The notes beneath the pieces were generated by a model. That model was not told the origin of the DNA and did not search any database. It saw nothing but the letters and a program-made list of their open reading frames with translations. A stretch of 64,000 nt of DNA from Phycisphaerales bacterium (GTDB taxonomy: Bacteria; Planctomycetota; Phycisphaerae; Tepidisphaerales; Tepidisphaeraceae). Below, in pieces: positions 1-64,000 of this stretch; positions within the stretch are counted from its first letter, which is position 1, and every line of letters begins with the position of its first letter. The translations under genes and the position numbers were made by a program. Where the stretch lies: the NCBI GenBank assembly GCA_020853095.1, contig JADYZN010000055.1, forward strand, positions 124,001-188,000, written 5' to 3'.

Positions 1-1
1 G

Positions 2-694
2 CTGGTCACCTTCGGCATCATCCCCACCCACGGGCACACCGGGCTGGGATACATCCATCGCGGCGAGGAACTGCGGCTCAAAAGCGGCGACACCGGCGCT
101 TTTCGGGTTCAGGCATTTCGCGAAAAACCCGACAAGCCCACCGCCGACCGGTACGTTGAATCCGGCCGCTACTATTGGAACAGCGGCATGTTCGTCTGGC
201 GATGCGACACGGTGATCCGGGAACTGGCCACCCACCTTCCCGAAGCGCACACCGGGCTGACGAAGATCGCAAAGGCCTGGGGCACGCCGCGTCAGCAGGA
301 GGTGCTGAATCAGATATACCCCACGCTGCCGCGGATCAGCATCGATTTCGCGGTGATGGAGCCGGCCTCGCAGCGCAAGGGCAAAGCCCAGGTCATGACC
401 GTCGAGATGCCGGTGCAGTGGCTGGACGTGGGATCGTGGCCGGCGCTGTCGGAGACGCTGGAACTGGACGACCACGACAACGCGGTCGAGAGCGATGCCT
501 GCGTCTTCATCGACTCCAACGACAACATCATCGTCAGCCAGAACCCCCATCATCTGATTTCGATGATCGGCATCAGCGACATGATCATCGTGCAGACCGC
601 CGATGCGACGTTGATCTGCCCCAAATCCGAAGCCCAGCGGGTCAAGGACCTGGTGGCCAAGGTGAAGGAAAAATTCGGCGACCGCTACCAATAA
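2..694 (+). CDS. manC: Mannose-1-phosphate guanylyltransferase, C-terminal part (5' end outside window)
   Basis: The frame is open from the first bases, so the gene starts upstream of the window; about 230 residues are visible. It makes GDP-mannose from mannose-1-phosphate and GTP in the cytoplasm, feeding polysaccharide or glycan synthesis. Visible family motifs are GLGYIHRG, the FREKPDKP substrate loop, YYWNSGMFVW and SIDFAVME, followed by the WLDVGSWPAL segment that closes the nucleotidyltransferase domain. The protein ends in the short ManC-type tail with no phosphomannose isomerase domain, so it is the monofunctional type. It is followed 14 bases later by ruvX on the same strand. Confidence 0.93.
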   Translation: MVTFGIIPTHGHTGLGYIHRGEELRLKSGDTGAFRVQAFREKPDKPTADRYVESGRYYWNSGMFVWRCDTVIRELATHLPEAHTGLTKIAKAWGTPRQQEVLNQIYPTLPRISIDFAVMEPASQRKGKAQVMTVEMPVQWLDVGSWPALSETLELDDHDNAVESDACVFIDSNDNIIVSQNPHHLISMIGISDMIIVQTADATLICPKSEAQRVKDLVAKVKEKFGDRYQ

Positions 695-708
695 GCCCCT
701 ATCCACCC

Positions 709-1158
709 ATGCGCACGCTGGCGATTGATCTGGGGACAAGACGAATCGGCCTGGCGCTCTCCGATGAAGGAGGCCGATGGGCGACCCCCTTTGAAGTTCT
801 CACCGTCACCGATCCGCAACACGCCATCGCGCAACTGCTGCGAATAATCCAGGAACAGGCCGTTGGGCGGCTGGTGGTGGGGCTGCCGTTGAACATGGAC
901 GACACGATCGGCCCGGCCGCCCGGCAGGCGGCCGCGTGGGGCGGGCAACTGGCCGCACAGTCCGGCAAACCGGTGGTTTTTGTCGATGAACGTCTCAGCT
1001 CCTTCGAGGCCGAGCAGCAACTGAACGATCGCAAACGTCACGGCGAAAAACTCACCCGCCGGCGACGCAAGGAACAACAAGACGCCCTGGCCGCCGCTTC
1101 GTTTTTACAACAATTTCTCGATGGCAAAATCCCGCCCGTTTCCATGCCGTCAAAGTAA
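709..1158 (+). CDS. ruvX: Putative pre-16S rRNA nuclease / Holliday junction resolvase-like RuvX (YqgF)
   Basis: 149 residues with an RNase H-like fold. The YqgF family processes the 5' end of 16S rRNA and was earlier annotated as a Holliday junction resolvase. The start is chosen at ATG 709 because family homology begins directly with MRTLAIDLGTRRIGLALSDE, whose Asp is the first acidic catalytic residue. Further motifs are VVGLPLNMD, FVDERLSSFEAEQQL with the second acidic position, and QDALAAASFLQQFLD with the third. The same frame stays open far upstream inside the previous gene, but that part has no family similarity and is excluded. Length matches the family. Confidence 0.93.
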   Translation: MRTLAIDLGTRRIGLALSDEGGRWATPFEVLTVTDPQHAIAQLLRIIQEQAVGRLVVGLPLNMDDTIGPAARQAAAWGGQLAAQSGKPVVFVDERLSSFEAEQQLNDRKRHGEKLTRRRRKEQQDALAAASFLQQFLDGKIPPVSMPSK

Positions 1159-1262
1159 CGGAGGATCATTCCCCGGCGTCGCGAAGATGGCCGAACGGCA
1201 AGCCGGCGGATACAATGCCCATCAGAGAAAACAATCGAACCTTCCGCAACATTAGGTGATGC

Positions 1263-2195
1263 GTGGCGAATCCGCTCATTCAACGGCTTAAAGACAACGT
1301 CCAGACGGTGTTTCTCGGCCATGGTCGGGCGGTGGACCTGCTGCTGATCGGGCTGCTGGCGCGCGGCCACGTCCTGATCGAAGACGTGCCGGGCGTGGGC
1401 AAAACCGTCCTGGCGCGATCGCTGGCCCGCAGTCTCGATTGCAAATTCAGCCGCATCCAACTGACCCCCGACCTGCTTCCCGGCGACGTGCTGGGCGTGT
1501 CGATCTTCAACAGTCACACCCAGAGCTTCGATTTCAAACCCGGACCGATTTTCGCCAACATCGTGCTGGCCGACGAGATCAACCGCACCACCCCGCGCAC
1601 CCAGTCGGCCCTGCTCGAAGCGATGAGCGAGGAGCAGGTCAGCGTCGAAAACCAGACGTTCCCGCTGCAGCGCCCCTTCATGGTCGTGGCGACGCAGAAC
1701 CCCTTTGAATTTGAAGGAACCTATTTCCTTCCCGAAAATCAGCTCGACCGGTTCCTGCTGCGGATATCGGTCGGATATCCCGACCGCGCCGCCGAGCATC
1801 GCATCCTGACCACCCAGCCGGGGCGGTTTTCCATCGAACAGCTTCGTCCGGTTCTCGGCAACGATCAGATCGTCGAACTTCAGGACCAGGTTCCGCGCGT
1901 GAAGCTGGATGGCGCGATCGTCGATTACATCCTCGACGTGGTCGAGGCGACCCGGCACGATGAGCAGTTGCACCTTGGCGTCTCCCCGCGCGGGGCGCTG
2001 GCGCTGACGCAGGCATCCCAGGCCGCTGCGCTGCTGGCCGGACGCGATTACGTCATTCCGGATGATGTCAAAGGGCTGGTGACGCCGGTCTGTGCCCACC
2101 GCATCGTCAGCAAGACGTATCTGCACAACGGCGATCCCAACGCCACCGTGCACGTGCTGGAACAGATTCTCGAACAGATCCCCGCGCCGCGCTGA
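1263..2195 (+). CDS. MoxR-type AAA+ ATPase
   Basis: 310 residues, GTG start. MoxR proteins are cytoplasmic AAA+ chaperones thought to help assemble or activate partner proteins. Walker A is visible as GVGKT near residue 42, Walker B as LADEINR near residue 105, sensor 1 as ATQNPFEFEGTY, and the C-terminal lid includes LGVSPRGAL. The next two genes are a DUF58 protein and a transglutaminase-domain membrane protein, the usual partners of MoxR in many bacteria, so the three probably act together. The actual substrate is not known from the sequence. A GTG start was preferred because an upstream ATG at 1259 is in another frame. Confidence 0.95.
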   Translation: MANPLIQRLKDNVQTVFLGHGRAVDLLLIGLLARGHVLIEDVPGVGKTVLARSLARSLDCKFSRIQLTPDLLPGDVLGVSIFNSHTQSFDFKPGPIFANIVLADEINRTTPRTQSALLEAMSEEQVSVENQTFPLQRPFMVVATQNPFEFEGTYFLPENQLDRFLLRISVGYPDRAAEHRILTTQPGRFSIEQLRPVLGNDQIVELQDQVPRVKLDGAIVDYILDVVEATRHDEQLHLGVSPRGALALTQASQAAALLAGRDYVIPDDVKGLVTPVCAHRIVSKTYLHNGDPNATVHVLEQILEQIPAPR

Positions 2196-2243
2196 TGGCC
2201 GGTGGCGTTTTTGGGGCCTTGGTCAGATACCGGCCCATGGCGG

Positions 2244-3527
2244 ATGAAGATGTTTAACCGCAAGCCGACGCATCGCCGATTCAACTTCTCCACCCCCATT
2301 CGCCGCAAACCTTCGATCGATTTTTCCTTCGGCGGGCTGGTTTTCTGCCTGATGAGCCTGTTCATGCTGCTGGCGGCGGTCAACGGGCAGGTCAATCTCC
2401 TCTTTGGCGTGGTGGGGCTGATGTTCGGGGTGCTGATCGTCAGTTACTCCATCAGCCGGATGGTCCTGCGCAAAGTGCAGGTTCGCCGGCTGCTGCCCGA
2501 TCACGCGGTGGTGGGGGAGCCGGTCACGGTCAACTACGAATTCACCAACGAAAAGCGATTCTGGCCCAGCCTGTCGGTCAGTTTCGCCGAGATGGAAGGC
2601 AGCGAAGGGTTCGTTCGCCAGCCGGCCGCCTACATGCTGCACGCCGCCGCCGGCATGGTCTCGACCGTACCCACCGAGGTCGTCCCCAAACGCCGGGGGT
2701 TGCTGGAGCTGGATCATTATCAGATCAGCACCTCCTTCCCGTTCGGGTTCATCAAGCGGGCGTCGATCCGGACCGAGCGGGACACGATGATCATCTATCC
2801 GGCCATCGGACGGGTCGATCCCAGGCTCCTGAGCCTCTGCCGGGCGGCCGACAAAACCGGCCCCACCATGCGCCCCCGGCGCGGCGGCACCGATGAATTT
2901 TATGGCGTCAAGGAATATCGCACCGGCGAAAACCCCCGCTGGATCTACTGGCGCCGCAGCGCCCGCACGGGGGTGCTGGTCTCCAGGGAGATGACGCAGG
3001 TCTCTCCCCCCCGGCTGGCGCTGCTGGTGGACACGTTTCAAAATGGCCGATCGGCCGCCGCCAATTCCGGCGTGGAAAAAACCATCGCCATGGCCGCCTC
3101 GCTGGCCAGCCATGCGCTGGAAGCGGGCCTGCTGGTCGGGTTGATGGCCTGGAACGGCCACTGGGCCGGCATCCAGCCCCAGCGCGGCAAACGCCATCGC
3201 CGCGATTTGCTTGCGGTTCTCGCCCGATTGCCCCTGAATCTCGATCACGATGCCCAGGCGCTTCTGGACGCCAGCCGCGATGTGCTCAAGTCGGGCATGA
3301 CCGCGGTCCTGCTCACCCCGCGCGACATGCAGATGGGCCTGACGGATCACGGCCGTGGCGGCATGATCGTCCTCTCGGCCACGGGCGATCAGTCATCCCG
3401 CTGGTTTGACTTTCCCCAGGACATCGACTTCGCCCATTGTATGCCGCTGGATCAGGAGCCTACAGTTACAAAGAGCCGCAAACCCCCGCGGGTCGGCGTC
3501 GCTCCGTCAGTCGCGGCCATGAAATAA
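2244..3527 (+). CDS. DUF58 domain membrane protein
   Basis: About 427 residues. Two hydrophobic segments lie near the N terminus (around GGLVFCLMSLFMLLAAV and LLFGVVGLMFGVLIVSYSI), followed by a beta-rich region and the DUF58 signature GTDEFYGVKEYRTGENPRW with WRRSARTG. DUF58 proteins contain a vWA-like domain and nearly always sit beside MoxR ATPases, as here. The start at ATG 2244 is a choice; an in-frame GTG at 2202 would add 14 residues with no obvious ribosome binding site. Function is inferred only from the trio with moxR and the transglutaminase gene. Confidence 0.9.
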   Translation: MKMFNRKPTHRRFNFSTPIRRKPSIDFSFGGLVFCLMSLFMLLAAVNGQVNLLFGVVGLMFGVLIVSYSISRMVLRKVQVRRLLPDHAVVGEPVTVNYEFTNEKRFWPSLSVSFAEMEGSEGFVRQPAAYMLHAAAGMVSTVPTEVVPKRRGLLELDHYQISTSFPFGFIKRASIRTERDTMIIYPAIGRVDPRLLSLCRAADKTGPTMRPRRGGTDEFYGVKEYRTGENPRWIYWRRSARTGVLVSREMTQVSPPRLALLVDTFQNGRSAAANSGVEKTIAMAASLASHALEAGLLVGLMAWNGHWAGIQPQRGKRHRRDLLAVLARLPLNLDHDAQALLDASRDVLKSGMTAVLLTPRDMQMGLTDHGRGGMIVLSATGDQSSRWFDFPQDIDFAHCMPLDQEPTVTKSRKPPRVGVAPSVAAMK

Positions 3528-3543
3528 CGGCTTCAACGCAACC

Positions 3544-5868
3544 ATGTACGACATTCGCCAGTTCAAACCCATGCTTTACCTGCTCATCCTGATGGGCATG
3601 TGCGGTTTTGCGCTGGCTTCGCTCTCGCCGGGAACCTTTATCTTGTCCACCGGCTTTGTCCTGCTGCACGCCTGGCTGGACAAGACAGGCCGATTTCGCC
3701 CTCTGCCCCGGCTGGTCGCCAATCTTCTGACCGTCGCGGCACTGGTGCTGGTCGTCAACCAGATGTTCTATTCCGGCATCACGCCGGTGATCGTCATCGG
3801 CCAGTTTCTGGTCATCCTGCAGATCGTCAAACTCTACGAACACCGGGGCAACCGCGATTACGCCCAGCTTCTGGTCCTCAGTTTGTTGTTGATGGTGGCC
3901 GCCGCCATCAACACCGCGAGCCTGATGTTTGGCGTGTTGTTGATTATTTACCTGTTTTTGTCGCTTTATTGCTGCTTGTTGTTCCACCTGAAAGTTGAAT
4001 CCGAAAGCGCCGCCGCCGCCATCGCCGCCCCGCAGGTCAAGATTCTTCCCGCGATGCTTCGACAGGACCAGCGGTTCCTCACCCGCTCCATGCGGCGGCT
4101 GACGGCACTGGTGGCGGGCGTCTCCATCATCATGGCCATCGTCGTCTTTTTAACCTTCCCGCGCGGCACCGGCGGGGGAATGCTCGGCCAGTTCCAATTT
4201 CGCCAGACACAGACCCTGACCGGATTCAGCGATCAGATGAGTTTTCAGCAGGTCGCCCGCATCACCCAGAACCAGGAGATCGTCGCCTACGTCCAGCTTT
4301 GGAAAAACGACACCCTCGTCCGCGGCACCGAGCCGCTGCTTCTCCGCGGCATCACCCTGGACGTTTACGGCGGCAACGATGGTTTTGAAGGTTCCTCCGC
4401 CTGGCAATGGTCGCGATCCCGCACCGATGAACGCCTGATCGATCTGGAACCGCAGCGCAAAATCATCCTCGGCCCCGCCCCCGGCCGCGACCTGTACCGC
4501 CAGAGCGTCAAGCTGCTCCCCACCGGCACCAACGTCCTGTTCACCCTGCCCGGCGTCGTGGCCATCTCCTCCAGGGAGACGGTCCATCTGCGCTATTCCC
4601 CGCGAGATATGATCCTGCAAACCAACGACCCGATCTATGGAACCATGGAATACGAAGCCCTCAGCACCGGCATCGTCCCGGAGTCCGGCAATTCCACCGA
4701 CCGCCCCCGTCCGGCTCAACGCAAACGCTGGCTCGCTCCGCCGGAACCGGCGCCCGAACCCTATACATCCTCCATCGACCCCCGCATCGCCCAGATGGCC
4801 CGCCGCCCCGAAGTTTCCGGCGAAAACGCCCGGGGAAAACTCGTCGATCAGCGAACCGGCCCCTCGCCCGATCCGATGGACGCCCAAATCGCCTACCACA
4901 TCGAACAATACCTGCAACACAATTACGCCTACACGCTGGATTTGACCGACGCCCGCCGGGTGATGGACAAGGACCCGATGGTCGCCTTTCTGTACGATTT
5001 CAAAAAAGGGCACTGCGAGTATTTCGCCGGCGCGATGACGCTGATGTGTCAGAGCCTTGGCATGAAAGCCCGCGTGGTGTTGGGCTTCAAGGTTCCCCCC
5101 GACAGCTACAACGGCTATGGCGACTACTACATCGTTCGCCAATCTTCCGCCCACGCCTGGGTTGAAGTGCTCACCCCCGAAGGATGGCGGAGCTTCGATC
5201 CCACCAGCGATGCCGGGGCGGCCGCCGCGCACGAGGCCGGCCTGTGGCAGAAGATGCGACATCTGTTCAATTTCATGGAGTACAAATGGGCCGATTCGGT
5301 CGTCGCCTACGACACCGAAACCCGACAGAACCTGATCACCCAGGTCAACACCCGCCTCGACCAGTCGGCCGTCAACGGCAGCCAGTACGTCGGCCGGTTC
5401 AACCGGTGGCTCTCCCGCAACGTCTATTCCCTCTCATCGGGCGCGCTGACCATCCTGGTGGGGGGGATGGCGCTGGCGATTTTCCTCGCCATCGGCTGGT
5501 ACGCCTGGGAACGCTGGAAAATCCGCCGCCGCGCCCAGCGCATCGGCATCGAGTCGCTGCCCGCCTCCGACCGCGCCCGCCTGGCCCGACAACTCGGATT
5601 TTATGACGATCTGCTGCGGCTGCTCGAACGCCACCAGATCACCCGGCCGGCCCATCTCACCCCCCGCGAGTTCAACGATCAACTCGCCTGGCTGCCCAGC
5701 GACGTTTATTCCACCATCCGGCGGCTGACCAGGCTTTATTACCGCATCCGCTATGGCGACCTGCGGTTGGCCCCCGCACAGCAGCGGCGATTGTCCATCA
5801 TCATCTCCCGGCTGGGCGGCTCGATGGCCTCTTCCCATTCAACCTTCAAGCCCGACAACCTCCCATGA
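3544..5868 (+). CDS. TgpA-like membrane protein with transglutaminase core domain
   Basis: 774 residues. The first 200 residues hold several membrane helices (DUF3488-like region), then an external region with the transglutaminase-like catalytic set: Cys in KGHCEYFAGAMTLMCQ near residue 493, His in SSAHAWVEV and Asp in WRSFDPTSD. A further membrane helix near residue 635 is followed by a cytoplasmic C-terminal DUF4129-like tail. This is the architecture of TgpA, third member of the MoxR/DUF58/transglutaminase unit. It may cross-link or cleave proteins outside the membrane; the substrate is unknown. The gene overlaps cinA by four bases (ATGA). Confidence 0.93.
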   Translation: MYDIRQFKPMLYLLILMGMCGFALASLSPGTFILSTGFVLLHAWLDKTGRFRPLPRLVANLLTVAALVLVVNQMFYSGITPVIVIGQFLVILQIVKLYEHRGNRDYAQLLVLSLLLMVAAAINTASLMFGVLLIIYLFLSLYCCLLFHLKVESESAAAAIAAPQVKILPAMLRQDQRFLTRSMRRLTALVAGVSIIMAIVVFLTFPRGTGGGMLGQFQFRQTQTLTGFSDQMSFQQVARITQNQEIVAYVQLWKNDTLVRGTEPLLLRGITLDVYGGNDGFEGSSAWQWSRSRTDERLIDLEPQRKIILGPAPGRDLYRQSVKLLPTGTNVLFTLPGVVAISSRETVHLRYSPRDMILQTNDPIYGTMEYEALSTGIVPESGNSTDRPRPAQRKRWLAPPEPAPEPYTSSIDPRIAQMARRPEVSGENARGKLVDQRTGPSPDPMDAQIAYHIEQYLQHNYAYTLDLTDARRVMDKDPMVAFLYDFKKGHCEYFAGAMTLMCQSLGMKARVVLGFKVPPDSYNGYGDYYIVRQSSAHAWVEVLTPEGWRSFDPTSDAGAAAAHEAGLWQKMRHLFNFMEYKWADSVVAYDTETRQNLITQVNTRLDQSAVNGSQYVGRFNRWLSRNVYSLSSGALTILVGGMALAIFLAIGWYAWERWKIRRRAQRIGIESLPASDRARLARQLGFYDDLLRLLERHQITRPAHLTPREFNDQLAWLPSDVYSTIRRLTRLYYRIRYGDLRLAPAQQRRLSIIISRLGGSMASSHSTFKPDNLP

Positions 5869-7145
5869 GCGCGATCATCCTTTCCATCGGCGATGAACTG
5901 ATCCTCGGCCAGACCCTCGACACCAATTCCGCGTGGATCAGCCAGCAACTGGCCGCCGTCGGGTGTCCGGTCCTGGCCCACCTGACCGTGGCCGACGACC
6001 AGCGCGCCATCGAACGCATCATCGGCGGGGCCATTCACCAATGCTCATGGCTGATCATCTCCGGCGGCCTTGGCCCCACCGTCGATGATCTGACCCGCCA
6101 GGCCCTCGCCGCCGCGCTGCATCAACCTCTTGAATTAAACCAGGAGTGGCTGGACGAGCTGGATCGTTTTTTCAAGCAGCGAAATCGCCCCATGCCGCAA
6201 GCCAACCGCATTCAGGCGATGATCCCCCGCACCAGCCGGATGCTCTTCAACACCTGCGGGACCGCCGCCGGCATCGAAGCCACCTTTGGCCCGGACAACG
6301 GCCTGGCCGTCCATCCCTGCCGCGTCTTCGCCATGCCCGGCGTCCCCAAGGAGATGAAAGCGATGTTCACCTGCGACATCCTGCCGGCCATCGCCGACGC
6401 CGGCGGCGGGGCGGTCATCCTGTCCCGCACACTCCACACCTTTGGCGCCGGCGAAAGCCGTATTGCCGAGATGCTCGGCCCTCTCATGGACCGCGCCCGC
6501 AATCCATCGGTCGGAACCACCGTCTCCGGCGGCCAGGTCTCGCTGCGCATCAACGCCCGCTTCCCCAGCCGTGCCGAGGCCCAACAACGCCTCGACCAAA
6601 CCGCCGACGCCTGCCAACAGGCCCTTGGCCACCTGATTTTCGGTTGCGATGACCAAACGCTCCAGCAGGTGACCCTCGAATTGCTCGCCCGATCCTCCCC
6701 CGATGCCACGCTGACCGTTGCCGAATCCTGCACCGGCGGCCTTCTTGGCAAATTGATCACCGACACCCCCGGCTCCAGCGCCTATTTTCACCAGGGATGG
6801 ATCACCTATTCCAACCAGGCCAAAAACCGGCTGCTGGATGTGCCCCAATCGCTCTTAAATCAGCATGGCGCCGTCTCCGAACCGGTCGCCATGGCCATGG
6901 CCCAGTGCGCCCGCCTGCGGGCCAACGCCACCCACGCCCTCTCCATCACCGGCATCGCCGGCCCGGATGGGGGCACACCCGCCAAACCCGTCGGCATGGT
7001 CTGCATCGCCCTCGCCCACCCCCATGGATGCCAGACTTACACCTTCCATTTCGCCGGCGACCGCGAAATGGTCCGCGACCGCAGCGCCAAAACCGCCCTG
7101 TACCTGCTGCGATACCATCTCCTGAACCAACCCCTTCCCCAATAA
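5865..7145 (+). CDS. cinA: CinA family protein (nicotinamide-nucleotide amidase / competence-damage protein)
   Basis: 426 residues, the usual length for two-domain CinA. The N-terminal MoaB/MogA-like domain starts SIGDELILGQTLDTNS and contains SGGLGPTVDDLTR. The C-terminal amidase domain (from about residue 265) has TVAESCTGGLLGK, GWITYSNQAKN and ITGIAGPDGGTPAKPVG. Family members hydrolyse NMN to nicotinate mononucleotide and/or ADP-ribose in NAD salvage. The start codon overlaps the stop of the transglutaminase gene (ATGA), indicating translational coupling. A hairpin terminator follows directly. Confidence 0.96.
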   Translation: MSAIILSIGDELILGQTLDTNSAWISQQLAAVGCPVLAHLTVADDQRAIERIIGGAIHQCSWLIISGGLGPTVDDLTRQALAAALHQPLELNQEWLDELDRFFKQRNRPMPQANRIQAMIPRTSRMLFNTCGTAAGIEATFGPDNGLAVHPCRVFAMPGVPKEMKAMFTCDILPAIADAGGGAVILSRTLHTFGAGESRIAEMLGPLMDRARNPSVGTTVSGGQVSLRINARFPSRAEAQQRLDQTADACQQALGHLIFGCDDQTLQQVTLELLARSSPDATLTVAESCTGGLLGKLITDTPGSSAYFHQGWITYSNQAKNRLLDVPQSLLNQHGAVSEPVAMAMAQCARLRANATHALSITGIAGPDGGTPAKPVGMVCIALAHPHGCQTYTFHFAGDREMVRDRSAKTALYLLRYHLLNQPLPQ

Positions 7146-7150
7146 AAAAA

Positions 7151-7177
7151 CCGCTCCTCTTTCGAGAAGCGGCTTTT
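7151..7177. terminator. Bidirectional intrinsic terminator between cinA and the PEP-CTERM gene
   Basis: Stem CCGCTCCTC / GAGAAGCGG (one mismatch) with loop TTTC, followed by TTTT on the + strand and preceded by a run of A that becomes the U-tract for the - strand. It lies between two converging genes and can serve both. Confidence 0.8.
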
Positions 7178-7202
7178 GTAAAAACCAAATTGAATCAACC
7201 CA

Positions 7203-8027
7203 TTACTTGCGACGACGACCCAGGAACAACCCACCCAAAGCCAACAGGCTCAGCGAGGCGGGTTCCGGAACTGCGGTGATCGACAAGTTATCGAGCTTGA
7301 GGCCGGCGTTCACCACGCCACTTGCCGAACGATCACGGACCTGAATGCCCGCGATGTACTTGTCAAGATTCGCTCCCATGTTCAGGTCGCTGAAGCTGAA
7401 CGGGACGGCGCTGCCGCCGTCAGGAGTGATCGTTCCGCTGTAGGTTCCTCCAACCGCATCAACGGTTGCCTGAACGTTGTACCAAGTACCGGCAGTGAGC
7501 GAGGCAATTACTGAGTGAGGAGAAGCGCTAGCTCCTCGGATTTCGAGTTTGTCGGAGATTTGGAAATAGATGACTGTCAGTGAAGGGCCACCGCCGGGTA
7601 TGAGGGCGCCATTGTTAAACTGCACGCCCCACGTTCCACCTGAGACAAGCGAATCAACATTGAAATCAAAATTGATGTTGGCGGTGGCAAAAGTGCCACC
7701 CATGTTGTCATAGTTTCCCCAACCCGCCTGATGGGCATTGGTATCAGAGTTATAGCCGCCGGTCGTGGCATCCTGGCTCAGCCACGAACTGTCGTTGTCG
7801 GCATAGGCATTGGTAAACGGAGAATTATCCGTTGATTGTGACGACAACGTTCCGTTGGCTGTGGTCGGAATCCAACCGCCATTGGGGATATTCGACAGCG
7901 ACGTATCCGGCGGGCCGGATGTCCCCATCGTGAATCCGCCAAAATCACCATTCGGAATGTTCGCCATCGCCATGGATGACGCAGCCAGGATTCCTGCCGC
8001 AGCGAGGACTAAGGCACTACTACGCAT
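7203..8027 (-). CDS. Exported PEP-CTERM sorting-signal protein
   Basis: 274 residues. It begins with a signal peptide (MRSSALVLAAAGILAASS, cleavage after AMA) and ends in a PEP-CTERM tripartite signal: VPEPASLSLLALGG, a short hydrophobic helix and the basic end RRRK. Such proteins are exported and processed by an exosortase; no exosortase gene lies in the window. The mature part is Gly/Ser/Asn-rich, probably beta-sandwich, with no domain I recognise. ATG 8027 is preferred over an upstream ATG at 8045 because GGGAGAG sits a few bases before it and the signal peptide begins there; the same GGGAGAGCATC leader precedes the PEP-CTERM gene at 57956. Confidence 0.9.
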   Translation of the reverse strand: MRSSALVLAAAGILAASSMAMANIPNGDFGGFTMGTSGPPDTSLSNIPNGGWIPTTANGTLSSQSTDNSPFTNAYADNDSSWLSQDATTGGYNSDTNAHQAGWGNYDNMGGTFATANINFDFNVDSLVSGGTWGVQFNNGALIPGGGPSLTVIYFQISDKLEIRGASASPHSVIASLTAGTWYNVQATVDAVGGTYSGTITPDGGSAVPFSFSDLNMGANLDKYIAGIQVRDRSASGVVNAGLKLDNLSITAVPEPASLSLLALGGLFLGRRRK

Positions 8028-8046
8028 GATGCTCTCCCAACACAAA

Positions 8047-8068
8047 TGTCAAAATACCCCTTTTGACA
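8047..8068. promoter_or_regulatory. Perfect inverted repeat upstream of PEP-CTERM gene (operator candidate)
   Basis: TGTCAAAA, six bases, TTTTGACA, a perfect 8-bp inverted repeat located 20 bases before the start codon at 8027, in an AT-rich stretch that must contain the promoter. It could be an operator or a leader hairpin. Confidence 0.5.
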
Positions 8069-8122
8069 ATATACAGAATACTCCGATTTACCAAAAAAGC
8101 AAATAAATTATTGGACGTGTTA

Positions 8123-9634
8123 TTAATTTTTGATCCGATAAATCGAAAATCGCTTCATCTCCAGTACCGGCAATACTTTACGTCCGTAAAATATGTTCTC
8201 GAGCTGCCGCTGGTCCGCTGAAAATCCAATCACCAGGGCATCGTCCAATCGATCCAACTGCCCTTGTTCCATCACCTGGGGCCATCCGTAATACCGATCC
8301 ACCCGCCGGGCCATTTCCAGTTCGTATTGTTTGAAATTGGAAGAATATGGGGAAGGGTTGCTCGATCCGCCCCAATAAAAGATTCGATTTCGCAGGTTTG
8401 GATACGCCGCGGCCACCGGATAGGCCATTTGGCGCATGTCGAAGATCATTGGCGGTTCATCACTGGTTTGGCTCAATTTCATCGCCACCTTGTCGATGTT
8501 TCGGTCGAATGTCATCCATTTCATTCTCAATGAGTTCAGTGACCAGGTGGAATACGCCGCCAACCCCACGCACACCGCCGCCACCACCCATCGCCGCGTA
8601 TGTTGCATCGCCACGGCCACCGCCACCGCCAGTGCCGCCACGCTCACGATGGCATATCTCGACACCAGCGCCGGCTGCACCACCCACGAAAACAACAGCA
8701 CAAACACCGCCATCGCCCCCAGCGCCATCATCCCCGCCAAGGGCCTGAATGAGATGGTTCGTTCCTCCTGCTCCATCGACCCCCCGAACAACCGCAACAA
8801 GACAAACCCGCCCGCCACAATCGCCAGCGGCCGGATGGCCAACAAATCCTGAGTGTAATCCCATATCTGGCCACCACTTAACGGCTCCACCCATGTCGGC
8901 ACGCTCAACCCCGCCCGCTGCCCCAGCAACAGCGGAATACACGCCGCCAACGCCGCCGGCCCGGCCAGCGCCGGCCAATAAAACCGCATTTTTTCCCGCC
9001 ATGAATGCCGATCCGCCCACCATTGTCCCGCCACCGCCGCCGCCAGGGCGATCACCCCAAAATAATGGATCGTGCACAACCCGACCGCACACACCCCCAG
9101 CATGAGTTGTCCGAACCATCGCCGGTTTGCGCTGGCGATGCCGGCCAGAAAATAACAAACCCACACCGCCATCCCCAGCATCGGCATGTAAAACCGCCCC
9201 TCCAGCGCATGATCCAGCACCATCGGATACGCCAGCACCAGCAACCCGCCGGCCGCCGCCGCCCACACTCCAACCCCACGCCTCAGCACCGCGTAAATGC
9301 CCCACACCGACAACCCCGTCCAGATCAGCGCCACCCACCGCAATGTGCCAACCGTCAACCCACCGGCCAACACCCCGGCCGCCTTGACCTGCAAATACAA
9401 CCCCGGCGGATTGGTATCCACCCCCCCGCGCAACGCCCCCAGCCAGTGGCCCCAGCCCGGATCACTGGCCAGCATCCACGTCAACACCTCATCGAGCCAC
9501 AAATGATGCCCGATCAAGCGCCACGCCTGGCTGATCCACATCTCCACGGCGATCACGACCGCAATGCCAACCGCCGCCAACCCCAGTTCCAGGCCGTTCG
9601 CGCCTCGATGATTTGCCGACGATGGTTCGTTCAT
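8123..9634 (-). CDS. GT39-like polytopic membrane glycosyltransferase
   Basis: 503 residues with about a dozen hydrophobic segments. The N-terminal loop HHLWLDEVLTWML carries the acidic Asp-Glu pair typical of the ArnT/PMT superfamily, and the following PGLYLQVKA stretch fits the same family. These enzymes move a sugar from a lipid-linked donor onto protein or lipid on the outer face of the cytoplasmic membrane. Donor and acceptor cannot be predicted. The gene stands alone, diverging from hpt and convergent in direction with the PEP-CTERM gene further left. Confidence 0.85.
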   Translation of the reverse strand: MNEPSSANHRGANGLELGLAAVGIAVVIAVEMWISQAWRLIGHHLWLDEVLTWMLASDPGWGHWLGALRGGVDTNPPGLYLQVKAAGVLAGGLTVGTLRWVALIWTGLSVWGIYAVLRRGVGVWAAAAGGLLVLAYPMVLDHALEGRFYMPMLGMAVWVCYFLAGIASANRRWFGQLMLGVCAVGLCTIHYFGVIALAAAVAGQWWADRHSWREKMRFYWPALAGPAALAACIPLLLGQRAGLSVPTWVEPLSGGQIWDYTQDLLAIRPLAIVAGGFVLLRLFGGSMEQEERTISFRPLAGMMALGAMAVFVLLFSWVVQPALVSRYAIVSVAALAVAVAVAMQHTRRWVVAAVCVGLAAYSTWSLNSLRMKWMTFDRNIDKVAMKLSQTSDEPPMIFDMRQMAYPVAAAYPNLRNRIFYWGGSSNPSPYSSNFKQYELEMARRVDRYYGWPQVMEQGQLDRLDDALVIGFSADQRQLENIFYGRKVLPVLEMKRFSIYRIKN

Positions 9635-9705
9635 GAGAAAAATCGTATCAACACGCAGTGGCCATTCCCATCGAGAATTTCATTTCGTGGGTTACACTCT
9701 CACCC

Positions 9706-10266
9706 ATGCAGGCCGACATTGACCGCGTATTGATTTCCCGCAGCCAGATCGCCGACCGCGTGCGCGAGTTGGCGGAGCGGATCACCGCCGATCATTCGCC
9801 ACCGGCGATGATGGACGGTGAAATCACCATCGTTCCCATCCTCACCGGCGCGGTCATTTTCTGCGCCGATTTGATCCGCCACATGCCCCTGGCCATGAAA
9901 ATCGGCCTGATCACCGTCAGCAGCTATCCGGGGACCGCCCTGCGATCACAGGGCGCGCAACTTCTCGGCCGGCAACTGGGGGACATTCGCGGCCGGCACG
10001 TCCTGCTGGTCGATGACATTCTCGATTCCGGCGGCACGCTTCGGCTGGTGACGCCGATCCTGCGACAGCTTGGCCCGGCCAGCGTCAAAACCTGCGTTTT
10101 TTTACGCAAAGACCGCCCGGCCGCCCGCGAAGTCCATGCCGATTACGTGGGTTTTGACATCCCCGACCAATTCGTCGTCGGCTATGGGTTGGACTATGAT
10201 GATTATTATCGCAACCTGCCGGAGATCGTGACCCTCCGGCCGGCCGCCATGGGAAAATCATCGTGA
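9706..10266 (+). CDS. hpt: Hypoxanthine phosphoribosyltransferase
   Basis: 186 residues. Converts hypoxanthine or guanine plus PRPP into IMP or GMP in purine salvage. The PRPP-binding signature VLLVDDILDSGGTL is intact, with the upstream VPILTGAVIFCADL loop and the C-terminal YGLDYDDYYRNLPEI. ATG 9706 is chosen because homology starts there; an in-frame ATG at 9658 would add 16 residues unlike the family. The stop overlaps the start of the next gene (GTGA). Confidence 0.95.
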   Translation: MQADIDRVLISRSQIADRVRELAERITADHSPPAMMDGEITIVPILTGAVIFCADLIRHMPLAMKIGLITVSSYPGTALRSQGAQLLGRQLGDIRGRHVLLVDDILDSGGTLRLVTPILRQLGPASVKTCVFLRKDRPAAREVHADYVGFDIPDQFVVGYGLDYDDYYRNLPEIVTLRPAAMGKSS

Positions 10267-10874
10267 AACGTCAACTTCAATCCCCCCTCGAAATGCAATC
10301 CGGCGAACATGGCGCCGCCGCCGCGTCGCCGGCCTCGGTCCCCATGACCACCTCGCTGGCGACGTTGCTCACCCAGCACATTTTGCGCGATGGGGAGCTG
10401 GTGATCCTGATCCTCAAGCCCTCGCTCTGGTTCATCCTTTTCAACTCGTTGAGATTCATCGCATCCGTGGCGATTCTCCTGATCGCGGCCATCCTGCTCG
10501 ATCCGCACCTGCCGGGCAACAACCGCCAGATCATCGAGATCGGCATCTTCATCATCGGCGGCCGGCTGATGTGGTCCGTGCTTCAGTGGATGGGCCGGCT
10601 GTACGTCCTGACGGACCTGCGCATCCTGCGGCTGTCGGGCGTCTTTTATCCGGAGATATTCGATTGCCCTTTGCGCAAGGTGGCCCGCGCCCGGCTCATT
10701 GTGACGCTGGCCGACCGGATTTTTGGCGTTGGTTCGATTGAGATCATCCCCTTTGATGACACCTACCCCATCGGCCTGTGGCAGATGATCGCCCACCCGC
10801 GTCAAATCCACCGCCAGGTCGTCGCCACCATCCACCGCGCCAAACAAGGGGGCCTCGGCGGCATGGCCGGATAA
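10263..10874 (+). CDS. Bacterial PH-domain (DUF304-like) membrane protein
   Basis: 203 residues, GTG start overlapping the hpt stop by four bases. Two membrane helices (around FILFNSLRFIASVAILLIAA and IIEIGIFIIGGRLMW) are followed by a YVLTDLRILRLSGVF segment and a beta-rich domain that fits the bacterial PH-like family. No catalytic residues. Role unknown; the tight coupling with hpt may only reflect shared expression. Confidence 0.8.
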   Translation: MKRQLQSPLEMQSGEHGAAAASPASVPMTTSLATLLTQHILRDGELVILILKPSLWFILFNSLRFIASVAILLIAAILLDPHLPGNNRQIIEIGIFIIGGRLMWSVLQWMGRLYVLTDLRILRLSGVFYPEIFDCPLRKVARARLIVTLADRIFGVGSIEIIPFDDTYPIGLWQMIAHPRQIHRQVVATIHRAKQGGLGGMAG

Positions 10875-10900
10875 TTTGTTGTTATAACCTAAACAAGCTA

Positions 10901-11728
10901 TTAGCTTTCCGTTGCAACATCACTTTTCGTCACCAAGGGTTCGGGTGCTGGAATGGTCGTCTGTGATTTATCGTTTGATGATTTTGAAACTCGTAAAGAT
11001 TTTGTTTCAGACCGATTCACGCGACGGGAAGCCGCTTCAGCTTCTGGGCCTTCCATAACATCGCGCTTCAGCACTTCGTTACGCAACACTGCGGTGATCT
11101 CATCATCATTTACAAGCACTTCCACGATACGACGAAGTTCACGGCGTATGCAGGCAACAACATTATTGTTGTTCAATAGTAACGCGGCCAATGTATAACG
11201 ACTGGTGGCGTCCTGCCGATCGCGCAATACGATTTGTGCACCCTTCAAAAATCCTTCTTTTGTGATGGGATAGAGCTGCTCTAAGTGGGCATCTTTGCGG
11301 GTTTCGATTGTGGTAATGTCAATTTCCGTGAGTAGCCGCTTGTCGATAGGTTTGGCGAAAATTACCTGATACAGCCGCCAGATGGAACCATTCGTGAGAA
11401 TTACCCATTCCACGCCCTGATTCGCAGCGTAATCTACAGCCTGTTTGACATGGCGATCGTCCAGAGCGGTGCCGGCGGCCTTTACCTCTACCAACTCCGT
11501 AAGTTTGTCGTCGAGCTTGATTGCCAGATCACAAAAGGTGCCACGGATGGCGTATTCTCCGGTGAGGTCGGCGTATTTATCGTAGCCAAAGATTTCTGAA
11601 AGAATGTCCTTGACTATAGTTACTGTATCAGCCTCAGACACATCCCGTGCCTTAAGTTGCTGAACAATTGGCACCAGTCGCTTGAGACCCGCAATCATCC
11701 TATCTCGCACTCGAGCTGAAATTGCCAC
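10901..11728 (-). CDS. Orphan protein with type I restriction R-subunit N-terminal nuclease domain
   Basis: 275 residues. The region around residues 40-120 matches the HSDR_N fold: an Asp in TFCDLAIKL and the E-x-K pair in ELVEVKAAG form a PD-(D/E)xK nuclease centre, followed by QAVDYAANQGVEWVILTNG and WRLYQV. There is no helicase domain and no hsdM or hsdS nearby, so this is not a classical restriction system. The gene is less GC-rich than its neighbours. Similar stand-alone proteins occur in many genomes with unknown role. Confidence 0.85.
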   Translation of the reverse strand: MAISARVRDRMIAGLKRLVPIVQQLKARDVSEADTVTIVKDILSEIFGYDKYADLTGEYAIRGTFCDLAIKLDDKLTELVEVKAAGTALDDRHVKQAVDYAANQGVEWVILTNGSIWRLYQVIFAKPIDKRLLTEIDITTIETRKDAHLEQLYPITKEGFLKGAQIVLRDRQDATSRYTLAALLLNNNNVVACIRRELRRIVEVLVNDDEITAVLRNEVLKRDVMEGPEAEAASRRVNRSETKSLRVSKSSNDKSQTTIPAPEPLVTKSDVATES

Positions 11729-11797
11729 AATAAACCTCCTTTTGAAATGAGGACTAACTTTTCTTATCTATCCGGTCAGTTTCCCATCACTGATAAC

Positions 11798-12163
11798 TCA
11801 TCCGCCCGTCCGCCGGGGCACGCCCGACCGGTTGACATCCGCCCCGAACGTCTGGTTGTGACCCACCTGTTTGTGACCGGCCGGCAGGTTCGAGCGTTTG
11901 GCGACCGGCGTGCCGATGCTGTTGAGCAGGTTGTCCATCCCCTGCAGGTGCGGCTTGTTGACCGAATCCTTGAGGTTCTTGAACGCGCTGGATTCCGATT
12001 TTGCTTCCGCCGGCCGATTGGCCGTGTTTGCCCGCGCCAGCAGCAACTTGGCGGCCGACTGTGCCGCCAGCGAGGTGTCGATGGGCGATGCGGATGAACC
12101 GGCGGATGGCCGCTTGTCGGCCGACTTGGTGGAGGAGGAGGTTGATTTCTTTGCTTTTGCCAT
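11798..12163 (-). CDS. Small hypothetical protein
   Basis: 121 residues from ATG 12163. The N terminus is Lys/Ser-rich and disordered-looking (MAKAKKSTSSSTKSADKRP), the middle is helical and Ala-rich, and the C terminus is Gly/Asn/Arg-rich (PAGHKQVGHNQTFGAD). No membrane segment or signal peptide. I do not recognise a family. Codon-position composition looks like a real gene and nothing on the opposite strand is convincing. Confidence 0.55.
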   Translation of the reverse strand: MAKAKKSTSSSTKSADKRPSAGSSASPIDTSLAAQSAAKLLLARANTANRPAEAKSESSAFKNLKDSVNKPHLQGMDNLLNSIGTPVAKRSNLPAGHKQVGHNQTFGADVNRSGVPRRTGG

Positions 12164-12210
12164 GGCGATGATTGTACCACCTGCCCGGATGCTTGCCATG
12201 GAGCCAATTT

Positions 12211-12636
12211 TCAGGCCGGCAAAGTCAACGACCCATCCTCGCCCAATGCGAATCCGGGATTCCAGGCCACTTCCCAGGGGTGTCCATCCGGATCGGCGAA
12301 ATAGCCGCTGTAACCACCCCAGAAGACATCCTGCGCCGGCTTCAATAATTTCCCGCCGGCTTGTTGGGCCTCTTCCAATATCCGGTCCACATCCTGTCGT
12401 TGCCGAACGTTGTACGCCAGGGTGATGCCGCCAAACCCACTCCCGCCGGGGGGCAATTTCGCATCCTCCGCCAGCGCATCACGGCCATACAACCCCAGCG
12501 CCATCCCTCCAAGCTGAAAGAAAACCACCGCCTCCTCGCTGGCCGACGAGGCCTTCCATCCCAACTTTTCATAAAACCGGCGGCTTTTGCCCACGTCCGC
12601 CACGCCCAGGGTGATCAGGCTGATTCGTTGTTCCAT
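12211..12636 (-). CDS. VOC (glyoxalase/bleomycin-resistance fold) family protein
   Basis: 141 residues starting MEQRISLITLGVADVGKSRR, typical of VOC proteins, with FYEKLGWKAS and the C-terminal GYFADPDGHPWEVAWNP that carries a metal-ligand position. These are metal-dependent enzymes or binding proteins of diverse substrate; the substrate cannot be told. ATG 12636 is chosen over an in-frame ATG at 12672 because family homology begins at residue 1 there. Confidence 0.9.
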   Translation of the reverse strand: MEQRISLITLGVADVGKSRRFYEKLGWKASSASEEAVVFFQLGGMALGLYGRDALAEDAKLPPGGSGFGGITLAYNVRQRQDVDRILEEAQQAGGKLLKPAQDVFWGGYSGYFADPDGHPWEVAWNPGFALGEDGSLTLPA

Positions 12637-12684
12637 GGACCAGACCATACCGACGCGGAAACGATCTTCCAAGACAATTCCAAT

Positions 12685-13785
12685 CTACGCATCCTCGATG
12701 CATCGCATCATGAAATCATACGCCTCCGGCGGGGTTTCGGCCGGTATCGAAGCGGTGCCGAGAACCACTCCGCCTTCGCGGGCCAGTTCGATCAGCGGTC
12801 GCAGATGGTCCTGAATCTCGCGCCGATTGTTGCGTTGCAGTATCTGCGTGTTGCAAACGCCCCCCAGCAGGACCAGCTTCCGGCCGTATTTTCTCTTTAA
12901 TTCCATCAGGCTTGGGTTGCACCTCGGCTCGATCGGATTGATCCCCTCAAAGCCGCACTCGATCAGCAACTCCAGCAGCGGCTGGACGTTCCCATCGCTG
13001 TGAAAAATGAAATGCCGACAACCGGCCTGCCGGCATGTCTGGATGATCCGGTGGTATCGCGGCAGCAGATAGCGTTCAAACATCCGCGGGCTGAACACCG
13101 GACCGATCAACCCCGCCATGTCGTCGTTGACGATCATGCCCGTCTCCCAGGTGTTGGTCCGCCGTAGGTTCTGCAGCGCCATCTCCTGCAGATACGCTGC
13201 GACGCGATCAAACAGGGCATCGCAGAAGGATTCATCGGATGCCATGTCGATCAGCAGGTTTTCCTCACCTCGGAAAAACTGGCTGCGAATGAAGATGCCG
13301 CCGATCTTGGCGAACGCGCATTGTCCCAGCCGATTCACCTGTTCCATCTGCCGGCCCAGGTCGTGGTATCTCGATTCAAGCGTTGGCGGGTCGAAATCAA
13401 GGCGATCCAAGTCGGCCGGCTCTTTCAACATCCGGTCGATCACCTGGCTGAAATACGTTTTTGATGAGGTGCGGACGGTGCAACCCCAGCCATCGTTGTG
13501 GATTTCGTATTCCCCCTCATGATGCAACAGCCCGGCCTGGCGGAAGAAAAAACGCTCATCGCCCATGACTTCCTCGGTGTCGTTGCGATAGTGCGTCAGC
13601 GGATGGGCCTTCTCATCGTCGCCAAATCCCATGTATCGCCGCCACCGCCCGACGAAACCCTCTTCAAATCCGGGAGACCAGACGGCGATGGTCCCGGTCG
13701 GTTCATGGTGCATAGCGCCCAACACGCGCTGCCTGCCCGATGAACGCCCGGACTGGATGTCATCAACCCTTGTCATGGCATCCAT
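12685..13785 (-). CDS. Uroporphyrinogen decarboxylase (URO-D) family protein
   Basis: 366 residues. It belongs to the broad URO-D/cobalamin methyltransferase superfamily rather than to HemE itself: it has RVLGAMHHEP at the start, the FIFHSDGNVQPLLELLIECG barrel segment, GINPIEPRC, and KLVLLGGVCN. In planctomycetes many such paralogs exist with unknown, possibly methyltransferase, roles. The reading frame continues open for 114 codons upstream of 13785, but that part runs into the end of the next gene and has no family similarity, so ATG 13785 is used. Confidence 0.85.
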   Translation of the reverse strand: MDAMTRVDDIQSGRSSGRQRVLGAMHHEPTGTIAVWSPGFEEGFVGRWRRYMGFGDDEKAHPLTHYRNDTEEVMGDERFFFRQAGLLHHEGEYEIHNDGWGCTVRTSSKTYFSQVIDRMLKEPADLDRLDFDPPTLESRYHDLGRQMEQVNRLGQCAFAKIGGIFIRSQFFRGEENLLIDMASDESFCDALFDRVAAYLQEMALQNLRRTNTWETGMIVNDDMAGLIGPVFSPRMFERYLLPRYHRIIQTCRQAGCRHFIFHSDGNVQPLLELLIECGFEGINPIEPRCNPSLMELKRKYGRKLVLLGGVCNTQILQRNNRREIQDHLRPLIELAREGGVVLGTASIPAETPPEAYDFMMRCIEDA

Positions 13786-13850
13786 TCTATCACCGCCAAT
13801 CATCGCCCTCTTTGTCGCGAACCGCCGTCTTTTTACCCGAATCCATCGCG

Positions 13851-13893
13851 CCAAAAATAAAAACCGCCGGGCGGAAGGTCTCCGCGCCGGCGG
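13851..13893 (-). terminator. Intrinsic terminator of the LEPR-XLL/RTX surface protein gene
   Basis: Read on the - strand: stem CCGCCGG / CCGGCGG extended by GCGGA / TCCGC with one bulged base, then TTTTTATTTTT. It lies about 35 bases after the stop at 13929. Confidence 0.85.
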
Positions 13894-13928
13894 TGTAATG
13901 GGGTCTTGCCGTGACTGGCTTGGGTCGA

Positions 13929-16481
13929 TCAGGCGATGGACGCTCCCTTGCCGCTCAACAGTGAACCGAGGTTCACCGACGGGTTGGCCGCCAGGTCCTG
14001 AATCGCGTCGGTCTTGACCTGCGAGAAGGCGTTCCATTCGTCGATGGTCAACAGCCCCCGGCCGTTCCATCCCTTCCAGACGTACAGGTATGAACCCGGC
14101 TCGGTGGTGGAGGGCTTGAGCATCCACCGGTTGTTGTCGATCGACTTGAAACTGTTGAGGTTGTAATCGTAGACGTTCACCGCGGCGTGGTCGCCGTCGC
14201 CGCCTTTCAAATTGGGGGCGTAGAAGGTGTTGCCTTCCATGGTGATGCCGCTGGCCGGGCCTTCCAGCTTCAGGAAGTTGCCGTAGGTTCCGTAATCGAC
14301 CGAGACGTTGTTCAACACGTACAGGTCCACCACGCCGCGGTTATAGGCGCTGTTGAAACCCTGCACCTCGATGGTGGTGGTGTTGTCGCGTTGAATGTAG
14401 TTGTTGCGGAGCATCACGTGTTCCGAGCCGTGATTGACCGACAACTCGGTCTTTTCCAGCGTGTTGTTCTCGATCACCGCCCAGCGGGTGCGATCCTGCG
14501 TGGGAGCGCCATCGGCCCCCAGCGGCCCGACGCCGATCCCGCCGATGCTCGCCTTGTTGTTGGTGACGTAGGCGTGCTCGCCGGTCTGGATGACGATCGA
14601 TCCCTTGGAATAGTCGGCCGAATCGCCCTGGCCGCGCCGGTCGAGATTGGTGAAGTCGTTGTACGCCAGCAGGGCACGGTCAAAATACGCCATGCGGACG
14701 ACGTGCTGGCGGGTGACGTTGGCCACCTTGTTGCCCAGGAAGACCGCATCCTGACCCTGAAGCCAGGTGAAGTAGTTGCGCACGCCGGTGGCCAGCGGGG
14801 CGGTGTTGTCCTGCACCAGCAGGCCGCTGTCCAGGCCGCTGGCGTTGATGGCGTCGTTGACGTTGCGGAATTCGACGTTGCGGATCGTGATGTGCCGGCC
14901 CAGAACGTAAATCCCGTTGACGTTGATGTTGTCGGCCACGTTGCCGCGCGGCGACTGGTCCGAATCCAGCACCAGGTCCTGCATGGTGACGTAATTGGAC
15001 GACTCGGCCACCATGGCGAAGATCGCGGCGTTGGGATCGCGGATCGTGGACCGCAGGATCGGCTTGTCGCCGCTGCCGTACGCGCCGATCTGCACATCCT
15101 TGAACGGCACGTGCATGCCGGTGGAGGTGGTGATGGTGTCGCCACGCTTAAACAGCAGGCGGGAATTGTCGGTCAGCAGGTCCTGCGCCCGGATCAGCGA
15201 TTTGATCGGCGAATCGGGGGACAGGCCGCTGTTGTTGTCGTTGCCGTTGGCGGCGACGTAGATCGTCCGGCGGTTGTCGGAGGCGATGTTGATCGTCACC
15301 GACGAGCTGGAGGTCTTGCCGGCGTCGTTGGTCACCCGCAAGGTCAGCGTGTACTGGCCCGGCCGGTCGTAAACGTGAGCGGCGTTAAAACCCTGCAGCT
15401 TGTTGTACTTGCCGCTGGTGTCTCCAAAGTCCCATTCAAACTTGGCGTTCAGCAGCGTGCCGTGATTCAAGGTCGAATTCAACGCATGAACAAAGACCGA
15501 CTTGCCGGCCACGCCAGATGTTTCCGATGCGACAATGACCGCCTTGGGCGCGGAGGCATCGTTGGTCGGCGGCGGGGTCGGCGTGGGAGTTGGCGTTGGG
15601 GTCGGAGTGGGCTTGGGAGTGGGTGTGGGAGTCGGAGTTGGTGTCGGTGTCGGAGTTGGTTTTGGCGTTGGCGTGGGAGTGGGTGTCGGGGTCGGCGTGG
15701 ATGGAGAGACATCGCTCCCCTGCAGGATGTTTTTGCCGCTGCCACCGTCGAGCTTGTCCACATCCGAGCCGCCATCGACCAGGTCATCGCCATCTTCGCC
15801 ATAGAGCGAATCGCGGCCGCTTTCGCCCCGCAGGGTGTCGTTGCCCGTGCCGCCATAGATCAGGTCGTTGCCCGAACCGCCGCTGAGGCTGTCGTTGCCG
15901 GCATAACCATAAATACGGTCATCGCCGCTGCCCCCCAGGATCGTGTCATGTCCCGATCCTCCGGTGATCTTGTCATTGCCGCCGCGCGCATCGACGTAGA
16001 CGCCCCGGGTCAGCCGCGGATCGATCCAGATGGTGTCGTTGCGGTCGCCGCCGTAAACCTTGATGGCGGTGACGCGAGACAGCAGCACCGAACGGGTCGC
16101 GTTGCCGGCGACGCCGTTGAGGATCAACCCTTCGCTGCTGAGCTTGACGTTGATGGTGTTGTCGCTGGAGCTGTTGCCGGTGATCGTCAGCACGCCATTG
16201 TAATAATTGACGCTGGAGAGCAGCCGTCGGTCCTCCAGGGATTCGAGCGTCGCCAGGCCCGTGCTGGAGATGCACGCCCGCTGAACCATCGGGTTGTAGA
16301 TTCCGAATCGCGCTTCGAGCACTTCATCGAGCGTCAGCCGGATCGGTTGGGCGGAGGATTGCCGCCGGCCCATGCGATCGGCCCAGCGGGATTGAATGAA
16401 CTTTAAGACGTTACGGGTCGCACGGACGACGGTGAACGCACTGTGGGCGCACAAATTGCGCGCGCAGAATCCTTGTTCCAT
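13929..16481 (-). CDS. Large surface protein: LEPR-XLL motif, RTX repeats, TP linker, PKD domain, beta-helix
   Basis: 850 residues. Order: a basic N-terminal stretch with the planctomycete LEPR-XLL-type motif [11 protein letters not shown] at residues 80-90; an N-terminal beta domain; about nine GGxGxDxxx calcium-binding RTX nonapeptides at 165-255; a Thr-Pro repeat linker at about 261-308; a PKD-type domain at about 310-400 ([25 protein letters not shown]); then a right-handed beta-helix-like region to the end, starting [15 protein letters not shown]. The LEPR-XLL motif is found at the N terminus of giant exported planctomycete proteins. Expected role is calcium-stabilised binding or degradation of polysaccharide outside the cell; catalytic residues are not obvious. 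Confidence 0.88.
15562..15702 (-). repeat. Thr-Pro dipeptide repeat linker inside the RTX surface protein
   Basis: A low-complexity stretch of GGAGTT/GGCGTT/GGTGTC-type hexamers (as written on the + strand) encoding repeated Thr-Pro with occasional Lys-Pro. It is a typical extended linker between secreted modules and is prone to length variation. Confidence 0.9.
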
Positions 16482-16896
16482 TTACATTCCTTTTACAACA
16501 GAAAACAGCTTGGACATTCAGGAAGGAACTCGAGTGAAACCAGCCCGTAGGTCTCAGCCCTCCGATGTCAATAAACCCCATCTATGAGAGATGGACAGGC
16601 CATGCAAGCGGAAAGTCGGCGAAAAATAAATCTTTTTTTTCAGGCGACCTCGGCAAAATACCGAAAATGGCTCGTATTTTCAGATATATCCATCACTTGC
16701 GCGTCTTGGCGAAGAATCTCCATAAGAATGAAATTTGTCGAAAAATTTTGATTCCATCGGTCTATTCTCCTTGTTCAATTTGATACATCGACATCCCATT
16801 TTTTTTCTGCTAAGGTCCGGTTGTGAAAAATCCCTCTTGGCGAATCATGGATGGATGGTGTATTGGATTGATCAGTGGCAGACGCATGGAGGAGCC
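16482..16896. other. AT-rich intergenic region between divergent genes
   Basis: 415 bases with clearly lower GC than the flanks, separating the RTX surface protein gene (-) from the nitrate operon (+). It must hold both promoters, but I see no convincing -35/-10 pair or operator. Small open frames here (for example 16565-16783) have no coding character. A GGAGGAG ribosome binding site at 16888-16894 belongs to the first nitrate gene. Confidence 0.6.
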
Positions 16897-17976
16897 ATGA
16901 TCGCCGAAAAATGGAAGGCCGGAACGTGGGCCTTGTTGTGTACGGTGGGGCTGGCGTTTTTGATTGTTTTCGGATCGCGCAACCTGGTCCATTTCGACGC
17001 GGCGCTGGTGGGTTATACGTTCGCCGTCCTGTTCGCGACCTTCGGGATCGTCTATCGCTATGCGATGTGGCTGCAACGGCCGCCGACGCGCATGTACTGG
17101 TGGCGGGGATGGCAGGTCTTTTTATTCCGCCCGCAGTTTTTGTTGACCAACCTGGTGGAACTGGGCCGGCGATTCGGCAAGGAATTCGTCGCCAATCATT
17201 TCATCTGGAAACGCGGCAAACTCCGCTGGGGCGCGCATTGGCTGATCATGTGGGGATGCCTCCTGGCCGCCGCGATCACCTTTCCGCTGGTCTTCGGCTG
17301 GATTCACTTTGAAACGCTGCCGGGGGACATGGAATGGTATCGCACCTACGTCTTCGGGTTCCCCACCATCGCCTTCCCGATCCATTCGTTGTTCGCCTTT
17401 TTCATCTTTCACGGGCTGGTCTGGGCGTCGTTCCTGGTCATCGGCGGCGTCATGCTGGCGATGCGCCGGCGCATGATCGACCACGGGGCGGCCGCCGTGC
17501 AGCAGTTCGGCGAGGATTTCCTCCCCCTGATCCTTCTGTTCGCCATCAGCGTGACCGGACTGATGCTGACGGCCAGCTATACGTGGATGAAGGGTTATGC
17601 CTATGACTTTCTGGCCATCCTGCACGCGATCACGGTCATCTTCACGCTGATCTGGCTGCCGTTCGGAAAATTCTTCCATATCTTCCAGCGTCCCGCGCAG
17701 CTGGGCGTCAGTTTTTACAAGGATGTCGGCCGTCAATCCCCCCAGGCCCGCTGCAAACGATGCGATCAACCCTACGCATCGCAAATGATGATCCGCGACC
17801 TGAAGATCGTCGAGAAACAACTTGGCTACAACTACGAAATGGATGGCCGGCACGGCGCTTCCCATTACCAGGAAATCTGCCCGCGCTGCCGGCGGGCCTT
17901 GTTTGGCCTGTCCAACGGCACGTTGTGGGCCAAAGCCCAAAGTGAACAGGTCCTGACTCAAAGAGATCAACCATGA
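16897..17976 (+). CDS. NarI/HdrE-like membrane cytochrome b subunit with C-terminal zinc-ribbon-like domain
   Basis: 359 residues from ATG 16897, which has a strong GGAGGAG site; the open frame extends upstream to 16735 without ribosome binding site or homology. About six membrane helices carry histidines in [14 protein letters not shown] and [18 protein letters not shown] followed by [11 protein letters not shown], the arrangement of the NarI/DsrM/HdrE di-haem quinol oxidase group. The cytoplasmic C terminus has two CxxC pairs (CKRCDQ and CPRCRR) that could hold zinc or iron. As first gene of the nitrate unit it probably passes quinol electrons to the ferredoxin and nitrate reductase subunits. 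Haem ligation is inferred. Confidence 0.8.
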
Positions 17977-18362
17977 GTGAACCCACCGAGCGATTGCGTG
18001 AACACCCCGACAACCGTTTCGCCGCCGGCCAGCATCTGATCGACATCCATCAGGTGGCCCAGCGGTTATCGGCCGAGCCGTTGCAGGGCAAACGCATGCA
18101 CCGCCAGGAAACGATCTACAAACACAGCTCCGCGACCATCGCGCTGTTCATCTTTGAACAAGGAGCCAACCTGCCGGAACACGTCGCCGAAGGCGTGGTC
18201 AGCGTGCAGGTGTTGCAGGGCAAACTGCGGATGAACGTCCAAGGCCAGTCCAATGAACTGTCGGCCGGCCAGATCCTGGTGCTGGCGCCGGGGGTCAAAC
18301 ACGATGCCAGCGCATTAGAACCGTCGCAAATGCTGTTGACGGTTTGTCTACAGGCTAGGTGA
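17973..18362 (+). CDS. Cupin domain protein
   Basis: 129 residues. Single small cupin barrel: [20 protein letters not shown] holds the first motif, followed by [14 protein letters not shown] and [16 protein letters not shown] for the second, with candidate metal-binding histidines at PEH and VKHD. Its start overlaps the stop of the membrane cytochrome gene (ATGA), so it belongs to the nitrate unit. It may sense or bind a small ligand or metal; its role with nitrate reductase is unknown. Confidence 0.88.
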
Positions 18363-18389
18363 AGTTAAGTCAAAGCGAGCACAGTAGTT

Positions 18390-20660
18390 ATGGCATCCCC
18401 TCCCGCCAATTTGTTGCAGAACATCCAACGATACGGGCCTCATTTGTCTTCAATGACAGGAATGCAACTGTCAACGGCCGTCGAGCCGGAAAAACTGGTG
18501 AAAACCCATTGCTGTTTTTGCGGCCAGCAGTGCGGAATACAACTGAAAGTCAAAGACAACCAGGTGATTGGCTTTGAACCATGGGATGAATTTCCATTCA
18601 ACCGGGGGATGCTTTGTCCCAAAGGGGTGAAACGATATTTGCAAGGCTCGCATCAGGACCGTTTGCTGACCGCGTTGCAGCGCGACCCGGCCGACCCGGC
18701 CGGATTCAGCCCGATCGCCTACGACCAGGCGATTGCACGGGTGGCGGGAGAGATTGATCGCATCCAAAAACAGTACGGAAATGGTGCTATTGGGCTTCTC
18801 AGCGGTGCAAGTCTAACGACCGAAAAGACTTATCTCATGGGCAAATTCGCCCGTGTCTGCCTGAAGACGCCTTATATTGATTACAACGGCCGCTTGTGCA
18901 TGGTCAGCGCCGGGGCGGCCAACAAGAAAGCGTTCGGGGTTGATCGCGTCACCAGCCCATGGGGTGACATGATCGGTTCGGATGTGATCTGGGTCGCGGG
19001 GTCGAACGTGGCGGAATGTTCGCCGATCACGACCAATTATATCTGGCAGGCGCGCGAGCAGGGGGCGAAGATCATCGTTCAGGACCCACGCATCACCCCG
19101 ATTGCGAGAACTTGCGATTTATACCTTCCGGTCAAGCCGGGGCGCGATGCCGCGGTGTTTGTTGGCGTCTTGAATTTAATGATCGAGCAGGGTTGGATCG
19201 ACCGGGATTACATCGAAAAATACACGGTTGGTTTTGAACAGGTGGCGGAATATTGCCGCCAATGGCCGGCGAAGAAGGCGGCCGAGGTCAGCGGCGTGCC
19301 CGAACGGTCGATTCGGCAGGCGGCCGAGTGGTGGGGGCAGGCCAAAACGAGCTTTATCTTCCACGCCCGCGGGATCGAACATCACATTCAAGGCGTGATG
19401 AACTGTCTGGGTGCGATCAACCTGTCGCTGGCCGCGGGAAGGATCGGCAAGCCGCACAGTGGTTACGGCACGATCACCGGCCAAGCCAACGGCCAGGGCG
19501 GCCGCGAGCATGGGCAAAAATGCGACCAGCTTCCGGGGATGCGCGACATCGCCAATCCGGAGCATCGCCAGTACATCGCCTCGGTCTGGAAGGTCAATCC
19601 GGATGACATCCCGCAGGCGGGCGTCGATTGTTACGAGATGTTCCGCAAGATCGACCGGGGGGAGATCAAAGGGTTGCTGTCGCTTTGTTTTAATCCGATG
19701 GTGTCGCTGCCGGACAACCAGTTCGTCAAAAAATGTCTGGAGAAGCTGGAATTTTACGTCGCCATCGACTTTTTCCTCAATGACACCGCCCGCCATGCGG
19801 ACATCGTGCTGCCGGGAAGTTTGCAGGAGGAGGATGAAGGGACCGTCACGCAGGTGGAAGGGCGGGTCATCAAGATCAACAAGGCGGTGGATTGTCCGGG
19901 AGATGCCAAGCCGGACTGGGTCATCATTCAGGACATCGCCAGGGCTTTGGGCCGTCCACATGGGATGACCTTCACCAGCCCGCGCGAGATATTCAACGAG
20001 CTGCGCGAGGCGTCCAAGGGAGGGATTTCCGATTATTCGGGGATCACCTATGAAAAAATCGAAAAACAGTACGGCGTGTTCTGGCCTTGTTATTCGGAGG
20101 ATCACGAGACGGGCCGGCCGATCGACCATCAGGGAACGCCCAGGTTGTTCGAGCCGGGATCGTGGAATCCGATCGCCAAGGGAGCCGGGCCATTTTATTT
20201 CCCCGATGGCAAGGCGCGGTTTATCGTCACGCCATACAACCCGCCGGCGGAGGATGTGGATGAGGAGTATCCGCTGATGTTGACGACCGGCCGCGTCGTC
20301 AGCCAGTTTTTGTCCGGCACGCAGACCCGCCGGATCGGGCCGCTGGTCAAGCAGTATCCCGAACCGCGCATCGAGTTGCATCCGAGACTGGCCGAAAAAC
20401 TCGGCATCAAGGATGGGGACTGGGCGACGACCGAGTCGCGGCGGGGGAGCTGCACGTTGCGGGCGCAGGTCGTCACGACGATCCGGCCCGACACGATCTT
20501 CATCCCCTATCACTGGGCGGGGGAAAAGAGCGCCAACCAGCTCACCATCGCCGCGCAGGATCCGATCTCGAAGATTCCCGAATACAAGGTTTGCGCAGCG
20601 CGGTTGAAAAAGGCGGACCAACCGCCCGCGTATGCCTCTGAACTGGAGCCGCAACAGTAA
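18390..20660 (+). CDS. narB: Molybdopterin nitrate reductase catalytic subunit, NarB/NasA type
   Basis: 756 residues, no Tat signal, hence cytoplasmic. The N-terminal [4Fe-4S] cluster is bound by [13 protein letters not shown] and RGMLCPKG. The Mo-bis-MGD domain has LCMVSAGA, whose Cys is the expected Mo ligand in the NapA/NarB clade, then [14 protein letters not shown] and the segment [20 protein letters not shown], close to assimilatory nitrate reductases. The C-terminal MGD-binding domain has [20 protein letters not shown] and [16 protein letters not shown]. It reduces nitrate to nitrite; neighbours are a NarK transporter and redox subunits. No nitrite reductase is visible. Formate dehydrogenase is an alternative but less likely because of NarK. 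Confidence 0.88.
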
Positions 20661-20675
20661 CACGAAAGAATCACA

Positions 20676-21326
20676 ATGCCCGTTCCCGAACATCTGAATT
20701 TTTACATCGACCCCAACCGCTGCATCGGCTGCCAGGCGTGCGTGCAGGCGTGCACCGAATGCGACACGCACAAGGGGCAGACGATGATTCACCTGGAATA
20801 CGTCAACCGGCCCGAATCGGTGCAGACGGTTCCGGTGGTCTGCATGCACTGCGACGCCCCGACGTGCGCCGAGGTCTGCCCGGCCGATGCGATCAAACGC
20901 ACGCCCGACGGCGTGGTGCAGTCGGCGCGCAAACCCCGCTGCATCGCCTGCGGAAATTGCGTGGTGGCCTGCCCGTTTGGTGTGCCGGAGGTGTTCATTG
21001 AAGAACAACTGATGAAAAAGTGCGACATGTGCTACGATCGCTCATCGGTCGGCAAAAGACCGATGTGCACCACGGTCTGCCCCAGTCAGGCGTTGTTTTT
21101 CGGGACGCGCGAACAGATCGAACGGCTGCGGCCGCGCAGCACGCCGGTCAACGAGTTTCACTTTGGCAACCAGAAGATCACCACCCGCGTCAACATGATG
21201 GTTCCCAAGGAGGCGCAGGCCCGTTACGTGGACGTGGTGGCGGCGATGGATGCCCACGCCACCGGCCGTCGGGTGGCGCTGAACGTTGTCGGTGAAGACC
21301 CCTTCGCGGAGGTGCCCACAATATGA
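20676..21326 (+). CDS. Four-cluster ferredoxin electron-transfer subunit (DmsB/NrfC type)
   Basis: 216 residues. Four cysteine groups can hold four [4Fe-4S] clusters: [42 protein letters not shown] and [20 protein letters not shown]. No signal peptide, so it lies in the cytoplasm with the nitrate reductase subunit, 15 bases downstream of it. It should carry electrons from the membrane subunits to the molybdenum enzyme. Stop overlaps the Rieske start (ATGA). Confidence 0.92.
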
Positions 21327-21955
21327 TCGACAACGACAAAACCGAGACCGAAAAGCCGGCCGACACAACCAGCGATGCGCCCTCCAGCGTGTTTCAACCG
21401 TCGATGGGGGTGTTGCCCCCGCGACACATGGAATCGATCCCGCCCGATGGACGCCCGCTGGATCAGCAACCCCCCTGGCGGCGGGATTTTCCGATCGACT
21501 GGGCGCGCGACCATTACGTCGCCCGGCGGGATTTCACCAAGTTCCTGGTGCTGACCAGCCTGGCGTTCGTGGTGGGGCAGTTCTGGATTGGGGCGTTGAA
21601 CTTCTTCCGCCGCCGTCGTGGTCAGTTGCCGATGCGAAGGATCGCCACGCTGGCGACGTTGCCGGTGGGAGGGTCCATCGGTTTCAAATACCCACAGGAA
21701 CACGATGACTGCATCCTGGTCCGGCCGGATGAAAAGACCCTGGTCGCCTACAGCCAGAAATGCACCCACCTGGCCTGCGCGGTCGTGCCGCAATGCGACC
21801 GCAACCAGTTGCATTGCCCCTGCCATGAAGGGTATTTCGACCTGTCCAGCGGCCGGCCCATCGCCGGCCCGCCCCGGCGCCCATTGCCAAAGGTGAACCT
21901 CGAAGTGCGGGGCGATGTCATCTACGCCACCGGCATCGAATGGCGCATGGTTTAA
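21323..21955 (+). CDS. Rieske [2Fe-2S] protein with Tat-type membrane anchor
   Basis: 210 residues. The [2Fe-2S] ligands are present as CTHLAC and CPCHEGYFD, both complete, followed by [13 protein letters not shown]. Before the Rieske fold there is a twin-arginine stretch [16 protein letters not shown] leading a hydrophobic helix, the form of a Tat-targeted, membrane-anchored bc1-type Rieske protein. A long, Pro-rich N-terminal extension precedes it. Position in the nitrate operon suggests a second electron carrier between quinol and nitrate reductase, but on the opposite membrane face from the ferredoxin. Confidence 0.92.
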
Positions 21956-21994
21956 TATTGAAAATTGCCATATTATCATAAAACAGGAGTCATC

Positions 21995-22225
21995 ATGGCC
22001 CACAAACCTCCTTTCACCCGCGATCAGCGGCTCACGATCGTCTATGGCATGTTGTGCATCGTGACGGTGATCGTGATCTTGCAATTGTGGCTGCTGGTCT
22101 CAACAATGAATGCGTTTCTGGGCGGCGACGAATCGGTGATCTGGCCGGCGGCGCTGTTCAGTGTGGTGTGCCTGGCGCTCAACGTGGGTTTGATCAGGTA
22201 CCTGTATTCGATGGACAGGAGATAA
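21995..22225 (+). CDS. Small two-helix membrane protein of the nitrate unit
   Basis: 76 residues starting at ATG 21995 behind an ACAGGAG site. Two membrane helices (around [19 protein letters not shown] and [19 protein letters not shown]) with a short hydrophilic loop, no cysteine or histidine pattern. Proteins of this kind accompany nitrate-type redox operons in planctomycetes as an uncharacterised small family; I infer an assembly or stabilising role. Confidence 0.75.
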
Positions 22226-22229
22226 GCGT

Positions 22230-23447
22230 ATGGGAAAATCCTCAGGCGGTCCGGCCGCGGGCAACTCACTGCAATTGGTGATGTCGACCGGAGCGTTTGC
22301 GTTCTGCTATGCGGTATTTGGTTCGGTGTCGGCGATGATGCCGTTGTTGAAACGGCAATTTCACCTGGATCCATTGCAGGTGAGCATCGCATTGGCCATT
22401 CCGGTATTGCTGGGCAGCTTGGGCCGCATTCCGCTGGGGATGTTGACGGATCGATACGGCGGGCGGCTGATTTTCCCGATTGTCATGCTTTGTTCGGTGA
22501 TTCCCGCGTTTTTGATGGGGTTTGTCAACGGGTTCTGGTTCCTGGTGCTGTGCGGGTTTTTCCTGGGGGTTGGGCTGGCGAGCTTTTCGGTGGGGATCGG
22601 GTTTGTCAGCGGATGGTATCCGCCGCAACGTCAGGGGTTCGCGCTGGGGATGTACGGGTTGGGGACCATCGGCCAGTCGCTGGCGGCGATGGGGGCGCCG
22701 TTGCTGGCGGCGGCACTGGGGATGAGGTGGGGTTTCTGGACGTTCGGTTGCCTGGCGGCGGTGTGGCTGATCATCTTTTTGCTGCTGGCCCAAAATGCGC
22801 CGCGTCGGGGAAGTTCCAAATCACTGGGCGATCTGCTCAAGCCGTTGCGCGACAAAGTCAGTTGGATGTTGAGTTTTTTTTATTTTCTCACCTTCGGCGG
22901 TTTTGTCGTGATGTCGATTTATCTGCCGATTTTCCTGACGGAGATTTTCAAACTGACACCGCGTGATGCGGGGCTGAGGACGGCGGGTTTTGTCGCGCTG
23001 GCGACGTTGATGCGGCCGGTCGGCGGCATCCTGGGAGACCGCGTGGGAGGCCGCAAAATCCTGCTGTGGGTCTTCCCGGCGACGGCGGCGATGGCGATCT
23101 TCATGGCCTGCCCGAACATGGTGACGTTCACCATCGGCGCGCTGGGAATGGCGACGGCGGTTGGCCTGGGCAACGGGGCGGTCTTCAAACTGGTTCCGGA
23201 ATTTTTCCCTCATTCGGTGGGCGCGGTGACCGGGCTGGTCGGCGCGGCCGGCGGATTGGGCGGATTTTTCCCGCCGTTGATGCTGGGCGCGATCAAGGAA
23301 GTCACCGGAACGTTTACCCTCGGGTTTGTCCTTCTGGCGGTTTTCGCGGTCGTTTGCCTGATCGTCGCCACGCGGGCGGTCAGCAAAACCAGCGAACCGA
23401 TGATTGAGGCACAAAAGGCCGAAGGGGCCACGATCTCCAGTTCATAG
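22230..23447 (+). CDS. narK: NarK-type nitrate/nitrite MFS transporter
   Basis: 405 residues, 12 hydrophobic segments. Family marks are [16 protein letters not shown] (MFS motif A), the glycine-rich nitrate signature [17 protein letters not shown] and [19 protein letters not shown]. It imports nitrate (or exchanges nitrate and nitrite) for the reductase encoded just upstream, four bases after the small membrane protein. Its presence is the main support for nitrate as substrate of the whole unit. Confidence 0.93.
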
Positions 23448-23459
23448 GAGACTGGAGAT
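23433..23459. terminator. Hairpin between convergent narK and nagA
   Basis: Perfect 9-bp stem ATCTCCAGT / ACTGGAGAT with a nine-base loop, spanning the narK stop and ending right before the nagA stop. No T-tract follows, so it may slow convergent transcription rather than act as a classical terminator. Confidence 0.5.
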
Positions 23460-24386
23460 TCAGGCCAGCCCAATGGCTCGGCGGGGATTGGCACAGGCCA
23501 ATTGCCGGGCCTGCGCTTCGGTCAGGCCGACTTTTTGCACCAGGTTGGCGACCGTTTGCGGCATGGTGATGGCCGCCCCGACCAGGTGAGAACGGTCGGG
23601 CGCCCGCGCCACCATGTCTTCATCAATCACCAGTTCCCATCGTGAGATGGTGTATTTTCCCGGCCCCAGCCCGGCCGGCGCAATGGCGTCGGTGACGGCG
23701 CAGCAGCGATCAAAACCGCCCAGGTCGATGTAATTTCGCAACGAATAAAACGGAATGTGCGCCCCATCGCAGATGAAACAAAGCCAGATGCGGTCGCGAA
23801 GATTCAGCACCCGCTGGACGATGTTGTCGTGTCGGTTCATCTGCATCGGGCAGCCGTTGCCGACGTGCGTGAACATCGACAGGCCGTGATCGGCCGCGCC
23901 GCGAAGCTGATCCAGAGAGGCGTTGGTGTGGCCGGCCGACACCGTGATTTTTTGTCTGGCCAGCAGGTCCGTCACGGTGAAATTGTGGTCCTGTTCGGGG
24001 GCCAGCGTCACCAGCCGGGTCAGTCCATCGGCCGCATCCAGCAGCTTTTTCATCCCATCCACGTTGGCAGGATGAATCGCATCGACCGGGTGCGCCCCTT
24101 TGTATCCGGGTTCCGGTGAAATAAACGGCCCCTCGATGTGAAACCCCGCGATCATCTTCGCCACCAGGGGGTCGCGCTGTCGCAACTTGACGATTGTTGC
24201 CAGCCGCAGCGCCATCGTGTCGATTTGTTCGGTGATGAGCGTCGCCAGAATCCCGCTCACCCCATCGGCCTCCAGCCGCTGACAACAGCGGTGCATCGCA
24301 TCGGGGTCGATGTTGTCCTGATTGAAATCCAGCCCGTAACAACCGTTGACCTGCAAATCGAAATAGCCGTTGATTTTGTCGCTCAT
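23460..24386 (-). CDS. nagA: N-acetylglucosamine-6-phosphate deacetylase-like amidohydrolase
   Basis: 308 residues from ATG 24386 (AGGA site upstream), shorter than usual NagA (about 380). It begins GYFDLQVNGCYGLDF, as in NagA without the N-terminal beta-sandwich strand set. FHIEGPFISP carries the metal-binding Glu, SAGHTNASLD and MFTHVGNGCP carry metal histidines, and ICDGAHIPF and AVTDAIAPAG the active-site His and catalytic Asp. It should deacetylate GlcNAc-6-phosphate in amino-sugar use; a related substrate is possible given the reduced length. Confidence 0.87.
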   Translation of the reverse strand: MSDKINGYFDLQVNGCYGLDFNQDNIDPDAMHRCCQRLEADGVSGILATLITEQIDTMALRLATIVKLRQRDPLVAKMIAGFHIEGPFISPEPGYKGAHPVDAIHPANVDGMKKLLDAADGLTRLVTLAPEQDHNFTVTDLLARQKITVSAGHTNASLDQLRGAADHGLSMFTHVGNGCPMQMNRHDNIVQRVLNLRDRIWLCFICDGAHIPFYSLRNYIDLGGFDRCCAVTDAIAPAGLGPGKYTISRWELVIDEDMVARAPDRSHLVGAAITMPQTVANLVQKVGLTEAQARQLACANPRRAIGLA

Positions 24387-24453
24387 TTCACATCCTGTTC
24401 GCAAGAAAAGCCCAATGTTACGTTAAATCCGGCATCGAAACAAAATTGACCCC

Positions 24454-26499
24454 TCAACGCCCGCCGCCGCGTTGTTGTGCCATCGCGGAGGCCAGGTTGT
24501 TTCTGGCCGCTTCAAAATCCGGGCGGATGCGCACGGCCTGTCGAAAGCATTCAATCGCCTCGTCCAGCCGATTCTGCTGCGCCAGGATCGCCCCAAGATT
24601 GTTAAACGCCTCGGCCTGATCGGGATCGACCGCAACCGCCTCGCGTAGATGGTTTTCGGCCGCCGACAAATTGCCCGACCCGGCCGCCGCCATCCCCAGT
24701 TGATTGAGCGCATCGGCCAACCCCGTTCGGGCGCTTTTCAAATCGGGATTGGCCCGCAACGCCCGCCGATAACAATCCGCCGCCGCCTGAAAATCCCCCT
24801 CACGACCGAATATTTCGCCCATTGAGTTCAATATCCCCTCCTGATCCGGATCGTATTTCAAACCCTCCCGATACGCCGACATCGCCGAATCGGGCTGACT
24901 TTGGGCCGCCAGCACCCAGCCCAGATATTGATACGCCTTGGCCCGCCGTTTCCAGATCGGCGAACCGGCCGGCGCGGCGGGATAATGCGACAGGGCATCG
25001 CGGCACCACTGTTCTGCATCCGCGAAATTTTTTCGTCGCACCGACACCAGCGCCAAATTGAGATACGCATCCGTGAAATCCGGCCGCAATTCAATCGCCC
25101 GCAGCAGATGCCGCCGGGCTTCATCCAGCGTTTGCGACTTCGCATCGCCCGATTCCTTGCTTTGCTGATCCAACAGTGCCACGCCCAGGTTGCCGTGCGC
25201 CATCCAGGCCCGATCGTTTTTGGCCAGCGTGTCGCGCCACAGCGCGGCCGGATCGGCAAACGCCTTCTCATGCCGCCACGACAGCACCGCCAGCGGCGCC
25301 AGGATCATCACCGCCCACGGCCATCTGCCCCTCGATATGCCGGGCAACCATCGGCCGATCCACGCCAGTCCCGCCGCCGCCAATGCGATCAAACCCAGAC
25401 TCGCAAGATACTGAAAATGGTCCGCCACAAACGAAAACCGTATCGGGTAGACGTTCACAAACCCCAGCGCCGGCACCAGCGTCCCGACGAAGAACAACAC
25501 GCCCGTCAACGGCCCGCGCCCCAGGCGATTTCGCAGCCAAAACAACGCCACGATGATCCCCAGCGCCGCCCCCACGCACAGCCACATCCACATCGGCGGC
25601 GGATCGACATCCCAGCGCGGATAGATGAACATCAGCCGGATCGGCCAGATCAGTTTCATCGCGTAAAACCAGGTCGCTCCGCCGGCCACCGCGATGCGTT
25701 GAACGATGCTCAACTGCCAATCCGCTCCCCACGCCCCGACGATGTGCCGTTCCATCCATCCCGTGAGCGAGCCAGCGCAGAGGCTCAATGCGAACCAGGG
25801 GGCCAACGGCCAAAAATCCTTCCATCGCAACCGCCCGCTCTTCCACCAGATCATCAGCAACAGCGCCGCCGGCAGCGTGCTGGTGACCGTTTTGCTCAAC
25901 AACGCCGCCACGAACAGCAACAGGGCCATCGCATACCAGCTCCATTTGCGGTCCGGCTCGCCCAATTCCCGCCCAATCCCAAACCGCTCCGGTTCAAATC
26001 GCGTATAAGCCGCCATCGCCAGCAGATAAAACACCCCCGACAGCACGTTTTTGCGTTCCGTCACCCATGCCACCGATTCCACCTGCACCGGATGAATCGC
26101 GAAAATCGCCCCCGCCAGCCACGCCCCCGGCACGCGCAACCGCCGCAAAATCCGCCAGACCAATACCGCGCTGATCGCGTGCAACAACACGTTGATCACG
26201 TGATACGGCCCCGGCGCCGATCCCCAGAGTTGATATTGAATCCAGAAGCTCGTGTGCGTCAGCGGGTAATATTGCGGCGTCGCGCCCGGATCGAACCAGA
26301 TTCGTGCCAGCCCCTGCGCGGTTCGCAGATTTCGATTCCACTGGACGTGAACATCATCATCCCAGATGTACCCGTTGTGCATCGCAGGCCAATAGGTCAT
26401 CACCGTCAGCGCCAGCAGGATCACCGCCAGTCCCGCCGAATGGACAAAGCCGGCTTCCGATCGCTGTACGGAAGATGGTGCGACATCGGCTGCCGGCAT
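24454..26499 (-). CDS. TPR-containing PMT-like membrane glycosyltransferase (second paralog)
   Basis: 681 residues. About 10-12 membrane helices in the first 430 residues with the GYIWDDDVHV loop containing the acidic residues typical of the GT39/PMT fold, and HPVQVESVAWVTERKN. The C-terminal 250 residues hold about six TPR units (for example DPDQAEAFNNLGAILAQQ). It starts at an ATG that shares bases with the stop of the upstream paralog (TGATG), so the two are translationally coupled. TPR-PMT proteins are presumed to glycosylate exported proteins; donor unknown. Confidence 0.88.
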   Translation of the reverse strand: MPAADVAPSSVQRSEAGFVHSAGLAVILLALTVMTYWPAMHNGYIWDDDVHVQWNRNLRTAQGLARIWFDPGATPQYYPLTHTSFWIQYQLWGSAPGPYHVINVLLHAISAVLVWRILRRLRVPGAWLAGAIFAIHPVQVESVAWVTERKNVLSGVFYLLAMAAYTRFEPERFGIGRELGEPDRKWSWYAMALLLFVAALLSKTVTSTLPAALLLMIWWKSGRLRWKDFWPLAPWFALSLCAGSLTGWMERHIVGAWGADWQLSIVQRIAVAGGATWFYAMKLIWPIRLMFIYPRWDVDPPPMWMWLCVGAALGIIVALFWLRNRLGRGPLTGVLFFVGTLVPALGFVNVYPIRFSFVADHFQYLASLGLIALAAAGLAWIGRWLPGISRGRWPWAVMILAPLAVLSWRHEKAFADPAALWRDTLAKNDRAWMAHGNLGVALLDQQSKESGDAKSQTLDEARRHLLRAIELRPDFTDAYLNLALVSVRRKNFADAEQWCRDALSHYPAAPAGSPIWKRRAKAYQYLGWVLAAQSQPDSAMSAYREGLKYDPDQEGILNSMGEIFGREGDFQAAADCYRRALRANPDLKSARTGLADALNQLGMAAAGSGNLSAAENHLREAVAVDPDQAEAFNNLGAILAQQNRLDEAIECFRQAVRIRPDFEAARNNLASAMAQQRGGGR

Positions 26500-28649
26500 C
26501 ACGGTTGTCCCGCCTGTGTCGTGGGCCGGTTTGTGGCCGCCTTGAACAGCGATTCCACCGCCAGCAGTTCCCTGGCCCGCTTCAGACCCTCTTTGGCCTT
26601 GGGGTTGTTGGCGTTCAGTTGCAACGCTCGAATGAAGACCGGTTCGGCCAGGCCCCCTTGTCCGGCATCCAGCAACGCCCACCCCAGGAACGTGTATCCA
26701 TCCGGATCATCGGGCCGAAGCTGCGTGACTTTCAGAAAATCCGCCAGGGCCTGTTTCACGCGGCCCAATCGACCGCAGGCCTTTCCCCGTTCAAAATATG
26801 CCGCGGCATCCTCCGGCCGAATCTCAATGATCCGCGAATAAACCTCCGCCGCCTCGTCCAGTTCTCCTTCGTTGGCCAGCGCTTTCCCAAGGTTCATCCG
26901 ATACAGCACATCCGGCCGCGATTTGGGGTTCAGTGCATAACGTTGCCCCCTGGATTCGATCTGTCGAATGGCCTTTTCGTACGCATCGATCGCCCTGCGG
27001 AAATCCGCGATCGCATCGCGCGGCCGGTCCATCGCCAGTTCGACCACGCCTCGCATGTTGTACGCTTCCATCCCATCCGGATTCAGCCGGATCGATTCGT
27101 TCAATTCCGCCAACGCCCCCCGCAAATCGCCTTGTTGCCGCAACACCTCGCCAATCGCGGCGTGCGCCCGGGCATGGTCGGGTTTGTTTCGCACCGTTTG
27201 TCGGAACAGGTCCAATGCTTCGCCCAACATGCGCCGGGATTCGGAATTGAATTCGCCCGCCCGTTCGGGATCGTTGGCGTGGATCGACCGAGCCTCGGCC
27301 GCCAGCGCGCTGGATTCATCCAGCATTTCCAACCCCAGGTTGTAACTGGCGATCCACGCGGCGGGGTTTTTGGCAAGCGTGTCCCGCCACAATGTCTGAA
27401 CGTCGGCGTAAACGTGCGTCTGCCGCCACGTCAACACGCCAAGGACCAGCAACAACGCCCCTCCCAGACCCATCGTCGTTCGCCTTGCCTGTTTTGGCCA
27501 GCAACGCCCGATCAACGCTACGATCAGCACCACCAGGCCGATGCCCGACAGATATTGAAAATGATCCGCGACGAACGAATAGCGCATCGGATAAACGTCG
27601 AAAAATCCCAGTGCCGGCGTCAGCGTCCCCAGAAAATAAATCACCGCCACCAACGGTCCGCGCCACCGCCATGCCAGGATGCCCAGCCCCGCGATCGCCC
27701 CCAGAACCGCGCCGGGGAATGCAAACTGCCAAATCTGCGCGGGATCAACCCACCAGCGTGGATAGATGAACGTCAAATGAACCGGCCAGATCAATTTCCC
27801 GGCGTAAAAACAGGCCGCCCGGCCGGCGATCAGAATCCGCTGCATCGGCGTCAACGCCCATTCCTCGCCGCCGGCCCCCACGATGTTCCGTTCCATCGCA
27901 GCGGTTCCCAGCGCCATGAAAAGGCCGATCGCGAAGAACGGCAGAAGCGCCACGATCTGTTTCCACGACAGTTTTCGTTTCCACCACAGGATCAGCACCA
28001 TCACCGCCGGCATCGAGCAGGCGATGGTCTTGCTGGACAGCGCCCCGGCGAACAATGCCAGCGAGGGGAGATACCATCCCCATGCGGGTTTGTTTTCATC
28101 CAACTTGATTCGAGCGAATCGGAGATAAGCCCAGATCGACGAAAAAAACAACAATCCCGCCAGCACGTTCTTTCGCTCCGTCACCCATGCCACCGACTCA
28201 ACCTGGATCGGATGCAGCAGGAAGATCGCCGCCGCCAGCCACGCCCCCGGCACGCGCAGCCGGCGCAATGCCAGCCACAACATCACCCCGCCCGCCGCGT
28301 GCAATATGACGTTGACCAGGTGATAACCGATGGGATTGATCCCCCACAGGTGATACTCCACCCAGAACATCGTATGAACCAGCGGATAATACTGCGGCGT
28401 CGCCCCTTTTTCGGTCCAGATCCGCTTCAATCCCTCGGCATCGCGCAGCATCCGGTTGTGCGTCACGTACCGGTCATCATCCCAGATAAAACGGGCCTTC
28501 AACAGCGGGCTGTAGGCGATCAACGTCAGCAGCACCAGCACCGCCCCCCACATGAACCGCTCGCGGCCGGACCGCGACTCATCCGGCAAAACCAGATCGG
28601 AACCTCGATCCCGACTTGACAGGGAATTCAGCGGATGCGATTCGCTCAT
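26499..28649 (-). CDS. TPR-containing PMT-like membrane glycosyltransferase (first paralog)
   Basis: 716 residues, clearly a paralog of the next gene: ARFIWDDDRYVTHN, PLVHTMFWVEYHLWG, HPIQVESVAWVTERKN and the C-terminal TPR block with DGMEAYNMRGVVELA are shared in order. The TPR block is longer by one or two units. ATG 28649 is taken; an in-frame ATG at 28685 is possible. Tandem duplication with divergence suggests two acceptor specificities or a heterodimer, as in eukaryotic PMT pairs (inference). Confidence 0.87.
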   Translation of the reverse strand: MSESHPLNSLSSRDRGSDLVLPDESRSGRERFMWGAVLVLLTLIAYSPLLKARFIWDDDRYVTHNRMLRDAEGLKRIWTEKGATPQYYPLVHTMFWVEYHLWGINPIGYHLVNVILHAAGGVMLWLALRRLRVPGAWLAAAIFLLHPIQVESVAWVTERKNVLAGLLFFSSIWAYLRFARIKLDENKPAWGWYLPSLALFAGALSSKTIACSMPAVMVLILWWKRKLSWKQIVALLPFFAIGLFMALGTAAMERNIVGAGGEEWALTPMQRILIAGRAACFYAGKLIWPVHLTFIYPRWWVDPAQIWQFAFPGAVLGAIAGLGILAWRWRGPLVAVIYFLGTLTPALGFFDVYPMRYSFVADHFQYLSGIGLVVLIVALIGRCWPKQARRTTMGLGGALLLVLGVLTWRQTHVYADVQTLWRDTLAKNPAAWIASYNLGLEMLDESSALAAEARSIHANDPERAGEFNSESRRMLGEALDLFRQTVRNKPDHARAHAAIGEVLRQQGDLRGALAELNESIRLNPDGMEAYNMRGVVELAMDRPRDAIADFRRAIDAYEKAIRQIESRGQRYALNPKSRPDVLYRMNLGKALANEGELDEAAEVYSRIIEIRPEDAAAYFERGKACGRLGRVKQALADFLKVTQLRPDDPDGYTFLGWALLDAGQGGLAEPVFIRALQLNANNPKAKEGLKRARELLAVESLFKAATNRPTTQAGQP

Positions 28650-28699
28650 CGCCCCAAAGATACTTTCCCCGGGCCGGCCATCCAACCCGGCACGCCGGT

Positions 28700-29704
28700 T
28701 TACGGTGATTCAATCGAGAAATAGGCCCTGATCAAATCCCGATATCGGCCGGGAACCTGGCCGTTTTGCACGGCTTGTGCCGCCGATTGCCGGCTGGTTG
28801 ACCATTGGTTGCTCTGCCAGGGAGCCGTGGGATGGGCGGGTTGGCCGTTCTCGCCGGCCAGCGAGTCTTGATCTGTATTTCCATCCGCGTGGTTCGCAGG
28901 CTCTCCGGTTCCGCCGGCCGGCCGGCCCTCGGCTTGATCCGGTTGTGATGAGCCGGTATCGGGTTGATCGATGGGGGTTGGTGTGCTTGTCTTGGTCTGG
29001 GCACTGCCCAAACCCGCCTGATCGGGCGAACCGGCCGGGGAATTTTGAGTGGGAAGCCCCGATCCCGGCCGGATGGCATCGGCGGGTTGATCGGATGGGC
29101 CGGCCGCCTGTGAAGCCATCTCCGAACGGTCGGTGGAATCAGCCATCGCATCCGCAATCACCGGAGGGTTTGACTTCTCCATCCAGTCGGACTTCCCGTT
29201 CAACTCATCGCGATCCAGGAAGATTCGCCTTTGGGCCGTGGCTTGTTCGGCCGGCGCTGCATCGGACCACATTCGCAACCCCATCGAGATCAGCGACACG
29301 CCGCCGATCAAACACCATCCGCTTGCGTTCAATCGCCTGAATTTCAATCCCGAAGGGGAAAACGCCCGCACCCTTGCCTCGGCCGTCGCCACCACCGCCC
29401 GTTGCCAAGGATCGGCCGGGTTTTTAATGGTCAATGCGCTGCCCAACAGGTCCTTCAATCCGAATTGCCGATCCGCCTCCATGGCGCTGTTGACCCGCGA
29501 CGGCCGACGCAGCCATCCGATCAGCAACCCCACCAACGCCCCCAGCGCGATGAGGATGATGACGTTCTCCAGCGTGTTGGCGGCGACCATCGCGATCGCG
29601 GCCCCCAATGCCATCCCGATGCCGGCGTGTTCCAGCAGGCGCTGGGCAACGTGCCGGCGATGCGCGCGGGCGACAAACCGGGTTAATTCGCCTGAATCGT
29701 TCAT
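28700..29704 (-). CDS. Membrane protein with low-complexity Pro/Gly/Asp tail
   Basis: 334 residues. Two close membrane helices near residues 25-65 (GIGMALGAAIAMVAANTLE and IILIALGALVGLLIGWL) and a third near 140, then about 150 residues rich in Pro, Gly, Ser, Asp and Gln, ending PGRYRDLIRAYFSIESP, a short conserved-looking end found in planctomycete membrane proteins. The N-terminal part with ADRQFGLKDLLGSAL resembles DUF4175-like proteins. Starts by an ATGA overlap with the TPR gene. Function unknown. Confidence 0.75.
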   Translation of the reverse strand: MNDSGELTRFVARAHRRHVAQRLLEHAGIGMALGAAIAMVAANTLENVIILIALGALVGLLIGWLRRPSRVNSAMEADRQFGLKDLLGSALTIKNPADPWQRAVVATAEARVRAFSPSGLKFRRLNASGWCLIGGVSLISMGLRMWSDAAPAEQATAQRRIFLDRDELNGKSDWMEKSNPPVIADAMADSTDRSEMASQAAGPSDQPADAIRPGSGLPTQNSPAGSPDQAGLGSAQTKTSTPTPIDQPDTGSSQPDQAEGRPAGGTGEPANHADGNTDQDSLAGENGQPAHPTAPWQSNQWSTSRQSAAQAVQNGQVPGRYRDLIRAYFSIESP

Positions 29705-30375
29705 GGCCTGGGTTTGAGTTGTTCGATGGTTTCGTTCAGCGAGGTGAGGTGGGGGTTGATCTTGAGGGCTTTTTGATAACAGCGGATCGCATCGGCCGGC
29801 TGGCCCAGGTGGGCATGACAATGGCCCATCCCCGACCAGGCGCCAAAATGACAGGGCATGAGCCGCACCGCTTCGCGGCAGTCTTCGATGCTCCGTTCAT
29901 ATTGTTCCAGCAGGTAGGAGGCGATGGCGCGCTGGTTGTAGGCTTCGGCGAAATTGGGATCGAGTTCGATCGCCCGGCTGAAATGTTCGATCGCCCGCTC
30001 TATCTCACGGTCGTTGAGGGCCTTGGTCCCCTGGCAGACCTCGTGGTTGGCCGGACAGCTTCCCGCTCGAAACCAGATCGACCAGAGCGCATGTTCGGCC
30101 ATCTGATTCACCATCGGATCGGCGTCTTTAAGCTGGTCCGCCAGTTTGGTGATGCACGACTTGCACCCCACCAGCGCCAACGACAACGCCGCCACCTTGC
30201 GGGCGTCCGCATGGTCGCAAAACAGCAGCGACATCAGTTGATCCTTGCTCCAGTTCGCCTTGAGATGACCCACCAGGCCGTGCAGGTCCCGGTATTGCAG
30301 GTGTGGCTGCATCGACTCCACAAACTGGATGGGATTCACCCGTTCCACGTCCAAACTGTAGGCCGGATGCGCCAA
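29701..30375 (-). CDS. TPR repeat protein
   Basis: About 224 residues. An N-terminal helical region with HEAT-like character and cysteines (LVGCKSCITKLADQL, CPANHEVCQG) is followed by three TPR units (IEHFSRAIELDPNFAEAYNQ, AIASYLLEQYERSIEDC, ADAIRCYQKALKINP). The start is uncertain: TTG 30375 gives this extent, ATG 30312 a shorter one; upstream codons to 30597 overlap the lipoprotein gene and are excluded. Coupled to the following membrane protein gene by ATGA. Confidence 0.8.
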   Translation of the reverse strand: MAHPAYSLDVERVNPIQFVESMQPHLQYRDLHGLVGHLKANWSKDQLMSLLFCDHADARKVAALSLALVGCKSCITKLADQLKDADPMVNQMAEHALWSIWFRAGSCPANHEVCQGTKALNDREIERAIEHFSRAIELDPNFAEAYNQRAIASYLLEQYERSIEDCREAVRLMPCHFGAWSGMGHCHAHLGQPADAIRCYQKALKINPHLTSLNETIEQLKPRP

Positions 30376-30403
30376 AGTGTCTATTTGCCGGCGGCGGGAA
30401 TAA

Positions 30404-30604
30404 TCAATACTGGTTTGGCCGGCGGGCGCGGAATGAATCCTGGTTCTCACCCGAATTTTGCGATTCGGGGCTGAACGGAGCGGCGTAAAAACCACGCCGT
30501 TCAACGGAGGTGGAGCCGATCTTTCGCGGCTCGTATCCGGTCTCCAGCTTGGCCGAACATCCACCCGCCAGCAAGATTGCGATAATGAGCAAACCACTCC
30601 GCAT
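30404..30604 (-). CDS. Small lipoprotein
   Basis: 66 residues. Signal peptide MRSGLLIIAILLAGGC with lipobox LAGGC and +2 Ser, then GYEPRKIGSTSVERRGFYAA and PFSPES. The mature part is only about 50 residues, probably extended. I believe similar short lipoproteins with a YEPR..GS..R..Y.APF pattern occur in other planctomycetes, but cannot check this here. It heads the five-gene unit with the TPR and PMT-like genes. In-frame codons upstream of 30604 lack signal character. Confidence 0.72.
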   Translation of the reverse strand: MRSGLLIIAILLAGGCSAKLETGYEPRKIGSTSVERRGFYAAPFSPESQNSGENQDSFRARRPNQY

Positions 30605-30811
30605 GGACAATGGTTTTAACCGTTTTACATCCTTTGGCAAGGGAACATCATCCTGACTCATCCCCGGTTTTCGGGACAACTTGGCGTGATGCGCCTAAAA
30701 TAGGCCGAGCCTGCGTGTTTCGGGCTTGGGTGGGCCACCCCAACCCAATCGACTAAGGAAGCCCATGCGGATTTGGCTCCGCCTGGAATCCCGGTGGCCG
30801 CACGCTGGACG

Positions 30812-31840
30812 CTACTTCGCCCCGGCCTTGATCAGTTCCGCCACAACCTGAGAGTTCTCGTTCCCCCGCCCATAGTCCAGAACAGATTTGCCGTCCTCGC
30901 CCTTCGCATTGACATCCGCGCCGGCCTTCACCAGCGCTGCAATGACCTCGGGATTCGGGTTGTTGAGGGCCGCACCCATCAGCGGCGTCCCACCATTCGT
31001 GAACTTCGCATTGACATCCGCGCCGGCCTTCACCAGCGCTGCAATGACCTCGGGATTCGGGTTGATGAAGGCCGCACACATCAGCGGCGTCCCACCATTC
31101 TTGATCTTCGCATTGACATCCGCGCCGGCCTTCACCAGCACGGCAATGACCTCGGGACTCGGGTTTTTTCTGGCCGCATGCATCAGCGACGTCCCACCCT
31201 TCTTGTTCTTCGCATTGACATGCGCGCCGGCCTTCAGCAGCGCCACGATGACCTCGGGATTCGGGGTGCTGCCGGCCGCAAACATCAGCGGCGTCTGATT
31301 GTCCTCGTGCTTCGCATTGACATCCGCGCCGGCCTTCGCCAGCGCGGCAATGACCTCGGGATTCGGGTTGCTGATGGCCGAATGCATCAGCGGCGTCAAA
31401 CCCAACAAGTTGTCCTTCGCATTGACATCCGCGCCGGCCTTCAGCAGCGCGGCAATGACCTCGGGATTCGGGTTGCTGATGGCCGCATGCATCAGCGGCG
31501 TCAAATTCTCCTTGTCCTTCACATTGACATCCGCGCCGGCCTTCAGCAGCGCGGCAATGACCTCGGGATCCGGGTTGTTGCCGGCCGCCAACATCAGCGG
31601 CGTCAAACCATTCATGTCCTTCGCATTGACATCCGCGCCGGCCTTCAGCAGCACGGCAATGACCTCGGGATTCGGGTTGCTGATGGCCGCATGCATCAGC
31701 GGCGTAAAATCCTCCTTGTCCTTCACATTGACCTCCGCGACCGAGTGGGCAGTTTTCCCATAACCGGCCTTTCTTCCTGTCAAGAGTAAAAAGTGCTCGT
31801 GGATTATTTTATCCCACCTCGATGCCGATACAACGCCCAT
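30812..31840 (-). CDS. Ankyrin repeat protein (nine units)
   Basis: 342 residues from ATG 31840. A short N-terminal region without signal peptide is followed by nine ankyrin repeats of 33-34 residues with the consensus TPLMHAAISNPNPEVIAALL then KAGADVNAK; the last is a degenerate cap ending ELIKAGAK. Ankyrin stacks bind proteins. The repeats are almost identical at the DNA level. The frame stays open upstream to 32188 only because it runs antisense to the TonB-like gene; that part is excluded. Confidence 0.85.
   Translation of the reverse strand: MGVVSASRWDKIIHEHFLLLTGRKAGYGKTAHSVAEVNVKDKEDFTPLMHAAISNPNPEVIAVLLKAGADVNAKDMNGLTPLMLAAGNNPDPEVIAALLKAGADVNVKDKENLTPLMHAAISNPNPEVIAALLKAGADVNAKDNLLGLTPLMHSAISNPNPEVIAALAKAGADVNAKHEDNQTPLMFAAGSTPNPEVIVALLKAGAHVNAKNKKGGTSLMHAARKNPSPEVIAVLVKAGADVNAKIKNGGTPLMCAAFINPNPEVIAALVKAGADVNAKFTNGGTPLMGAALNNPNPEVIAALVKAGADVNAKGEDGKSVLDYGRGNENSQVVAELIKAGAK
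30906..31740. repeat. Tandem ~99-bp DNA repeat encoding ankyrin units
   Basis: Eight to nine copies, each (on the + strand) built around TTCGCATTGACATCCGCGCC, GCCTTCACCAGC or GCCTTCAGCAGC, and CAATGACCTCGGGATTCGGG, with period 99 (one copy 102). Variation is confined mostly to a 25-base window per unit. The low divergence shows recent duplication or gene conversion. Confidence 0.9.
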
Positions 31841-31909
31841 GCAACCGGATTCATCCTTGGATGCGATGGTCCTGATGCCCTTTGCCGGCCGGTGATATAC
31901 TTCTGTGGC

Positions 31910-32812
31910 ATGACCCGTGCCCGTGATGTTTCCTGGACGTTGGCTTTTTGCGCATCGCTGATGCTGCATGGGGGGCTGGTCTGGCTGATGGTCGAAGGAT
32001 ACATCCGCAGCTTGCCGGCGTTGATCGGAGAACTGACAAGTCCCGCGCCGGCCGCGCTGAACCATACGGATGCGATATTCATCCCACGCACGCCCGACCG
32101 GATGGGCCAGTCCGATGGCAAGGGGGAGGCGGTCAATTCGGTGGAAGGGGACACGCCATTGCAGGCGCCGCAAGCCCCGCAGGAACAAGCGTTTATCAGC
32201 CGTGACCCCGAAGGCGCCGCAAGTGTGGGTGTCGAACCCTCGCCATCGGTGCAGCCGCCGGGCGAAAATGGGGCCGGCGCAAAATCCAAAGACCTGCCGC
32301 CGACCTCGCCATTGGCGGCCGCGCCGCCGTTGGAAGATGCGATGCCTTTTGGTGTCACCGATTCCAATCCCCCATCCATGCCCAGGCCAACCGATTCAGC
32401 TTCGGCGGCACAAACCAACGATGCCAAACCCGGATCAACCGCTCCGCCGGCCGACCCGGCCCCGATGAGCGATTCGGAATCGGACCCGTTTTCCAACGCC
32501 GGCAGTGTGACCTTCGCCCAGGGAAAGGTTGAGGCCCGTTACGGCCGAAAGGTCAAGACCGTCCGCCCGCGCCTTTCTTTCGCCGCCCAGGCCGATTTGT
32601 TCGGGTTGCAATACCCAAGCGTCATTTTGAAGGTGAAAATCGATTCCACCGGCAAGGTCATCTCGGTGGACATCCTCAAAACCAGCGGCAGCGATGAAGT
32701 GGACCTCGCCTGCCAGATGGCTCTGTACGACTGGTGGATCGAACCCCCCAAAGACGCCGCCGGCCACCCCAGGCCCGATGTCATGGTCTGGCGACTGGAT
32801 TGGCGAAGCTGA
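31910..32812 (+). CDS. TonB-like energy-transducer C-terminal domain protein
   Basis: 300 residues from ATG 31910. One N-terminal membrane helix (LAFCASLMLHGGLVWLMV), a long Pro/Ala/Ser-rich spacer of about 170 residues, then a TonB C-terminal-like domain: YPSVILKVKIDSTGKVISV, KTSGSDEVDLACQMALYDW. This is the TonB layout, anchored in the inner membrane and crossing the periplasm. No exbB/exbD nearby. Divergent from the ankyrin gene with 69 bases between starts. The C-terminal domain also resembles AgmX/PglI-type relatives of TonB. Confidence 0.8.
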   Translation: MTRARDVSWTLAFCASLMLHGGLVWLMVEGYIRSLPALIGELTSPAPAALNHTDAIFIPRTPDRMGQSDGKGEAVNSVEGDTPLQAPQAPQEQAFISRDPEGAASVGVEPSPSVQPPGENGAGAKSKDLPPTSPLAAAPPLEDAMPFGVTDSNPPSMPRPTDSASAAQTNDAKPGSTAPPADPAPMSDSESDPFSNAGSVTFAQGKVEARYGRKVKTVRPRLSFAAQADLFGLQYPSVILKVKIDSTGKVISVDILKTSGSDEVDLACQMALYDWWIEPPKDAAGHPRPDVMVWRLDWRS

Positions 32813-33016
32813 CCGCGGCCGATAACACGACAAGATCAATCCTAAGTTCCGAATAATAAAGAAGTTACAGGACGAAACCCCCGCCGGATTTTCGTTGCCA
32901 ATCTCATTGTGGCCAAGGTTTACCCATTTTAACGCGCGATGATTGGAAAATCGCGAATTTGGTTTGGCGATTTCTGGCCCGGCCAAAAACATGGGGTATG
33001 TTCCATTCACGAATGT
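32813..33016. other. Non-coding stretch before the structured leader
   Basis: No credible coding sequence; together with the leader downstream this forms a 311-base gap between genes. It is AT-richer than the flanks and should hold the promoter of the small VPLPA protein, but no clear -35/-10 pair stands out. Confidence 0.5.
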
Positions 33017-33110
33017 GGTCACCGAAGGCTCCAAACGGTGACCGGATCAATGTGATCCAAAAAGGCTCCGCCGCGAGAGTTCGCGGCACAACAATGGGCG
33101 ATTGTCGCCC
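33017..33110 (+). promoter_or_regulatory. Structured 5' leader with four consecutive perfect hairpins
   Basis: Four back-to-back perfect stems: GGTCACCG/CGGTGACC (33017-33043), GGATCA/TGATCC (33044-33058), CCGCGA/TCGCGG (33071-33086), GGGCGA/TCGCCC (33096-33110). The octamer AAGGCTCC occurs both in the loop of the first stem and between the second and third. The last stem ends 13 bases before the ATG of the small VPLPA protein gene. It does not match a riboswitch class I know. Confidence 0.55.
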
Positions 33111-33123
33111 GGAAAGGTCTTGT

Positions 33124-33507
33124 ATGTCGTTTTTTTCCAAGAACCTGAAGGTCATTGCCGTGTGCGCCACGGTCTGCCTGGCAACCGCATCCACCGTTCA
33201 GGCGGGTGGCAAACACAAGAACAAAAACAACCACAACGACAACCATCATTCCGGTTACGTCTATGGTGATGATGGGGATTGCCTGAACCCCAATGATTAT
33301 TTCGGCAATAACAACAACGATTGCCCGCCTCCGCCTCCGCAATGCGAAGTTCCTCCGCCCCCGCAGTGCGAGGTTCCCCCGCCTCCTCCGCAATGCCCGC
33401 CCCCGGCGGTTCCGTTGCCGGCGGCCGCGACCAGCTCGCTGCTGACGATGGGATTGCTGGCGGTCGGCGGATTTGGCCGCAAGGCGCTGAAACTGGTTCG
33501 GGCCTGA
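33124..33507 (+). CDS. Small exported Pro/Cys-rich protein with VPLPA-type C-terminal signal
   Basis: 127 residues from ATG 33124 (AAAGG site). Signal peptide ends near TVQA; then a His/Asn/Lys-rich stretch (GGKHKNKNNHNDNHHSG), an Asp-rich segment, three PPPPQCEVPPPP-type units with four cysteines, and a C-terminal AVPLPAAATSSLL helix ending in RKALKLVRA. The VPLPA form is a recognised variant of PEP-CTERM sorting. The His/Asn-rich part could bind metal; the Pro-Cys part could form cross-links. Function unknown. Confidence 0.8.
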   Translation: MSFFSKNLKVIAVCATVCLATASTVQAGGKHKNKNNHNDNHHSGYVYGDDGDCLNPNDYFGNNNNDCPPPPPQCEVPPPPQCEVPPPPPQCPPPAVPLPAAATSSLLTMGLLAVGGFGRKALKLVRA

Positions 33508-33539
33508 TGGCGGATTGACGAAACTTGTCCCACATCACG

Positions 33540-33572
33540 GAGCTGCCGTCCTTAACGGGCCGGCAGCTCTTT
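33540..33572 (+). terminator. Intrinsic terminator after the small VPLPA protein gene
   Basis: Perfect 9-bp stem GAGCTGCCG / CGGCAGCTC with a 12-base loop, followed by TTTG. Lies 33 bases after the stop and before queE. Confidence 0.75.
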
Positions 33573-33608
33573 GTATTTCCGGTGGTCCGGCCCATAACAT
33601 AAAGCCGT

Positions 33609-34298
33609 ATGAAAGTGGCCGAGGTGTTTTATTCGATCCAGGGGGAAGGCAAGCTGATGGGCGTGCCGTCGGTTTTTGTGCGCGTCAGCGGATGCAATCT
33701 GCGGTGTGTCTGGTGCGACACCCCTTATGCCAGTTGGCAACCCGAAGGGGAGGATCGGCCGCTGGAGTGGATTGTTGAGCAGGTGCGACAATATCCCGCC
33801 CGACACGTGGTGTTGACCGGCGGCGAGCCGATGATCATGCCGGAGATCGGGTCGTTGTGTTCACGGCTCAAATCACAAGGGTATCACCTGACCATGGAGA
33901 CCGCCGCGACGGTTTATCAGCCGGTGGAGATTGATCTGGCTTCCTTGTCCCCCAAGCTGGCCAATTCGACCCCTTGGGAAAAAGAGGGGGGGCGATTCGC
34001 ATCGGCCCATGAAAAAAACCGCCTGAACGTGCCGGTGATTCAGCGGTTCATCGACCAGTCGCCGGAGATTCAATTGAAGTTCGTGATCGCCCGGCCGGAC
34101 GACATGGAGGAAATCCAATCCCTGTTGTCGCAACTGACCGGCTGGTCCGCATCGGATGTGCTTTTAATGCCGGAGGGCACGGATGCGCAAACACTACGCA
34201 CCCGCGCCCTCTGGATCAGCGACCTTTGCAGGCAAACCGGCTACCGATACTGCCCGCGATTGCACGTCGAGCTGTATGGCAACCGCCGCGGCGTTTGA
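33609..34298 (+). CDS. queE: 7-carboxy-7-deazaguanine synthase (radical SAM)
   Basis: 229 residues. QueE converts 6-carboxy-tetrahydropterin to 7-carboxy-7-deazaguanine in queuosine/7-deazapurine synthesis. The radical SAM cluster motif CNLRCVWC (CxxxCxxC) is in SGCNLRCVWCDTPYAS; the start VAEVFYSIQGEGKLMG is diagnostic, as are VVLTGGEPM and METAATVY. No other queuosine gene lies nearby. It converges with the lectin-domain gene with only nine bases between. Confidence 0.95.
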   Translation: MKVAEVFYSIQGEGKLMGVPSVFVRVSGCNLRCVWCDTPYASWQPEGEDRPLEWIVEQVRQYPARHVVLTGGEPMIMPEIGSLCSRLKSQGYHLTMETAATVYQPVEIDLASLSPKLANSTPWEKEGGRFASAHEKNRLNVPVIQRFIDQSPEIQLKFVIARPDDMEEIQSLLSQLTGWSASDVLLMPEGTDAQTLRTRALWISDLCRQTGYRYCPRLHVELYGNRRGV

Positions 34299-34307
34299 TG
34301 CGCCACA

Positions 34308-35204
34308 TCAAGCGCCGACAAGTCGGCGCAGACGTTTCTGAACCAGGCCCAGCATCGCCAGGCCCGCCAAACCGGTCCACGCGGCCGCCGGCAATGGAAC
34401 GGCTGGCGGCGGGGGAGGGGGAGGCGGGTTGCCATCGTCACCGATGGGCTTGTATTCCTGGCGATAGGTCCAGTTCAGGACATCGACGTTTTCAAAGTCC
34501 GAGCCGGTTCCGGAAGTGAATCCAACGTAGGCCACATCCCCTTCGAGGACGGTTTTGAGATCGACGGTTCGGCTGACAAGAGGATCGGCGGGACGCTGGT
34601 TGGATTCGCTTGCGCGAAGGGAAATGACGGAGCCGTCGTAATCCACCCAGGCATACCAGATATTGCCATTGTCGAAATCCGGGCTGACATCGAGGGTGAA
34701 CGGAGAGCCGGCGCCATGGTCCACCACGCCATCGAGGTCGATGCCGACGTGGTTTGAGCTGGGGTCGTTGTTGTAGACGTTCTGCCAGGTGTCGAATTCA
34801 ACGCCGACGCTGTTGGCGATGCCCTGATATCCGATTCCCTGGCCAACCGAGCCGGCGCCGGAACTGTTGGGCTGAACGACAAAGACCAGTCCATCAGCGC
34901 CCGGCACGGTGTTGTCCGGCCCGTCGAACAACGTCCCGCCGGGGTTGGTCATGCGAAAGCTGAAAAACGTGCTGAAGGCGGTGGCTTGCAGCTTGTTGGT
35001 GCTGAAGAAGCTGCCGGCCTGGCTGTATGTCGCCGGGACGACACGAAGCACCGCGCCATCGCTTGTGTTGACGACGGCGGCGCTGCCATTGAGTTGCAGG
35101 CCGGTGGTGTCGGAAAAATTGGGAAACAAAACTTCCTGGGTATCGCCCAGGACCAACGAGGCCGACATCAGCAATGCCGCGCCAGCCAAACAAATGAAAC
35201 GCAT
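34308..35204 (-). CDS. Exported L-type lectin-domain protein with VPLPA-type C-terminal signal
   Basis: 298 residues. Signal peptide (MRFICLAGAALLMSASLVLG), then a legume-type lectin fold: ADGLVFVVQ, GIGYQGIANSVGVEFDTW, NDPSSNHVGIDLDG with carbohydrate/metal-site Asp and Asn, and VSRTVDLKTVLEG. A run of eight prolines precedes AVPLPAAAWTGLAG and the basic tail KRLRRLVGA, the same sorting signal as the small protein at 33124. Good AGGAGG site five bases before ATG. Probably binds surface or environmental glycans. Confidence 0.92.
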   Translation of the reverse strand: MRFICLAGAALLMSASLVLGDTQEVLFPNFSDTTGLQLNGSAAVVNTSDGAVLRVVPATYSQAGSFFSTNKLQATAFSTFFSFRMTNPGGTLFDGPDNTVPGADGLVFVVQPNSSGAGSVGQGIGYQGIANSVGVEFDTWQNVYNNDPSSNHVGIDLDGVVDHGAGSPFTLDVSPDFDNGNIWYAWVDYDGSVISLRASESNQRPADPLVSRTVDLKTVLEGDVAYVGFTSGTGSDFENVDVLNWTYRQEYKPIGDDGNPPPPPPPPAVPLPAAAWTGLAGLAMLGLVQKRLRRLVGA

Positions 35205-35238
35205 GGGGTCCTCCTGCGTTTGAACTGAAATGTCTTGA

Positions 35239-35260
35239 CATGACAGGACATCCTGTCATG
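35239..35260. promoter_or_regulatory. Perfect 10-bp inverted repeat in the lectin gene leader
   Basis: CATGACAGGA, two bases, TCCTGTCATG, about 35 bases before the start codon and about 20 bases after the predicted transcription start. Candidate operator or leader hairpin. Confidence 0.6.
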
Positions 35261-35285
35261 CACCCACAGACAGGTAATCAAAAAA

Positions 35286-35314
35286 ATTGTCATGTTGTCG
35301 GATTTTCGTGTCAA
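35286..35314 (-). promoter_or_regulatory. Sigma-70-like promoter of the lectin-domain gene
   Basis: On the - strand: TTGACA (35309-35314), 17-base spacer, GACAAT (35286-35291). The -35 is perfect and the -10 has four of six consensus bases. It gives a leader of about 75 bases containing the inverted repeat. Confidence 0.55.
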
Positions 35315-35399
35315 TTAAAAAATGCCGACGCGACAAGTCGTTGTTAGGGTTCCGTTTATAGGATGGCGTGATTAGGCGGCAATTTGATGGTTGAGCCTG

Positions 35400-36404
35400 C
35401 TATAGCGGAAGATTTTTTCCGAAGAACGTCAGCCAGTTGTCTCCCATGATGCGGTGAACATCGGCATCGCCATAGCCGGCGGCGCTGAGCGTGTCGGCGA
35501 CGCGGGGCAGGTCGGCGGAGGTGCGGATTTCGATGGGAATTTGTTCGCGGCCAAGCCCGCCATCCATGTCGGTTCCCAGCCCGACGTGGCGGGCATCGCC
35601 AAAGAGATTGCAATAATGGTTGATGTGCGACACCACATCCCGCAGGGTGGCCCGACGCTTGCCGGATTGTTCGGGGGTCAGCAGAAACTGATCGTAGAAA
35701 TTGATCCCGATGATGCCATTTCGCAGGTAGATGGCGCGGGCCATGTCATCTGATAAATGGCGGTCGCCGGGAACCAGCGTCCGGCAGTTGGAATGCGAGG
35801 CGATGACCGGCCCGGTGGTCTGGTCGATCAATTGCCAGAACGATTCCTCGGCCAGGTGGGAGGCGTCGTGGATCATGCCGGCTTTGTCCAGCGCACGCAC
35901 CAGCTCGACGCCTTCGGGCGTGATGGGGCCGGGGTGGCCGGTTCCGCCGGCGTAGCGGGAGGCCTTCCATGACAGGCCGACGATCCGCAGGCCCTTGTCG
36001 AACCATTCGGCGATGTCTTGCGGGCCGCGCAGCGCATCGGCGCCTTCCATCAGCAGGATCGTGGCGGGTGGGCCGATCAGTTGGCCCATGCGCAGGCGGG
36101 CCAGGTCGGCTTGCTTGCGGACCAGTTGAAGGCGCTTGGCGTCAAACTGCTGTTGATACCAGTTGTGTTGGGCGAGGGCTTGTTCGCGGGCTTCTTCGGG
36201 TGTGCGGTAGCCGGGTTGATTGCCGTCCGCGGGCATGCAGAAAATCGTGCCGCAGAGCAATTCCACGCCGCCGCGTTTGAGGTCGGGCAGGCCGACGGTG
36301 GGGATGCCTTCGTCGTCGGGTTGTTGCTGTTCGGCCGGCAGGGTGACATCGCGGCCGCGCAGGGCGTTGTAGGCCAGGTCCAGGTGTGCATCGGTGATAA
36401 ACAT
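35400..36404 (-). CDS. Membrane dipeptidase (renal dipeptidase family, M19)
   Basis: 334 residues from ATG 36404 (AAAGGA site). Zinc dipeptidase barrel: DAHLDLAYNA with the first metal His and Asp, LLMEGADAL with the bridging Glu, DASHLAEESFW and IASHSNCRTLVP with further histidines, and VGLGTDMDGGLG. Family members split dipeptides, including D-residue or lactam forms; no lipobox or signal is seen, so the protein is probably cytoplasmic. It follows the LPG-synthase-like gene on the same strand by 27 bases. Confidence 0.93.
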   Translation of the reverse strand: MFITDAHLDLAYNALRGRDVTLPAEQQQPDDEGIPTVGLPDLKRGGVELLCGTIFCMPADGNQPGYRTPEEAREQALAQHNWYQQQFDAKRLQLVRKQADLARLRMGQLIGPPATILLMEGADALRGPQDIAEWFDKGLRIVGLSWKASRYAGGTGHPGPITPEGVELVRALDKAGMIHDASHLAEESFWQLIDQTTGPVIASHSNCRTLVPGDRHLSDDMARAIYLRNGIIGINFYDQFLLTPEQSGKRRATLRDVVSHINHYCNLFGDARHVGLGTDMDGGLGREQIPIEIRTSADLPRVADTLSAAGYGDADVHRIMGDNWLTFFGKNLPL

Positions 36405-36431
36405 ATGTTGATCCTTTTCCAACGGTTAAAT

Positions 36432-38090
36432 TTACGATTCGGATTTCCAGGCACGATAATCCAGGGCGTAGGCCAATCCGGCAACCATCAATTCGCCGAT
36501 GATCGTCCAGAGTCGCAGCAGCAGTCCCAGGAACATTAAAAACGCTTTGAGCGCCCGCTCATCGCCGCCGAAATGTTCCAACGTCGACGGTGGCAGGGAG
36601 AACCGCAGGAGGGTCACCAGCACCGCCTCGCGAACGCCAAAACCGGCCGGGTTGGTCACGGCCAGAAACCCCGCGCACCAAGCCAGACAATAGGCCCCGA
36701 TGATCAAGGGAAGCTGCGACAGTTTCAACCCCAGCGTGTCCGGCTGGCTCATCAAAACCCAGAGCGCCAACCCCTGCCATGCCAGTCCCAGCATCGACCA
36801 GGCCATCAGCTTGGCCAGCAGACGTTTTTGCAGCCGCAGGTCGAAGGGAGGTTTGCCCACCCATTTGAGCACGCGATTGATGACGCCCAGGAAAATTTTC
36901 GGGTGCAGCAGCAACAGCAGCAGCGGGGCGATGCCGGCCGCGAGGTAGAGATACCAGCGGGCATCGGCATCCATCCTTCCGCCGAACCAGGGGAGGCAAA
37001 CCAGCCCGGTGAACAGGTTGGCCAGCAGAAAGATCGTCAATTCCAGCACCTGGCTGGTGGAGGAGGTGGCCGCATCGACGCCGTATTTTCGCACCAGGTA
37101 AACCCGCCCCAGCACCTGCCAGATCGCGCCGGGCAGGTAGCGTGCCAGTTCCGAGGTGGACCAGATTCGCGTCGAGGCCGCCACGGGGAGGCGGTGGCCG
37201 AATCCGATCAGAATCCGCCGCCAGGAGATGGCTCGAAAAAGGAATAAAAAGAGGGCGAACATCGCCGAGGCGATGAGGATGCGAATCAGGCTGGTGGATC
37301 GAATCTTGTCGTCGATCGCCTCCCAGTGGCCTTCGATCCGGCGGGTGAACCAGATCACCACCAGCACCATGATCGCCAGGCCGATGCCGTTTCGCAGCCA
37401 GGGTTTGGCCCGTTTCCATATCCGGCTCATGCGTTGAAAATGCCGGGGGTGAATCTGGATGATTTCATCGGGATCGGGCGGCGGGGAGGCCGGGGCGTGG
37501 CGCGCCTGTCGAAGGCGTTTGCGGCGGCGGGGGGGGAGCAGGTCGATTCCCTTTCGACGCATCCACGGCCTGATTTTGCGGCGGGTGCGGGCGATGAGGT
37601 GTAAAATTCCGTTGGCCGACCGCAGCATGATCCGGGCCGCAAGCCAACTGATCAGCGCGAAAACGATGTAGATCAGCACGCGCTGCGGCGTGGTGAAGCT
37701 GTGAAAATCCAGATCGGTGTGAAACTGCCAGATCAAAATGGCCAGTGCGATGGCCGGGAAGACCAGACCGAACAGGATCGCGATCCAGCGATACCCTTTC
37801 CATGCCATGTTCAATGGCCGGCCGCGCAACACGCGGGCCGTCAGTTTGCGCTTGCCCGGAAAAGTGATCAACGCGAAGCCGATCAGAAACAGTGGCAGCC
37901 CCCCGGGCCCCGGCACCAGCAATCCCACCGGCCAGGCGGCGATGATCAGAACCCATCCGATGATGTTTTTCAGGATGAACCAGAAATAATCTTCAAACGC
38001 CCAGCGCACCGACGGGCCGGGGCGCTGGCCGGCCGGCCCGCCCTGCGGAGAGACTGGAACCATGATGGATGAATCCGGATCTAAATTCAT
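36432..38090 (-). CDS. LPG-synthase-like (UPF0104) flippase-type membrane protein with extra N-terminal domain
   Basis: 552 residues. The first ~190 residues form a separate hydrophobic unit (IIGWVLIIAAWPVGLLVPGPGGL, FLIGFALITFPGKRKLTARV), resembling PGPGW-type membrane proteins. From about residue 220 onward there is the lysylphosphatidylglycerol synthase TM region with about eight helices, including ARYLPGAIWQVLGRVYL, GFLAVTNPAGFGVREAVLV. No LPG-synthase catalytic domain follows. The family includes lipid or glycolipid transporters. The fusion is noteworthy. Confidence 0.85.
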   Translation of the reverse strand: MNLDPDSSIMVPVSPQGGPAGQRPGPSVRWAFEDYFWFILKNIIGWVLIIAAWPVGLLVPGPGGLPLFLIGFALITFPGKRKLTARVLRGRPLNMAWKGYRWIAILFGLVFPAIALAILIWQFHTDLDFHSFTTPQRVLIYIVFALISWLAARIMLRSANGILHLIARTRRKIRPWMRRKGIDLLPPRRRKRLRQARHAPASPPPDPDEIIQIHPRHFQRMSRIWKRAKPWLRNGIGLAIMVLVVIWFTRRIEGHWEAIDDKIRSTSLIRILIASAMFALFLFLFRAISWRRILIGFGHRLPVAASTRIWSTSELARYLPGAIWQVLGRVYLVRKYGVDAATSSTSQVLELTIFLLANLFTGLVCLPWFGGRMDADARWYLYLAAGIAPLLLLLLHPKIFLGVINRVLKWVGKPPFDLRLQKRLLAKLMAWSMLGLAWQGLALWVLMSQPDTLGLKLSQLPLIIGAYCLAWCAGFLAVTNPAGFGVREAVLVTLLRFSLPPSTLEHFGGDERALKAFLMFLGLLLRLWTIIGELMVAGLAYALDYRAWKSES

Positions 38091-38167
38091 TGACTGCCGG
38101 CGTTTGCCAAACCCCCGATTGTAGCCACCGGCCCGAATGAATCGAGAACAAGGGGTGAGGATTCCGT

Positions 38168-40174
38168 TTATGGGCGATTTTCAACGGCGACCGCCCGGCG
38201 GAAATGCCGCCAGGCGACCCATTTTTCGAAAAACGACTCGCGTTGATGGTATTGGTCGAGCAGTTTCCGGCGTGGGTCGGCCGGTTCCAGTTTTATCATG
38301 CTGTTGCCGTCCAGGTGATAAAGTTGCGAATGGCCGTTGCGTTCATCCCATTCATACAAGATTCCATTGTCGAGAATGGCGTCGATCTGGGCGTGCTGGA
38401 TGGTTAGATAGGAGACTCTCGCGGGGATGGAGTCGGCCATCAGATCGCGGCCGAGCCATTGTGCGGGGGATTGGAGGCCGACCATTGACAGGAGCGTCGG
38501 CGAGACGTCGATGTGGCTGGTGAACAGCCGGCTTTGCAGGGCGTTGGGGAACAGCTTGGGGTTGGAGATGATGAAGGGCGTCCAGATTTCCTCGGGTGTC
38601 AGGGAGATGCCATGGCTGACGGGGTAGGTGGAGACTGTTTCGCCGTGGTCGCCGACGATGACGATCAGGGTATTGTCCAGCAGGTTCATCCGGCGCAGGC
38701 TTTGCACCAGCCGGCCGACGTTGGCATCGGCGTAGTGCAGCGAATTGCGATAACGGTTCAACCAGGTGTCATCGGGGTAGGGTTTGTCATCGCTGGGACA
38801 CAGATAGGGGTGATGAGGGAAGATCGTGGAATAGAGGAGGAAAAATTTGTGTTGGCCGTGGGATTGCAGCCATTGGTCCATGGCATCGACGGTTTGTTCT
38901 TCGCGTACGCCCCAGCTCCAGGGGAGCGGTTGGTTGTTCCAGAGGTCGCGGGCGTCCACGAGCTTGTCAAAGCCTTTGGATCGAAACAGGAAGTTCAAAT
39001 TGGCGTAGCTTAAAAACCCCGAATGGAACAGGGCGGTCTGGTATCCATTTTGTTTGAGTTGTTCGGCCAGGCTGGGTTGGGGCAGCGGCCGGCCGTAGAT
39101 GAGGCTGATGTTGGAGCCGATGTTCAGGAGATAATCCGAATAATACAGGCAATAGGAGGAGCGTTCGGTCTGGGCAAAGACGGTGGCGTGGTGGGTGAAG
39201 CTCAAGCCATGGTCCGCCAGCGCCATGATGTTGGGGGTGGTTTGGCGGTCCATGTGGACGGCCGTCGTGGATTCCAACTGGATGATCAGGATGTTCATCT
39301 CCCGGCCGACGGATGGGCGGGAAAAATCCCGCTCCATGAGCCGGCCGTGTTGCTGGATCGAATCGGTGGGCTGCTGGTTGTCGCCATAGTTGGAGAATTC
39401 TCCCTGCAATTTCTTCAATCGTTGCTGAACGTCGATGGAGGTGATCGGCGGTTGATAGTGTTTGATGAAAAAGACGACGGCGTTCTGTTTGATGCCGTAG
39501 GTGTCAAATCCGGACAACCGGACGGTCCACAATCCGAACCCGATCACCGTGACGGCCGCGCAGAACACCCAGAGGCGGGCGGGCGTCGCGATCCATTTCC
39601 ATCGACCCAGCAGCCATTGCAATGGCCGAATCAGCAGCGGCCAGATCGACAGTCCCAGGGCGATCAGGATCAGCGGGGCGATGCCCGCATAGGCCATGAT
39701 CGACGCCCGGACGATGGCCGGATCATCGGCCGAACGCAGCAGGCGGATTTCCAGCGGCGAGCCATACATCTCGTTGACCTGAAGGCTGATGACCGCGAAG
39801 AGGGCCATCGCGACATGAACCGCATAGGGCACGCCGCGCGACACCAGCCAGCGCAACGGCGTCGGCGTCCGGCGGGAGATGGCTTGCAGGATTCGATAGA
39901 AGATCGCCAGCGCGAAACAAAGCAGCAGATCGGCCCCAAACAGGTAAAAAACCCCGTCGGGCGGCAGGTCGGCCAGCGGATTGACGCCATGCAGGCGCCA
40001 ATACCAGACCAGCAGATAAAGTTTCAAAATGCCAAGAAAGATCAATAAACAAGCCGCCGCGGCCAGACTGAAACGGTCGGCGGAGGCGTTGGGTGCGGCC
40101 GGTGAATCGATATCCTGCTGCAAGGAGATGCCCTCTACTGTAAAAAGTGTAACGGACGATACGGATTTGTTCAA
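38168..40174 (-). CDS. LTA synthase-like sulfatase-domain membrane protein
   Basis: 668 residues. Five N-terminal membrane helices, then an extracytoplasmic alkaline-phosphatase-superfamily domain from about residue 290: NILIIQLESTTAVHMD (metal Glu), the Thr nucleophile region in FAQTERSSYC, FPHHPYLCPSDD, and IVIVGDHGETV with metal Asp-His. This is the layout of LTA synthase and of phosphoglycerol or phosphoethanolamine transferases, which modify glycans or lipids on the outer face of the membrane. Neighbouring genes give no further hint. The start is ATG 40174. Confidence 0.87.
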   Translation of the reverse strand: MNKSVSSVTLFTVEGISLQQDIDSPAAPNASADRFSLAAAACLLIFLGILKLYLLVWYWRLHGVNPLADLPPDGVFYLFGADLLLCFALAIFYRILQAISRRTPTPLRWLVSRGVPYAVHVAMALFAVISLQVNEMYGSPLEIRLLRSADDPAIVRASIMAYAGIAPLILIALGLSIWPLLIRPLQWLLGRWKWIATPARLWVFCAAVTVIGFGLWTVRLSGFDTYGIKQNAVVFFIKHYQPPITSIDVQQRLKKLQGEFSNYGDNQQPTDSIQQHGRLMERDFSRPSVGREMNILIIQLESTTAVHMDRQTTPNIMALADHGLSFTHHATVFAQTERSSYCLYYSDYLLNIGSNISLIYGRPLPQPSLAEQLKQNGYQTALFHSGFLSYANLNFLFRSKGFDKLVDARDLWNNQPLPWSWGVREEQTVDAMDQWLQSHGQHKFFLLYSTIFPHHPYLCPSDDKPYPDDTWLNRYRNSLHYADANVGRLVQSLRRMNLLDNTLIVIVGDHGETVSTYPVSHGISLTPEEIWTPFIISNPKLFPNALQSRLFTSHIDVSPTLLSMVGLQSPAQWLGRDLMADSIPARVSYLTIQHAQIDAILDNGILYEWDERNGHSQLYHLDGNSMIKLEPADPRRKLLDQYHQRESFFEKWVAWRHFRRAVAVENRP

Positions 40175-40245
40175 ATCAACCCTGAAGGGATTGTCCCAAA
40201 TTACACTTGCATTTATGCCATGGCGGGGTTGTGATGAAGGATGAC

Positions 40246-41559
40246 ATGAGAAAATATTTCATCGTTCGCAGTTGGGTGGTGGGTCTGGTCGTGATGGTGA
40301 TGCTGGCGGCCGGCACCACGGCATCGGCCCAGTTTGGCAATACTGACAACGCGCCTGCCCGGACCGGCCGGGGGTATGAGGTGAGTGTCAACAATCCGGT
40401 GTTTCTGATTTTGCCGGGAATGAATGAGGCGCCCGCGCCCGACTGGGTGAAGCCGGGTGTGCGGTTGACGTTTTTCAATGTCGTCGCCATGGTTCCCAAG
40501 GGTGACATTGCCGACATGTTGCCGGATGAGCGGGGCCGGTGGATCGATCCGAATACCGGCAAAACCTTCAGCGTGCAGAAGAACAAGGGATCATATGATG
40601 AAGGATATATGCAACTGGATGTGTTGTCGCTGCCGGGCGATGCGGTGGCGGTCGCGGCGCGCGGTTACAGTAAAGACCTGATGGACGGGTCGATCAAGCC
40701 GATCTTCAGCGGAGGGTTTGTCGCGCTGCCGGGGGCGGGCGAGGATTGGTGGGTGAATCCGGATGTGTTGAACCAGACGGTGGATCATTTGCAAGGTCCC
40801 GTCGTCCAGTCGCTGCGCCTCCGGGAACAGGCGGCGGGCAATGAATACGACGCGGTCTGGATCAACACCAAAACCGAGGGAGGATACGCCTCCAGGACCT
40901 ATGATCTGGACAGCGGGTTGACGTTGAACCTCCGCAGCAGCAATACAACCAAGCCGGATGGCATGGTCAATCTTAACGGCGAGCAGTTGCGTGTCGGCGG
41001 CGCCGCTTATCTGACCGAGGCCAAATTCGTGGGGATGCGGCAGGTCAACGTCCCATGGATCGGCATGCCCATGCCCAGGACCATGGAGGGCGTGCGGCAA
41101 CTGGTCTACGAAGGGGAGATGACCTCGACGATGCTGGGCAACACGATCGGCACGCCAATGAGGATGGTCATTGATGTCACCGGCCGGGGGCCGAACTTCA
41201 TCCAGATGAAACGGACGATCACGTTTCATCCCGCCAACGGCACGCCGCCGCCGGAAAGCGTCTCCCGGATCGTCGGTGGAGTCAATCAGCTTCTGCCTCT
41301 TTGTGTCCCGCCGAAAGCGCTGGCGCAGCTGCGCAACGGACAGGTGATCGACAAGGACCCCTTCACCAATGTCACCACCTTTGTCTCGTTCATCGGGCAG
41401 GATCGATCGGGCAACGATGTCATCACGCTGACGGAGTACATCAACGAAAAAAGCGTCCGATACGACGTGGTCTATGATGCCAACAGCGGGTTGATGATTG
41501 CCTCCCAGTTGAGCGTTCCTCAGTTGAACATGCAGGTAACGCTCTATCTCGTGCAGTAA
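40246..41559 (+). CDS. Exported protein of unknown family, tandem paralog 1
   Basis: 437 residues from ATG 40246 (GAAGGA seven bases before). Signal peptide with MLAAGTTASAQ, cleavage after SAQ or ASA, mature end FGN. Shared with the three following paralogs in the same order: PDWVKPGVRLTFF, WVNPDVLNQTVDHLQGP, EYDAVWINTKTEGG, YDLDSGLTLNLR, FVGMRQVNVPWIGMPMPR, LLPLCVPPKALAQLRNGQVI, DKDPFTNVTTFVSFIGQD, TLYLVQ at the end. No membrane segment, sorting signal or cysteine pattern. Predicted beta-rich. I do not recognise the family. Confidence 0.85.
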   Translation: MRKYFIVRSWVVGLVVMVMLAAGTTASAQFGNTDNAPARTGRGYEVSVNNPVFLILPGMNEAPAPDWVKPGVRLTFFNVVAMVPKGDIADMLPDERGRWIDPNTGKTFSVQKNKGSYDEGYMQLDVLSLPGDAVAVAARGYSKDLMDGSIKPIFSGGFVALPGAGEDWWVNPDVLNQTVDHLQGPVVQSLRLREQAAGNEYDAVWINTKTEGGYASRTYDLDSGLTLNLRSSNTTKPDGMVNLNGEQLRVGGAAYLTEAKFVGMRQVNVPWIGMPMPRTMEGVRQLVYEGEMTSTMLGNTIGTPMRMVIDVTGRGPNFIQMKRTITFHPANGTPPPESVSRIVGGVNQLLPLCVPPKALAQLRNGQVIDKDPFTNVTTFVSFIGQDRSGNDVITLTEYINEKSVRYDVVYDANSGLMIASQLSVPQLNMQVTLYLVQ

Positions 41560-41575
41560 AAATCGGAGATATCTT

Positions 41576-42880
41576 ATGTCAGTGTGCGGATGGGTTGGGG
41601 GAATGGTCGTGATGGCGATGCTGGCGGCCGGCACCACGGCGTCTGCCCAGTTTGGCAACCAGGAGAACAATCCCCGGCCGGATGCCCGCCATGGTTACCA
41701 GATCGACACCAACAACCCGTTGTTTTTGATCTTCCCCGGATTGAAAGAAGCGCCCTCCCCCGACTGGGTGAAGCCGGGAATGCGGGTGACGTATTTTTCC
41801 GCCAGCGCCACCATCCCACGAGGCGATATCGCCGGACTGGTTCAGGATACTGAAGGTCGCTGGATCGACCCGGCCACCGGCCAGCCATATCGAGTGGAGT
41901 ATAATCGGGGTTCTTATGGTGATGGATACAACCAGCTTGATGTGGTGTCACTGAACGAAGATGCCGTGGCTTATACATTGCGTGCCTATGGCAACGACTT
42001 GATGGGCGGGCCGGTCCGGCAGTTGTCTTCGACCGCCGGCATCACACTGCCGGGGGCCGCCGCCGACTGGTGGATGAACCCGCGGGTGTTGGACCAGACG
42101 GCCGACAACCTGCGGGGGCCGGGCGTCAAGTCGGCGCGCATTGCCTACAAGCTGGACGACGAGCAATACAATGCGGTCTGGATCAGCACCAAAACCGCCG
42201 GTGGATACACGTCCAGCGTGATCGACTTGTCCAGCGGGTTGACGCTTCATTACAGCAGCAGTTACACATCCAGGCCCGACGGTGTGACCAACCTGGACGG
42301 CTCGTCCATCAAGGTCGGCGGCGGCACCAGCCTCGGGATGACCACATTCAAGGGCATGCGTCAATTAACCGCTCCGTGGATTGGCATGCCTATGCCCAAA
42401 TCGCTGGAGGGTGTCCGGCAAATGGTCTACGAAGGTGAGATGGCCATGACGATGATGGGCAACACGCTCAGCAAGCCGATGCGGGTGGTTTATGACTTTA
42501 CCGGCAGGGGGAAGGATTTCATCGCGATCAAAAGGACGACCCGGATTGACATGCAAAATGGCATGCCCCAGGAGGATGTCGTTTCCACCACATTGAGCGG
42601 CTCCCACCAGCTTCTGCCCATGGCCATCCCGCCGCGGGCGCTGGCACAGCTGCGCAACGGCCAGGTGATCGACAAGGACCCCTTCACCAAAGTCAACACG
42701 TTCGTGTCGTTCATCGGCCAGGACCCATCAGGTGATGAGGTGGTGACCCTGACCGAGTACATCGATGAAAAAGCCACGCGGATGGATTACGTCTATCAGC
42801 TCAACAGCGGCATCCTGAGTGCCATGCAATTTTCCGATCCGACGATGAACACTAAAAACACAGTGTATCTGGTGCGATAA
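41576..42880 (+). CDS. Exported protein of unknown family, tandem paralog 2
   Basis: 434 residues; 16 bases after paralog 1, with GGAGAT before ATG. Signal peptide MLAAGTTASAQFGN nearly identical to paralogs 1 and 3, then QENNPRPDARHGYQIDTNN as in paralog 3. Conserved blocks: PDWVKPGMRVTYFSASATIP, GYNQLDVVSL, PGAAADWWMNP, YNAVWISTKTAGG, LLPMAIPPRALAQLRNGQVI. It differs from 1 in the middle and end. The ASATIPRGDIAG segment is shared with 3 and 4 but not 1. Function unknown. Confidence 0.87.
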   Translation: MSVCGWVGGMVVMAMLAAGTTASAQFGNQENNPRPDARHGYQIDTNNPLFLIFPGLKEAPSPDWVKPGMRVTYFSASATIPRGDIAGLVQDTEGRWIDPATGQPYRVEYNRGSYGDGYNQLDVVSLNEDAVAYTLRAYGNDLMGGPVRQLSSTAGITLPGAAADWWMNPRVLDQTADNLRGPGVKSARIAYKLDDEQYNAVWISTKTAGGYTSSVIDLSSGLTLHYSSSYTSRPDGVTNLDGSSIKVGGGTSLGMTTFKGMRQLTAPWIGMPMPKSLEGVRQMVYEGEMAMTMMGNTLSKPMRVVYDFTGRGKDFIAIKRTTRIDMQNGMPQEDVVSTTLSGSHQLLPMAIPPRALAQLRNGQVIDKDPFTKVNTFVSFIGQDPSGDEVVTLTEYIDEKATRMDYVYQLNSGILSAMQFSDPTMNTKNTVYLVR

Positions 42881-42895
42881 AACCGGAGGTTTCTC

Positions 42896-44203
42896 ATGTC
42901 GATGCGCAAATGGACAGGGGGCGTGGTCGTGATGGCGATGCTGGCGGCCGGGACTACGGCGTCGGCCCAGTTTGGCAACCAGGAGAACAATCCTCGGCCG
43001 GATTCCCGCCATGGTTACCAGATCGACACCAACAATTCCGCGCTGCTGATCTTCCCCGATCTGCGGACGGCCCCGGCCCCCGACTGGGTGAAGCCGGGGA
43101 TTCGACTCACCTATTATTCGGCCAGTGCCACCATCCCTCGAAGCTATGTTGGCGGCATGGTGCAGGATCCCAAGGGCGATTGGGTCGATCCAAAGTCCGG
43201 CAAGAAATATCGCATGGACGACGCCGCCAGCGCTTCGGGGCATGGTTACAGCCAACTGGATGTGATTTCCCTGACCGATGATGCGGTGGTGCTGGACCTT
43301 CGCGCCCTGGGGATCGAGGGGGTGGATGGCCCGGTCCGGCCGATCTCCGCCTCCGGCCTGACGACCCTTCCGGGGGCGGCCGCCGACTGGTGGGTGAACC
43401 CGGATGTGCTCAACAAGACCGTGGACAACCTCAACGGTTCGGGGATGAGGTCCGTGCGCACCACCTACAAGGCGGCCGGTCAGGAATTTGACGCGGTCTG
43501 GGTCAGCACCCAAACCGGCAACGGGTCGATTTCGTATGTCATCGACCTGACCGGCGGGATGTTGCTGCACAACGCCACCTGCACATCCACCGGCCCCACC
43601 GGCACGAACAACCTCAACGGAGTGCCGACACAGATCGGCGGCAGCACCAGCCTGGGGCAGACCACCTTCGTGGGGATGCGCCAGATTCACACCCCCTGGG
43701 AACGATCGCCGATGCCCCGTTCGCTCAATGGCGTCCGACAACTGGTCTACGATGGGCAAACCCGCATGACCGTCGAGGGGGTTTCGGCCGACATCCCGAT
43801 GCGGGCGATCGTGGAGATCACCGGCCGGGGACCTGATTTCATCCAGTTCAAAAAGACGGTCAAGACCGACACCCGCGGCAGCATCATGCAGCAGCCCGAT
43901 GCGGTCTCCAGTTGCGTCAGCGGGATGCACCAGCTTTTGCCGTTGTGCATTCCGCCGCAATCGCTGGCCCAATTGCGCAACGGCCAGGTGATCGACAAGG
44001 ACCCCGTCACCAAGGTCAACACGTTTGTCTCCTTCATGGGTCAGGATACCTCCGGCAACAACGTCGTCACCCTGACCGAATTCATCGCCGACAACGCCAC
44101 CCGCACCGATTATGTCTACGAAGCCGCCAGCGGCATCCTCTGCGCTGTGCAGATGACCGACCCGACGTTGCACACGCAGACCACGCTGTATCGGGTCAAA
44201 TAA
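42896..44203 (+). CDS. Exported protein of unknown family, tandem paralog 3
   Basis: 435 residues; 15 bases after paralog 2, GGAGG before ATG. The first 45 residues are almost identical to paralog 2, while the last 90 are almost identical to paralog 4 (VNTFVSF, TRTDYVYEAASGILCAVQMT). Blocks PDWVKPGIRLTYYSASATIP, PGAAADWWVNPDVLNKTVDN and FDAVWVSTQTGNGSISYVID are kept. The mosaic pattern points to gene conversion. No known domain. Confidence 0.87.
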   Translation: MSMRKWTGGVVVMAMLAAGTTASAQFGNQENNPRPDSRHGYQIDTNNSALLIFPDLRTAPAPDWVKPGIRLTYYSASATIPRSYVGGMVQDPKGDWVDPKSGKKYRMDDAASASGHGYSQLDVISLTDDAVVLDLRALGIEGVDGPVRPISASGLTTLPGAAADWWVNPDVLNKTVDNLNGSGMRSVRTTYKAAGQEFDAVWVSTQTGNGSISYVIDLTGGMLLHNATCTSTGPTGTNNLNGVPTQIGGSTSLGQTTFVGMRQIHTPWERSPMPRSLNGVRQLVYDGQTRMTVEGVSADIPMRAIVEITGRGPDFIQFKKTVKTDTRGSIMQQPDAVSSCVSGMHQLLPLCIPPQSLAQLRNGQVIDKDPVTKVNTFVSFMGQDTSGNNVVTLTEFIADNATRTDYVYEAASGILCAVQMTDPTLHTQTTLYRVK

Positions 44204-44227
44204 AACAATCTCTCCAAGAGGATATGT

Positions 44228-45526
44228 ATGGGCACATGGAAGAGAATGGTGGGGCTGATGGTGCTGGTCGTGCTGCTGGGAAGCGGCGGGGTGATGGCGC
44301 AGTTCGGCAATTCGCCCCAAGGGAAGGGTTCCGGCCAGTTGGGCTATGAGATCGATACCGACAACCCCGTATTGCTAATCTTTCCCGGCCTGCGGACGGC
44401 CCGGGCCCCCGACTGGGTGAAGCCGGGATTGCGTTTGTCGTTCTATTGTGCCAGCGCGACGATCCCCAGCAGCCATGTCGGGGGTATGGTGCAGGACCCC
44501 GACGGCAAATGGGTCGATCCGACCACGGGCAAGACCTTCCGCATGGAGGAAGGCACCGGCGCCGCCGGCCACGGGTACAACCAGTTGGACGTGGTCTCGA
44601 TGACTGATGATGCGGTGGTGTTGGAACAGCGGTTTTACGTCTTCAGCGACGTCAGCGGCCCGGTGAAGATGGTCTCGGCCACCGGCGGTACCACTGTGCC
44701 GGGGGCGGCCGCCGACTGGTGGATGAATCCGGACGTTCTCAACCGGGAGATCGACTCTCTCGGCGGGCAGGGGGTCAAAACCTTCCGCACTCCCTACAAG
44801 GCGGCGGGGAACCAATACGATGCGGTCTGGATCAACACCACCGCCGGCGGCGGTTCGATGTCCTACGTCATCGATCTGGCCGGCGGGTTGACGCTGCACA
44901 CCGGATCGCGTTCCTCGGCCGCCGCCGGCACGGCCACCCTCAACGGCGTGCCGACCAACGTCGGCGGACACACCACGCTTGGACAGACCACCTTCGTGGG
45001 GATGCGCCAAGTCCAGGCCCCGTGGATCGGCAAACCGATTCCCCGGTCGTTTGGCCGGGTACGTCAACTGGTTTACGAGGGGCAGAACGTCGTAACGGTC
45101 GAGGGGGTCTCGGCACGCATGCCGATGCGGGTGGCCATCGACATCACCGGCCGGGGTCCGGGGTTCGTTCAGACGAGAAAAACCGTGAGGATCGACTACC
45201 AGGGGGCGATGCCCGCAGAGGAAAACACCTCACGGGGCGTCAGCGGCAACCACCAGCTTCTGCCGTTGTGCATTCCGCCGCAATCGCTGGCCCAATTGCG
45301 CAACGGCCAGGTGATCGACAAGGATCCAATCACCAAGGTCAACACGTTTGTCTCCTTCATCGGCCAGGATCCAGCCGGCAACGATGTCGTTACGATCACT
45401 GAGTTCATCGCCGAGAACGCCGTGCGGACCGATTACGTCTACGAAGCCGCCAGCGGCATCCTCTGCGCGGTGCAGATGACCGATCCTCCGCTGCACACGC
45501 AGTACACCCTCTATCGTGTGCGCTAA
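44228..45526 (+). CDS. Exported protein of unknown family, tandem paralog 4
   Basis: 432 residues; 24 bases after paralog 3, AGAGGAT before ATG. Its signal peptide (RMVGLMVLVVLLGSGGVMAQ) is unlike that of 1-3, but the mature part follows the same block order: PDWVKPGLRLSFYCASATIP, PGAAADWWMNPDVLN, YDAVWINTTAGGGSMSYVID, LLPLCIPPQSLAQLRNGQVI, TDYVYEAASGILCAVQMTDP. The UbiA-type gene follows directly, so it may be part of the same transcript. Confidence 0.87.
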   Translation: MGTWKRMVGLMVLVVLLGSGGVMAQFGNSPQGKGSGQLGYEIDTDNPVLLIFPGLRTARAPDWVKPGLRLSFYCASATIPSSHVGGMVQDPDGKWVDPTTGKTFRMEEGTGAAGHGYNQLDVVSMTDDAVVLEQRFYVFSDVSGPVKMVSATGGTTVPGAAADWWMNPDVLNREIDSLGGQGVKTFRTPYKAAGNQYDAVWINTTAGGGSMSYVIDLAGGLTLHTGSRSSAAAGTATLNGVPTNVGGHTTLGQTTFVGMRQVQAPWIGKPIPRSFGRVRQLVYEGQNVVTVEGVSARMPMRVAIDITGRGPGFVQTRKTVRIDYQGAMPAEENTSRGVSGNHQLLPLCIPPQSLAQLRNGQVIDKDPITKVNTFVSFIGQDPAGNDVVTITEFIAENAVRTDYVYEAASGILCAVQMTDPPLHTQYTLYRVR

Positions 45527-45569
45527 GGCAACAATCGCCAACGGCCCTGGTTTCGCGTACGCTGGGAGG

Positions 45570-46583
45570 ATGCTCGTGCGTCTCTCCGGCCGACTGCTTT
45601 CGCTGCTGCAACTGACCCGCATGGCGCTGGTCTTCACCGCCATCGCCGACAGCGCCTGCGGTCTGCTGCTGCGTTGGCGGGCCGCCGGCCGCGGGGGGGA
45701 TGCGATGCCGGGGTCGATCGACTGGCGACAGCTCATTTGCATCGCAGCGGTCTCCGTGGGGTTGTACGGCTTTGGCATGAGCCTCAACGACATCATCGAC
45801 CATCGGCGCGACCGCCAGCTTGCCGCTCATCGTCCGCTGCCCAGCGGCCGGATGGGGGTGGTCGGGGCGCACGTGATCTGCATCCTGCTGGCGTTGCTGG
45901 CCCTGGCGGCGGCGATTTACTATTCCCAACAGATCCCGCGCGGCTGGATGAGCCTGGTTTTGGTCATCGGCACCTTCGGGCTGATCGGTTTCTACGACTT
46001 CGCCGGCAAATACCTGGTCGCCCCCGGGTTGCTGACCCTCGGCCTGATCCGTTTCTGTCACGCCGCCATCCCCGCCCCCACCACGCCGTTGATCTGGCAT
46101 CCGCTGCTGCTGCTGAACCACGTCACGATCCTCTCGACGGTCGCCTACCGCTGGGAGCAAAAACGTCCCCCCCTGACCGCCTGGCACTGGCTGCTGATCC
46201 TGGGCGGCCTGGGGATGGTGGACCTGACCGTGGTGGGGCTGGCGACCTGGCAACGGTGGCGGGGGGGATTGTCCTTCGCCTCGGCCCTCTGGATCACCCC
46301 CGGCTTGTGGCTTCCACTGATCGCCGCGGGCGCGTTTGTGCTGCTGGCGGCCTACATCCGCCTGCGCAGCCGCTCGATCCGCTCGGCCGGCCAACAACTG
46401 ATGCTCTACGGATTGCTCTGGCTAATCGTTTACGATGCGGCCTTCGCCCTGGGATACATCGGCCCACGGTCGGCCGGATTGATTCTCCTGCTGGCCCCCA
46501 TCGCCTGGCTGAGCGTACAACTCATCCGCTGGTGGGCGGGCCTGGCGATGCTGACGCGAACACCGACTTTCCGCAGGGCGTAG
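45570..46583 (+). CDS. UbiA family prenyltransferase-like membrane protein
   Basis: 337 residues, about eight or nine membrane helices. The first Asp-rich motif is NDIIDHRRDRQLAAHRPLP, the hallmark of UbiA; a second DxxxD-type site appears as FYDFAGKYL. It should transfer a prenyl chain onto an aromatic or sugar acceptor in the membrane. Start choice: GGGAGG lies right before ATG 45570, so GTG 45576 two codons later is spaced better; an in-frame GTG at 45516 overlaps paralog 4. It might correspond to EboC of the ebo cluster, given the EboB-like protein at 60943, but the two are 14 kb apart. Confidence 0.85.
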   Translation: MLVRLSGRLLSLLQLTRMALVFTAIADSACGLLLRWRAAGRGGDAMPGSIDWRQLICIAAVSVGLYGFGMSLNDIIDHRRDRQLAAHRPLPSGRMGVVGAHVICILLALLALAAAIYYSQQIPRGWMSLVLVIGTFGLIGFYDFAGKYLVAPGLLTLGLIRFCHAAIPAPTTPLIWHPLLLLNHVTILSTVAYRWEQKRPPLTAWHWLLILGGLGMVDLTVVGLATWQRWRGGLSFASALWITPGLWLPLIAAGAFVLLAAYIRLRSRSIRSAGQQLMLYGLLWLIVYDAAFALGYIGPRSAGLILLLAPIAWLSVQLIRWWAGLAMLTRTPTFRRA

Positions 46584-46624
46584 GCGGACCATGACACCGG
46601 ACTGGGCATCGGGAGAAGATCAGA

Positions 46625-46746
46625 AGAAAGATGAGCCACGGAGCCACAAAGAACACAGAGAAGAAAAATCAAAATATAAAATTGAAACATTCTGATTTCT
46701 CCTTCTCCGCTCTTTCTGATCTCTGTGATCTTTGTGGCTCCGTGGC
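46625..46746. repeat. Long inverted repeat of a dispersed GAGCCACGGAGCCACA element
   Basis: Arms 46635-46660 and 46721-46746 match at 25 of 26 positions, separated by 60 AT-rich bases. The left arm reads GCCACGGAGCCACAAAGAAC. A third copy in direct orientation lies at 48245-48280. It is not coding and has the look of a dispersed intergenic repeat. Confidence 0.85.
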
Positions 46747-46769
46747 ACATGCATTCTGAAAGAACCTCC

Positions 46770-48254
46770 ATGAGTCGAATCATCCTGAGCACACTCAATG
46801 CCCGCCACGCCCACGCCTCATTCGGCCTGCGCTATCTCATGGCCAACCTTGGCGAGCTGCAATCCTCCGCTCTTTTGCTCGAATTCGACATCAATCAGCG
46901 TCCCCTCGACATCGCCGAGTCGATTCTCGCGGCCGATCCTTCGATCATCGGCCTGGGAATCTACATCTGGAACGCCAACCAGAGCCTCGAGCTGGTCCGC
47001 ATCCTCAAGTCATTGCGGCCGGATCTTCCCCTGATTCTCGGCGGGCCGGAAATCAGCCACGAAACCGAACTTCAGGAGATCACGGCCCTGGCCGATTTTG
47101 TCATTCAGGGAGAGGCGGACCTTTATTTCGCCGATCTGTGCCGAAAAATCCTCTCCGGCCGCCGGCCTTTGAATAAAATCCACGCCGCTCCGCTGCCGGA
47201 TGTGGCCGCGTTGAAGCTTCCCTATGACCTGTACACCGACGCCGACATCGCCCATCGGGTCATTTACGTCGAGGCGTCGCGCGGCTGCCCCTTCCGGTGC
47301 GAATTTTGCCTCTCCTCGCTGGACATTCCCCTGCGCAATGTCCCCCTCGATCCCTTTCTGGCCTCACTGTCGAGCCTTCTGGAACGGGGAACCCGACAAT
47401 TCAAATTCGTCGACCGCACCTTCAACCTCAACCCGGCCATCAGCACCTCCATCCTCGACTTTTTTCTGGCCGCGCTGGATCGTTTCCCCAACCTTTTCCT
47501 TCACTTCGAGATGATCCCCGACCGTCTGCCCGATGCCTTGCGCGACCGGATCATCCGTTTCCCCCCCGGCTCACTGCAATTCGAGGTGGGAATCCAGACG
47601 TTCAACCCGCAGGTTGCCGAAAGGATCAGCCGGCGGCAGGACAACGCCAAAGCCGAGTCCAACCTCCGCTTTTTACGCACCCAAACCACCGTCCACATTC
47701 ACGCCGACCTGATCGCCGGCCTCCCGGGCGAGGATTTAGCCGGCTTCGCCGCCGGTTTTGACCGACTGCACTCCCTTGGGGTGCACGAAATCCAACTCGG
47801 AATTCTCAAACGCCTCCGCGGCGCACCGATCGCTCGCCACGATGAGGCGTGGGGGATGGTCTACCGCCCCGATCCCCCCTACGAAATCCTGCAAACCGCT
47901 CACATGGATTATCCCACCCTGATGAAACTGCGCCGATTCGCCCGCCACTGGGATTTAATCGCCAACAGCGGCCGATTTGCCCACACCCTGCCCTTGCTAT
48001 TGCGCGATGGCTCCGCTTTCTTCGCCTTCTGGACCTTCTCCACCTGGCTGCACGAACGAGCTGGCCAGCGCACCAGCGGCATCTCCCTGAACCACCTGCG
48101 CGACTTCGTCGGCCAATACCTTCGCTCCCTCCCCGATGCCGATGAACCTCTCATCGCCGCCGCCCTGGCCGCCGACGATCCTTCCCGCAAACCCTCACCC
48201 ACCCATCTCCCTCTCCGCCAGGCCAGGCGTCTCCGCGAGGTAAAAGAAAGGTGA
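46770..48254 (+). CDS. B12-binding-domain radical SAM protein (DUF4080-like)
   Basis: 494 residues. N-terminal cobalamin-binding-type domain (RIILSTLNARHAHASFGLRY, LILGGPEISHE), radical SAM core with EASRGCPFRCEFC giving the CxxxCxxC cluster, FEVGIQTFNPQVAERISRR and HADLIAGLPGED, and a C-terminal DUF4080-type region. Substrate unknown; often tRNA, lipid or peptide methyl transfers are proposed for such proteins. Codons 46725-46767 are open but lie in the repeat, so ATG 46770 is used. The gene sits between copies of the dispersed repeat. Confidence 0.9.
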   Translation: MSRIILSTLNARHAHASFGLRYLMANLGELQSSALLLEFDINQRPLDIAESILAADPSIIGLGIYIWNANQSLELVRILKSLRPDLPLILGGPEISHETELQEITALADFVIQGEADLYFADLCRKILSGRRPLNKIHAAPLPDVAALKLPYDLYTDADIAHRVIYVEASRGCPFRCEFCLSSLDIPLRNVPLDPFLASLSSLLERGTRQFKFVDRTFNLNPAISTSILDFFLAALDRFPNLFLHFEMIPDRLPDALRDRIIRFPPGSLQFEVGIQTFNPQVAERISRRQDNAKAESNLRFLRTQTTVHIHADLIAGLPGEDLAGFAAGFDRLHSLGVHEIQLGILKRLRGAPIARHDEAWGMVYRPDPPYEILQTAHMDYPTLMKLRRFARHWDLIANSGRFAHTLPLLLRDGSAFFAFWTFSTWLHERAGQRTSGISLNHLRDFVGQYLRSLPDADEPLIAAALAADDPSRKPSPTHLPLRQARRLREVKER

Positions 48255-48280
48255 GCCACGGAGCCACAGAGATCACGGAG
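48245..48280 (+). repeat. Third copy of the GAGCCACGGAGCCACA element
   Basis: AGAAAGGTGAGCCACGGAGC then CACAGAGATCACGGAG, overlapping the last codons and stop of the radical SAM gene. It matches the 46625-46660 copy with about four differences. Confidence 0.85.
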
Positions 48281-48303
48281 GGAACGGTAAACAGTTACGA
48301 TGG

Positions 48304-49350
48304 TTATTCCTTGGGCAATTCGATTTTCCAGATTTGGGCGAATTCGGCCAGGTGATCGCGGAGCAGTTGGACGTTCGGGGCGGGGGATTGGGGGCGGGAT
48401 TCTTCGTATTGTTTGAGGCTTTGGTCGAGGGTCTCGGCCAGCAGTTTGCCCGATTCCTGGAGTTGCTCAATTTGTTGGCGCGTGGAGGCGATGGCGGAAT
48501 CGTTTTCCTGCTTAACCTGTTCCTTCTCCTGGTCTGTTTGCGGGATTTCAGGATGATCGGCCCGTTGTTGGGCGGCGGCCAGTTGGGCGTTCAGATCGTC
48601 CACGGAAGCCTGTTGTTCCTTCTGGCGTTCCTGGCCGTCGGCGATGGCCTGGCGGGCGTTGTCGGCATCGGCTTTTCGGTCGTTGATGAAAGATTCGCGT
48701 TCATCGGGGTCGGTCAGGTCGGCCGGAGGATTTTTCGCCTGTTCCTCGGCCTTCTGTGCGGCGGCCTGATGTTCGGCGATCTGGGTGGTGGTCTCCTGCA
48801 ACGCTGTCCGGGCCTGTTCAAGCTGTTCGTTCAGGCCGGCGATTTGTTCCTTGGCGTTGTCGATGGCGCGCTGGCGATCGTCATCGCTCAACACGCGGAG
48901 GCCTTTTTTCTGAGCTTCTTCATGGGCGGCCAGCTTGGCCTTGGCGGCGGCCAGTTGTTCGTCGTTTTTCTTGACTCCTTGTTCGAGTTCGGCCTTCATT
49001 TTGGATTCGGTCTGTTCCCAGACGATCACCATGTAGGCTTCCCATGTTTTGCCGCCGACCCAGAGCCATTCATCCAACGTCGTGTTGTGGCTGGCGAGAA
49101 TGGCCTGAAATTTCTGGTTGGATCGGCCGGCGATGGCCATCGCCCCCAGACCCGAGGCGTTTTGGGCCGCCTGCCCGGCGGCTTCCTGCAACTTGACGAA
49201 TTCCCGCGTGCAGTCGAGGTAGTTGGTCAACTGCAGCTCGGTGTAAACACCGTCGGCCGGCTCTTCAAACGCCGGCTCATCGGCCCGCACGCCGCCGGCC
49301 AACCCCAGAATCAGTGCCAACCCAAATGCAAATTTCTTTGCGAATAACAC
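48304..49350 (-). CDS. Exported coiled-coil protein
   Basis: 348 residues. Signal peptide (FAFGLALILGLAGGVRA), then a folded region of about 90 residues with LDCTREFVKLQEAAG and WVGGKTWEAYMVIV, and from residue 115 to about 310 a Glu/Gln/Ala/Lys-rich heptad region, probably long coiled coil, with DLTDPDERESFINDR interrupting. The C-terminal end HLAEFAQIWKIELPKE is compact. No domain known to me; a periplasmic structural or scaffolding role is plausible. Confidence 0.8.
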   Translation of the reverse strand: MLFAKKFAFGLALILGLAGGVRADEPAFEEPADGVYTELQLTNYLDCTREFVKLQEAAGQAAQNASGLGAMAIAGRSNQKFQAILASHNTTLDEWLWVGGKTWEAYMVIVWEQTESKMKAELEQGVKKNDEQLAAAKAKLAAHEEAQKKGLRVLSDDDRQRAIDNAKEQIAGLNEQLEQARTALQETTTQIAEHQAAAQKAEEQAKNPPADLTDPDERESFINDRKADADNARQAIADGQERQKEQQASVDDLNAQLAAAQQRADHPEIPQTDQEKEQVKQENDSAIASTRQQIEQLQESGKLLAETLDQSLKQYEESRPQSPAPNVQLLRDHLAEFAQIWKIELPKE

Positions 49351-49494
49351 GATAGTGCTCCATTTACAGTTGAATGACGCCCCGGTCGATCGCCGGAGGC
49401 CATGAATCAGATGCTACCAAGGGGTCGAAGGTTAGTCACGATTTGCAGTGATCGGCACGCCGGGGGACAATGGGATCGTCACAGGAGCGAAGCG

Positions 49495-49899
49495 ATGGCG
49501 TATTGGCTGCTGAAGACCGAACCGGACTGCTATGCCTGGTCGGACTTGGAACGTGACAGGCGGACGACCTGGGATGGGGTGGGCAATGCGCTGGCGTTGA
49601 AGAATATTCGAGCCATGAAAAAAGGGGATTTGGCGCTGTTTTACCACACCGGCACCCAGCGGGCGGCGGTGGGGGTGGTGGAGATATTGTCCGATCCCCA
49701 TCCCGATCCAAAACAGGATGATCCGAAGCTGGCGGTGGTGAAGGTGGGACTTAAAAAGAAGCTGGCCCGGGCGATCGAACTGTCGGAATTTCGCGCGGAC
49801 CCGGCGTTTGAAGGTTGGGACCTGTTGCGAATCAGCCGCCTGAGCGTCGTCGCGGTTCCGCCGGCGATGTGGAAACGAATCCAGGTGCTCGCCAAGTGA
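49495..49899 (+). CDS. EVE domain protein (thymocyte nuclear protein 1-like)
   Basis: 134 residues starting MAYWLLKTEPDCYAWSDLER behind AGGAG; also RRTTWDGVGNALALKNIRAM, GDLALFYHTG and AVGVVEI. EVE domains belong to the PUA/YTH-like fold and bind modified bases. Stand-alone proteins of this length are widespread, function not settled. The frame is open upstream to 49402 but lacks homology. Confidence 0.95.
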   Translation: MAYWLLKTEPDCYAWSDLERDRRTTWDGVGNALALKNIRAMKKGDLALFYHTGTQRAAVGVVEILSDPHPDPKQDDPKLAVVKVGLKKKLARAIELSEFRADPAFEGWDLLRISRLSVVAVPPAMWKRIQVLAK

Positions 49900-49923
49900 T
49901 AAACCCTGTATGAGGAATGGTTT

Positions 49924-50478
49924 ATGACAACCGATGAAACCAACCAAGCCGGTCAGGATGTGCCGCACAAGCCAACCGATGACAAGGAGGAGGTTTATTA
50001 TCAAGGCTCTCCCCTGTTGCGAGGTGAACTTGGTCGGGTATTGGGCTGGGGGATGTGCGGGGTGGTGTTGGTGGTGATTCCGATTCTGGCGTGGTCGTTG
50101 GGGTGGCGGTTTTGGCCGGGCATCTGGTTGACGTTGATCTGCTGGGTGGGGGGAGTGGGGTTGGCGTTTTGGCCATGGGTGATGACCCGGACGATCCGGT
50201 ATCGAATCAGCAATTATCGGATCGACTATGAGCGTGGTTTGCTCGCCAAGCGCATTGATACGCTGGAGTTATGGCACGTTGAGGACATCACCTTCAACCA
50301 GTCGATGATGGATCGGTTGATGCGGGTGGGAACGATCACGATCATTTCCAACGATGACACCACGCCGCAGTTGGCGTTGCACAGCGTGCCCAACCCCAGG
50401 CCCTTGTTTGAGGCGCTCAAGCAGCGGGTGATTGCGGTTAAACGTCAGCGCGGCGTGATCAAGATGGATTTGGGATGA
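49924..50478 (+). CDS. Bacterial PH-domain membrane protein
   Basis: 184 residues. Two membrane helices (GWGMCGVVLVVIPILAW and WPGIWLTLICWVGGVGLAFW), then a PH-like domain with RYRISNYRIDYERGLLAKR and LWHVEDITFNQSMMDR. It shares organisation with the protein at 10263. No catalytic residues; family role unknown. 24 bases after the EVE gene. Confidence 0.85.
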   Translation: MTTDETNQAGQDVPHKPTDDKEEVYYQGSPLLRGELGRVLGWGMCGVVLVVIPILAWSLGWRFWPGIWLTLICWVGGVGLAFWPWVMTRTIRYRISNYRIDYERGLLAKRIDTLELWHVEDITFNQSMMDRLMRVGTITIISNDDTTPQLALHSVPNPRPLFEALKQRVIAVKRQRGVIKMDLG

Positions 50479-50529
50479 ATAGGGTTGGGGGAGTTGTGGC
50501 GCTTTGTAAATTGGTATACCATTTTAGGC

Positions 50530-51489
50530 ATGTCACTGGTGAAGGATCCGAACAATATTCGTGTCGCGATGCTGGGGATGGTCGATGGCAACGGCCATCC
50601 GTACAGTTGGAGCGCGATCATCAATGGCGATTTTGACGATCAGGAGATGGCGAAATGTCCGTATGCGGGCATTCCGCAATATCTGACGCCGGGACGGTCG
50701 CAGCTTGGGATCCCCGGCGTGAAGGTGACACATGTCTGGTGCGACGATCCGGGCGATTCGGTGAAGGTGTCGAAGGCGTCGCTGGTGCCCCACGTCGTCC
50801 AGCGGCCGGAGGATGTGATCGGAAAGGTCGATGCGGTGTTCGTGGCGACCGACATCGGATTTGAACATGTTGAGCGCTGCCGGCCGTTCATTGAGGCGGG
50901 CATTCCGGTCTTCATCGACAAGCCGATGGTGGACAGCGAAGACCACCTGCAACAGTTTGTGCGATGGCAAAAAGAAGGCAAGCCGCTGATGTCCAGCAGC
51001 GCCATGCGGTACGCCCGTGAATACGTTGACCTGGGCAAACGATTGCCCGAAGTGGGGGATTTGCGGCTGATCTACACGACGATGTGCAAGACATGGGAAC
51101 GCTACGGCATTCACGCGATGGAAGGGGTGTATCCGCTGCTGAAGCCGGGCGGGTGGGAGAGCATCACCCACAGCGGCACGCGCGACCATTCGGTGTATCA
51201 CATCCACCACAACAGCGGCGTGGAGGTGGTGGTTCCGATCATCGTGGACATGTATGGCGGGTTTGGATTCACCAGCGCCCACGGGACCAAGGGTTCGATC
51301 TCGGCGTCGTTTGGCGACACGCTGTATGCGTTCAAGACGCAGTTGGAAGGGTTTGTGCAGTATCTGCGCACGGGCAAGTTGCCCTTCGCGTTCGATGAGA
51401 CCATCGAGCTGATGAAGATCATCATCGCCGGCCTGCGCAGCCGCGAACAGGGTGGCAAAAAGGTGATGATATCGGAGATTCGAGCCTGA
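50530..51489 (+). CDS. Gfo/Idh/MocA family oxidoreductase
   Basis: 319 residues from ATG 50530. N-terminal NAD(P)-binding fold: NIRVAMLGMVDGNG as the first strand and loop, VDAVFVATDIGFEHVERCRP, IPVFIDKPM with the family's EKP/DKP-type catalytic Lys. The C-terminal domain is beta-rich. It oxidises or reduces a sugar or sugar acid; substrate not known. It leads a unit with an aldolase and an SDR, which suggests sugar acid breakdown. The N-terminal loop is longer than usual. Confidence 0.87.
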   Translation: MSLVKDPNNIRVAMLGMVDGNGHPYSWSAIINGDFDDQEMAKCPYAGIPQYLTPGRSQLGIPGVKVTHVWCDDPGDSVKVSKASLVPHVVQRPEDVIGKVDAVFVATDIGFEHVERCRPFIEAGIPVFIDKPMVDSEDHLQQFVRWQKEGKPLMSSSAMRYAREYVDLGKRLPEVGDLRLIYTTMCKTWERYGIHAMEGVYPLLKPGGWESITHSGTRDHSVYHIHHNSGVEVVVPIIVDMYGGFGFTSAHGTKGSISASFGDTLYAFKTQLEGFVQYLRTGKLPFAFDETIELMKIIIAGLRSREQGGKKVMISEIRA

Positions 51490-51508
51490 TCTTCAACCTC
51501 AAATCGAG

Positions 51509-52327
51509 ATGAATATGACGATTCGACCCAGTCGAGTGTTGCAGAAAATCCGTGCCGGCGGGATCGCCAGTTGCACGAAGCTGAACCTGGCCGATCCGCG
51601 TGCGGCCGAGATCGCCGCGATGTGCGGGTTTGATTGCGTCTGGACGGACATGGAACACGTGCCCAATTCGATCCATGACGTGGAAAACCAGGTGCGGGCG
51701 GCCAAGGCGCACGGGGTGGATACGCTGGTGAGGGTACGGCGGGGTTCGTACAGCGACTTGATTTTGCCGTTCGAGATGGATGCGGCGGGGATCATGATTC
51801 CGCACCTGATGGGGCTGGAGGAGGCGAAGACGATCGTCCGGCACACCAAGTTTCATCCGATCGGTCGTCGGCCGCTGGATGGAGGCAATGCGGATGGGGC
51901 GTATTGCCAGTTGCCCCTGACGGATTACGTCAAACAGTGCAACGAGGAGCGGTTTGTCATCGTGCAGATCGAAGACCCCGAGCCACTGAACGAGTTGGAG
52001 CAGATCGCGGCGTTGCCGGGGATCGACATGCTCTTTTTCGGTCCGGGCGATTTTTCGCACAGTCTGGGGATCGTGGGGCAGATGAGCGATCCGCGGATCG
52101 AGCAGACGAGGGTGCGGATCGCGCAGGTGGCGAAGGCGCACGGCAAAATGGCCGGCACGGTCTGCGGGGCGGCGGACATCGGCCGGCTTGGAGAGATGGG
52201 ATATCGGTTTTTGAGCGTTGGGGCGGACGTGGTGGCGCTGGTGAATTATTTCAAGGATATTTCAGCGGCTTTTGGCAACAATGCCGGCTCTCAGGCCGGT
52301 GGGATTTATTCAGGGAAAAAGCAATGA
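51509..52327 (+). CDS. HpcH/HpaI family aldolase
   Basis: 272 residues. Class II aldolase barrel: FDCVWTDMEHVPNS with the metal-site Glu region, HGVDTLVRVRRG with the active-site Arg, AAGIMIPHLMGLEEA, VIVQIEDPEPLNELEQIAAL with the metal Glu and PGIDMLFFGPGDFSHSLG with the metal Asp. It splits 2-keto-3-deoxy sugar acids or similar into pyruvate and an aldehyde. Coupled by ATGA to the SDR gene and 19 bases after the Gfo/Idh gene. Confidence 0.92.
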   Translation: MNMTIRPSRVLQKIRAGGIASCTKLNLADPRAAEIAAMCGFDCVWTDMEHVPNSIHDVENQVRAAKAHGVDTLVRVRRGSYSDLILPFEMDAAGIMIPHLMGLEEAKTIVRHTKFHPIGRRPLDGGNADGAYCQLPLTDYVKQCNEERFVIVQIEDPEPLNELEQIAALPGIDMLFFGPGDFSHSLGIVGQMSDPRIEQTRVRIAQVAKAHGKMAGTVCGAADIGRLGEMGYRFLSVGADVVALVNYFKDISAAFGNNAGSQAGGIYSGKKQ

Positions 52328-53100
52328 ACGTAATGGAAATGTTCAGTCTCAAGGGCAAGGTGGCGGTTGTGAGCGGCGGCGCGGGGTTGTATGGCCGGCA
52401 GATCGCCGAGGCGCTGGCCGAGGCGGGGGCCAAGACCTTCATGGCCAGCCGCGACCAGGCCAAATTGGAGGAGCAGGCGAAAAAGTTTCGTTCCGCCGGG
52501 CTTGATGTGACCGCCTTGTCGCTGGATCAGGGGGATGAGCAGTCGATCAAGGACTTGTTGGCCGATGTGCTCAAACGCGCCGGCAAGGTGGATGTGCTGG
52601 TCAACAACGCGGTGTTGCGGCCGATGAAGGATTGGTCGGACACCGCCGCGGCGTTCGCCCGAAGCATGGAGGTCAACGCCACGGGCGTTTATTCCATGAC
52701 GAGGTATTTCGGCGATCACATGGCCGCCCACGGCGGCGGGAGCATCGTCAACGTCGGGTCGATCCAGGGCGTGATCGGGCCAGATTTTTCGCTGTACGAA
52801 GGGCTGGGCTGGGGTGCGCCGCCGGATTATTTCTTTCACAAGGGGGGCATGGTGCAGTTGACGCGGTATGCCGCCAGCAAGCTGGGGCCGCAAAACGTCC
52901 GCGTCAACGTCATCAACCCCGGTGGATTTTTCAACAACCAGGATGAACGGTTTGTCAAACGGTACAACCAGCGCACGTTCCTGGGCCGGATGGCCAACGA
53001 GCAGGATTTGAAAGGGATCATCGTCTTTCTGGCTTCCGATGCATCCGGTTACATCACCGGCGCGGAGATCGCGGTGGATGGGGGTTACACGGCCAAGTAA
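52324..53100 (+). CDS. Short-chain dehydrogenase/reductase (sugar or gluconate dehydrogenase-like)
   Basis: 258 residues from ATG 52324, overlapping the aldolase stop. Cofactor loop SGGAGLYGRQIAEAL, VLVNNAVLRP, catalytic SIQG Ser and the YFFHKGGM Tyr-xxx-Lys, and INPGGFFNNQDERF. An insertion of about ten residues (YEGLGWGAPPD) precedes the catalytic Tyr. Ends GAEIAVDGGYTAK. Likely oxidises the product of, or supplies substrate to, the aldolase upstream. Confidence 0.92.
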   Translation: MNVMEMFSLKGKVAVVSGGAGLYGRQIAEALAEAGAKTFMASRDQAKLEEQAKKFRSAGLDVTALSLDQGDEQSIKDLLADVLKRAGKVDVLVNNAVLRPMKDWSDTAAAFARSMEVNATGVYSMTRYFGDHMAAHGGGSIVNVGSIQGVIGPDFSLYEGLGWGAPPDYFFHKGGMVQLTRYAASKLGPQNVRVNVINPGGFFNNQDERFVKRYNQRTFLGRMANEQDLKGIIVFLASDASGYITGAEIAVDGGYTAK

Positions 53101-53164
53101 GCGGAGATTTTTTCTTCGCCAGCGGGTCGGCCATGAGGCGCGGTGGGAATCGATCGCCCCGGCC

Positions 53165-54292
53165 TCATTCGCCGCGGTCGATCCATCCGCCCCCCAGCAC
53201 GATCTCGTGATCGTACAACACCACGGCCTGTCCCGGCGTGATGGCGGATTGGGGTTCGTCGAATTCCACCATGATCGTATCCTGATCCACGCGGCAGACC
53301 TTGGCCGGCTGGGGGGAATGGTTGTAGCGGATTTTGGCGGTGCAGGGCAGCGGCTGCTCGCCCGGCGCGGGCAGGTCTTGCAGCAGGTTGATCTGGTTGG
53401 CGAACAACCGCCGCCGCAGCAGGTCGGCCTTGTCGCCGAGGGTGACGCGGTTGTCGGCCGGGTTGATGTCCACCACGTACACCGGATAGCCCAGCGCCAC
53501 GCCGACGCCTTTGCGCTGGCCGATGGTGAAATGCTGGTGGCCTTCGTGTTCGCCCATGACTTGGCCGGCGGTGTTCACCAGCGTGCCGGGTGCGAACGCT
53601 TCGGGCGTGCGGCGTTTGACCAGCCCCGCGTAATCTTGGTTGGGGACGAAGCAGATTTCCTGTGAGTCGGGCTTGTTGAAGACGGGCAGATTCCATTCCT
53701 GGGCCATCGCGCGGACCTCGTGTTTTTCAAATCCGCCGATGGGCAGCAGGGTGTGTTCCATGGCTTGCCGGCTCATGCCGAACAGGACGTAGGATTGATC
53801 CTTGCGATGGTCTATGCCGCGCATCAGGGCTTTTTGCCCCGTGGCGGGATTGATCTCCACCCTCGCATAATGACCTGATGCCACAAAGTCCGCACCCACC
53901 GCTTCGGCATAGCGGGCCAGTTTGCCGAATTTCAGCCAGTCGTTGCAGCGCACGCAGGGGTTGGGCGTCCGGCCGGCGTTGTATTCGGCCACGAAGTAAT
54001 CAATGACACGCCCAAAATCCTCCTGGAAATTGAGCACATAGAAAGGAATGCCCAAAAGGCCTGCCACCCGCCGGGCATCGGTCGCATCCAGAACCGAACA
54101 GCAACCCTGCTTGGATTTTCCACCAGCTTCGATGGAACAGCTTTCGGCCGGTTCCTCCACCCCGGATGGCGTTCCCAGCCGCATGAAAGCGCCCATCACC
54201 TCGTACCCCTGTCGCAGCAACAACGCCGCCGCGACGGAGGAGTCCACTCCGCCGCTCATCGCTACCACGACCTTGGGTTTGCGTTTCTGCAT
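53165..54292 (-). CDS. mnmA: tRNA-specific 2-thiouridylase
   Basis: 375 residues. Thiolates U34 of tRNA for Lys, Glu and Gln. ATP loop VVAMSGGVDSSVAAALLL, NPCVRCNDWLKF with the first catalytic Cys, ASGHYARV, DQSYVLFGMS, and DSQEICFVPNQDYAG with the second catalytic Cys. There is a small Cys-containing insertion (SCSIEAGGKSKQGCC) near residue 55, a variation seen in some lineages. 33 bases downstream of pdxA on the same strand. Confidence 0.96.
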   Translation of the reverse strand: MQKRKPKVVVAMSGGVDSSVAAALLLRQGYEVMGAFMRLGTPSGVEEPAESCSIEAGGKSKQGCCSVLDATDARRVAGLLGIPFYVLNFQEDFGRVIDYFVAEYNAGRTPNPCVRCNDWLKFGKLARYAEAVGADFVASGHYARVEINPATGQKALMRGIDHRKDQSYVLFGMSRQAMEHTLLPIGGFEKHEVRAMAQEWNLPVFNKPDSQEICFVPNQDYAGLVKRRTPEAFAPGTLVNTAGQVMGEHEGHQHFTIGQRKGVGVALGYPVYVVDINPADNRVTLGDKADLLRRRLFANQINLLQDLPAPGEQPLPCTAKIRYNHSPQPAKVCRVDQDTIMVEFDEPQSAITPGQAVVLYDHEIVLGGGWIDRGE

Positions 54293-54325
54293 GATTCGGG
54301 GGGTATTAAGTTCTTTTTTAGACTT

Positions 54326-55399
54326 TTAGTCGTCGGTTTCCAGTTTCGGGGTTTGAGTTTGTTGTGCCGCATCACGTTCCAATTCATCGTTTCGGCGGCC
54401 GTGGCGTTTGACGGCCAGATCGATGGCCATCTCGATCGCCGCGCGCATGGACCCCGGATTGGCGCGGTTGCGGCCGACGATGTCAAACGCCGTTCCGTGA
54501 TCCGGACTGGTGCGGACGATCGTCAGCCCGATGGTCAGGTTGACGGCCTGGTCAAAGGCCAGCAGTTTGACCGGGATCAATCCCTGGTCGTGGTACATCG
54601 CCACCACCACGTCGAATCGGCCATCCCGCGCCGCCAGAAAAATCGTGTCGGGCGGATAGGGGCCGGTGACGTCGATGCCCTGCTGGCGGGCCATGAAGAT
54701 GGCCGGTTCGATGATGCGTTCCTCCTCATCGCCGAACTGGCCGTTTTCCGAGGCGTGCGGGTTTAATCCGGCCACGGCGATTCGCGGCCGCGGGATGTCA
54801 AACCAGTTCACCAGCGCCTCGTGGACCAGCTCGATGGGGGTGAACACCGCGCCGATGTTCAGCCGTCCCCAAAGGCTGTTCAGGGGGACGTGAACGGTGG
54901 CCAGCACCACTTTCAGCGGCCCGCCGGCGAACATCATTGCGTGGCGTTTGGCGCCGGTGCGCTCGGCGAGCAGCTCGGTGTGGCCGGGATAATGATAGCC
55001 CGCTAGTTTCCAGGATTCCTTTGCGATGGGGGCGGTGACCACCGCATCGACGATGTTTTTTTTTGCCGCGTCGATCGCATCCAGGCAGAACCGCATGGAG
55101 GCCTCGCCCCCCATTTTGCTGGGGGAACGAATGGCCGTCCCCAGCATGGAAAACTGATCGTAATCGACCACCACCACATCGTGCGGATAGGCCCGCAGCC
55201 GTCCGTTGTACTGATCCCGCCACCAGAACACATCAAACTCGGCCACGTCCGCCGCGTAGGCCAAAAGTTCGTTCATCCCGTAAATGATGTATCGCGCCCG
55301 ATGCCGCAACACCGGGTCGGCCAATGCCTTGACGATCACCTCCGCGCCGATGCCGGCCGGTTCGCCCATGCTGATCGCGATGGTGGGACGATAATCCAT
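54326..55399 (-). CDS. pdxA: 4-hydroxythreonine-4-phosphate dehydrogenase
   Basis: 357 residues. Step in pyridoxal-5'-phosphate synthesis (DXP-dependent route). Diagnostic blocks: ISMGEPAGIGAEVIVKAL, GHTELLAERTGAKRHAMMFA (metal His), AGLNPHASENGQFGDEE (metal His), VAMYHDQGLIPVKLLAF (metal His), TSPDHGTAFDIVGR. Length slightly above the usual 330 because of a charged C-terminal extension rich in Arg, Glu and Asp. Metal sites complete. Confidence 0.96.
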   Translation of the reverse strand: MDYRPTIAISMGEPAGIGAEVIVKALADPVLRHRARYIIYGMNELLAYAADVAEFDVFWWRDQYNGRLRAYPHDVVVVDYDQFSMLGTAIRSPSKMGGEASMRFCLDAIDAAKKNIVDAVVTAPIAKESWKLAGYHYPGHTELLAERTGAKRHAMMFAGGPLKVVLATVHVPLNSLWGRLNIGAVFTPIELVHEALVNWFDIPRPRIAVAGLNPHASENGQFGDEEERIIEPAIFMARQQGIDVTGPYPPDTIFLAARDGRFDVVVAMYHDQGLIPVKLLAFDQAVNLTIGLTIVRTSPDHGTAFDIVGRNRANPGSMRAAIEMAIDLAVKRHGRRNDELERDAAQQTQTPKLETDD

Positions 55400-55500
55400 C
55401 CATCCGTATTTTACCCCCGACCGGCCATGAGAATCTATCTACGCGGCGGATTGTTCCAATTTCTTCAAATTGGCAAGGAAAGGTGAGCTGGATGACAAAC

Positions 55501-55574
55501 CGCACTCGGCAGGACTCGAACCTGCAACCCTCGGTTCCGAAGACCGATGCTCTGTCCAATTGAGCTACGAGTGC
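55501..55574 (-). tRNA. tRNA-Arg (anticodon TCG)
   Basis: Reverse-strand cloverleaf: acceptor GCACTCG / CGAGTGC, D arm GCTC / GAGC, anticodon stem TCGGT / ACCGA with loop CTTCGGA, T arm GCAGG / CCTGC with TTCGAGT loop. CCA is not encoded. Confidence 0.95.
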
Positions 55575-55653
55575 TCTGAAAGGGGGATTATCGTCGTGAT
55601 GGATGCAAAATCCAGTCTTGTGAGGCGATGGCAAATTTGGCGGGTCGGCCGGA

Positions 55654-56553
55654 TCAGATTTTGGCCAGCAATTCACCAACGTATTCCCGTACGCCGTCCA
55701 ATCCCCGCCGCAGGGCGATGGAATTGTGGTGGCGGTTGAAAAACTCGATGGCTTTTTGGGTGTCAAAGTTGTTTTTCGGGCCTGTTCCCAGGCGATTTTC
55801 GATTGTGGCCGATGAGCCGGTGATTTCTTTGGCGAACTCGGCCGCCTGTTGCCAGTAGATGTAGCGGTCCACCAGGTTGTAAAGTTGCCCCGCCACGGCC
55901 TGATCGCCCACGGCCAGGCACAGCGCATCGGCCACATCCTGCACGTGGGTGATCTTTCCCCCCTTGTCGGTGTCGACCCGGCCTCCTTCCCTGGCGGTTT
56001 TGATCAGGTCGTACCATTGCGACCGCTTCAAATTCGGGTCGATTCCATAGACCGCCGCCGGCCGCCAGGCGCTGGTGTTCAGGCCGTATTCAACGTGATA
56101 TGCCTTCAAAAACGGCTCAATCGAGGCCTTATACGCCCCATACACGCCCGAAGGCCAGGTGGGATGATTCTCATCCAACGGCCGGTCGGGCAGGATTTGG
56201 TGATAAACCGCCACCGAACTGACAAAAATGAACTGTTCCGCGCCGGCGAGGCGGGCCGCCTCCAACAATCCCAGCGATCCCATCACGTTTCGACGGAAAT
56301 GATTGGCTGGCGACTGCCCCAGCGCATTCCAGTCGGCGGCGTTGTGGATCACGACCTCGGCGCCGGCCACCAGTGCGGCCTGGGTTTGTGGATCATCCTG
56401 CTCCCCAAGTTGCCATTGGGAGACAAACTGCTCGATGTGGTCACGACGGCTGGTCGGCCGAACCAGCGCCCGCACCCGATGCCCCGCCCCGGCCAGCGCG
56501 GCGGCCGTGTAACTGCCGATCAACCCGCTCGCGCCCGTCAACGCCACCAACAT
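55654..56553 (-). CDS. NAD-dependent epimerase/dehydratase (extended SDR)
   Basis: 299 residues from ATG 56553 with AAGGAG seven bases before. Cofactor loop ALTGASGLIGSY, AGAEVVIHNAADWNALGQ, EQFIFVSSVAVYH and the catalytic YGAYKAS Tyr-xxx-Lys, ending in an SDR C-terminal domain. Acts on nucleotide sugars or other substrates; cannot be refined. The open frame continues upstream into tRNA-Ser, which is not coding. Lies between the two tRNA genes. Confidence 0.92.
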   Translation of the reverse strand: MLVALTGASGLIGSYTAAALAGAGHRVRALVRPTSRRDHIEQFVSQWQLGEQDDPQTQAALVAGAEVVIHNAADWNALGQSPANHFRRNVMGSLGLLEAARLAGAEQFIFVSSVAVYHQILPDRPLDENHPTWPSGVYGAYKASIEPFLKAYHVEYGLNTSAWRPAAVYGIDPNLKRSQWYDLIKTAREGGRVDTDKGGKITHVQDVADALCLAVGDQAVAGQLYNLVDRYIYWQQAAEFAKEITGSSATIENRLGTGPKNNFDTQKAIEFFNRHHNSIALRRGLDGVREYVGELLAKI

Positions 56554-56620
56554 TCGCAACTCCTTGATGAACCGCTGATCAGAAAACAACCAACTCGGCG
56601 GCAATGGATGATGACGACAA

Positions 56621-56707
56621 CGGAGGAGGTGGGATTCGAACCCACGGGACCCTTGCGGGCCCACCGGTTTTCAAGACCGGCGCATTCGACCGCTCTGCCA
56701 CTCCTCC
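56621..56707 (-). tRNA. tRNA-Ser (anticodon TGA)
   Basis: Reverse-strand sequence with acceptor GGAGGAG / CTCCTCC, anticodon stem CCGGT / ACCGG, loop CTTGAAA, a long variable arm (GGGCCCGCAAGGGTCCC), and T loop TTCGAAT. The long variable arm is typical of tRNA-Ser. Confidence 0.95.
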
Positions 56708-56875
56708 GGATTGGTGAACGAGTGTATCCGGGCGTCAGGGGCGGGTCAAAAAGGGATTGTCAACGAGGAGTTGCCGAAAATACGACCAGTCGAAAAATGG
56801 AGCGCCCTGAATCAGGCGCAATATGCCATCCCATGGTTCCGACGCCCGCAAATCCGATAAAATGGATGACTGTGT

Positions 56876-57104
56876 TCATTGCGCAAGACGGACTTTGATC
56901 TTTGTCAGTGCCCGCACCCAGCGGGAGGTGCGTTTGTCCCGCGGGATGATCAGTTGCAGGGGTTGGGCTTTCTCTGGTAGCGGACCTCCGTCGAGCCGGT
57001 TCGCGACGAGGATGGGTTGCTCAGCGAATGCATCATCAACCTTGGCGATCGAGAGGATCACGCGGTAGTCGTCGCCAGCAGCGCGAGATGTAATGGAATT
57101 CGCA
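56876..57104 (-). pseudogene. Remnant of a sulfite-oxidase-family molybdopterin oxidoreductase (C-terminal end)
   Basis: About 75 codons read in one frame from directly behind the PEP-CTERM stop: GDDYRVILSIAKVDDAF, RLDGGPLPEKAQPLQL, IIPRDKRTSRWVRALTKI, the typical last beta-strands of the Oxidored_molyb fold. The catalytic Cys domain and molybdopterin site are missing. The frame has no start codon of its own that would give a whole domain, so it is a truncated relic left by replacement of the upstream part of the gene. Confidence 0.8.
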
Positions 57105-57956
57105 TCATTGCTTCTTTCGACGAAAGCCCAGGCCGATCAGTGCGATGCCGAGGGTCAGGATCGACGCCGGCTCCGGCACGGTGAAATTGACAACCGGGAA
57201 ATAATCCGCCGGGTTTGTCCGTGTCTGTGCGTACTCGTTGCTGTAGAAGGAAATAAACTGCTGAGGAGCGCCCGTTTCGGGGTAATTCAGATCGTCGGTG
57301 ATCTTGATCATCAGTCCGAAATCATGGATGTTGCCGCGCGTGTCGGGATTGTTGATCAACGTCGTCAGGTTCCATGACATTTTTGTTACGCCATCACTGA
57401 CAATGACCTCGCCCAGGACGGAATGGACGGCGTCGTAGTCGGCGGTCGTACTTCCCGCGCCCGGCGCGTTCCAGGGGTTCACACCGTCGTGGGTGAACCA
57501 GTCGGCCCCGATGGGATTGGCGGTCGTGTTTTGCGTGCCGGCAAACGTGCTGGTGGCCGTGCCTCCGGTTCCCTCGACGAACGAGCGTAACATCGGGTGA
57601 GCGGATACCGTCCGTGTAAAAGGATTGCCACTGTTCAGGTTGCGCACCCGGATCGAAACCACGGCCGATTCAACGTCTTGATTACCCAGGCTCGTCCAGA
57701 ACGAATCGGGCAGCTCGATCAGCGTTCTGACGATGGAGACACCAGGAAAGCTGGTGCTGCCGGGGCTGGTGACGACTTTCAACGCTGCGTTACCGCCGTA
57801 GTTCATATCCTGATTGCCCGGAATGAACGGATCCGGCTGGCCGGCGTAACTGTCGATGTACGTGCCATAAGTGATGACATCCGCCGGCGCAACGGCCGTC
57901 GTCGCCAGCGTCAATCCACACGCCATCATCCAGTTGCATACTGACAATCGATTCAT
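57105..57956 (-). CDS. Exported PEP-CTERM protein (DNRLRE-like beta domain)
   Basis: 283 residues from ATG 57956, with the GGGAGAGCATC leader also seen at the 8027 gene. Signal peptide ends near APA. The mature part starts YIDSYAGQPDPFIPGN and MNYGGNAALKVV with RTLIELPDSFWTSL, resembling the DNRLRE/CBM-like module of cell-surface proteins. C-terminal signal TVPEPASILTLGIALIG with basic tail RRKKQ. Follows the pseudopilin by 33 bases and ends against the molybdoenzyme remnant. Confidence 0.9.
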   Translation of the reverse strand: MNRLSVCNWMMACGLTLATTAVAPADVITYGTYIDSYAGQPDPFIPGNQDMNYGGNAALKVVTSPGSTSFPGVSIVRTLIELPDSFWTSLGNQDVESAVVSIRVRNLNSGNPFTRTVSAHPMLRSFVEGTGGTATSTFAGTQNTTANPIGADWFTHDGVNPWNAPGAGSTTADYDAVHSVLGEVIVSDGVTKMSWNLTTLINNPDTRGNIHDFGLMIKITDDLNYPETGAPQQFISFYSNEYAQTRTNPADYFPVVNFTVPEPASILTLGIALIGLGFRRKKQ

Positions 57957-57989
57957 CGCGATGCTCTCCCTTTCCAAAAAAAAGTGTGA

Positions 57990-58802
57990 TTAATAAGGCC
58001 ACCACATTCGATCCGTCACCGGCGGTTGCGCCGGGATCGGGTTATTCAGGTTCCAAATTGAATCCCGCCACTCAACATGCCCGTCGAGAAACACGATGTT
58101 CCCGCCCAGCTTGCCGCGCTGGTGCGGATGGCGGTCGCCGAAGTTCGCAGGCCCGTCGTTGGGGTACAATCCGTTCATGCAATCCACCGTGCCGGGAAAC
58201 CCCTGGCCGTTAAATGTTTTTCGCGGGTCGGTGGTCGTTTCGTAAACCAGGATCGTTTCCGAGGCGGACTTCGCTTTCGCCAGCCGCAGGAAACTTGGGT
58301 AAGGCGTCACGCCGGCCGGTACGAGAGCCGGTGTGTCGCGGTCCAGGAACATGTTCATCACGAAACTGTGATATCCCCAGTACGATGGGGCATAACCATA
58401 GTCGGCGTCGGGGTTGACCTGATCGGCCAGCGGACACTGGTAGATGTCTCCCGTCGGCTTCCGGCCGTTTTCAAAATCGATCCAGGAGCGTCTGTTCATC
58501 ACCGGCGGCAACACGTACAACCAGCTCGATTCCGCCTGAGGATTGCCGGCCCAGTAAACCCCGCGGAATGCATAGGGGTTGCGCGTGCGATCTCCGCTGT
58601 GCGGAATCGCGCCTTTGTGCCGCGCGGCGTAGAGATGAAACGCCTGCCCCCACTGGTGCAGGAGGGCCGCACACTGAAGCTGCCGCGCCTGCGCCCGTGC
58701 CCTGATGAGCGCCGGTAGAAGCAGACTGATCAGAACGGCGATCACGCCGATCACGATCAGCAGTTCAATCAAGGTAAAAGCCCGTGTGGGACGCATGGCC
58801 AT
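57990..58802 (-). CDS. Pseudopilin (prepilin-type N-terminal, DUF1559-like)
   Basis: 270 residues. N-terminal prepilin motif RAFTLIELLIVIGVIAVLI with peptidase cleavage before FTLIE, a 20-residue hydrophobic helix, then a globular part with PLADQVNPDADYGYAPSYWG and the ending FLDGHVEWRD typical of planctomycete type II pseudopilins. Start at ATG 58802 or 58796. Its promoter lies so close (TSS about 58804) that the mRNA would be leaderless. No other secretion genes nearby; paired with the PEP-CTERM gene. Confidence 0.92.
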   Translation of the reverse strand: MAMRPTRAFTLIELLIVIGVIAVLISLLLPALIRARAQARQLQCAALLHQWGQAFHLYAARHKGAIPHSGDRTRNPYAFRGVYWAGNPQAESSWLYVLPPVMNRRSWIDFENGRKPTGDIYQCPLADQVNPDADYGYAPSYWGYHSFVMNMFLDRDTPALVPAGVTPYPSFLRLAKAKSASETILVYETTTDPRKTFNGQGFPGTVDCMNGLYPNDGPANFGDRHPHQRGKLGGNIVFLDGHVEWRDSIWNLNNPIPAQPPVTDRMWWPY

Positions 58803-58810
58803 GGACGAGG

Positions 58811-58834
58811 CGTTATATTGTATTGTATATAACG
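58811..58834. promoter_or_regulatory. ModE-type operator (CGTTATAT-N8-ATATAACG)
   Basis: Perfect inverted repeat of eight bases with eight-base spacer, 24 bases in all. It matches the form of the E. coli modA operator (CGTTATAT... ...AACG, same total length). It lies about 60 bases downstream of a modE-type gene and covers the spacer and -10 of the promoter below. Confidence 0.85.
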
Positions 58835-58840
58835 AGTCAA
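58812..58840 (-). promoter_or_regulatory. Sigma-70 promoter overlapping the ModE operator
   Basis: On the - strand: TTGACT (58835-58840), a 17-base spacer, TATAAC (58812-58817), each five of six to consensus. Transcription would begin about 58804-58806, next to the pseudopilin start codon at 58802. Confidence 0.75.
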
Positions 58841-58896
58841 GCCGCGCATGCCATTAAAAATTTACGGATGCCCCGGCCACGGCAAAAACAGGTTCG

Positions 58897-59259
58897 TTAG
58901 AAGGTGAACGCCAGCGAATTGCCCGCCATGTCCAGCAGATGTTCGAGCTGGAGTTGCAGGTCGCGGTATGAACGCAGGATGAGCCGCCCCTGTTCGGTGA
59001 TTTGCGTGCCACCCCCTTTGCGTCCGCCGATGGCGGTGGTGACCAGCGGTTGCGGCCAGGCGGTGTTCATCGCATCGACCAGCAGCCAGGCCCGGCGGTA
59101 GGCGAAACGAAGACGGCGCGCCGCCTCGGAAAGGGAGCCGCAGGCTTCGATTTGCTCGAGCAAATCGGCCCCGGCGTCGGTCAATGCGGGCTTGCCGTCG
59201 ATTTGCACCCACAGTTTCCCGCGGACGATCAGTTGGCGGATTGGTTTGCGGCGGGGCAT
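58897..59259 (-). CDS. ModE-type molybdate-responsive winged-helix regulator (DNA-binding domain only)
   Basis: 120 residues. LysR/ModE-like helix-turn-helix: LLEQIEACGSLSEAARRLRF, AYRRAWLLVDAMN, followed by PLVTTAIGGRKGGGTQIT and a dimerising helix RSYRDLQLQLEHLLDM. The molybdate-binding di-Mop domain of E. coli ModE is absent; a single Mop domain is made by the gene just upstream, three bases away, so the two may form the sensor and the DNA-binding partner (inference). Target: the operator at 58811. Confidence 0.9.
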   Translation of the reverse strand: MPRRKPIRQLIVRGKLWVQIDGKPALTDAGADLLEQIEACGSLSEAARRLRFAYRRAWLLVDAMNTAWPQPLVTTAIGGRKGGGTQITEQGRLILRSYRDLQLQLEHLLDMAGNSLAFTF

Positions 59260-59262
59260 CGT

Positions 59263-59487
59263 TTACTCGCCATCAGCGGCATCGGTCGAGACGATCACTT
59301 CGGTCGCCTTGATTACCGCGATGGCCTGTCTGCCTTTTTTGAGCTTCAGCCGCCGGGCGGATGAAGTGCTGATCAGGGAGACGATCTGATGTCCGCCGCC
59401 GATGTCGATGGTGATCTCGCTCATGACCGATCCGCCTTTGACGGAAACGACCTTGCCTTTGAATTGGTTGCGTGCGCTGAGTGCCAT
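59263..59487 (-). CDS. mop: Mop domain molybdate-binding protein
   Basis: 74 residues. Starts SARNQFKGKVVSVKGGSVMS, continues EITIDIGGGHQIVSLISTSS and LKKGRQAIAVIKATEVIVST: a complete single Mop/TOBE domain. Such proteins bind molybdate or tungstate as hexamers for storage or regulation. It is the first gene of the modE unit. Confidence 0.93.
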   Translation of the reverse strand: MALSARNQFKGKVVSVKGGSVMSEITIDIGGGHQIVSLISTSSARRLKLKKGRQAIAVIKATEVIVSTDAADGE

Positions 59488-59630
59488 GAGGGAAGATTAT
59501 CCGTTTTGTCGGCATCTTCACAACGGCAAGGGCCATGCCGTCATTTCGACAGGTTCAAACGAACAATCGCGACGTTTGCGTGGGTCGGATACAATCGACA
59601 CGGGTGTCGGGATAGAAGGAGCAGGTTGCG

Positions 59631-60929
59631 ATGGGACAGGTGGCGTTGACGACGTTCAAGGTGGATGTGACTCCGCCGGTGGGGGGATATTTGTGCGGGG
59701 GGTTTCATGAGCGTTCGATCGGCGTGGAGACGGCGTTGTTATTGAGAGGGGTGATCATATCGGCCAATGGGAGCCGGTACATCCTGGCGGGGATTGATTT
59801 TTGTTATCTGGTGGGGCGTTCGCAGCGGCGGCTGATCGAGGCGATGGCGGCGGGTGCGGGTGTGCCGGCCGATCAGGTGTCGTTGCACAGCAACCACGTG
59901 CATGATGCGCCGTTGATCGACGAGGAGTCGCACGAGTACATCGAGCGAGAAGCCGGCGAGCGGGTTCATGATGAGGAGTTTTTCTCGGGGGTGTTGAAAC
60001 GGGCCCGGGAGGCGATTGAGCTTGCCATGAAAAGCCCACCGCGCGAGGTGGGAGGGATCGCCTTTGCCAGTCATGCGGTCGGCCGGTTCGCCAGCACCCG
60101 GCGCGTGCTGGAGCCGGATGGAAGTTGCAAGGTGCGGTTCAGCATCTGCCGGGATGCGGCGATCCGGGATCGGCCCGAGGGGTTGGTCGATCCGATGCTG
60201 GATCAGATCGTGTTTTATGACCGCCGGCAGGCCCCGATGGTCTGTTTGAATTTTTATGCTTCCCATCCGCAGGTGTCCGACGGACGGCGGATGATTTCGG
60301 CCGATACGGTGGGTGTTGCGCTGGATTTGTTTGAAAAGTCGCACCCGGAGATTTTCCCGATCTATTTTTCCGGATGCGCGGGAGACATCACGGCCGGCAA
60401 ATACACCACGTTGGACCGCCCTCGCAATCGGCTGGTGTTCGGAGTTCGACTGTACGATGCGATGCAAGAGGCGCTGGCCAAGGCACGACCGGGTCCGGTG
60501 GGTCGGGTGCGGTGGGATGAGCGGGTGTTTGAGGTGCCACTGAGCCGGATCGCGCAGGACAAGGAGCATTTTCAGGCCATTGTGCGAGGCGAGGGTCCGG
60601 TCGGGCCAAAATACAGCGCGGCCGTCAAATTGCTTCGGCTGGATGAGGCGTTGACAAGCTATCCCTATCGGATCGGAATGGCGCGATTTGGCGAAATCGG
60701 GATTTTATTGCTGCCGGCAGAGATGGTCGTGGAATATCAACTGTACGCCAAGGCTCATTTTCGCGGCCGGCTGGCGGTGGCGGCGTATGGGGATGGATTT
60801 TTGAAATACATCGCCACCGACGAAGCGTTCGAGCAGGGGGGGTACGAGGTCGAGCCGGCGTGGACGGAGGTCAGCAGGGGGATCGAATCGCGCATCAAGC
60901 CGGAACTGGACCGGGTGTTGGCCGGATAA
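59631..60929 (+). CDS. Neutral/alkaline ceramidase-like protein
   Basis: 432 residues. It fits the neutral/alkaline ceramidase N-terminal family common in planctomycetes: FKVDVTPPVGGYLCGG, SLHSNHVHDAPL with metal histidines, FYASHPQVSDGRR, YFSGCAGDITAGKY, and LLPAEMVVEYQLYA. No signal peptide, so probably cytoplasmic or exported differently; ceramide is not certain as a substrate and many relatives are uncharacterised. GGAG site before ATG. Divergent from mop. Confidence 0.85.
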   Translation: MGQVALTTFKVDVTPPVGGYLCGGFHERSIGVETALLLRGVIISANGSRYILAGIDFCYLVGRSQRRLIEAMAAGAGVPADQVSLHSNHVHDAPLIDEESHEYIEREAGERVHDEEFFSGVLKRAREAIELAMKSPPREVGGIAFASHAVGRFASTRRVLEPDGSCKVRFSICRDAAIRDRPEGLVDPMLDQIVFYDRRQAPMVCLNFYASHPQVSDGRRMISADTVGVALDLFEKSHPEIFPIYFSGCAGDITAGKYTTLDRPRNRLVFGVRLYDAMQEALAKARPGPVGRVRWDERVFEVPLSRIAQDKEHFQAIVRGEGPVGPKYSAAVKLLRLDEALTSYPYRIGMARFGEIGILLLPAEMVVEYQLYAKAHFRGRLAVAAYGDGFLKYIATDEAFEQGGYEVEPAWTEVSRGIESRIKPELDRVLAG

Positions 60930-60942
60930 AGGGGATGGAGTT

Positions 60943-61758
60943 TCAGGTATCAAGCGGTTTCAGCTTCCACTTGGGAATTTGTCCGAAAAACCGGCAGGGG
61001 TTGTTGTGGAAGACCTCGAGGGTTTGGCGTTCATCGTGTCCGCGGCGGCGGTATTCCAGGGCGGTGTCGATGAGCATTGAGGGGGAGGATTCGCCCCAGT
61101 CGCTGGCGGAATTCACGCAGATCTGGTCCGGGCCGAATTGTTCCAGCAGATCGACCGCGCGTTGCGGGGTGACTTTGGTGATGGGGTAGACCGTCAGGCC
61201 GCACCAGAAGCCGGCGTCCTTGGCCATTTTGATCGTGTGTTCCTCGCAATGATCGATCAGCACGCGATTGGGGTGGATGCGCGGATCGTTTTTCAGGATG
61301 CTGGTGATGATGGCGGTCCCCTTGTGCTTGTCGTGCAGATGAGGGGTGTGGATGAGGATCAGTTGATCGTGCCGGGCGGCCAGGTCCACCTGTTCTTCAA
61401 AGATGGTGATTTCGTTGCGCGTGTTCTTGTTCAGGCCGATCTCGCCGATGCCCAGGACACGCGGATGGCCCAAAAGCGGCGGGATAAGCTTGATGACCTG
61501 CCGGGACAATTCGACGTTTTCGGCCTCCTTGGCGTTGATGCAAAGCCACGAAAAATGTTCGATGCCGTAACGGGCCGCGCGCAGCGGCTCGACGTCCAAC
61601 AGATGGTGAAAATAATCGGCGAAGCTGCCGGCGCTGCCGCGGTCAAAACCGGCCCAGAAAGCCGGTTCGGAAACCGCCACCACGCCCGCGCGGGCCATGA
61701 ATTGATAGTCATCGGTGGTTCGGCTGACGCAATGAATGTGGGGGTCGATGTATCTCAT
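60943..61758 (-). CDS. TatD-family metal-dependent hydrolase (EboB-like)
   Basis: 271 residues. Begins MRYIDPHIHCVSRTTDDYQF with the first metal His-x-His; then GIGEIGLNKNTR (metal Glu), LILIHTPHLHDKH, VLIDHCEEHTIKMA, and VNSASDWGESSP (metal Asp). The SRTTDDY and VVAVSEPAFWAG blocks fit the EboB branch of TatD proteins, which belongs to a cluster for small-molecule export or synthesis. Other ebo genes are not adjacent. 21 bases after pabB on the same strand. Confidence 0.88.
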   Translation of the reverse strand: MRYIDPHIHCVSRTTDDYQFMARAGVVAVSEPAFWAGFDRGSAGSFADYFHHLLDVEPLRAARYGIEHFSWLCINAKEAENVELSRQVIKLIPPLLGHPRVLGIGEIGLNKNTRNEITIFEEQVDLAARHDQLILIHTPHLHDKHKGTAIITSILKNDPRIHPNRVLIDHCEEHTIKMAKDAGFWCGLTVYPITKVTPQRAVDLLEQFGPDQICVNSASDWGESSPSMLIDTALEYRRRGHDERQTLEVFHNNPCRFFGQIPKWKLKPLDT

Positions 61759-61779
61759 GGTTCAAATTTGATCCGAAAA

Positions 61780-62985
61780 TTATCGCAATGGTGGGTCGGT
61801 CAGTCCCAATGCCTGAAACATCGCGGCCGCCTTGGTGAGGGTTTCCTGGTATTCCTCGGCCGGGATCGAATCGGCCACGATGCCGCCGCCGACGGGTACG
61901 TACGCCTTGTCCGCCTTGATGATCATCGTGCGGATGGCGACGTTGAGCTGGATCGAACCATCCGGACAGAGGCAGCCGATTGCCCCACAATACGGACCCC
62001 GGCGGATGCCTTCCAGTTCCTCGACGATCTGCATGGCGCGAATCTTGGGGGCGCCGGTGATCGATCCACCAGGAAACGTGGCCGCCAGCAGGTCCACGAA
62101 GGTGACATCCGGCCGCAGGATGCCGCGGATGCCGGCGACGCCATGATGGACGGTGGGGTGGGTTTCAATCGTGCGCATCTCGCTGACGCGAACCGAACCG
62201 ATTTCGCAGATTCGCCCCAGGTCGTTGCGTTCCAGATCGACGATCATGTTCAATTCGGCCTGGTCCTTGATCGAGTTGTACAGGGCCTCTTTCTGGCCGG
62301 GTTGTCGGGGACGGGTTCCTTTGATGGGTCGGGTGAGAACGCTCCGCCGGCCGTCGGCGGTCGGCCGGATTTGCAGGAACAATTCCGGCGAATTGCACAA
62401 CAAGGCCCAGTTGTCCGCCCGAATGGTCGCCCCAAAACGGGCGGGATAACGTTCTCGCAACAAGGCGTCGATCGTCTCCACCGGCGCGGGCAGCGGCAAT
62501 TCAAATCGCTGCGAAAGGTTGACCTGAAACACATCCCCCGCGCGAATGTACTCCAGGCATCGTTCCACCGCCCGCACATATCGCATCTTGTCGAAAGAGC
62601 TTTTTAATTCGCCGGGCGCAAACGTCCGTTCCGCCGGCGGTCGCGATGGGGGGGTGGGTTGGCCCGGATCAACCAATCCAAACGCGAACAGTGGCAGCCG
62701 CAGGTCATCCCGTGCCGACGGGGAAAGGGTTTCAAACAATCGACCGAGGTCATAGCTCAGATAACCGATCCACCGCTGGCCGGCGGTTGCCTTGGTCAGC
62801 GCGTGTTGTTCCATCCAGGCCAGCGCGGCAAGGGGATCATCCCATTGCCGGACCACGCCCGTGCGATCACGCAACAGCGCACCGTGTCCATCGGCGTCGC
62901 CGATCAACACCAGCGATGGCCGGCCGCCGCCCGCCCAAGGCTCGGCCGCATCGCCGTGCAGTTGCATGAACCATCCATCAACCAT
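61780..62985 (-). CDS. pabB: Aminodeoxychorismate synthase component I
   Basis: 401 residues. Makes 4-amino-4-deoxychorismate from chorismate and ammonia for folate. Chorismate-binding enzyme motifs: FDKMRYVRAVERCLEYIRAG, VFQVNLSQRF, RPIKGTRPRQP (the PIKGT of PabB, with Lys), LERNDLGRIC, GSITGAPKIRAMQIVEELEG and YVPVGGGIVADS. Length is typical. No pabA/trpG neighbour. Confidence 0.93.
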   Translation of the reverse strand: MVDGWFMQLHGDAAEPWAGGGRPSLVLIGDADGHGALLRDRTGVVRQWDDPLAALAWMEQHALTKATAGQRWIGYLSYDLGRLFETLSPSARDDLRLPLFAFGLVDPGQPTPPSRPPAERTFAPGELKSSFDKMRYVRAVERCLEYIRAGDVFQVNLSQRFELPLPAPVETIDALLRERYPARFGATIRADNWALLCNSPELFLQIRPTADGRRSVLTRPIKGTRPRQPGQKEALYNSIKDQAELNMIVDLERNDLGRICEIGSVRVSEMRTIETHPTVHHGVAGIRGILRPDVTFVDLLAATFPGGSITGAPKIRAMQIVEELEGIRRGPYCGAIGCLCPDGSIQLNVAIRTMIIKADKAYVPVGGGIVADSIPAEEYQETLTKAAAMFQALGLTDPPLR

Positions 62986-63120
62986 GTGCGAAATTGTAAT
63001 TCAACGTGTCCAATCGTCGATGGGGGGATGCGACGGGATATTCCAACTTCTGACAAAATCATCGCTTTTGCATACGATGGCATCGAATTTCAGCCGGCGG
63101 CGTTATGATCCACCCATGGG

Positions 63121-64000
63121 GTGGCGGTTGATTTGTCGGGAATCGCAGCTTTGAGAGTATTGCTGATCACGCTGGGAAGTGCCGGGGATGTTCATCCGTT
63201 CGTGGGATTGGGGATGGTGTTGCGCCGGCGCGGCCATGAGGTGATGTTGGCGACCAACGCTCACTTTCGATCCCTGGTCGAAGGGGCCGGCATGGCGTTC
63301 GCCGAACTGGGGACCGAACAGCAGTTTGATCAACTGACGGCCGATGCGGACCTGTGGCATCCCATCAAGGGGCTTCGCACCGTTTTTGAAGGGGCGTTGC
63401 TGCCGATGATCCGGCCGGTCTATGACCTGATCGCCCGACAACGCGATTTGGGGCCGTTGCTGGTTGTTTCCCACGGCATTGCGTTTGGCGCCCGGCTGGC
63501 CGAGGAAAAACTTCAAATCCCCAACGTCACGGTGCATCTGGCCCCCCTTGTCTTTCGCAGCCTTCATTGCCATCCGGTCTATCAGGGGATGCCCATGGCT
63601 TCATGGATGCCGCACTGGCTGAAACGGGCCATGTTCCGGCTGTCCGACATGCTGGTGATCGAACGGGTGATGCGCCCGCCGGTCAACGCCATCCGCCGGG
63701 AAATGAATCTTCAACCCCTCAAGTCGGTGCAGGAGTGGTGGAATTCTCCGGGTCGGATCATCGGGATGTTTCCCGACTGGTTCGCCCCCATCCAGCCGGA
63801 TTGGCCGGCCCAGTTGCGATTGTCCGGCTTTCCATTGTTCGACCAGGCGGACAAGGTTCAACTTCCCGCGGACATCGAACAATTTCTCGGTCAGGGGGAA
63901 CCGCCGGTTGTCTTCACCGCCGGTTCGGCCATGCGTCACGCGGCCGATTTTTTCCGCCAATCAACGCTCGCCTGCCGGCGACTCGGTTGCCGGGGATTGC
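63121..64000 (+). CDS. MGT-type glycosyltransferase, partial (3' end outside window)
   Basis: About 290 residues to the window edge. Start is GTG 63121 or TTG 63151; homology begins at LRVLLITLGSAGDVHPFVGL, the Rossmann start of the YjiC/UGT family of GT1, followed by RRRGHEVMLATNAHFRSLVE, AELGTEQQFD, and PPVVFTAGSAM. The C-terminal nucleotide-sugar domain lies beyond the window. These enzymes glycosylate lipids or small molecules. The start lies 135 bases from pabB, in divergent orientation. Confidence 0.85.
   Translation, partial: MAVDLSGIAALRVLLITLGSAGDVHPFVGLGMVLRRRGHEVMLATNAHFRSLVEGAGMAFAELGTEQQFDQLTADADLWHPIKGLRTVFEGALLPMIRPVYDLIARQRDLGPLLVVSHGIAFGARLAEEKLQIPNVTVHLAPLVFRSLHCHPVYQGMPMASWMPHWLKRAMFRLSDMLVIERVMRPPVNAIRREMNLQPLKSVQEWWNSPGRIIGMFPDWFAPIQPDWPAQLRLSGFPLFDQADKVQLPADIEQFLGQGEPPVVFTAGSAMRHAADFFRQSTLACRRLGCRGL

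Follow-up and report, generated by a model that had tools for sequence, protein, structure and literature searches.

A four-gene array of exported planctomycete proteins built of two homologous halves with a probable LolA-like fold

Four consecutive genes in the stretch of planctomycete DNA analysed here (64,000 nucleotides, called the window below) encode paralogues of a family that is, judging by sequence, uncatalogued, planctomycete and made of exported soluble proteins, and that is named in none of the curated libraries searched. Profile comparison shows every protein of this family to be an internal duplication of two homologous halves, and structure prediction makes a LolA-like fold of both halves likely, though not proven. 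The best explanation, which we hold with about as much doubt as confidence, is that the array encodes tandem-amplified exported proteins whose two LolA-like halves serve as periplasmic carriers or receptors of apolar ligands. The features on which the analysis rests are the following.

38168..40174, minus strand: gene of a divergent sulfatase/LTA-synthase-like membrane protein, upstream of the array; a neighbour in the genus only, judged outside the system
40246..41559, plus strand: copy 1 (W1), 437 aa, an exported protein of two repeats; the fastest-diverging copy, grouping with copy 1 of the sister genome SJ194
41576..42880, plus strand: copy 2 (W2), 434 aa; the second structure model is of its N half
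42896..44203, plus strand: copy 3 (W3), 435 aa; 1:1 orthologue of SJ194 copy 2
43067..43687, plus strand: N-terminal, predicted LolA-like half of copy 3 (residues 58-264), an example of repeat 1, from HHalign to the C half and the structure model
43688..44200, plus strand: C-terminal, predicted LolA-like half of copy 3 (residues 265-435), an example of repeat 2, from HHalign; the best-modelled part
44228..45526, plus strand: copy 4 (W4), 432 aa; 1:1 orthologue of SJ194 copy 3
45570..46583, plus strand: UbiA-family prenyltransferase gene, downstream of the array; kept in the order without the array and judged outside the system

The array and its family

The four open reading frames are intact and co-directional, with intergenic gaps of 16, 15 and 24 bases and a Shine-Dalgarno-like motif upstream of each start (AAGGA, GGAG, GGAGG and GAGG), and their products share 50-64% pairwise protein identity. 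They are exactly the four consecutive exported paralogues of 437, 434, 435 and 432 residues, spaced by 15-24 bases, that a first-pass annotation of this DNA had described. Inspection of the sequences also bears out the signal peptides assigned there to all four copies, which are typical, with Lys or Arg in the n-region, a hydrophobic stretch and A-S-A or V-M-A followed by QFGN. As the signal peptide ends before QFGN and no lipobox Cys was seen by the same inspection in any of the four, export through signal peptidase I is the natural reading, and the export signal marks the array proteins as exported. No sorting or anchoring signal was seen in these proteins. The shared sequence blocks reported earlier are present in all copies with small deviations, namely VTTFVSFIGQD in copy 1 and SFMGQD in copy 3.

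The earlier statement that no recognised family is represented holds as well. Indeed, W1-W4 gave no usable match to Pfam and NCBIfam at E values up to 10, nor did 16 family members against Pfam at E values up to 1 (best E 0.14), and the family found no match in PHROGs or among PDB sequences searched by profile. On another contig, C53, the window's own genome (G000) carries a fifth copy, which is divergent at about 30% identity; an OXA beta-lactamase assignment for this paralogue was set aside as noise, the match having E 0.081 and 11.9 bits where the cut-off is 400.

All occurrence counts for the family apply within Planctomycetota. Members are present in 8 of the 26 genomes of the order and in 17 of 392 genomes drawn evenly across the phylum, where they are patchy and mostly single-copy, and the C half alone as query recovered the same 17 genomes; the plasmids searched held none. 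An independent tandem triplet occurs in another family of the same class (L061, contig G322:C12, 7860-12106). Furthermore, three members in three genomes (L011, L026 and L027) carry an N-terminal PDZ domain fused to the family domain, which suggests docking to protein partners in some cases. Small N-terminal beta-rich repeats (YxGxI..G....G.F..) were also observed in L011, L027, L012 and L014, and are without Pfam match in L011 and L027.

Internal duplication and predicted fold

The first-pass annotation had found no domain apparent, a view that profile analysis does not support. With a profile built from 35 family sequences, HHalign aligned the N half (residues 58-266) to the C half (residues 267-434) with a probability of 98.1 (E 1.3e-13, score 86.5, 153 columns), against a maximum score of 20.1 in 60 column shuffles and of 9.5 in the reversed control, and the probability was still 98.1 when only the 26 distant members from outside the genus were used. 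Furthermore, an HMM of the C half picked up the N half in several single-copy members, with E values of 5.8e-7, 5.1e-6 and 6.2e-5 for three genomes of the order and weaker matches in further genomes. Three pairs of motifs correspond between the N and C halves: P.WVKPG.RLTYY with P.P..L..VRQLVYEG, WWVNPDVL with LCIPPQSLAQL, and YVIDL.GGMLL with YVYEAASGILCA. Complete frames have both halves, no convincing stand-alone half protein was found, and the shorter family matches are mostly contig ends or broken frames.

AlphaFold2 models were built from seven close sequences only, distant relatives not being included. The full-length model of copy 3 has a pLDDT of 52.7, with values of about 75-86 over the last 85 residues (from residue 351). 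Because MAFFT misaligned the halves in a mixed alignment of N and C halves, the N half of copy 2 was modelled apart (pLDDT 61.7); its model has four strands, a short helix and then five or six strands, and the C half is similar. Foldseek matched the full-length model to DUF1329 (1.8e-4), MucB/RseB (3.9e-4 to 1.3e-3) and LolA (1.6e-3), and gave VioE as the top match of the N-half model (6.8e-4), RseB being matched by both models. In the structural comparison, the VIA Z scores of the C half were 10.4 for LmcA, 9.1 for DUF1849, 9.0 for 3fzx, 7.8 for LolA and 7.6 for LppX, and those of the N-half model were 9.7 for DUF1849, 9.7 for 3fzx, 9.6 for LmcA, 7.5 for VioE, 7.2 for LolA, 7.0 for LppX and 6.9 for RseB.

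The LolA fold superfamily has been listed as LolA, LolB, VioE, RseB, LprG and EPDR1, its unifying trait being a hydrophobic ligand bound in a curved sheet (PMC6363788); the criterion taken here (CATH 2.50.20 clam) is an 11-stranded curved antiparallel sheet with a helical lid and an apolar pocket. All six of these proteins stand in the match lists of both halves at Z scores of about 6-8 with models of pLDDT 52.7 and 61.7, a range of Z that counts as common for the comparison tool; LmcA, DUF1849 and 3fzx alone are clearly above 8. A LolA-like fold of both halves is likely according to these models, and is graded as short of proven in view of the modest models and of how common Z scores of 6-8 are. 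Membership at the level of sequence was rejected for LolA (PF03548) and LolA_like (PF17131), with no Pfam match and HHalign probabilities of at most 0.3 using phylum-specific alignments, against 92.1 in the positive control of LolA versus LolA_like (same-phylum sets), and also for DUF3108 (PF11306; HHalign probability 0.1-0.5, no hmmscan match). Of the checks proposed at first pass, profile searching gave no sequence match and structure prediction a LolA-like resemblance of middling-confidence models.

Comparison with known systems helps to place the family. The periplasmic lipoprotein carriers LolA and LolB (PF03548 and relatives) are exported like the array proteins, LolA being also soluble, and their curved antiparallel sheet with a helix is predicted in both array halves; however, similarity at the sequence or profile level is absent, and the array proteins have two homologous clams per chain and are amplified in tandem. 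The mycobacterial lipoglycan protein LmcA (MSMEG_0317), which has enclosed cavities thought to bind lipid (PMC8972800), stands near the top of the structural matches for each half, but it forms one elongated barrel of about 270 residues whereas the array halves have 170-205, and the superpositions have an rmsd of 3.7-5.8. DUF1849 (6ntr) and the YmcC-like 3fzx, both exported proteins, give high and stable Z scores (9.0-9.7) for both array halves, yet they are single-domain proteins whose function is not known, and the array family has no Pfam match to any such model.

Array evolution

The sister genome SJ194 (L006) carries three copies at the same locus, and the seven array genes of the two genomes form one clade in the tree (support 100/100). 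Within this clade, W3 with SJ194 copy 2 and W4 with SJ194 copy 3 pair as orthologues (support 100), and W1, W2 and SJ194 copy 1 form a trio of less certain placement. The first orthologous pair is 78.6% identical in amino acids (dN 0.144, dS 0.672) and the second 84.7% (dN 0.096, dS 0.968), giving a dN/dS of about 0.1-0.2 by NG86 with moderately saturated dS; as dN is well below dS, the 1:1 orthologues are under purifying selection.

The copies exchange sequence, or so their identical tracts suggest. Indeed, W2 and W3 are 93% identical in DNA over codon columns 26-65, in the signal peptide and linker, where W3 and its orthologue are 77% identical. Starting at codon column 367, W3 and W4 have a run of 64 identical bases, which exceeds all 1000 shuffles, against a longest identical run of 26 bases between W3 and its SJ194 orthologue. 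Since these long tracts exceed what W3 shares with its orthologue, they are read as apparent gene conversion within the array, the near-identical signal peptide and linker DNA of W2 and W3 forming one such apparent tract in 41576-43100. The block identity around LAQLRNGQVIDKDP among the window copies is partly an apparent conversion tract of copies 3 and 4, so that part of the block sharing noted at first pass has this origin; the motif is conserved in the wider family too. The locus is probably a genus-level tandem amplification of the exported family.

Possible roles and gene neighbourhood

Each array protein consists of a signal peptide, then a flexible linker (about 35 residues) and a pair of homologous halves (residues about 58-265 and 266-435). 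For each half the prediction is a LolA-type beta-clam or half-barrel, in which strands are followed by a short helix, located at the W(V/M)NP..L or IPP..LAQL motif, and by more strands. Each half may bind an apolar ligand (a lipid, a lipoprotein acyl chain or similar) on the concave face of the sheet, the whole protein would then be a twin-pocket carrier or receptor in the periplasm, and the duplicated copies may have diverged for different ligands or partners. More tentatively, and with doubt prevailing, the family could be an undescribed planctomycete set of twin-pocket periplasmic lipid carriers, in which a fused LolA-like pair came to handle different cargo through tandem amplification and gene conversion and serves lipid or lipoprotein traffic. 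The first-pass annotation had proposed a new envelope or matrix system. An envelope location is likely, while the results neither show a structural matrix nor call for one, and the locus is probably a genus-level expansion of greasy-molecule-binding envelope proteins rather than a wholly new system.

Among the other readings, the place of RseB and MucB among the best Foldseek matches and the protein contacts implied by the PDZ fusions would suit a sensor or regulator, in which a LolA-like receptor for mislocalised lipids or lipoproteins signals to a membrane partner and the halves divide sensing and docking. RseB/MucB is also periplasmic and two-domain with a LolA-like domain. However, the second domain of RseB is a separate dimerisation domain (PMC6363788) and not a repeat of the first, whereas the array halves are homologues; the regulator context is absent at the array, with no anti-sigma or sigma gene among the Pfam-identified window neighbours and no recurrent gene neighbour around 20 family loci; and four similar copies would be odd for such a role, which we consider rather unlikely. 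VioE shows that a LolA-like fold can be an enzyme, and its rank as top match of the N-half model, together with the invariant Trp, Asp and Pro residues of the family, could point to catalysis on a LolA-like scaffold that uses the conserved Trp/Pro/Asp motifs. We give this little credit: the invariant residues are mostly Gly, Pro and Trp with a few Asp, as one would expect of turns and fold, a conserved His/Cys/Ser set was not found among them, and VioE itself is cytosolic (PMC6363788).

The tandem arrangement, the export signal, the high similarity and the gene conversion among copies are what one might expect if a structural matrix or surface-layer protein had been amplified to raise its dosage, but the proteins are without a visible sorting or anchoring signal, the relatives are mostly single-copy, and the model is two-lobed and lipid-carrier-like rather than a repeat of adhesive domains. 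Furthermore, the 1:1 orthologues keep their differences, which favours distinct roles over dosage, and we find a matrix role doubtful. A functional unit with the UbiA prenyltransferase and LTA-synthase-like genes, handling for instance a prenyl lipid or a polyol phosphate lipid, would agree with the order LTA-synthase-like gene, array, UbiA gene common to both genus members, in which the neighbours are about 80% identical, and these neighbours, with a B12-binding radical SAM gene that also lies downstream of the array, are kept in SJ194 at 71-90% identity. This coupling had been suggested at first pass, with co-occurrence in other planctomycetes as the check, and adjacency was found only in the genus. 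UbiA orthologues exist in 22 of the 26 genomes of the order, but the array and the other tested window genes are absent from the UbiA surroundings in all 12 relatives examined, and a UbiA or LTA-synthase-like gene was found at none of 20 other family loci, nor does the radical SAM gene lie near the other loci of the family. As a general rule such a unit is largely refuted, and even at this locus we hold it to be improbable.

The array offers a concrete gene set, from an exported family of two predicted LolA-like halves, with which to test lipid and lipoprotein movement across the planctomycete periplasm, a process that is, to our knowledge, poorly known. It also suggests a route for the diversification of carrier families, with intragenic duplication followed by tandem gene amplification and gene conversion. 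If the proteins are truly twin-pocket carriers, they would bear on lipid and lipoprotein traffic in a diderm phylum with LolA in a minority of the sampled genomes; if the resemblance is only at the level of the fold, the new family definition is still useful for annotation. LolA (PF03548) was found in 22 of 59 planctomycete genomes sampled, and in the window's own genome the search found no PF03548 LolA and a weak, sub-threshold LolA_like match on contig C38 (E 5.6e-5). Two minor observations concern other genes of the window: the UbiA-family gene at 45570-46583 resembles EboC weakly, with 63 bits where the cut-off is 250, and 48304-49350 on the minus strand encodes an exported, Gln/Glu-rich, coiled-coil-like protein without Pfam match.

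Follow-up and report, generated by a model that had tools for sequence, protein, structure and literature searches.

A ModE-type operator overlaps the promoter of a gene pair for a pilin-like protein and a secreted PEP-CTERM protein in the genome of a Phycisphaerales bacterium. The same switch stands before the same pilin in several families of the class, often with transporter genes nearby. This pattern suggests a surface system, so far undescribed, that would operate at low molybdenum. ModE is known to control molybdate transport, cofactor synthesis and molybdoenzymes. The window referred to throughout is the whole stretch of 64,000 nucleotides that was analyzed, in which the minus-strand gene order is mop, modE, box, pilin and PEP-CTERM (Table 1).

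Table 1. Positions of the operator, promoter elements and genes of the pilin locus in the window
Feature	Position	Strand	Basis
ModE-type operator, CGTTATAT-N8-ATATAACG	58811..58834	.	Arm match and identity to E. coli modA
-35 hexamer, TTGACT	58835..58840	-	Direct read; TTGACC in G001, TTGACG in G044, TTGATC in G021
-10 hexamer, TATAAC, within the operator	58812..58817	-	Direct read; TATAAT in G001 and G044, TATAAC in G021
Mop, single TOBE/molbindin domain	59263..59487	-	PF03459 66.9 bits; TIGR00638 81.1 bits
Short ModE, DNA-binding domain only, 120 aa	58897..59259	-	TIGR00637; solved ModE chains 2ijl, 1b9m, 1o7l
Pilin-like protein	57990..58802	-	N-methylation signal, DUF1559-like, C-terminal DGHVEW; orthologous family A2
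Secreted PEP-CTERM surface protein	57105..57956	-	PF07589; homologue is the second operon gene in G001
Deletion pseudogene of a small secreted PF00174 (molybdopterin-domain) protein	56876..57105	-	DNA alignment with G001; tblastn 64% identity

The operator and promoter of the pilin operon

Read directly from the window, the operator is CGTTATATTGTATTGTATATAACG, composed of CGTTATAT-TGTATTGT-ATATAACG, and its arms are complementary at 8/8 positions. It is identical at 19/24 positions to the modA operator of E. coli K-12 as fetched, CGTTATATTGTCGCCTACATAACG, which bears out a preliminary description of this DNA as holding a near-perfect 24-base ModE operator with the size and arms of the E. coli site. 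The palindrome also fits the definition of a ModE operator as either ATCGCTATATA-N6-TATATAACGAT, given in the accessible part of a study of the Geobacter regulon (PMC2700814), or the E. coli modA site. Within the window it is the only full-arm match, with 0 mismatches (0.39 sites would be expected by chance when as many as 3 mismatches are allowed), and a genome search found it to be the only full-arm copy in 3.6 Mb. The remaining core matches in the genome are at chance level (40, against 55 in the control).

TTGACT lies just before the box on the minus strand and the box terminates in TATAACG, so that the two hexamers are 17 nt apart and the operator spans the spacer and the -10, as originally described. 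The pilin ATG starts 9 nt past TATAAC, and on this spacing a leaderless pilin message, previously proposed as probable, is plausible. A sigma-70 scan did not list the promoter because the scan requires T at the last -10 position. In G001, a genome of the same genus, the box reads CGTTATATACTCATGTGTATAATG and is combined with TTGACC-17-TATAAT in the same geometry; the pilin there starts with GTG, also 9 nt from the -10. Between the two genomes the arms (largely), the hexamers and the start distance have been kept while the center of the box has drifted, the pattern expected of a functional operator-promoter with a leaderless start.

Genes of the window locus

The preliminary description placed mop and modE-type genes next to the operator, and profile searches agree. 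The mop gene, which encodes a single Mop domain on its own, sits 3 nt upstream of modE, and the ModE chain matches TIGR00637 with 76.1 bits (E 1.7e-21), below the cut-off of 98.5. Its ModE-type winged helix-turn-helix domain is present (match to 2ijl, E 3e-15), and the C-terminal pair of Mop domains typical of E. coli ModE is absent from the 120-aa chain. The genes behind the promoter are, as originally stated, a pseudopilin gene followed by a PEP-CTERM gene. The first product has an N-terminal methylation/cleavage motif and a hydrophobic helix (PF07963, 25.1 bits, above cut-off), on which we assign it as pilin-like, a putative type IV pilin or pseudopilin. In a PDB profile search solved pilins align over its N-terminal ~60 residues only and no solved structure is related by sequence to its C-terminal domain; single-sequence structure prediction is confident for the N-terminal helix only (pLDDT 40). 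The second product carries a C-terminal PEP sorting signal (PF07589, 28.7 bits, above cut-off), and PEP-CTERM-type proteins occur at the corresponding place in G044, G010 and G161. In G161 (L072 3836-4672) this gene follows mop-modE-box directly, without a pilin.

The third gene is intact in G001, which shares the whole operon arrangement of the window, and encodes there a small secreted PF00174 protein of 174 aa (32.1 bits, cut-off 24). In the window a start and a signal-peptide remnant are followed by the C-terminal part out of frame, and DNA alignment with G001 reveals an internal deletion of ~0.3 kb. The window operon holds no transporter gene; such genes are found in related pilin operons of other families.

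A pilin family linked to ModE

We searched 397 genomes of the class Phycisphaerae with a profile, A2, built from modE-linked pilins. ModE is present in 39/397 genomes, and among these a pilin recurs downstream of modE. The A2 profile scores at least 276 bits in 23/397 genomes and 113 bits at best elsewhere, a clean gap that marks a distinct orthologous family and not random DUF1559 paralogues; the family is essentially single-copy. It occurs in 17/39 genomes with ModE and in six of the 358 without (Fisher 1e-14, genomes treated as independent), and the absence of ModE was upheld by a second, diverse ModE profile. In a phylum-wide sample of 392 genomes, some of them of the same class, the window genome alone gave an A2 match, indicating that the family is uncommon.

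The upstream 450 bp of the pilin operons were then searched for the box, at a background of 1.2e-5 per position. A ModE box was found at all 19 of the examined pilin operons of genomes with ModE, which represent eight families (f1, f3, f8, f10, f11, f14, f19 and f20; kinship not corrected) and include two loci, in G044 and G010, that bear a related second pilin type. Compared with CGNTAT-N12-ATANCG, the box shows one mismatch or none at 17/19 loci; at the remaining two it sits in the corresponding position and shows 2 mismatches. No box was found at the five pilin loci examined in ModE-less genomes. Across these relatives the site is kept with ModE and lost without it, paralleling the accessible part of PMC2700814, which describes ModE sites fading in G. 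metallireducens after the loss of ModE. The box lies 8-108 nt ahead of the pilin start or, in f20, ahead of the modE-pilin operon, and it also precedes pilins whose genome carries modE at a distance or on a different contig (G255, G311, G215, G357 and G378). Its linkage to the pilin in eight families, including cases with modE elsewhere, indicates that the linkage is old.

Partner genes in the pilin operons

Operon walking and tblastn were used to read the neighboring genes, which took four forms. The window genome and G001 (form a) combine the pilin with the PEP-CTERM and PF00174 proteins. In G044 and G010 (form b) a related pilin type, about 29% identical to the window pilin in G044, is followed by a PEP-CTERM-type protein and a TupA/ModA-like binding protein, which is TupA-like in G044 and similar in G010; TupA itself gave no match over its cut-off. 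In f20, f10 and f8 (form c) the pilin precedes one or more secreted OB-like proteins, a small membrane protein and a PF03266 NTPase, and in f20 the operon often continues with a MobA-type fusion, MoeA and MoaA. In f14 and f19 (form d) the pilin and secreted OB-like protein(s) are followed by a PF00174 protein and an ECF transporter, whose parts in G327 are an S component (PF09819), a double ATPase (A-A') and a T component (PF02361) and in G357 S and A-A'. PF00174 proteins occur in the operons of G001, G321 and G357. Some of the OB-like secreted partners weakly resemble extracellular nucleases, and we know of no molybdenum-binding function for the PEP-CTERM and other secreted partners.

Complete or near-complete ECF transporters were seen at L140, L141 and L132 (f14, f19), with PF09819, the double ATPase and PF02361 in L141. 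The operons begin with a ModE box, the pilin and secreted OB-like protein(s), with a PF00174 protein in L140 and L132, and their transporters are candidate importers of molybdenum, tungsten or Mo-pterin. A conserved membrane protein of ~210 aa, with no significant match in Pfam or NCBIfam, is encoded next to the NTPase of PF03266 type, downstream of the pilin and the secreted OB-like protein(s), at L045, L047, L076, L083, L090, L094, L128, L129 and L134.

Molybdate and tungstate transporter genes

WtpA is present in 9/39 genomes with ModE, and 0/9 of these carry the A2 pilin (p=0.002, genomes treated as independent). Flanked by modE and the MobA fusion, the pilin cassette of f20 takes the exact place of wtpABC in G294 and G221, and G082 and G333, members of one genus, differ in having WtpA or the pilin. 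ModA is absent or below cut-off in 13/17 genomes with both ModE and the pilin, the exceptions being G000 (the window genome), G001, G378 and, weakly, G129; tandem ModA-like matches of 35-77 bits (G044, G010, G129, G139 and G365) were not counted as true ModA.

The modA gene of G004 has a ModE box, and in G021 the order is RRM gene, mop, modE, box and modAB, with the same promoter geometry as in the window. The presence of the box at modA in these two genomes indicates that this type of box is used for molybdenum uptake in relatives. When the locus was compared with related Phycisphaerae, as the preliminary description had proposed, mod genes behind an unrelated promoter were not encountered at the homologous position, and those of G021 stand behind the same kind of box. 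At the syntenic site in the window genome and G001, modAB lies beside the same RRM gene without mop-modE and without a box, and this difference from G021 indicates that some shuffling of mop-modE has occurred. Depending on the lineage, the mop-modE-box unit is joined either to modAB or to the pilin. The window-genome modAB (G000:C61, L050 4383-5909) has a TATAAC 9 nt before its ATG and no ModE box, and its message may be leaderless too.

Discussion

The site, its position over the promoter, its conservation and its loss together with ModE strongly suggest that ModE represses the window promoter. We infer that, when molybdate is plentiful, ModE would bind the operator, which overlies the spacer and the -10, and would block RNA polymerase, with molybdenum sensing for the short ModE perhaps supplied by the adjacent Mop. 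Shortage of molybdenum would lead to synthesis of the pilin and the PEP-CTERM surface protein, probably translated from a leaderless message. The pilin would be a member of an old Phycisphaerae family, regularly targeted by ModE, whose partner genes vary by lineage, and the pilin cassette would most likely serve acquisition of molybdate, tungstate or molybdenum compounds at the cell surface. Such a role is, we infer from gene content, the best common denominator of the neighboring genes and the exclusion of WtpABC. That the operon is repressed by ModE and expressed under molybdenum shortage, and that its pilin and surface protein serve acquisition of molybdenum or tungsten, is the reading we favor, with moderate confidence. 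In the window genome itself the presence of a separate, boxless modAB and the broken third gene suggest that the uptake role may be partial or reduced. More tentatively, the pilin, the secreted partner and a lineage-specific membrane component could together form an undescribed Phycisphaerae uptake system for molybdenum, tungsten or molybdenum compounds, switched on through ModE at low molybdenum and replacing WtpABC or ModABC in many genomes, in which the pilin-based part would capture the metal; we consider this extension less likely than not.

The main rival to the acquisition role is a molybdenum-dependent surface or secretion function without uptake, in which the ModE-controlled operon would remodel the surface or secretion (attachment, biofilm, export of PF00174 or other proteins) when molybdenum-dependent respiration is unavailable. 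In its favor, the operon encodes a pilin together with PEP-CTERM proteins or other secreted ones, an OB-like partner weakly resembles extracellular nucleases and the window genome has its own modAB. However, the ECF and TupA-like binding-protein genes within these operons in other families, the cofactor-synthesis genes within the same operons and the mutual exclusion of pilin and WtpA argue for acquisition, and we regard a function without uptake as unlikely, though deserving of serious weight. It is improbable that the box is a relic or the site of another regulator with no present effect on the pilin. The pseudogene in third place could signal an operon in decay, but the arms, -35, -10 and start distance have been retained between the window and G001 despite the drifted center, and boxes are missing where ModE is absent.

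In calling the operator one that "now" drives the pilin gene, the preliminary description implied a recent swap, by which a rearrangement would have redirected a mod promoter to an unrelated pilin/PEP-CTERM pair. Such a capture was raised by the mop-modE-box-modAB order behind the RRM gene in G021, and it would accord with the modAB of the window genome and G001, which adjoins the same RRM gene but lacks mop-modE-box. It was dropped once the linkage of box and pilin recurred in other families: the wide spread of the same pilin family under ModE boxes, also with modE elsewhere, speaks against a recent event, and G001 has the entire arrangement too, so that capture is very improbable. Least probable of all is that ModE activates the operon, as E. 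coli ModE can do at some operons, or that the palindrome, which could fold into an 8-bp RNA hairpin (predicted -5.3 kcal/mol), acts as such at the end of the modE message; the operator covers the spacer and -10 in a repression-like placement, its likeness to the modA operator extends beyond the pairing, and the terminator reading was dropped since the hairpin is A-U rich and a scan found no terminator.

Operator and regulator both belong to a known type and share with the E. coli ModE-modA system the 24-bp site, the arm sequence and the placement of a box at a promoter near the modE gene. Unlike the E. coli system, the window box would control a pilin and a surface protein and not modABC, the ModE consists of the DNA-binding domain only with a separate Mop, and the operator lies on the spacer and -10. 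With planctomycete DUF1559/H-X9-DG pilin-like proteins the A2 pilins share the N-methylation signal and a similar C-terminal DG motif, but they form a distinct, essentially single-copy family separated from the paralogues by a score gap and tied to ModE. In relatives, WtpABC, ModABC, TupABC and ECF transporters are found at this locus or in this operon, following modE genes or ModE boxes, whereas the window operon is without a transporter gene and the uptake role of its pilin cassette is a putative one. ModE sites have been predicted in Geobacter ahead of genes beyond molybdate transport, and the accessible part of that report names transport systems, nucleases, a CoA-transferase and a tRNA among the predicted members, with a pilin unmentioned there (PMC2700814). 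In the literature searched, which covers subscription papers incompletely, we found no report of a ModE-controlled pilin or of ModE targeting a conserved pilin family. Such a family would link surface structures to trace-metal supply and, among the many planctomycete pilin-like proteins that lack an explanation, would provide one group with a first role that can be tested. It may also show how Phycisphaerae without recognizable ModABC, WtpABC or TupABC get molybdenum.

Other features of the loci

In f14, f19, f3 and one f20 locus (L074, L140, L141, L075, L131, L130, L132 and L094), 6-9 consecutive T residues stand ~5-15 nt ahead of the ModE box; they may be a terminator remnant or part of the promoter. 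A third pilin type occurs in the molybdenum loci of G395, G344 and G110; at L087 5363-6739, L092 and L048 the genes after a third-type pilin encode a TiaS-like 'DTDN' protein and an unassigned membrane protein.
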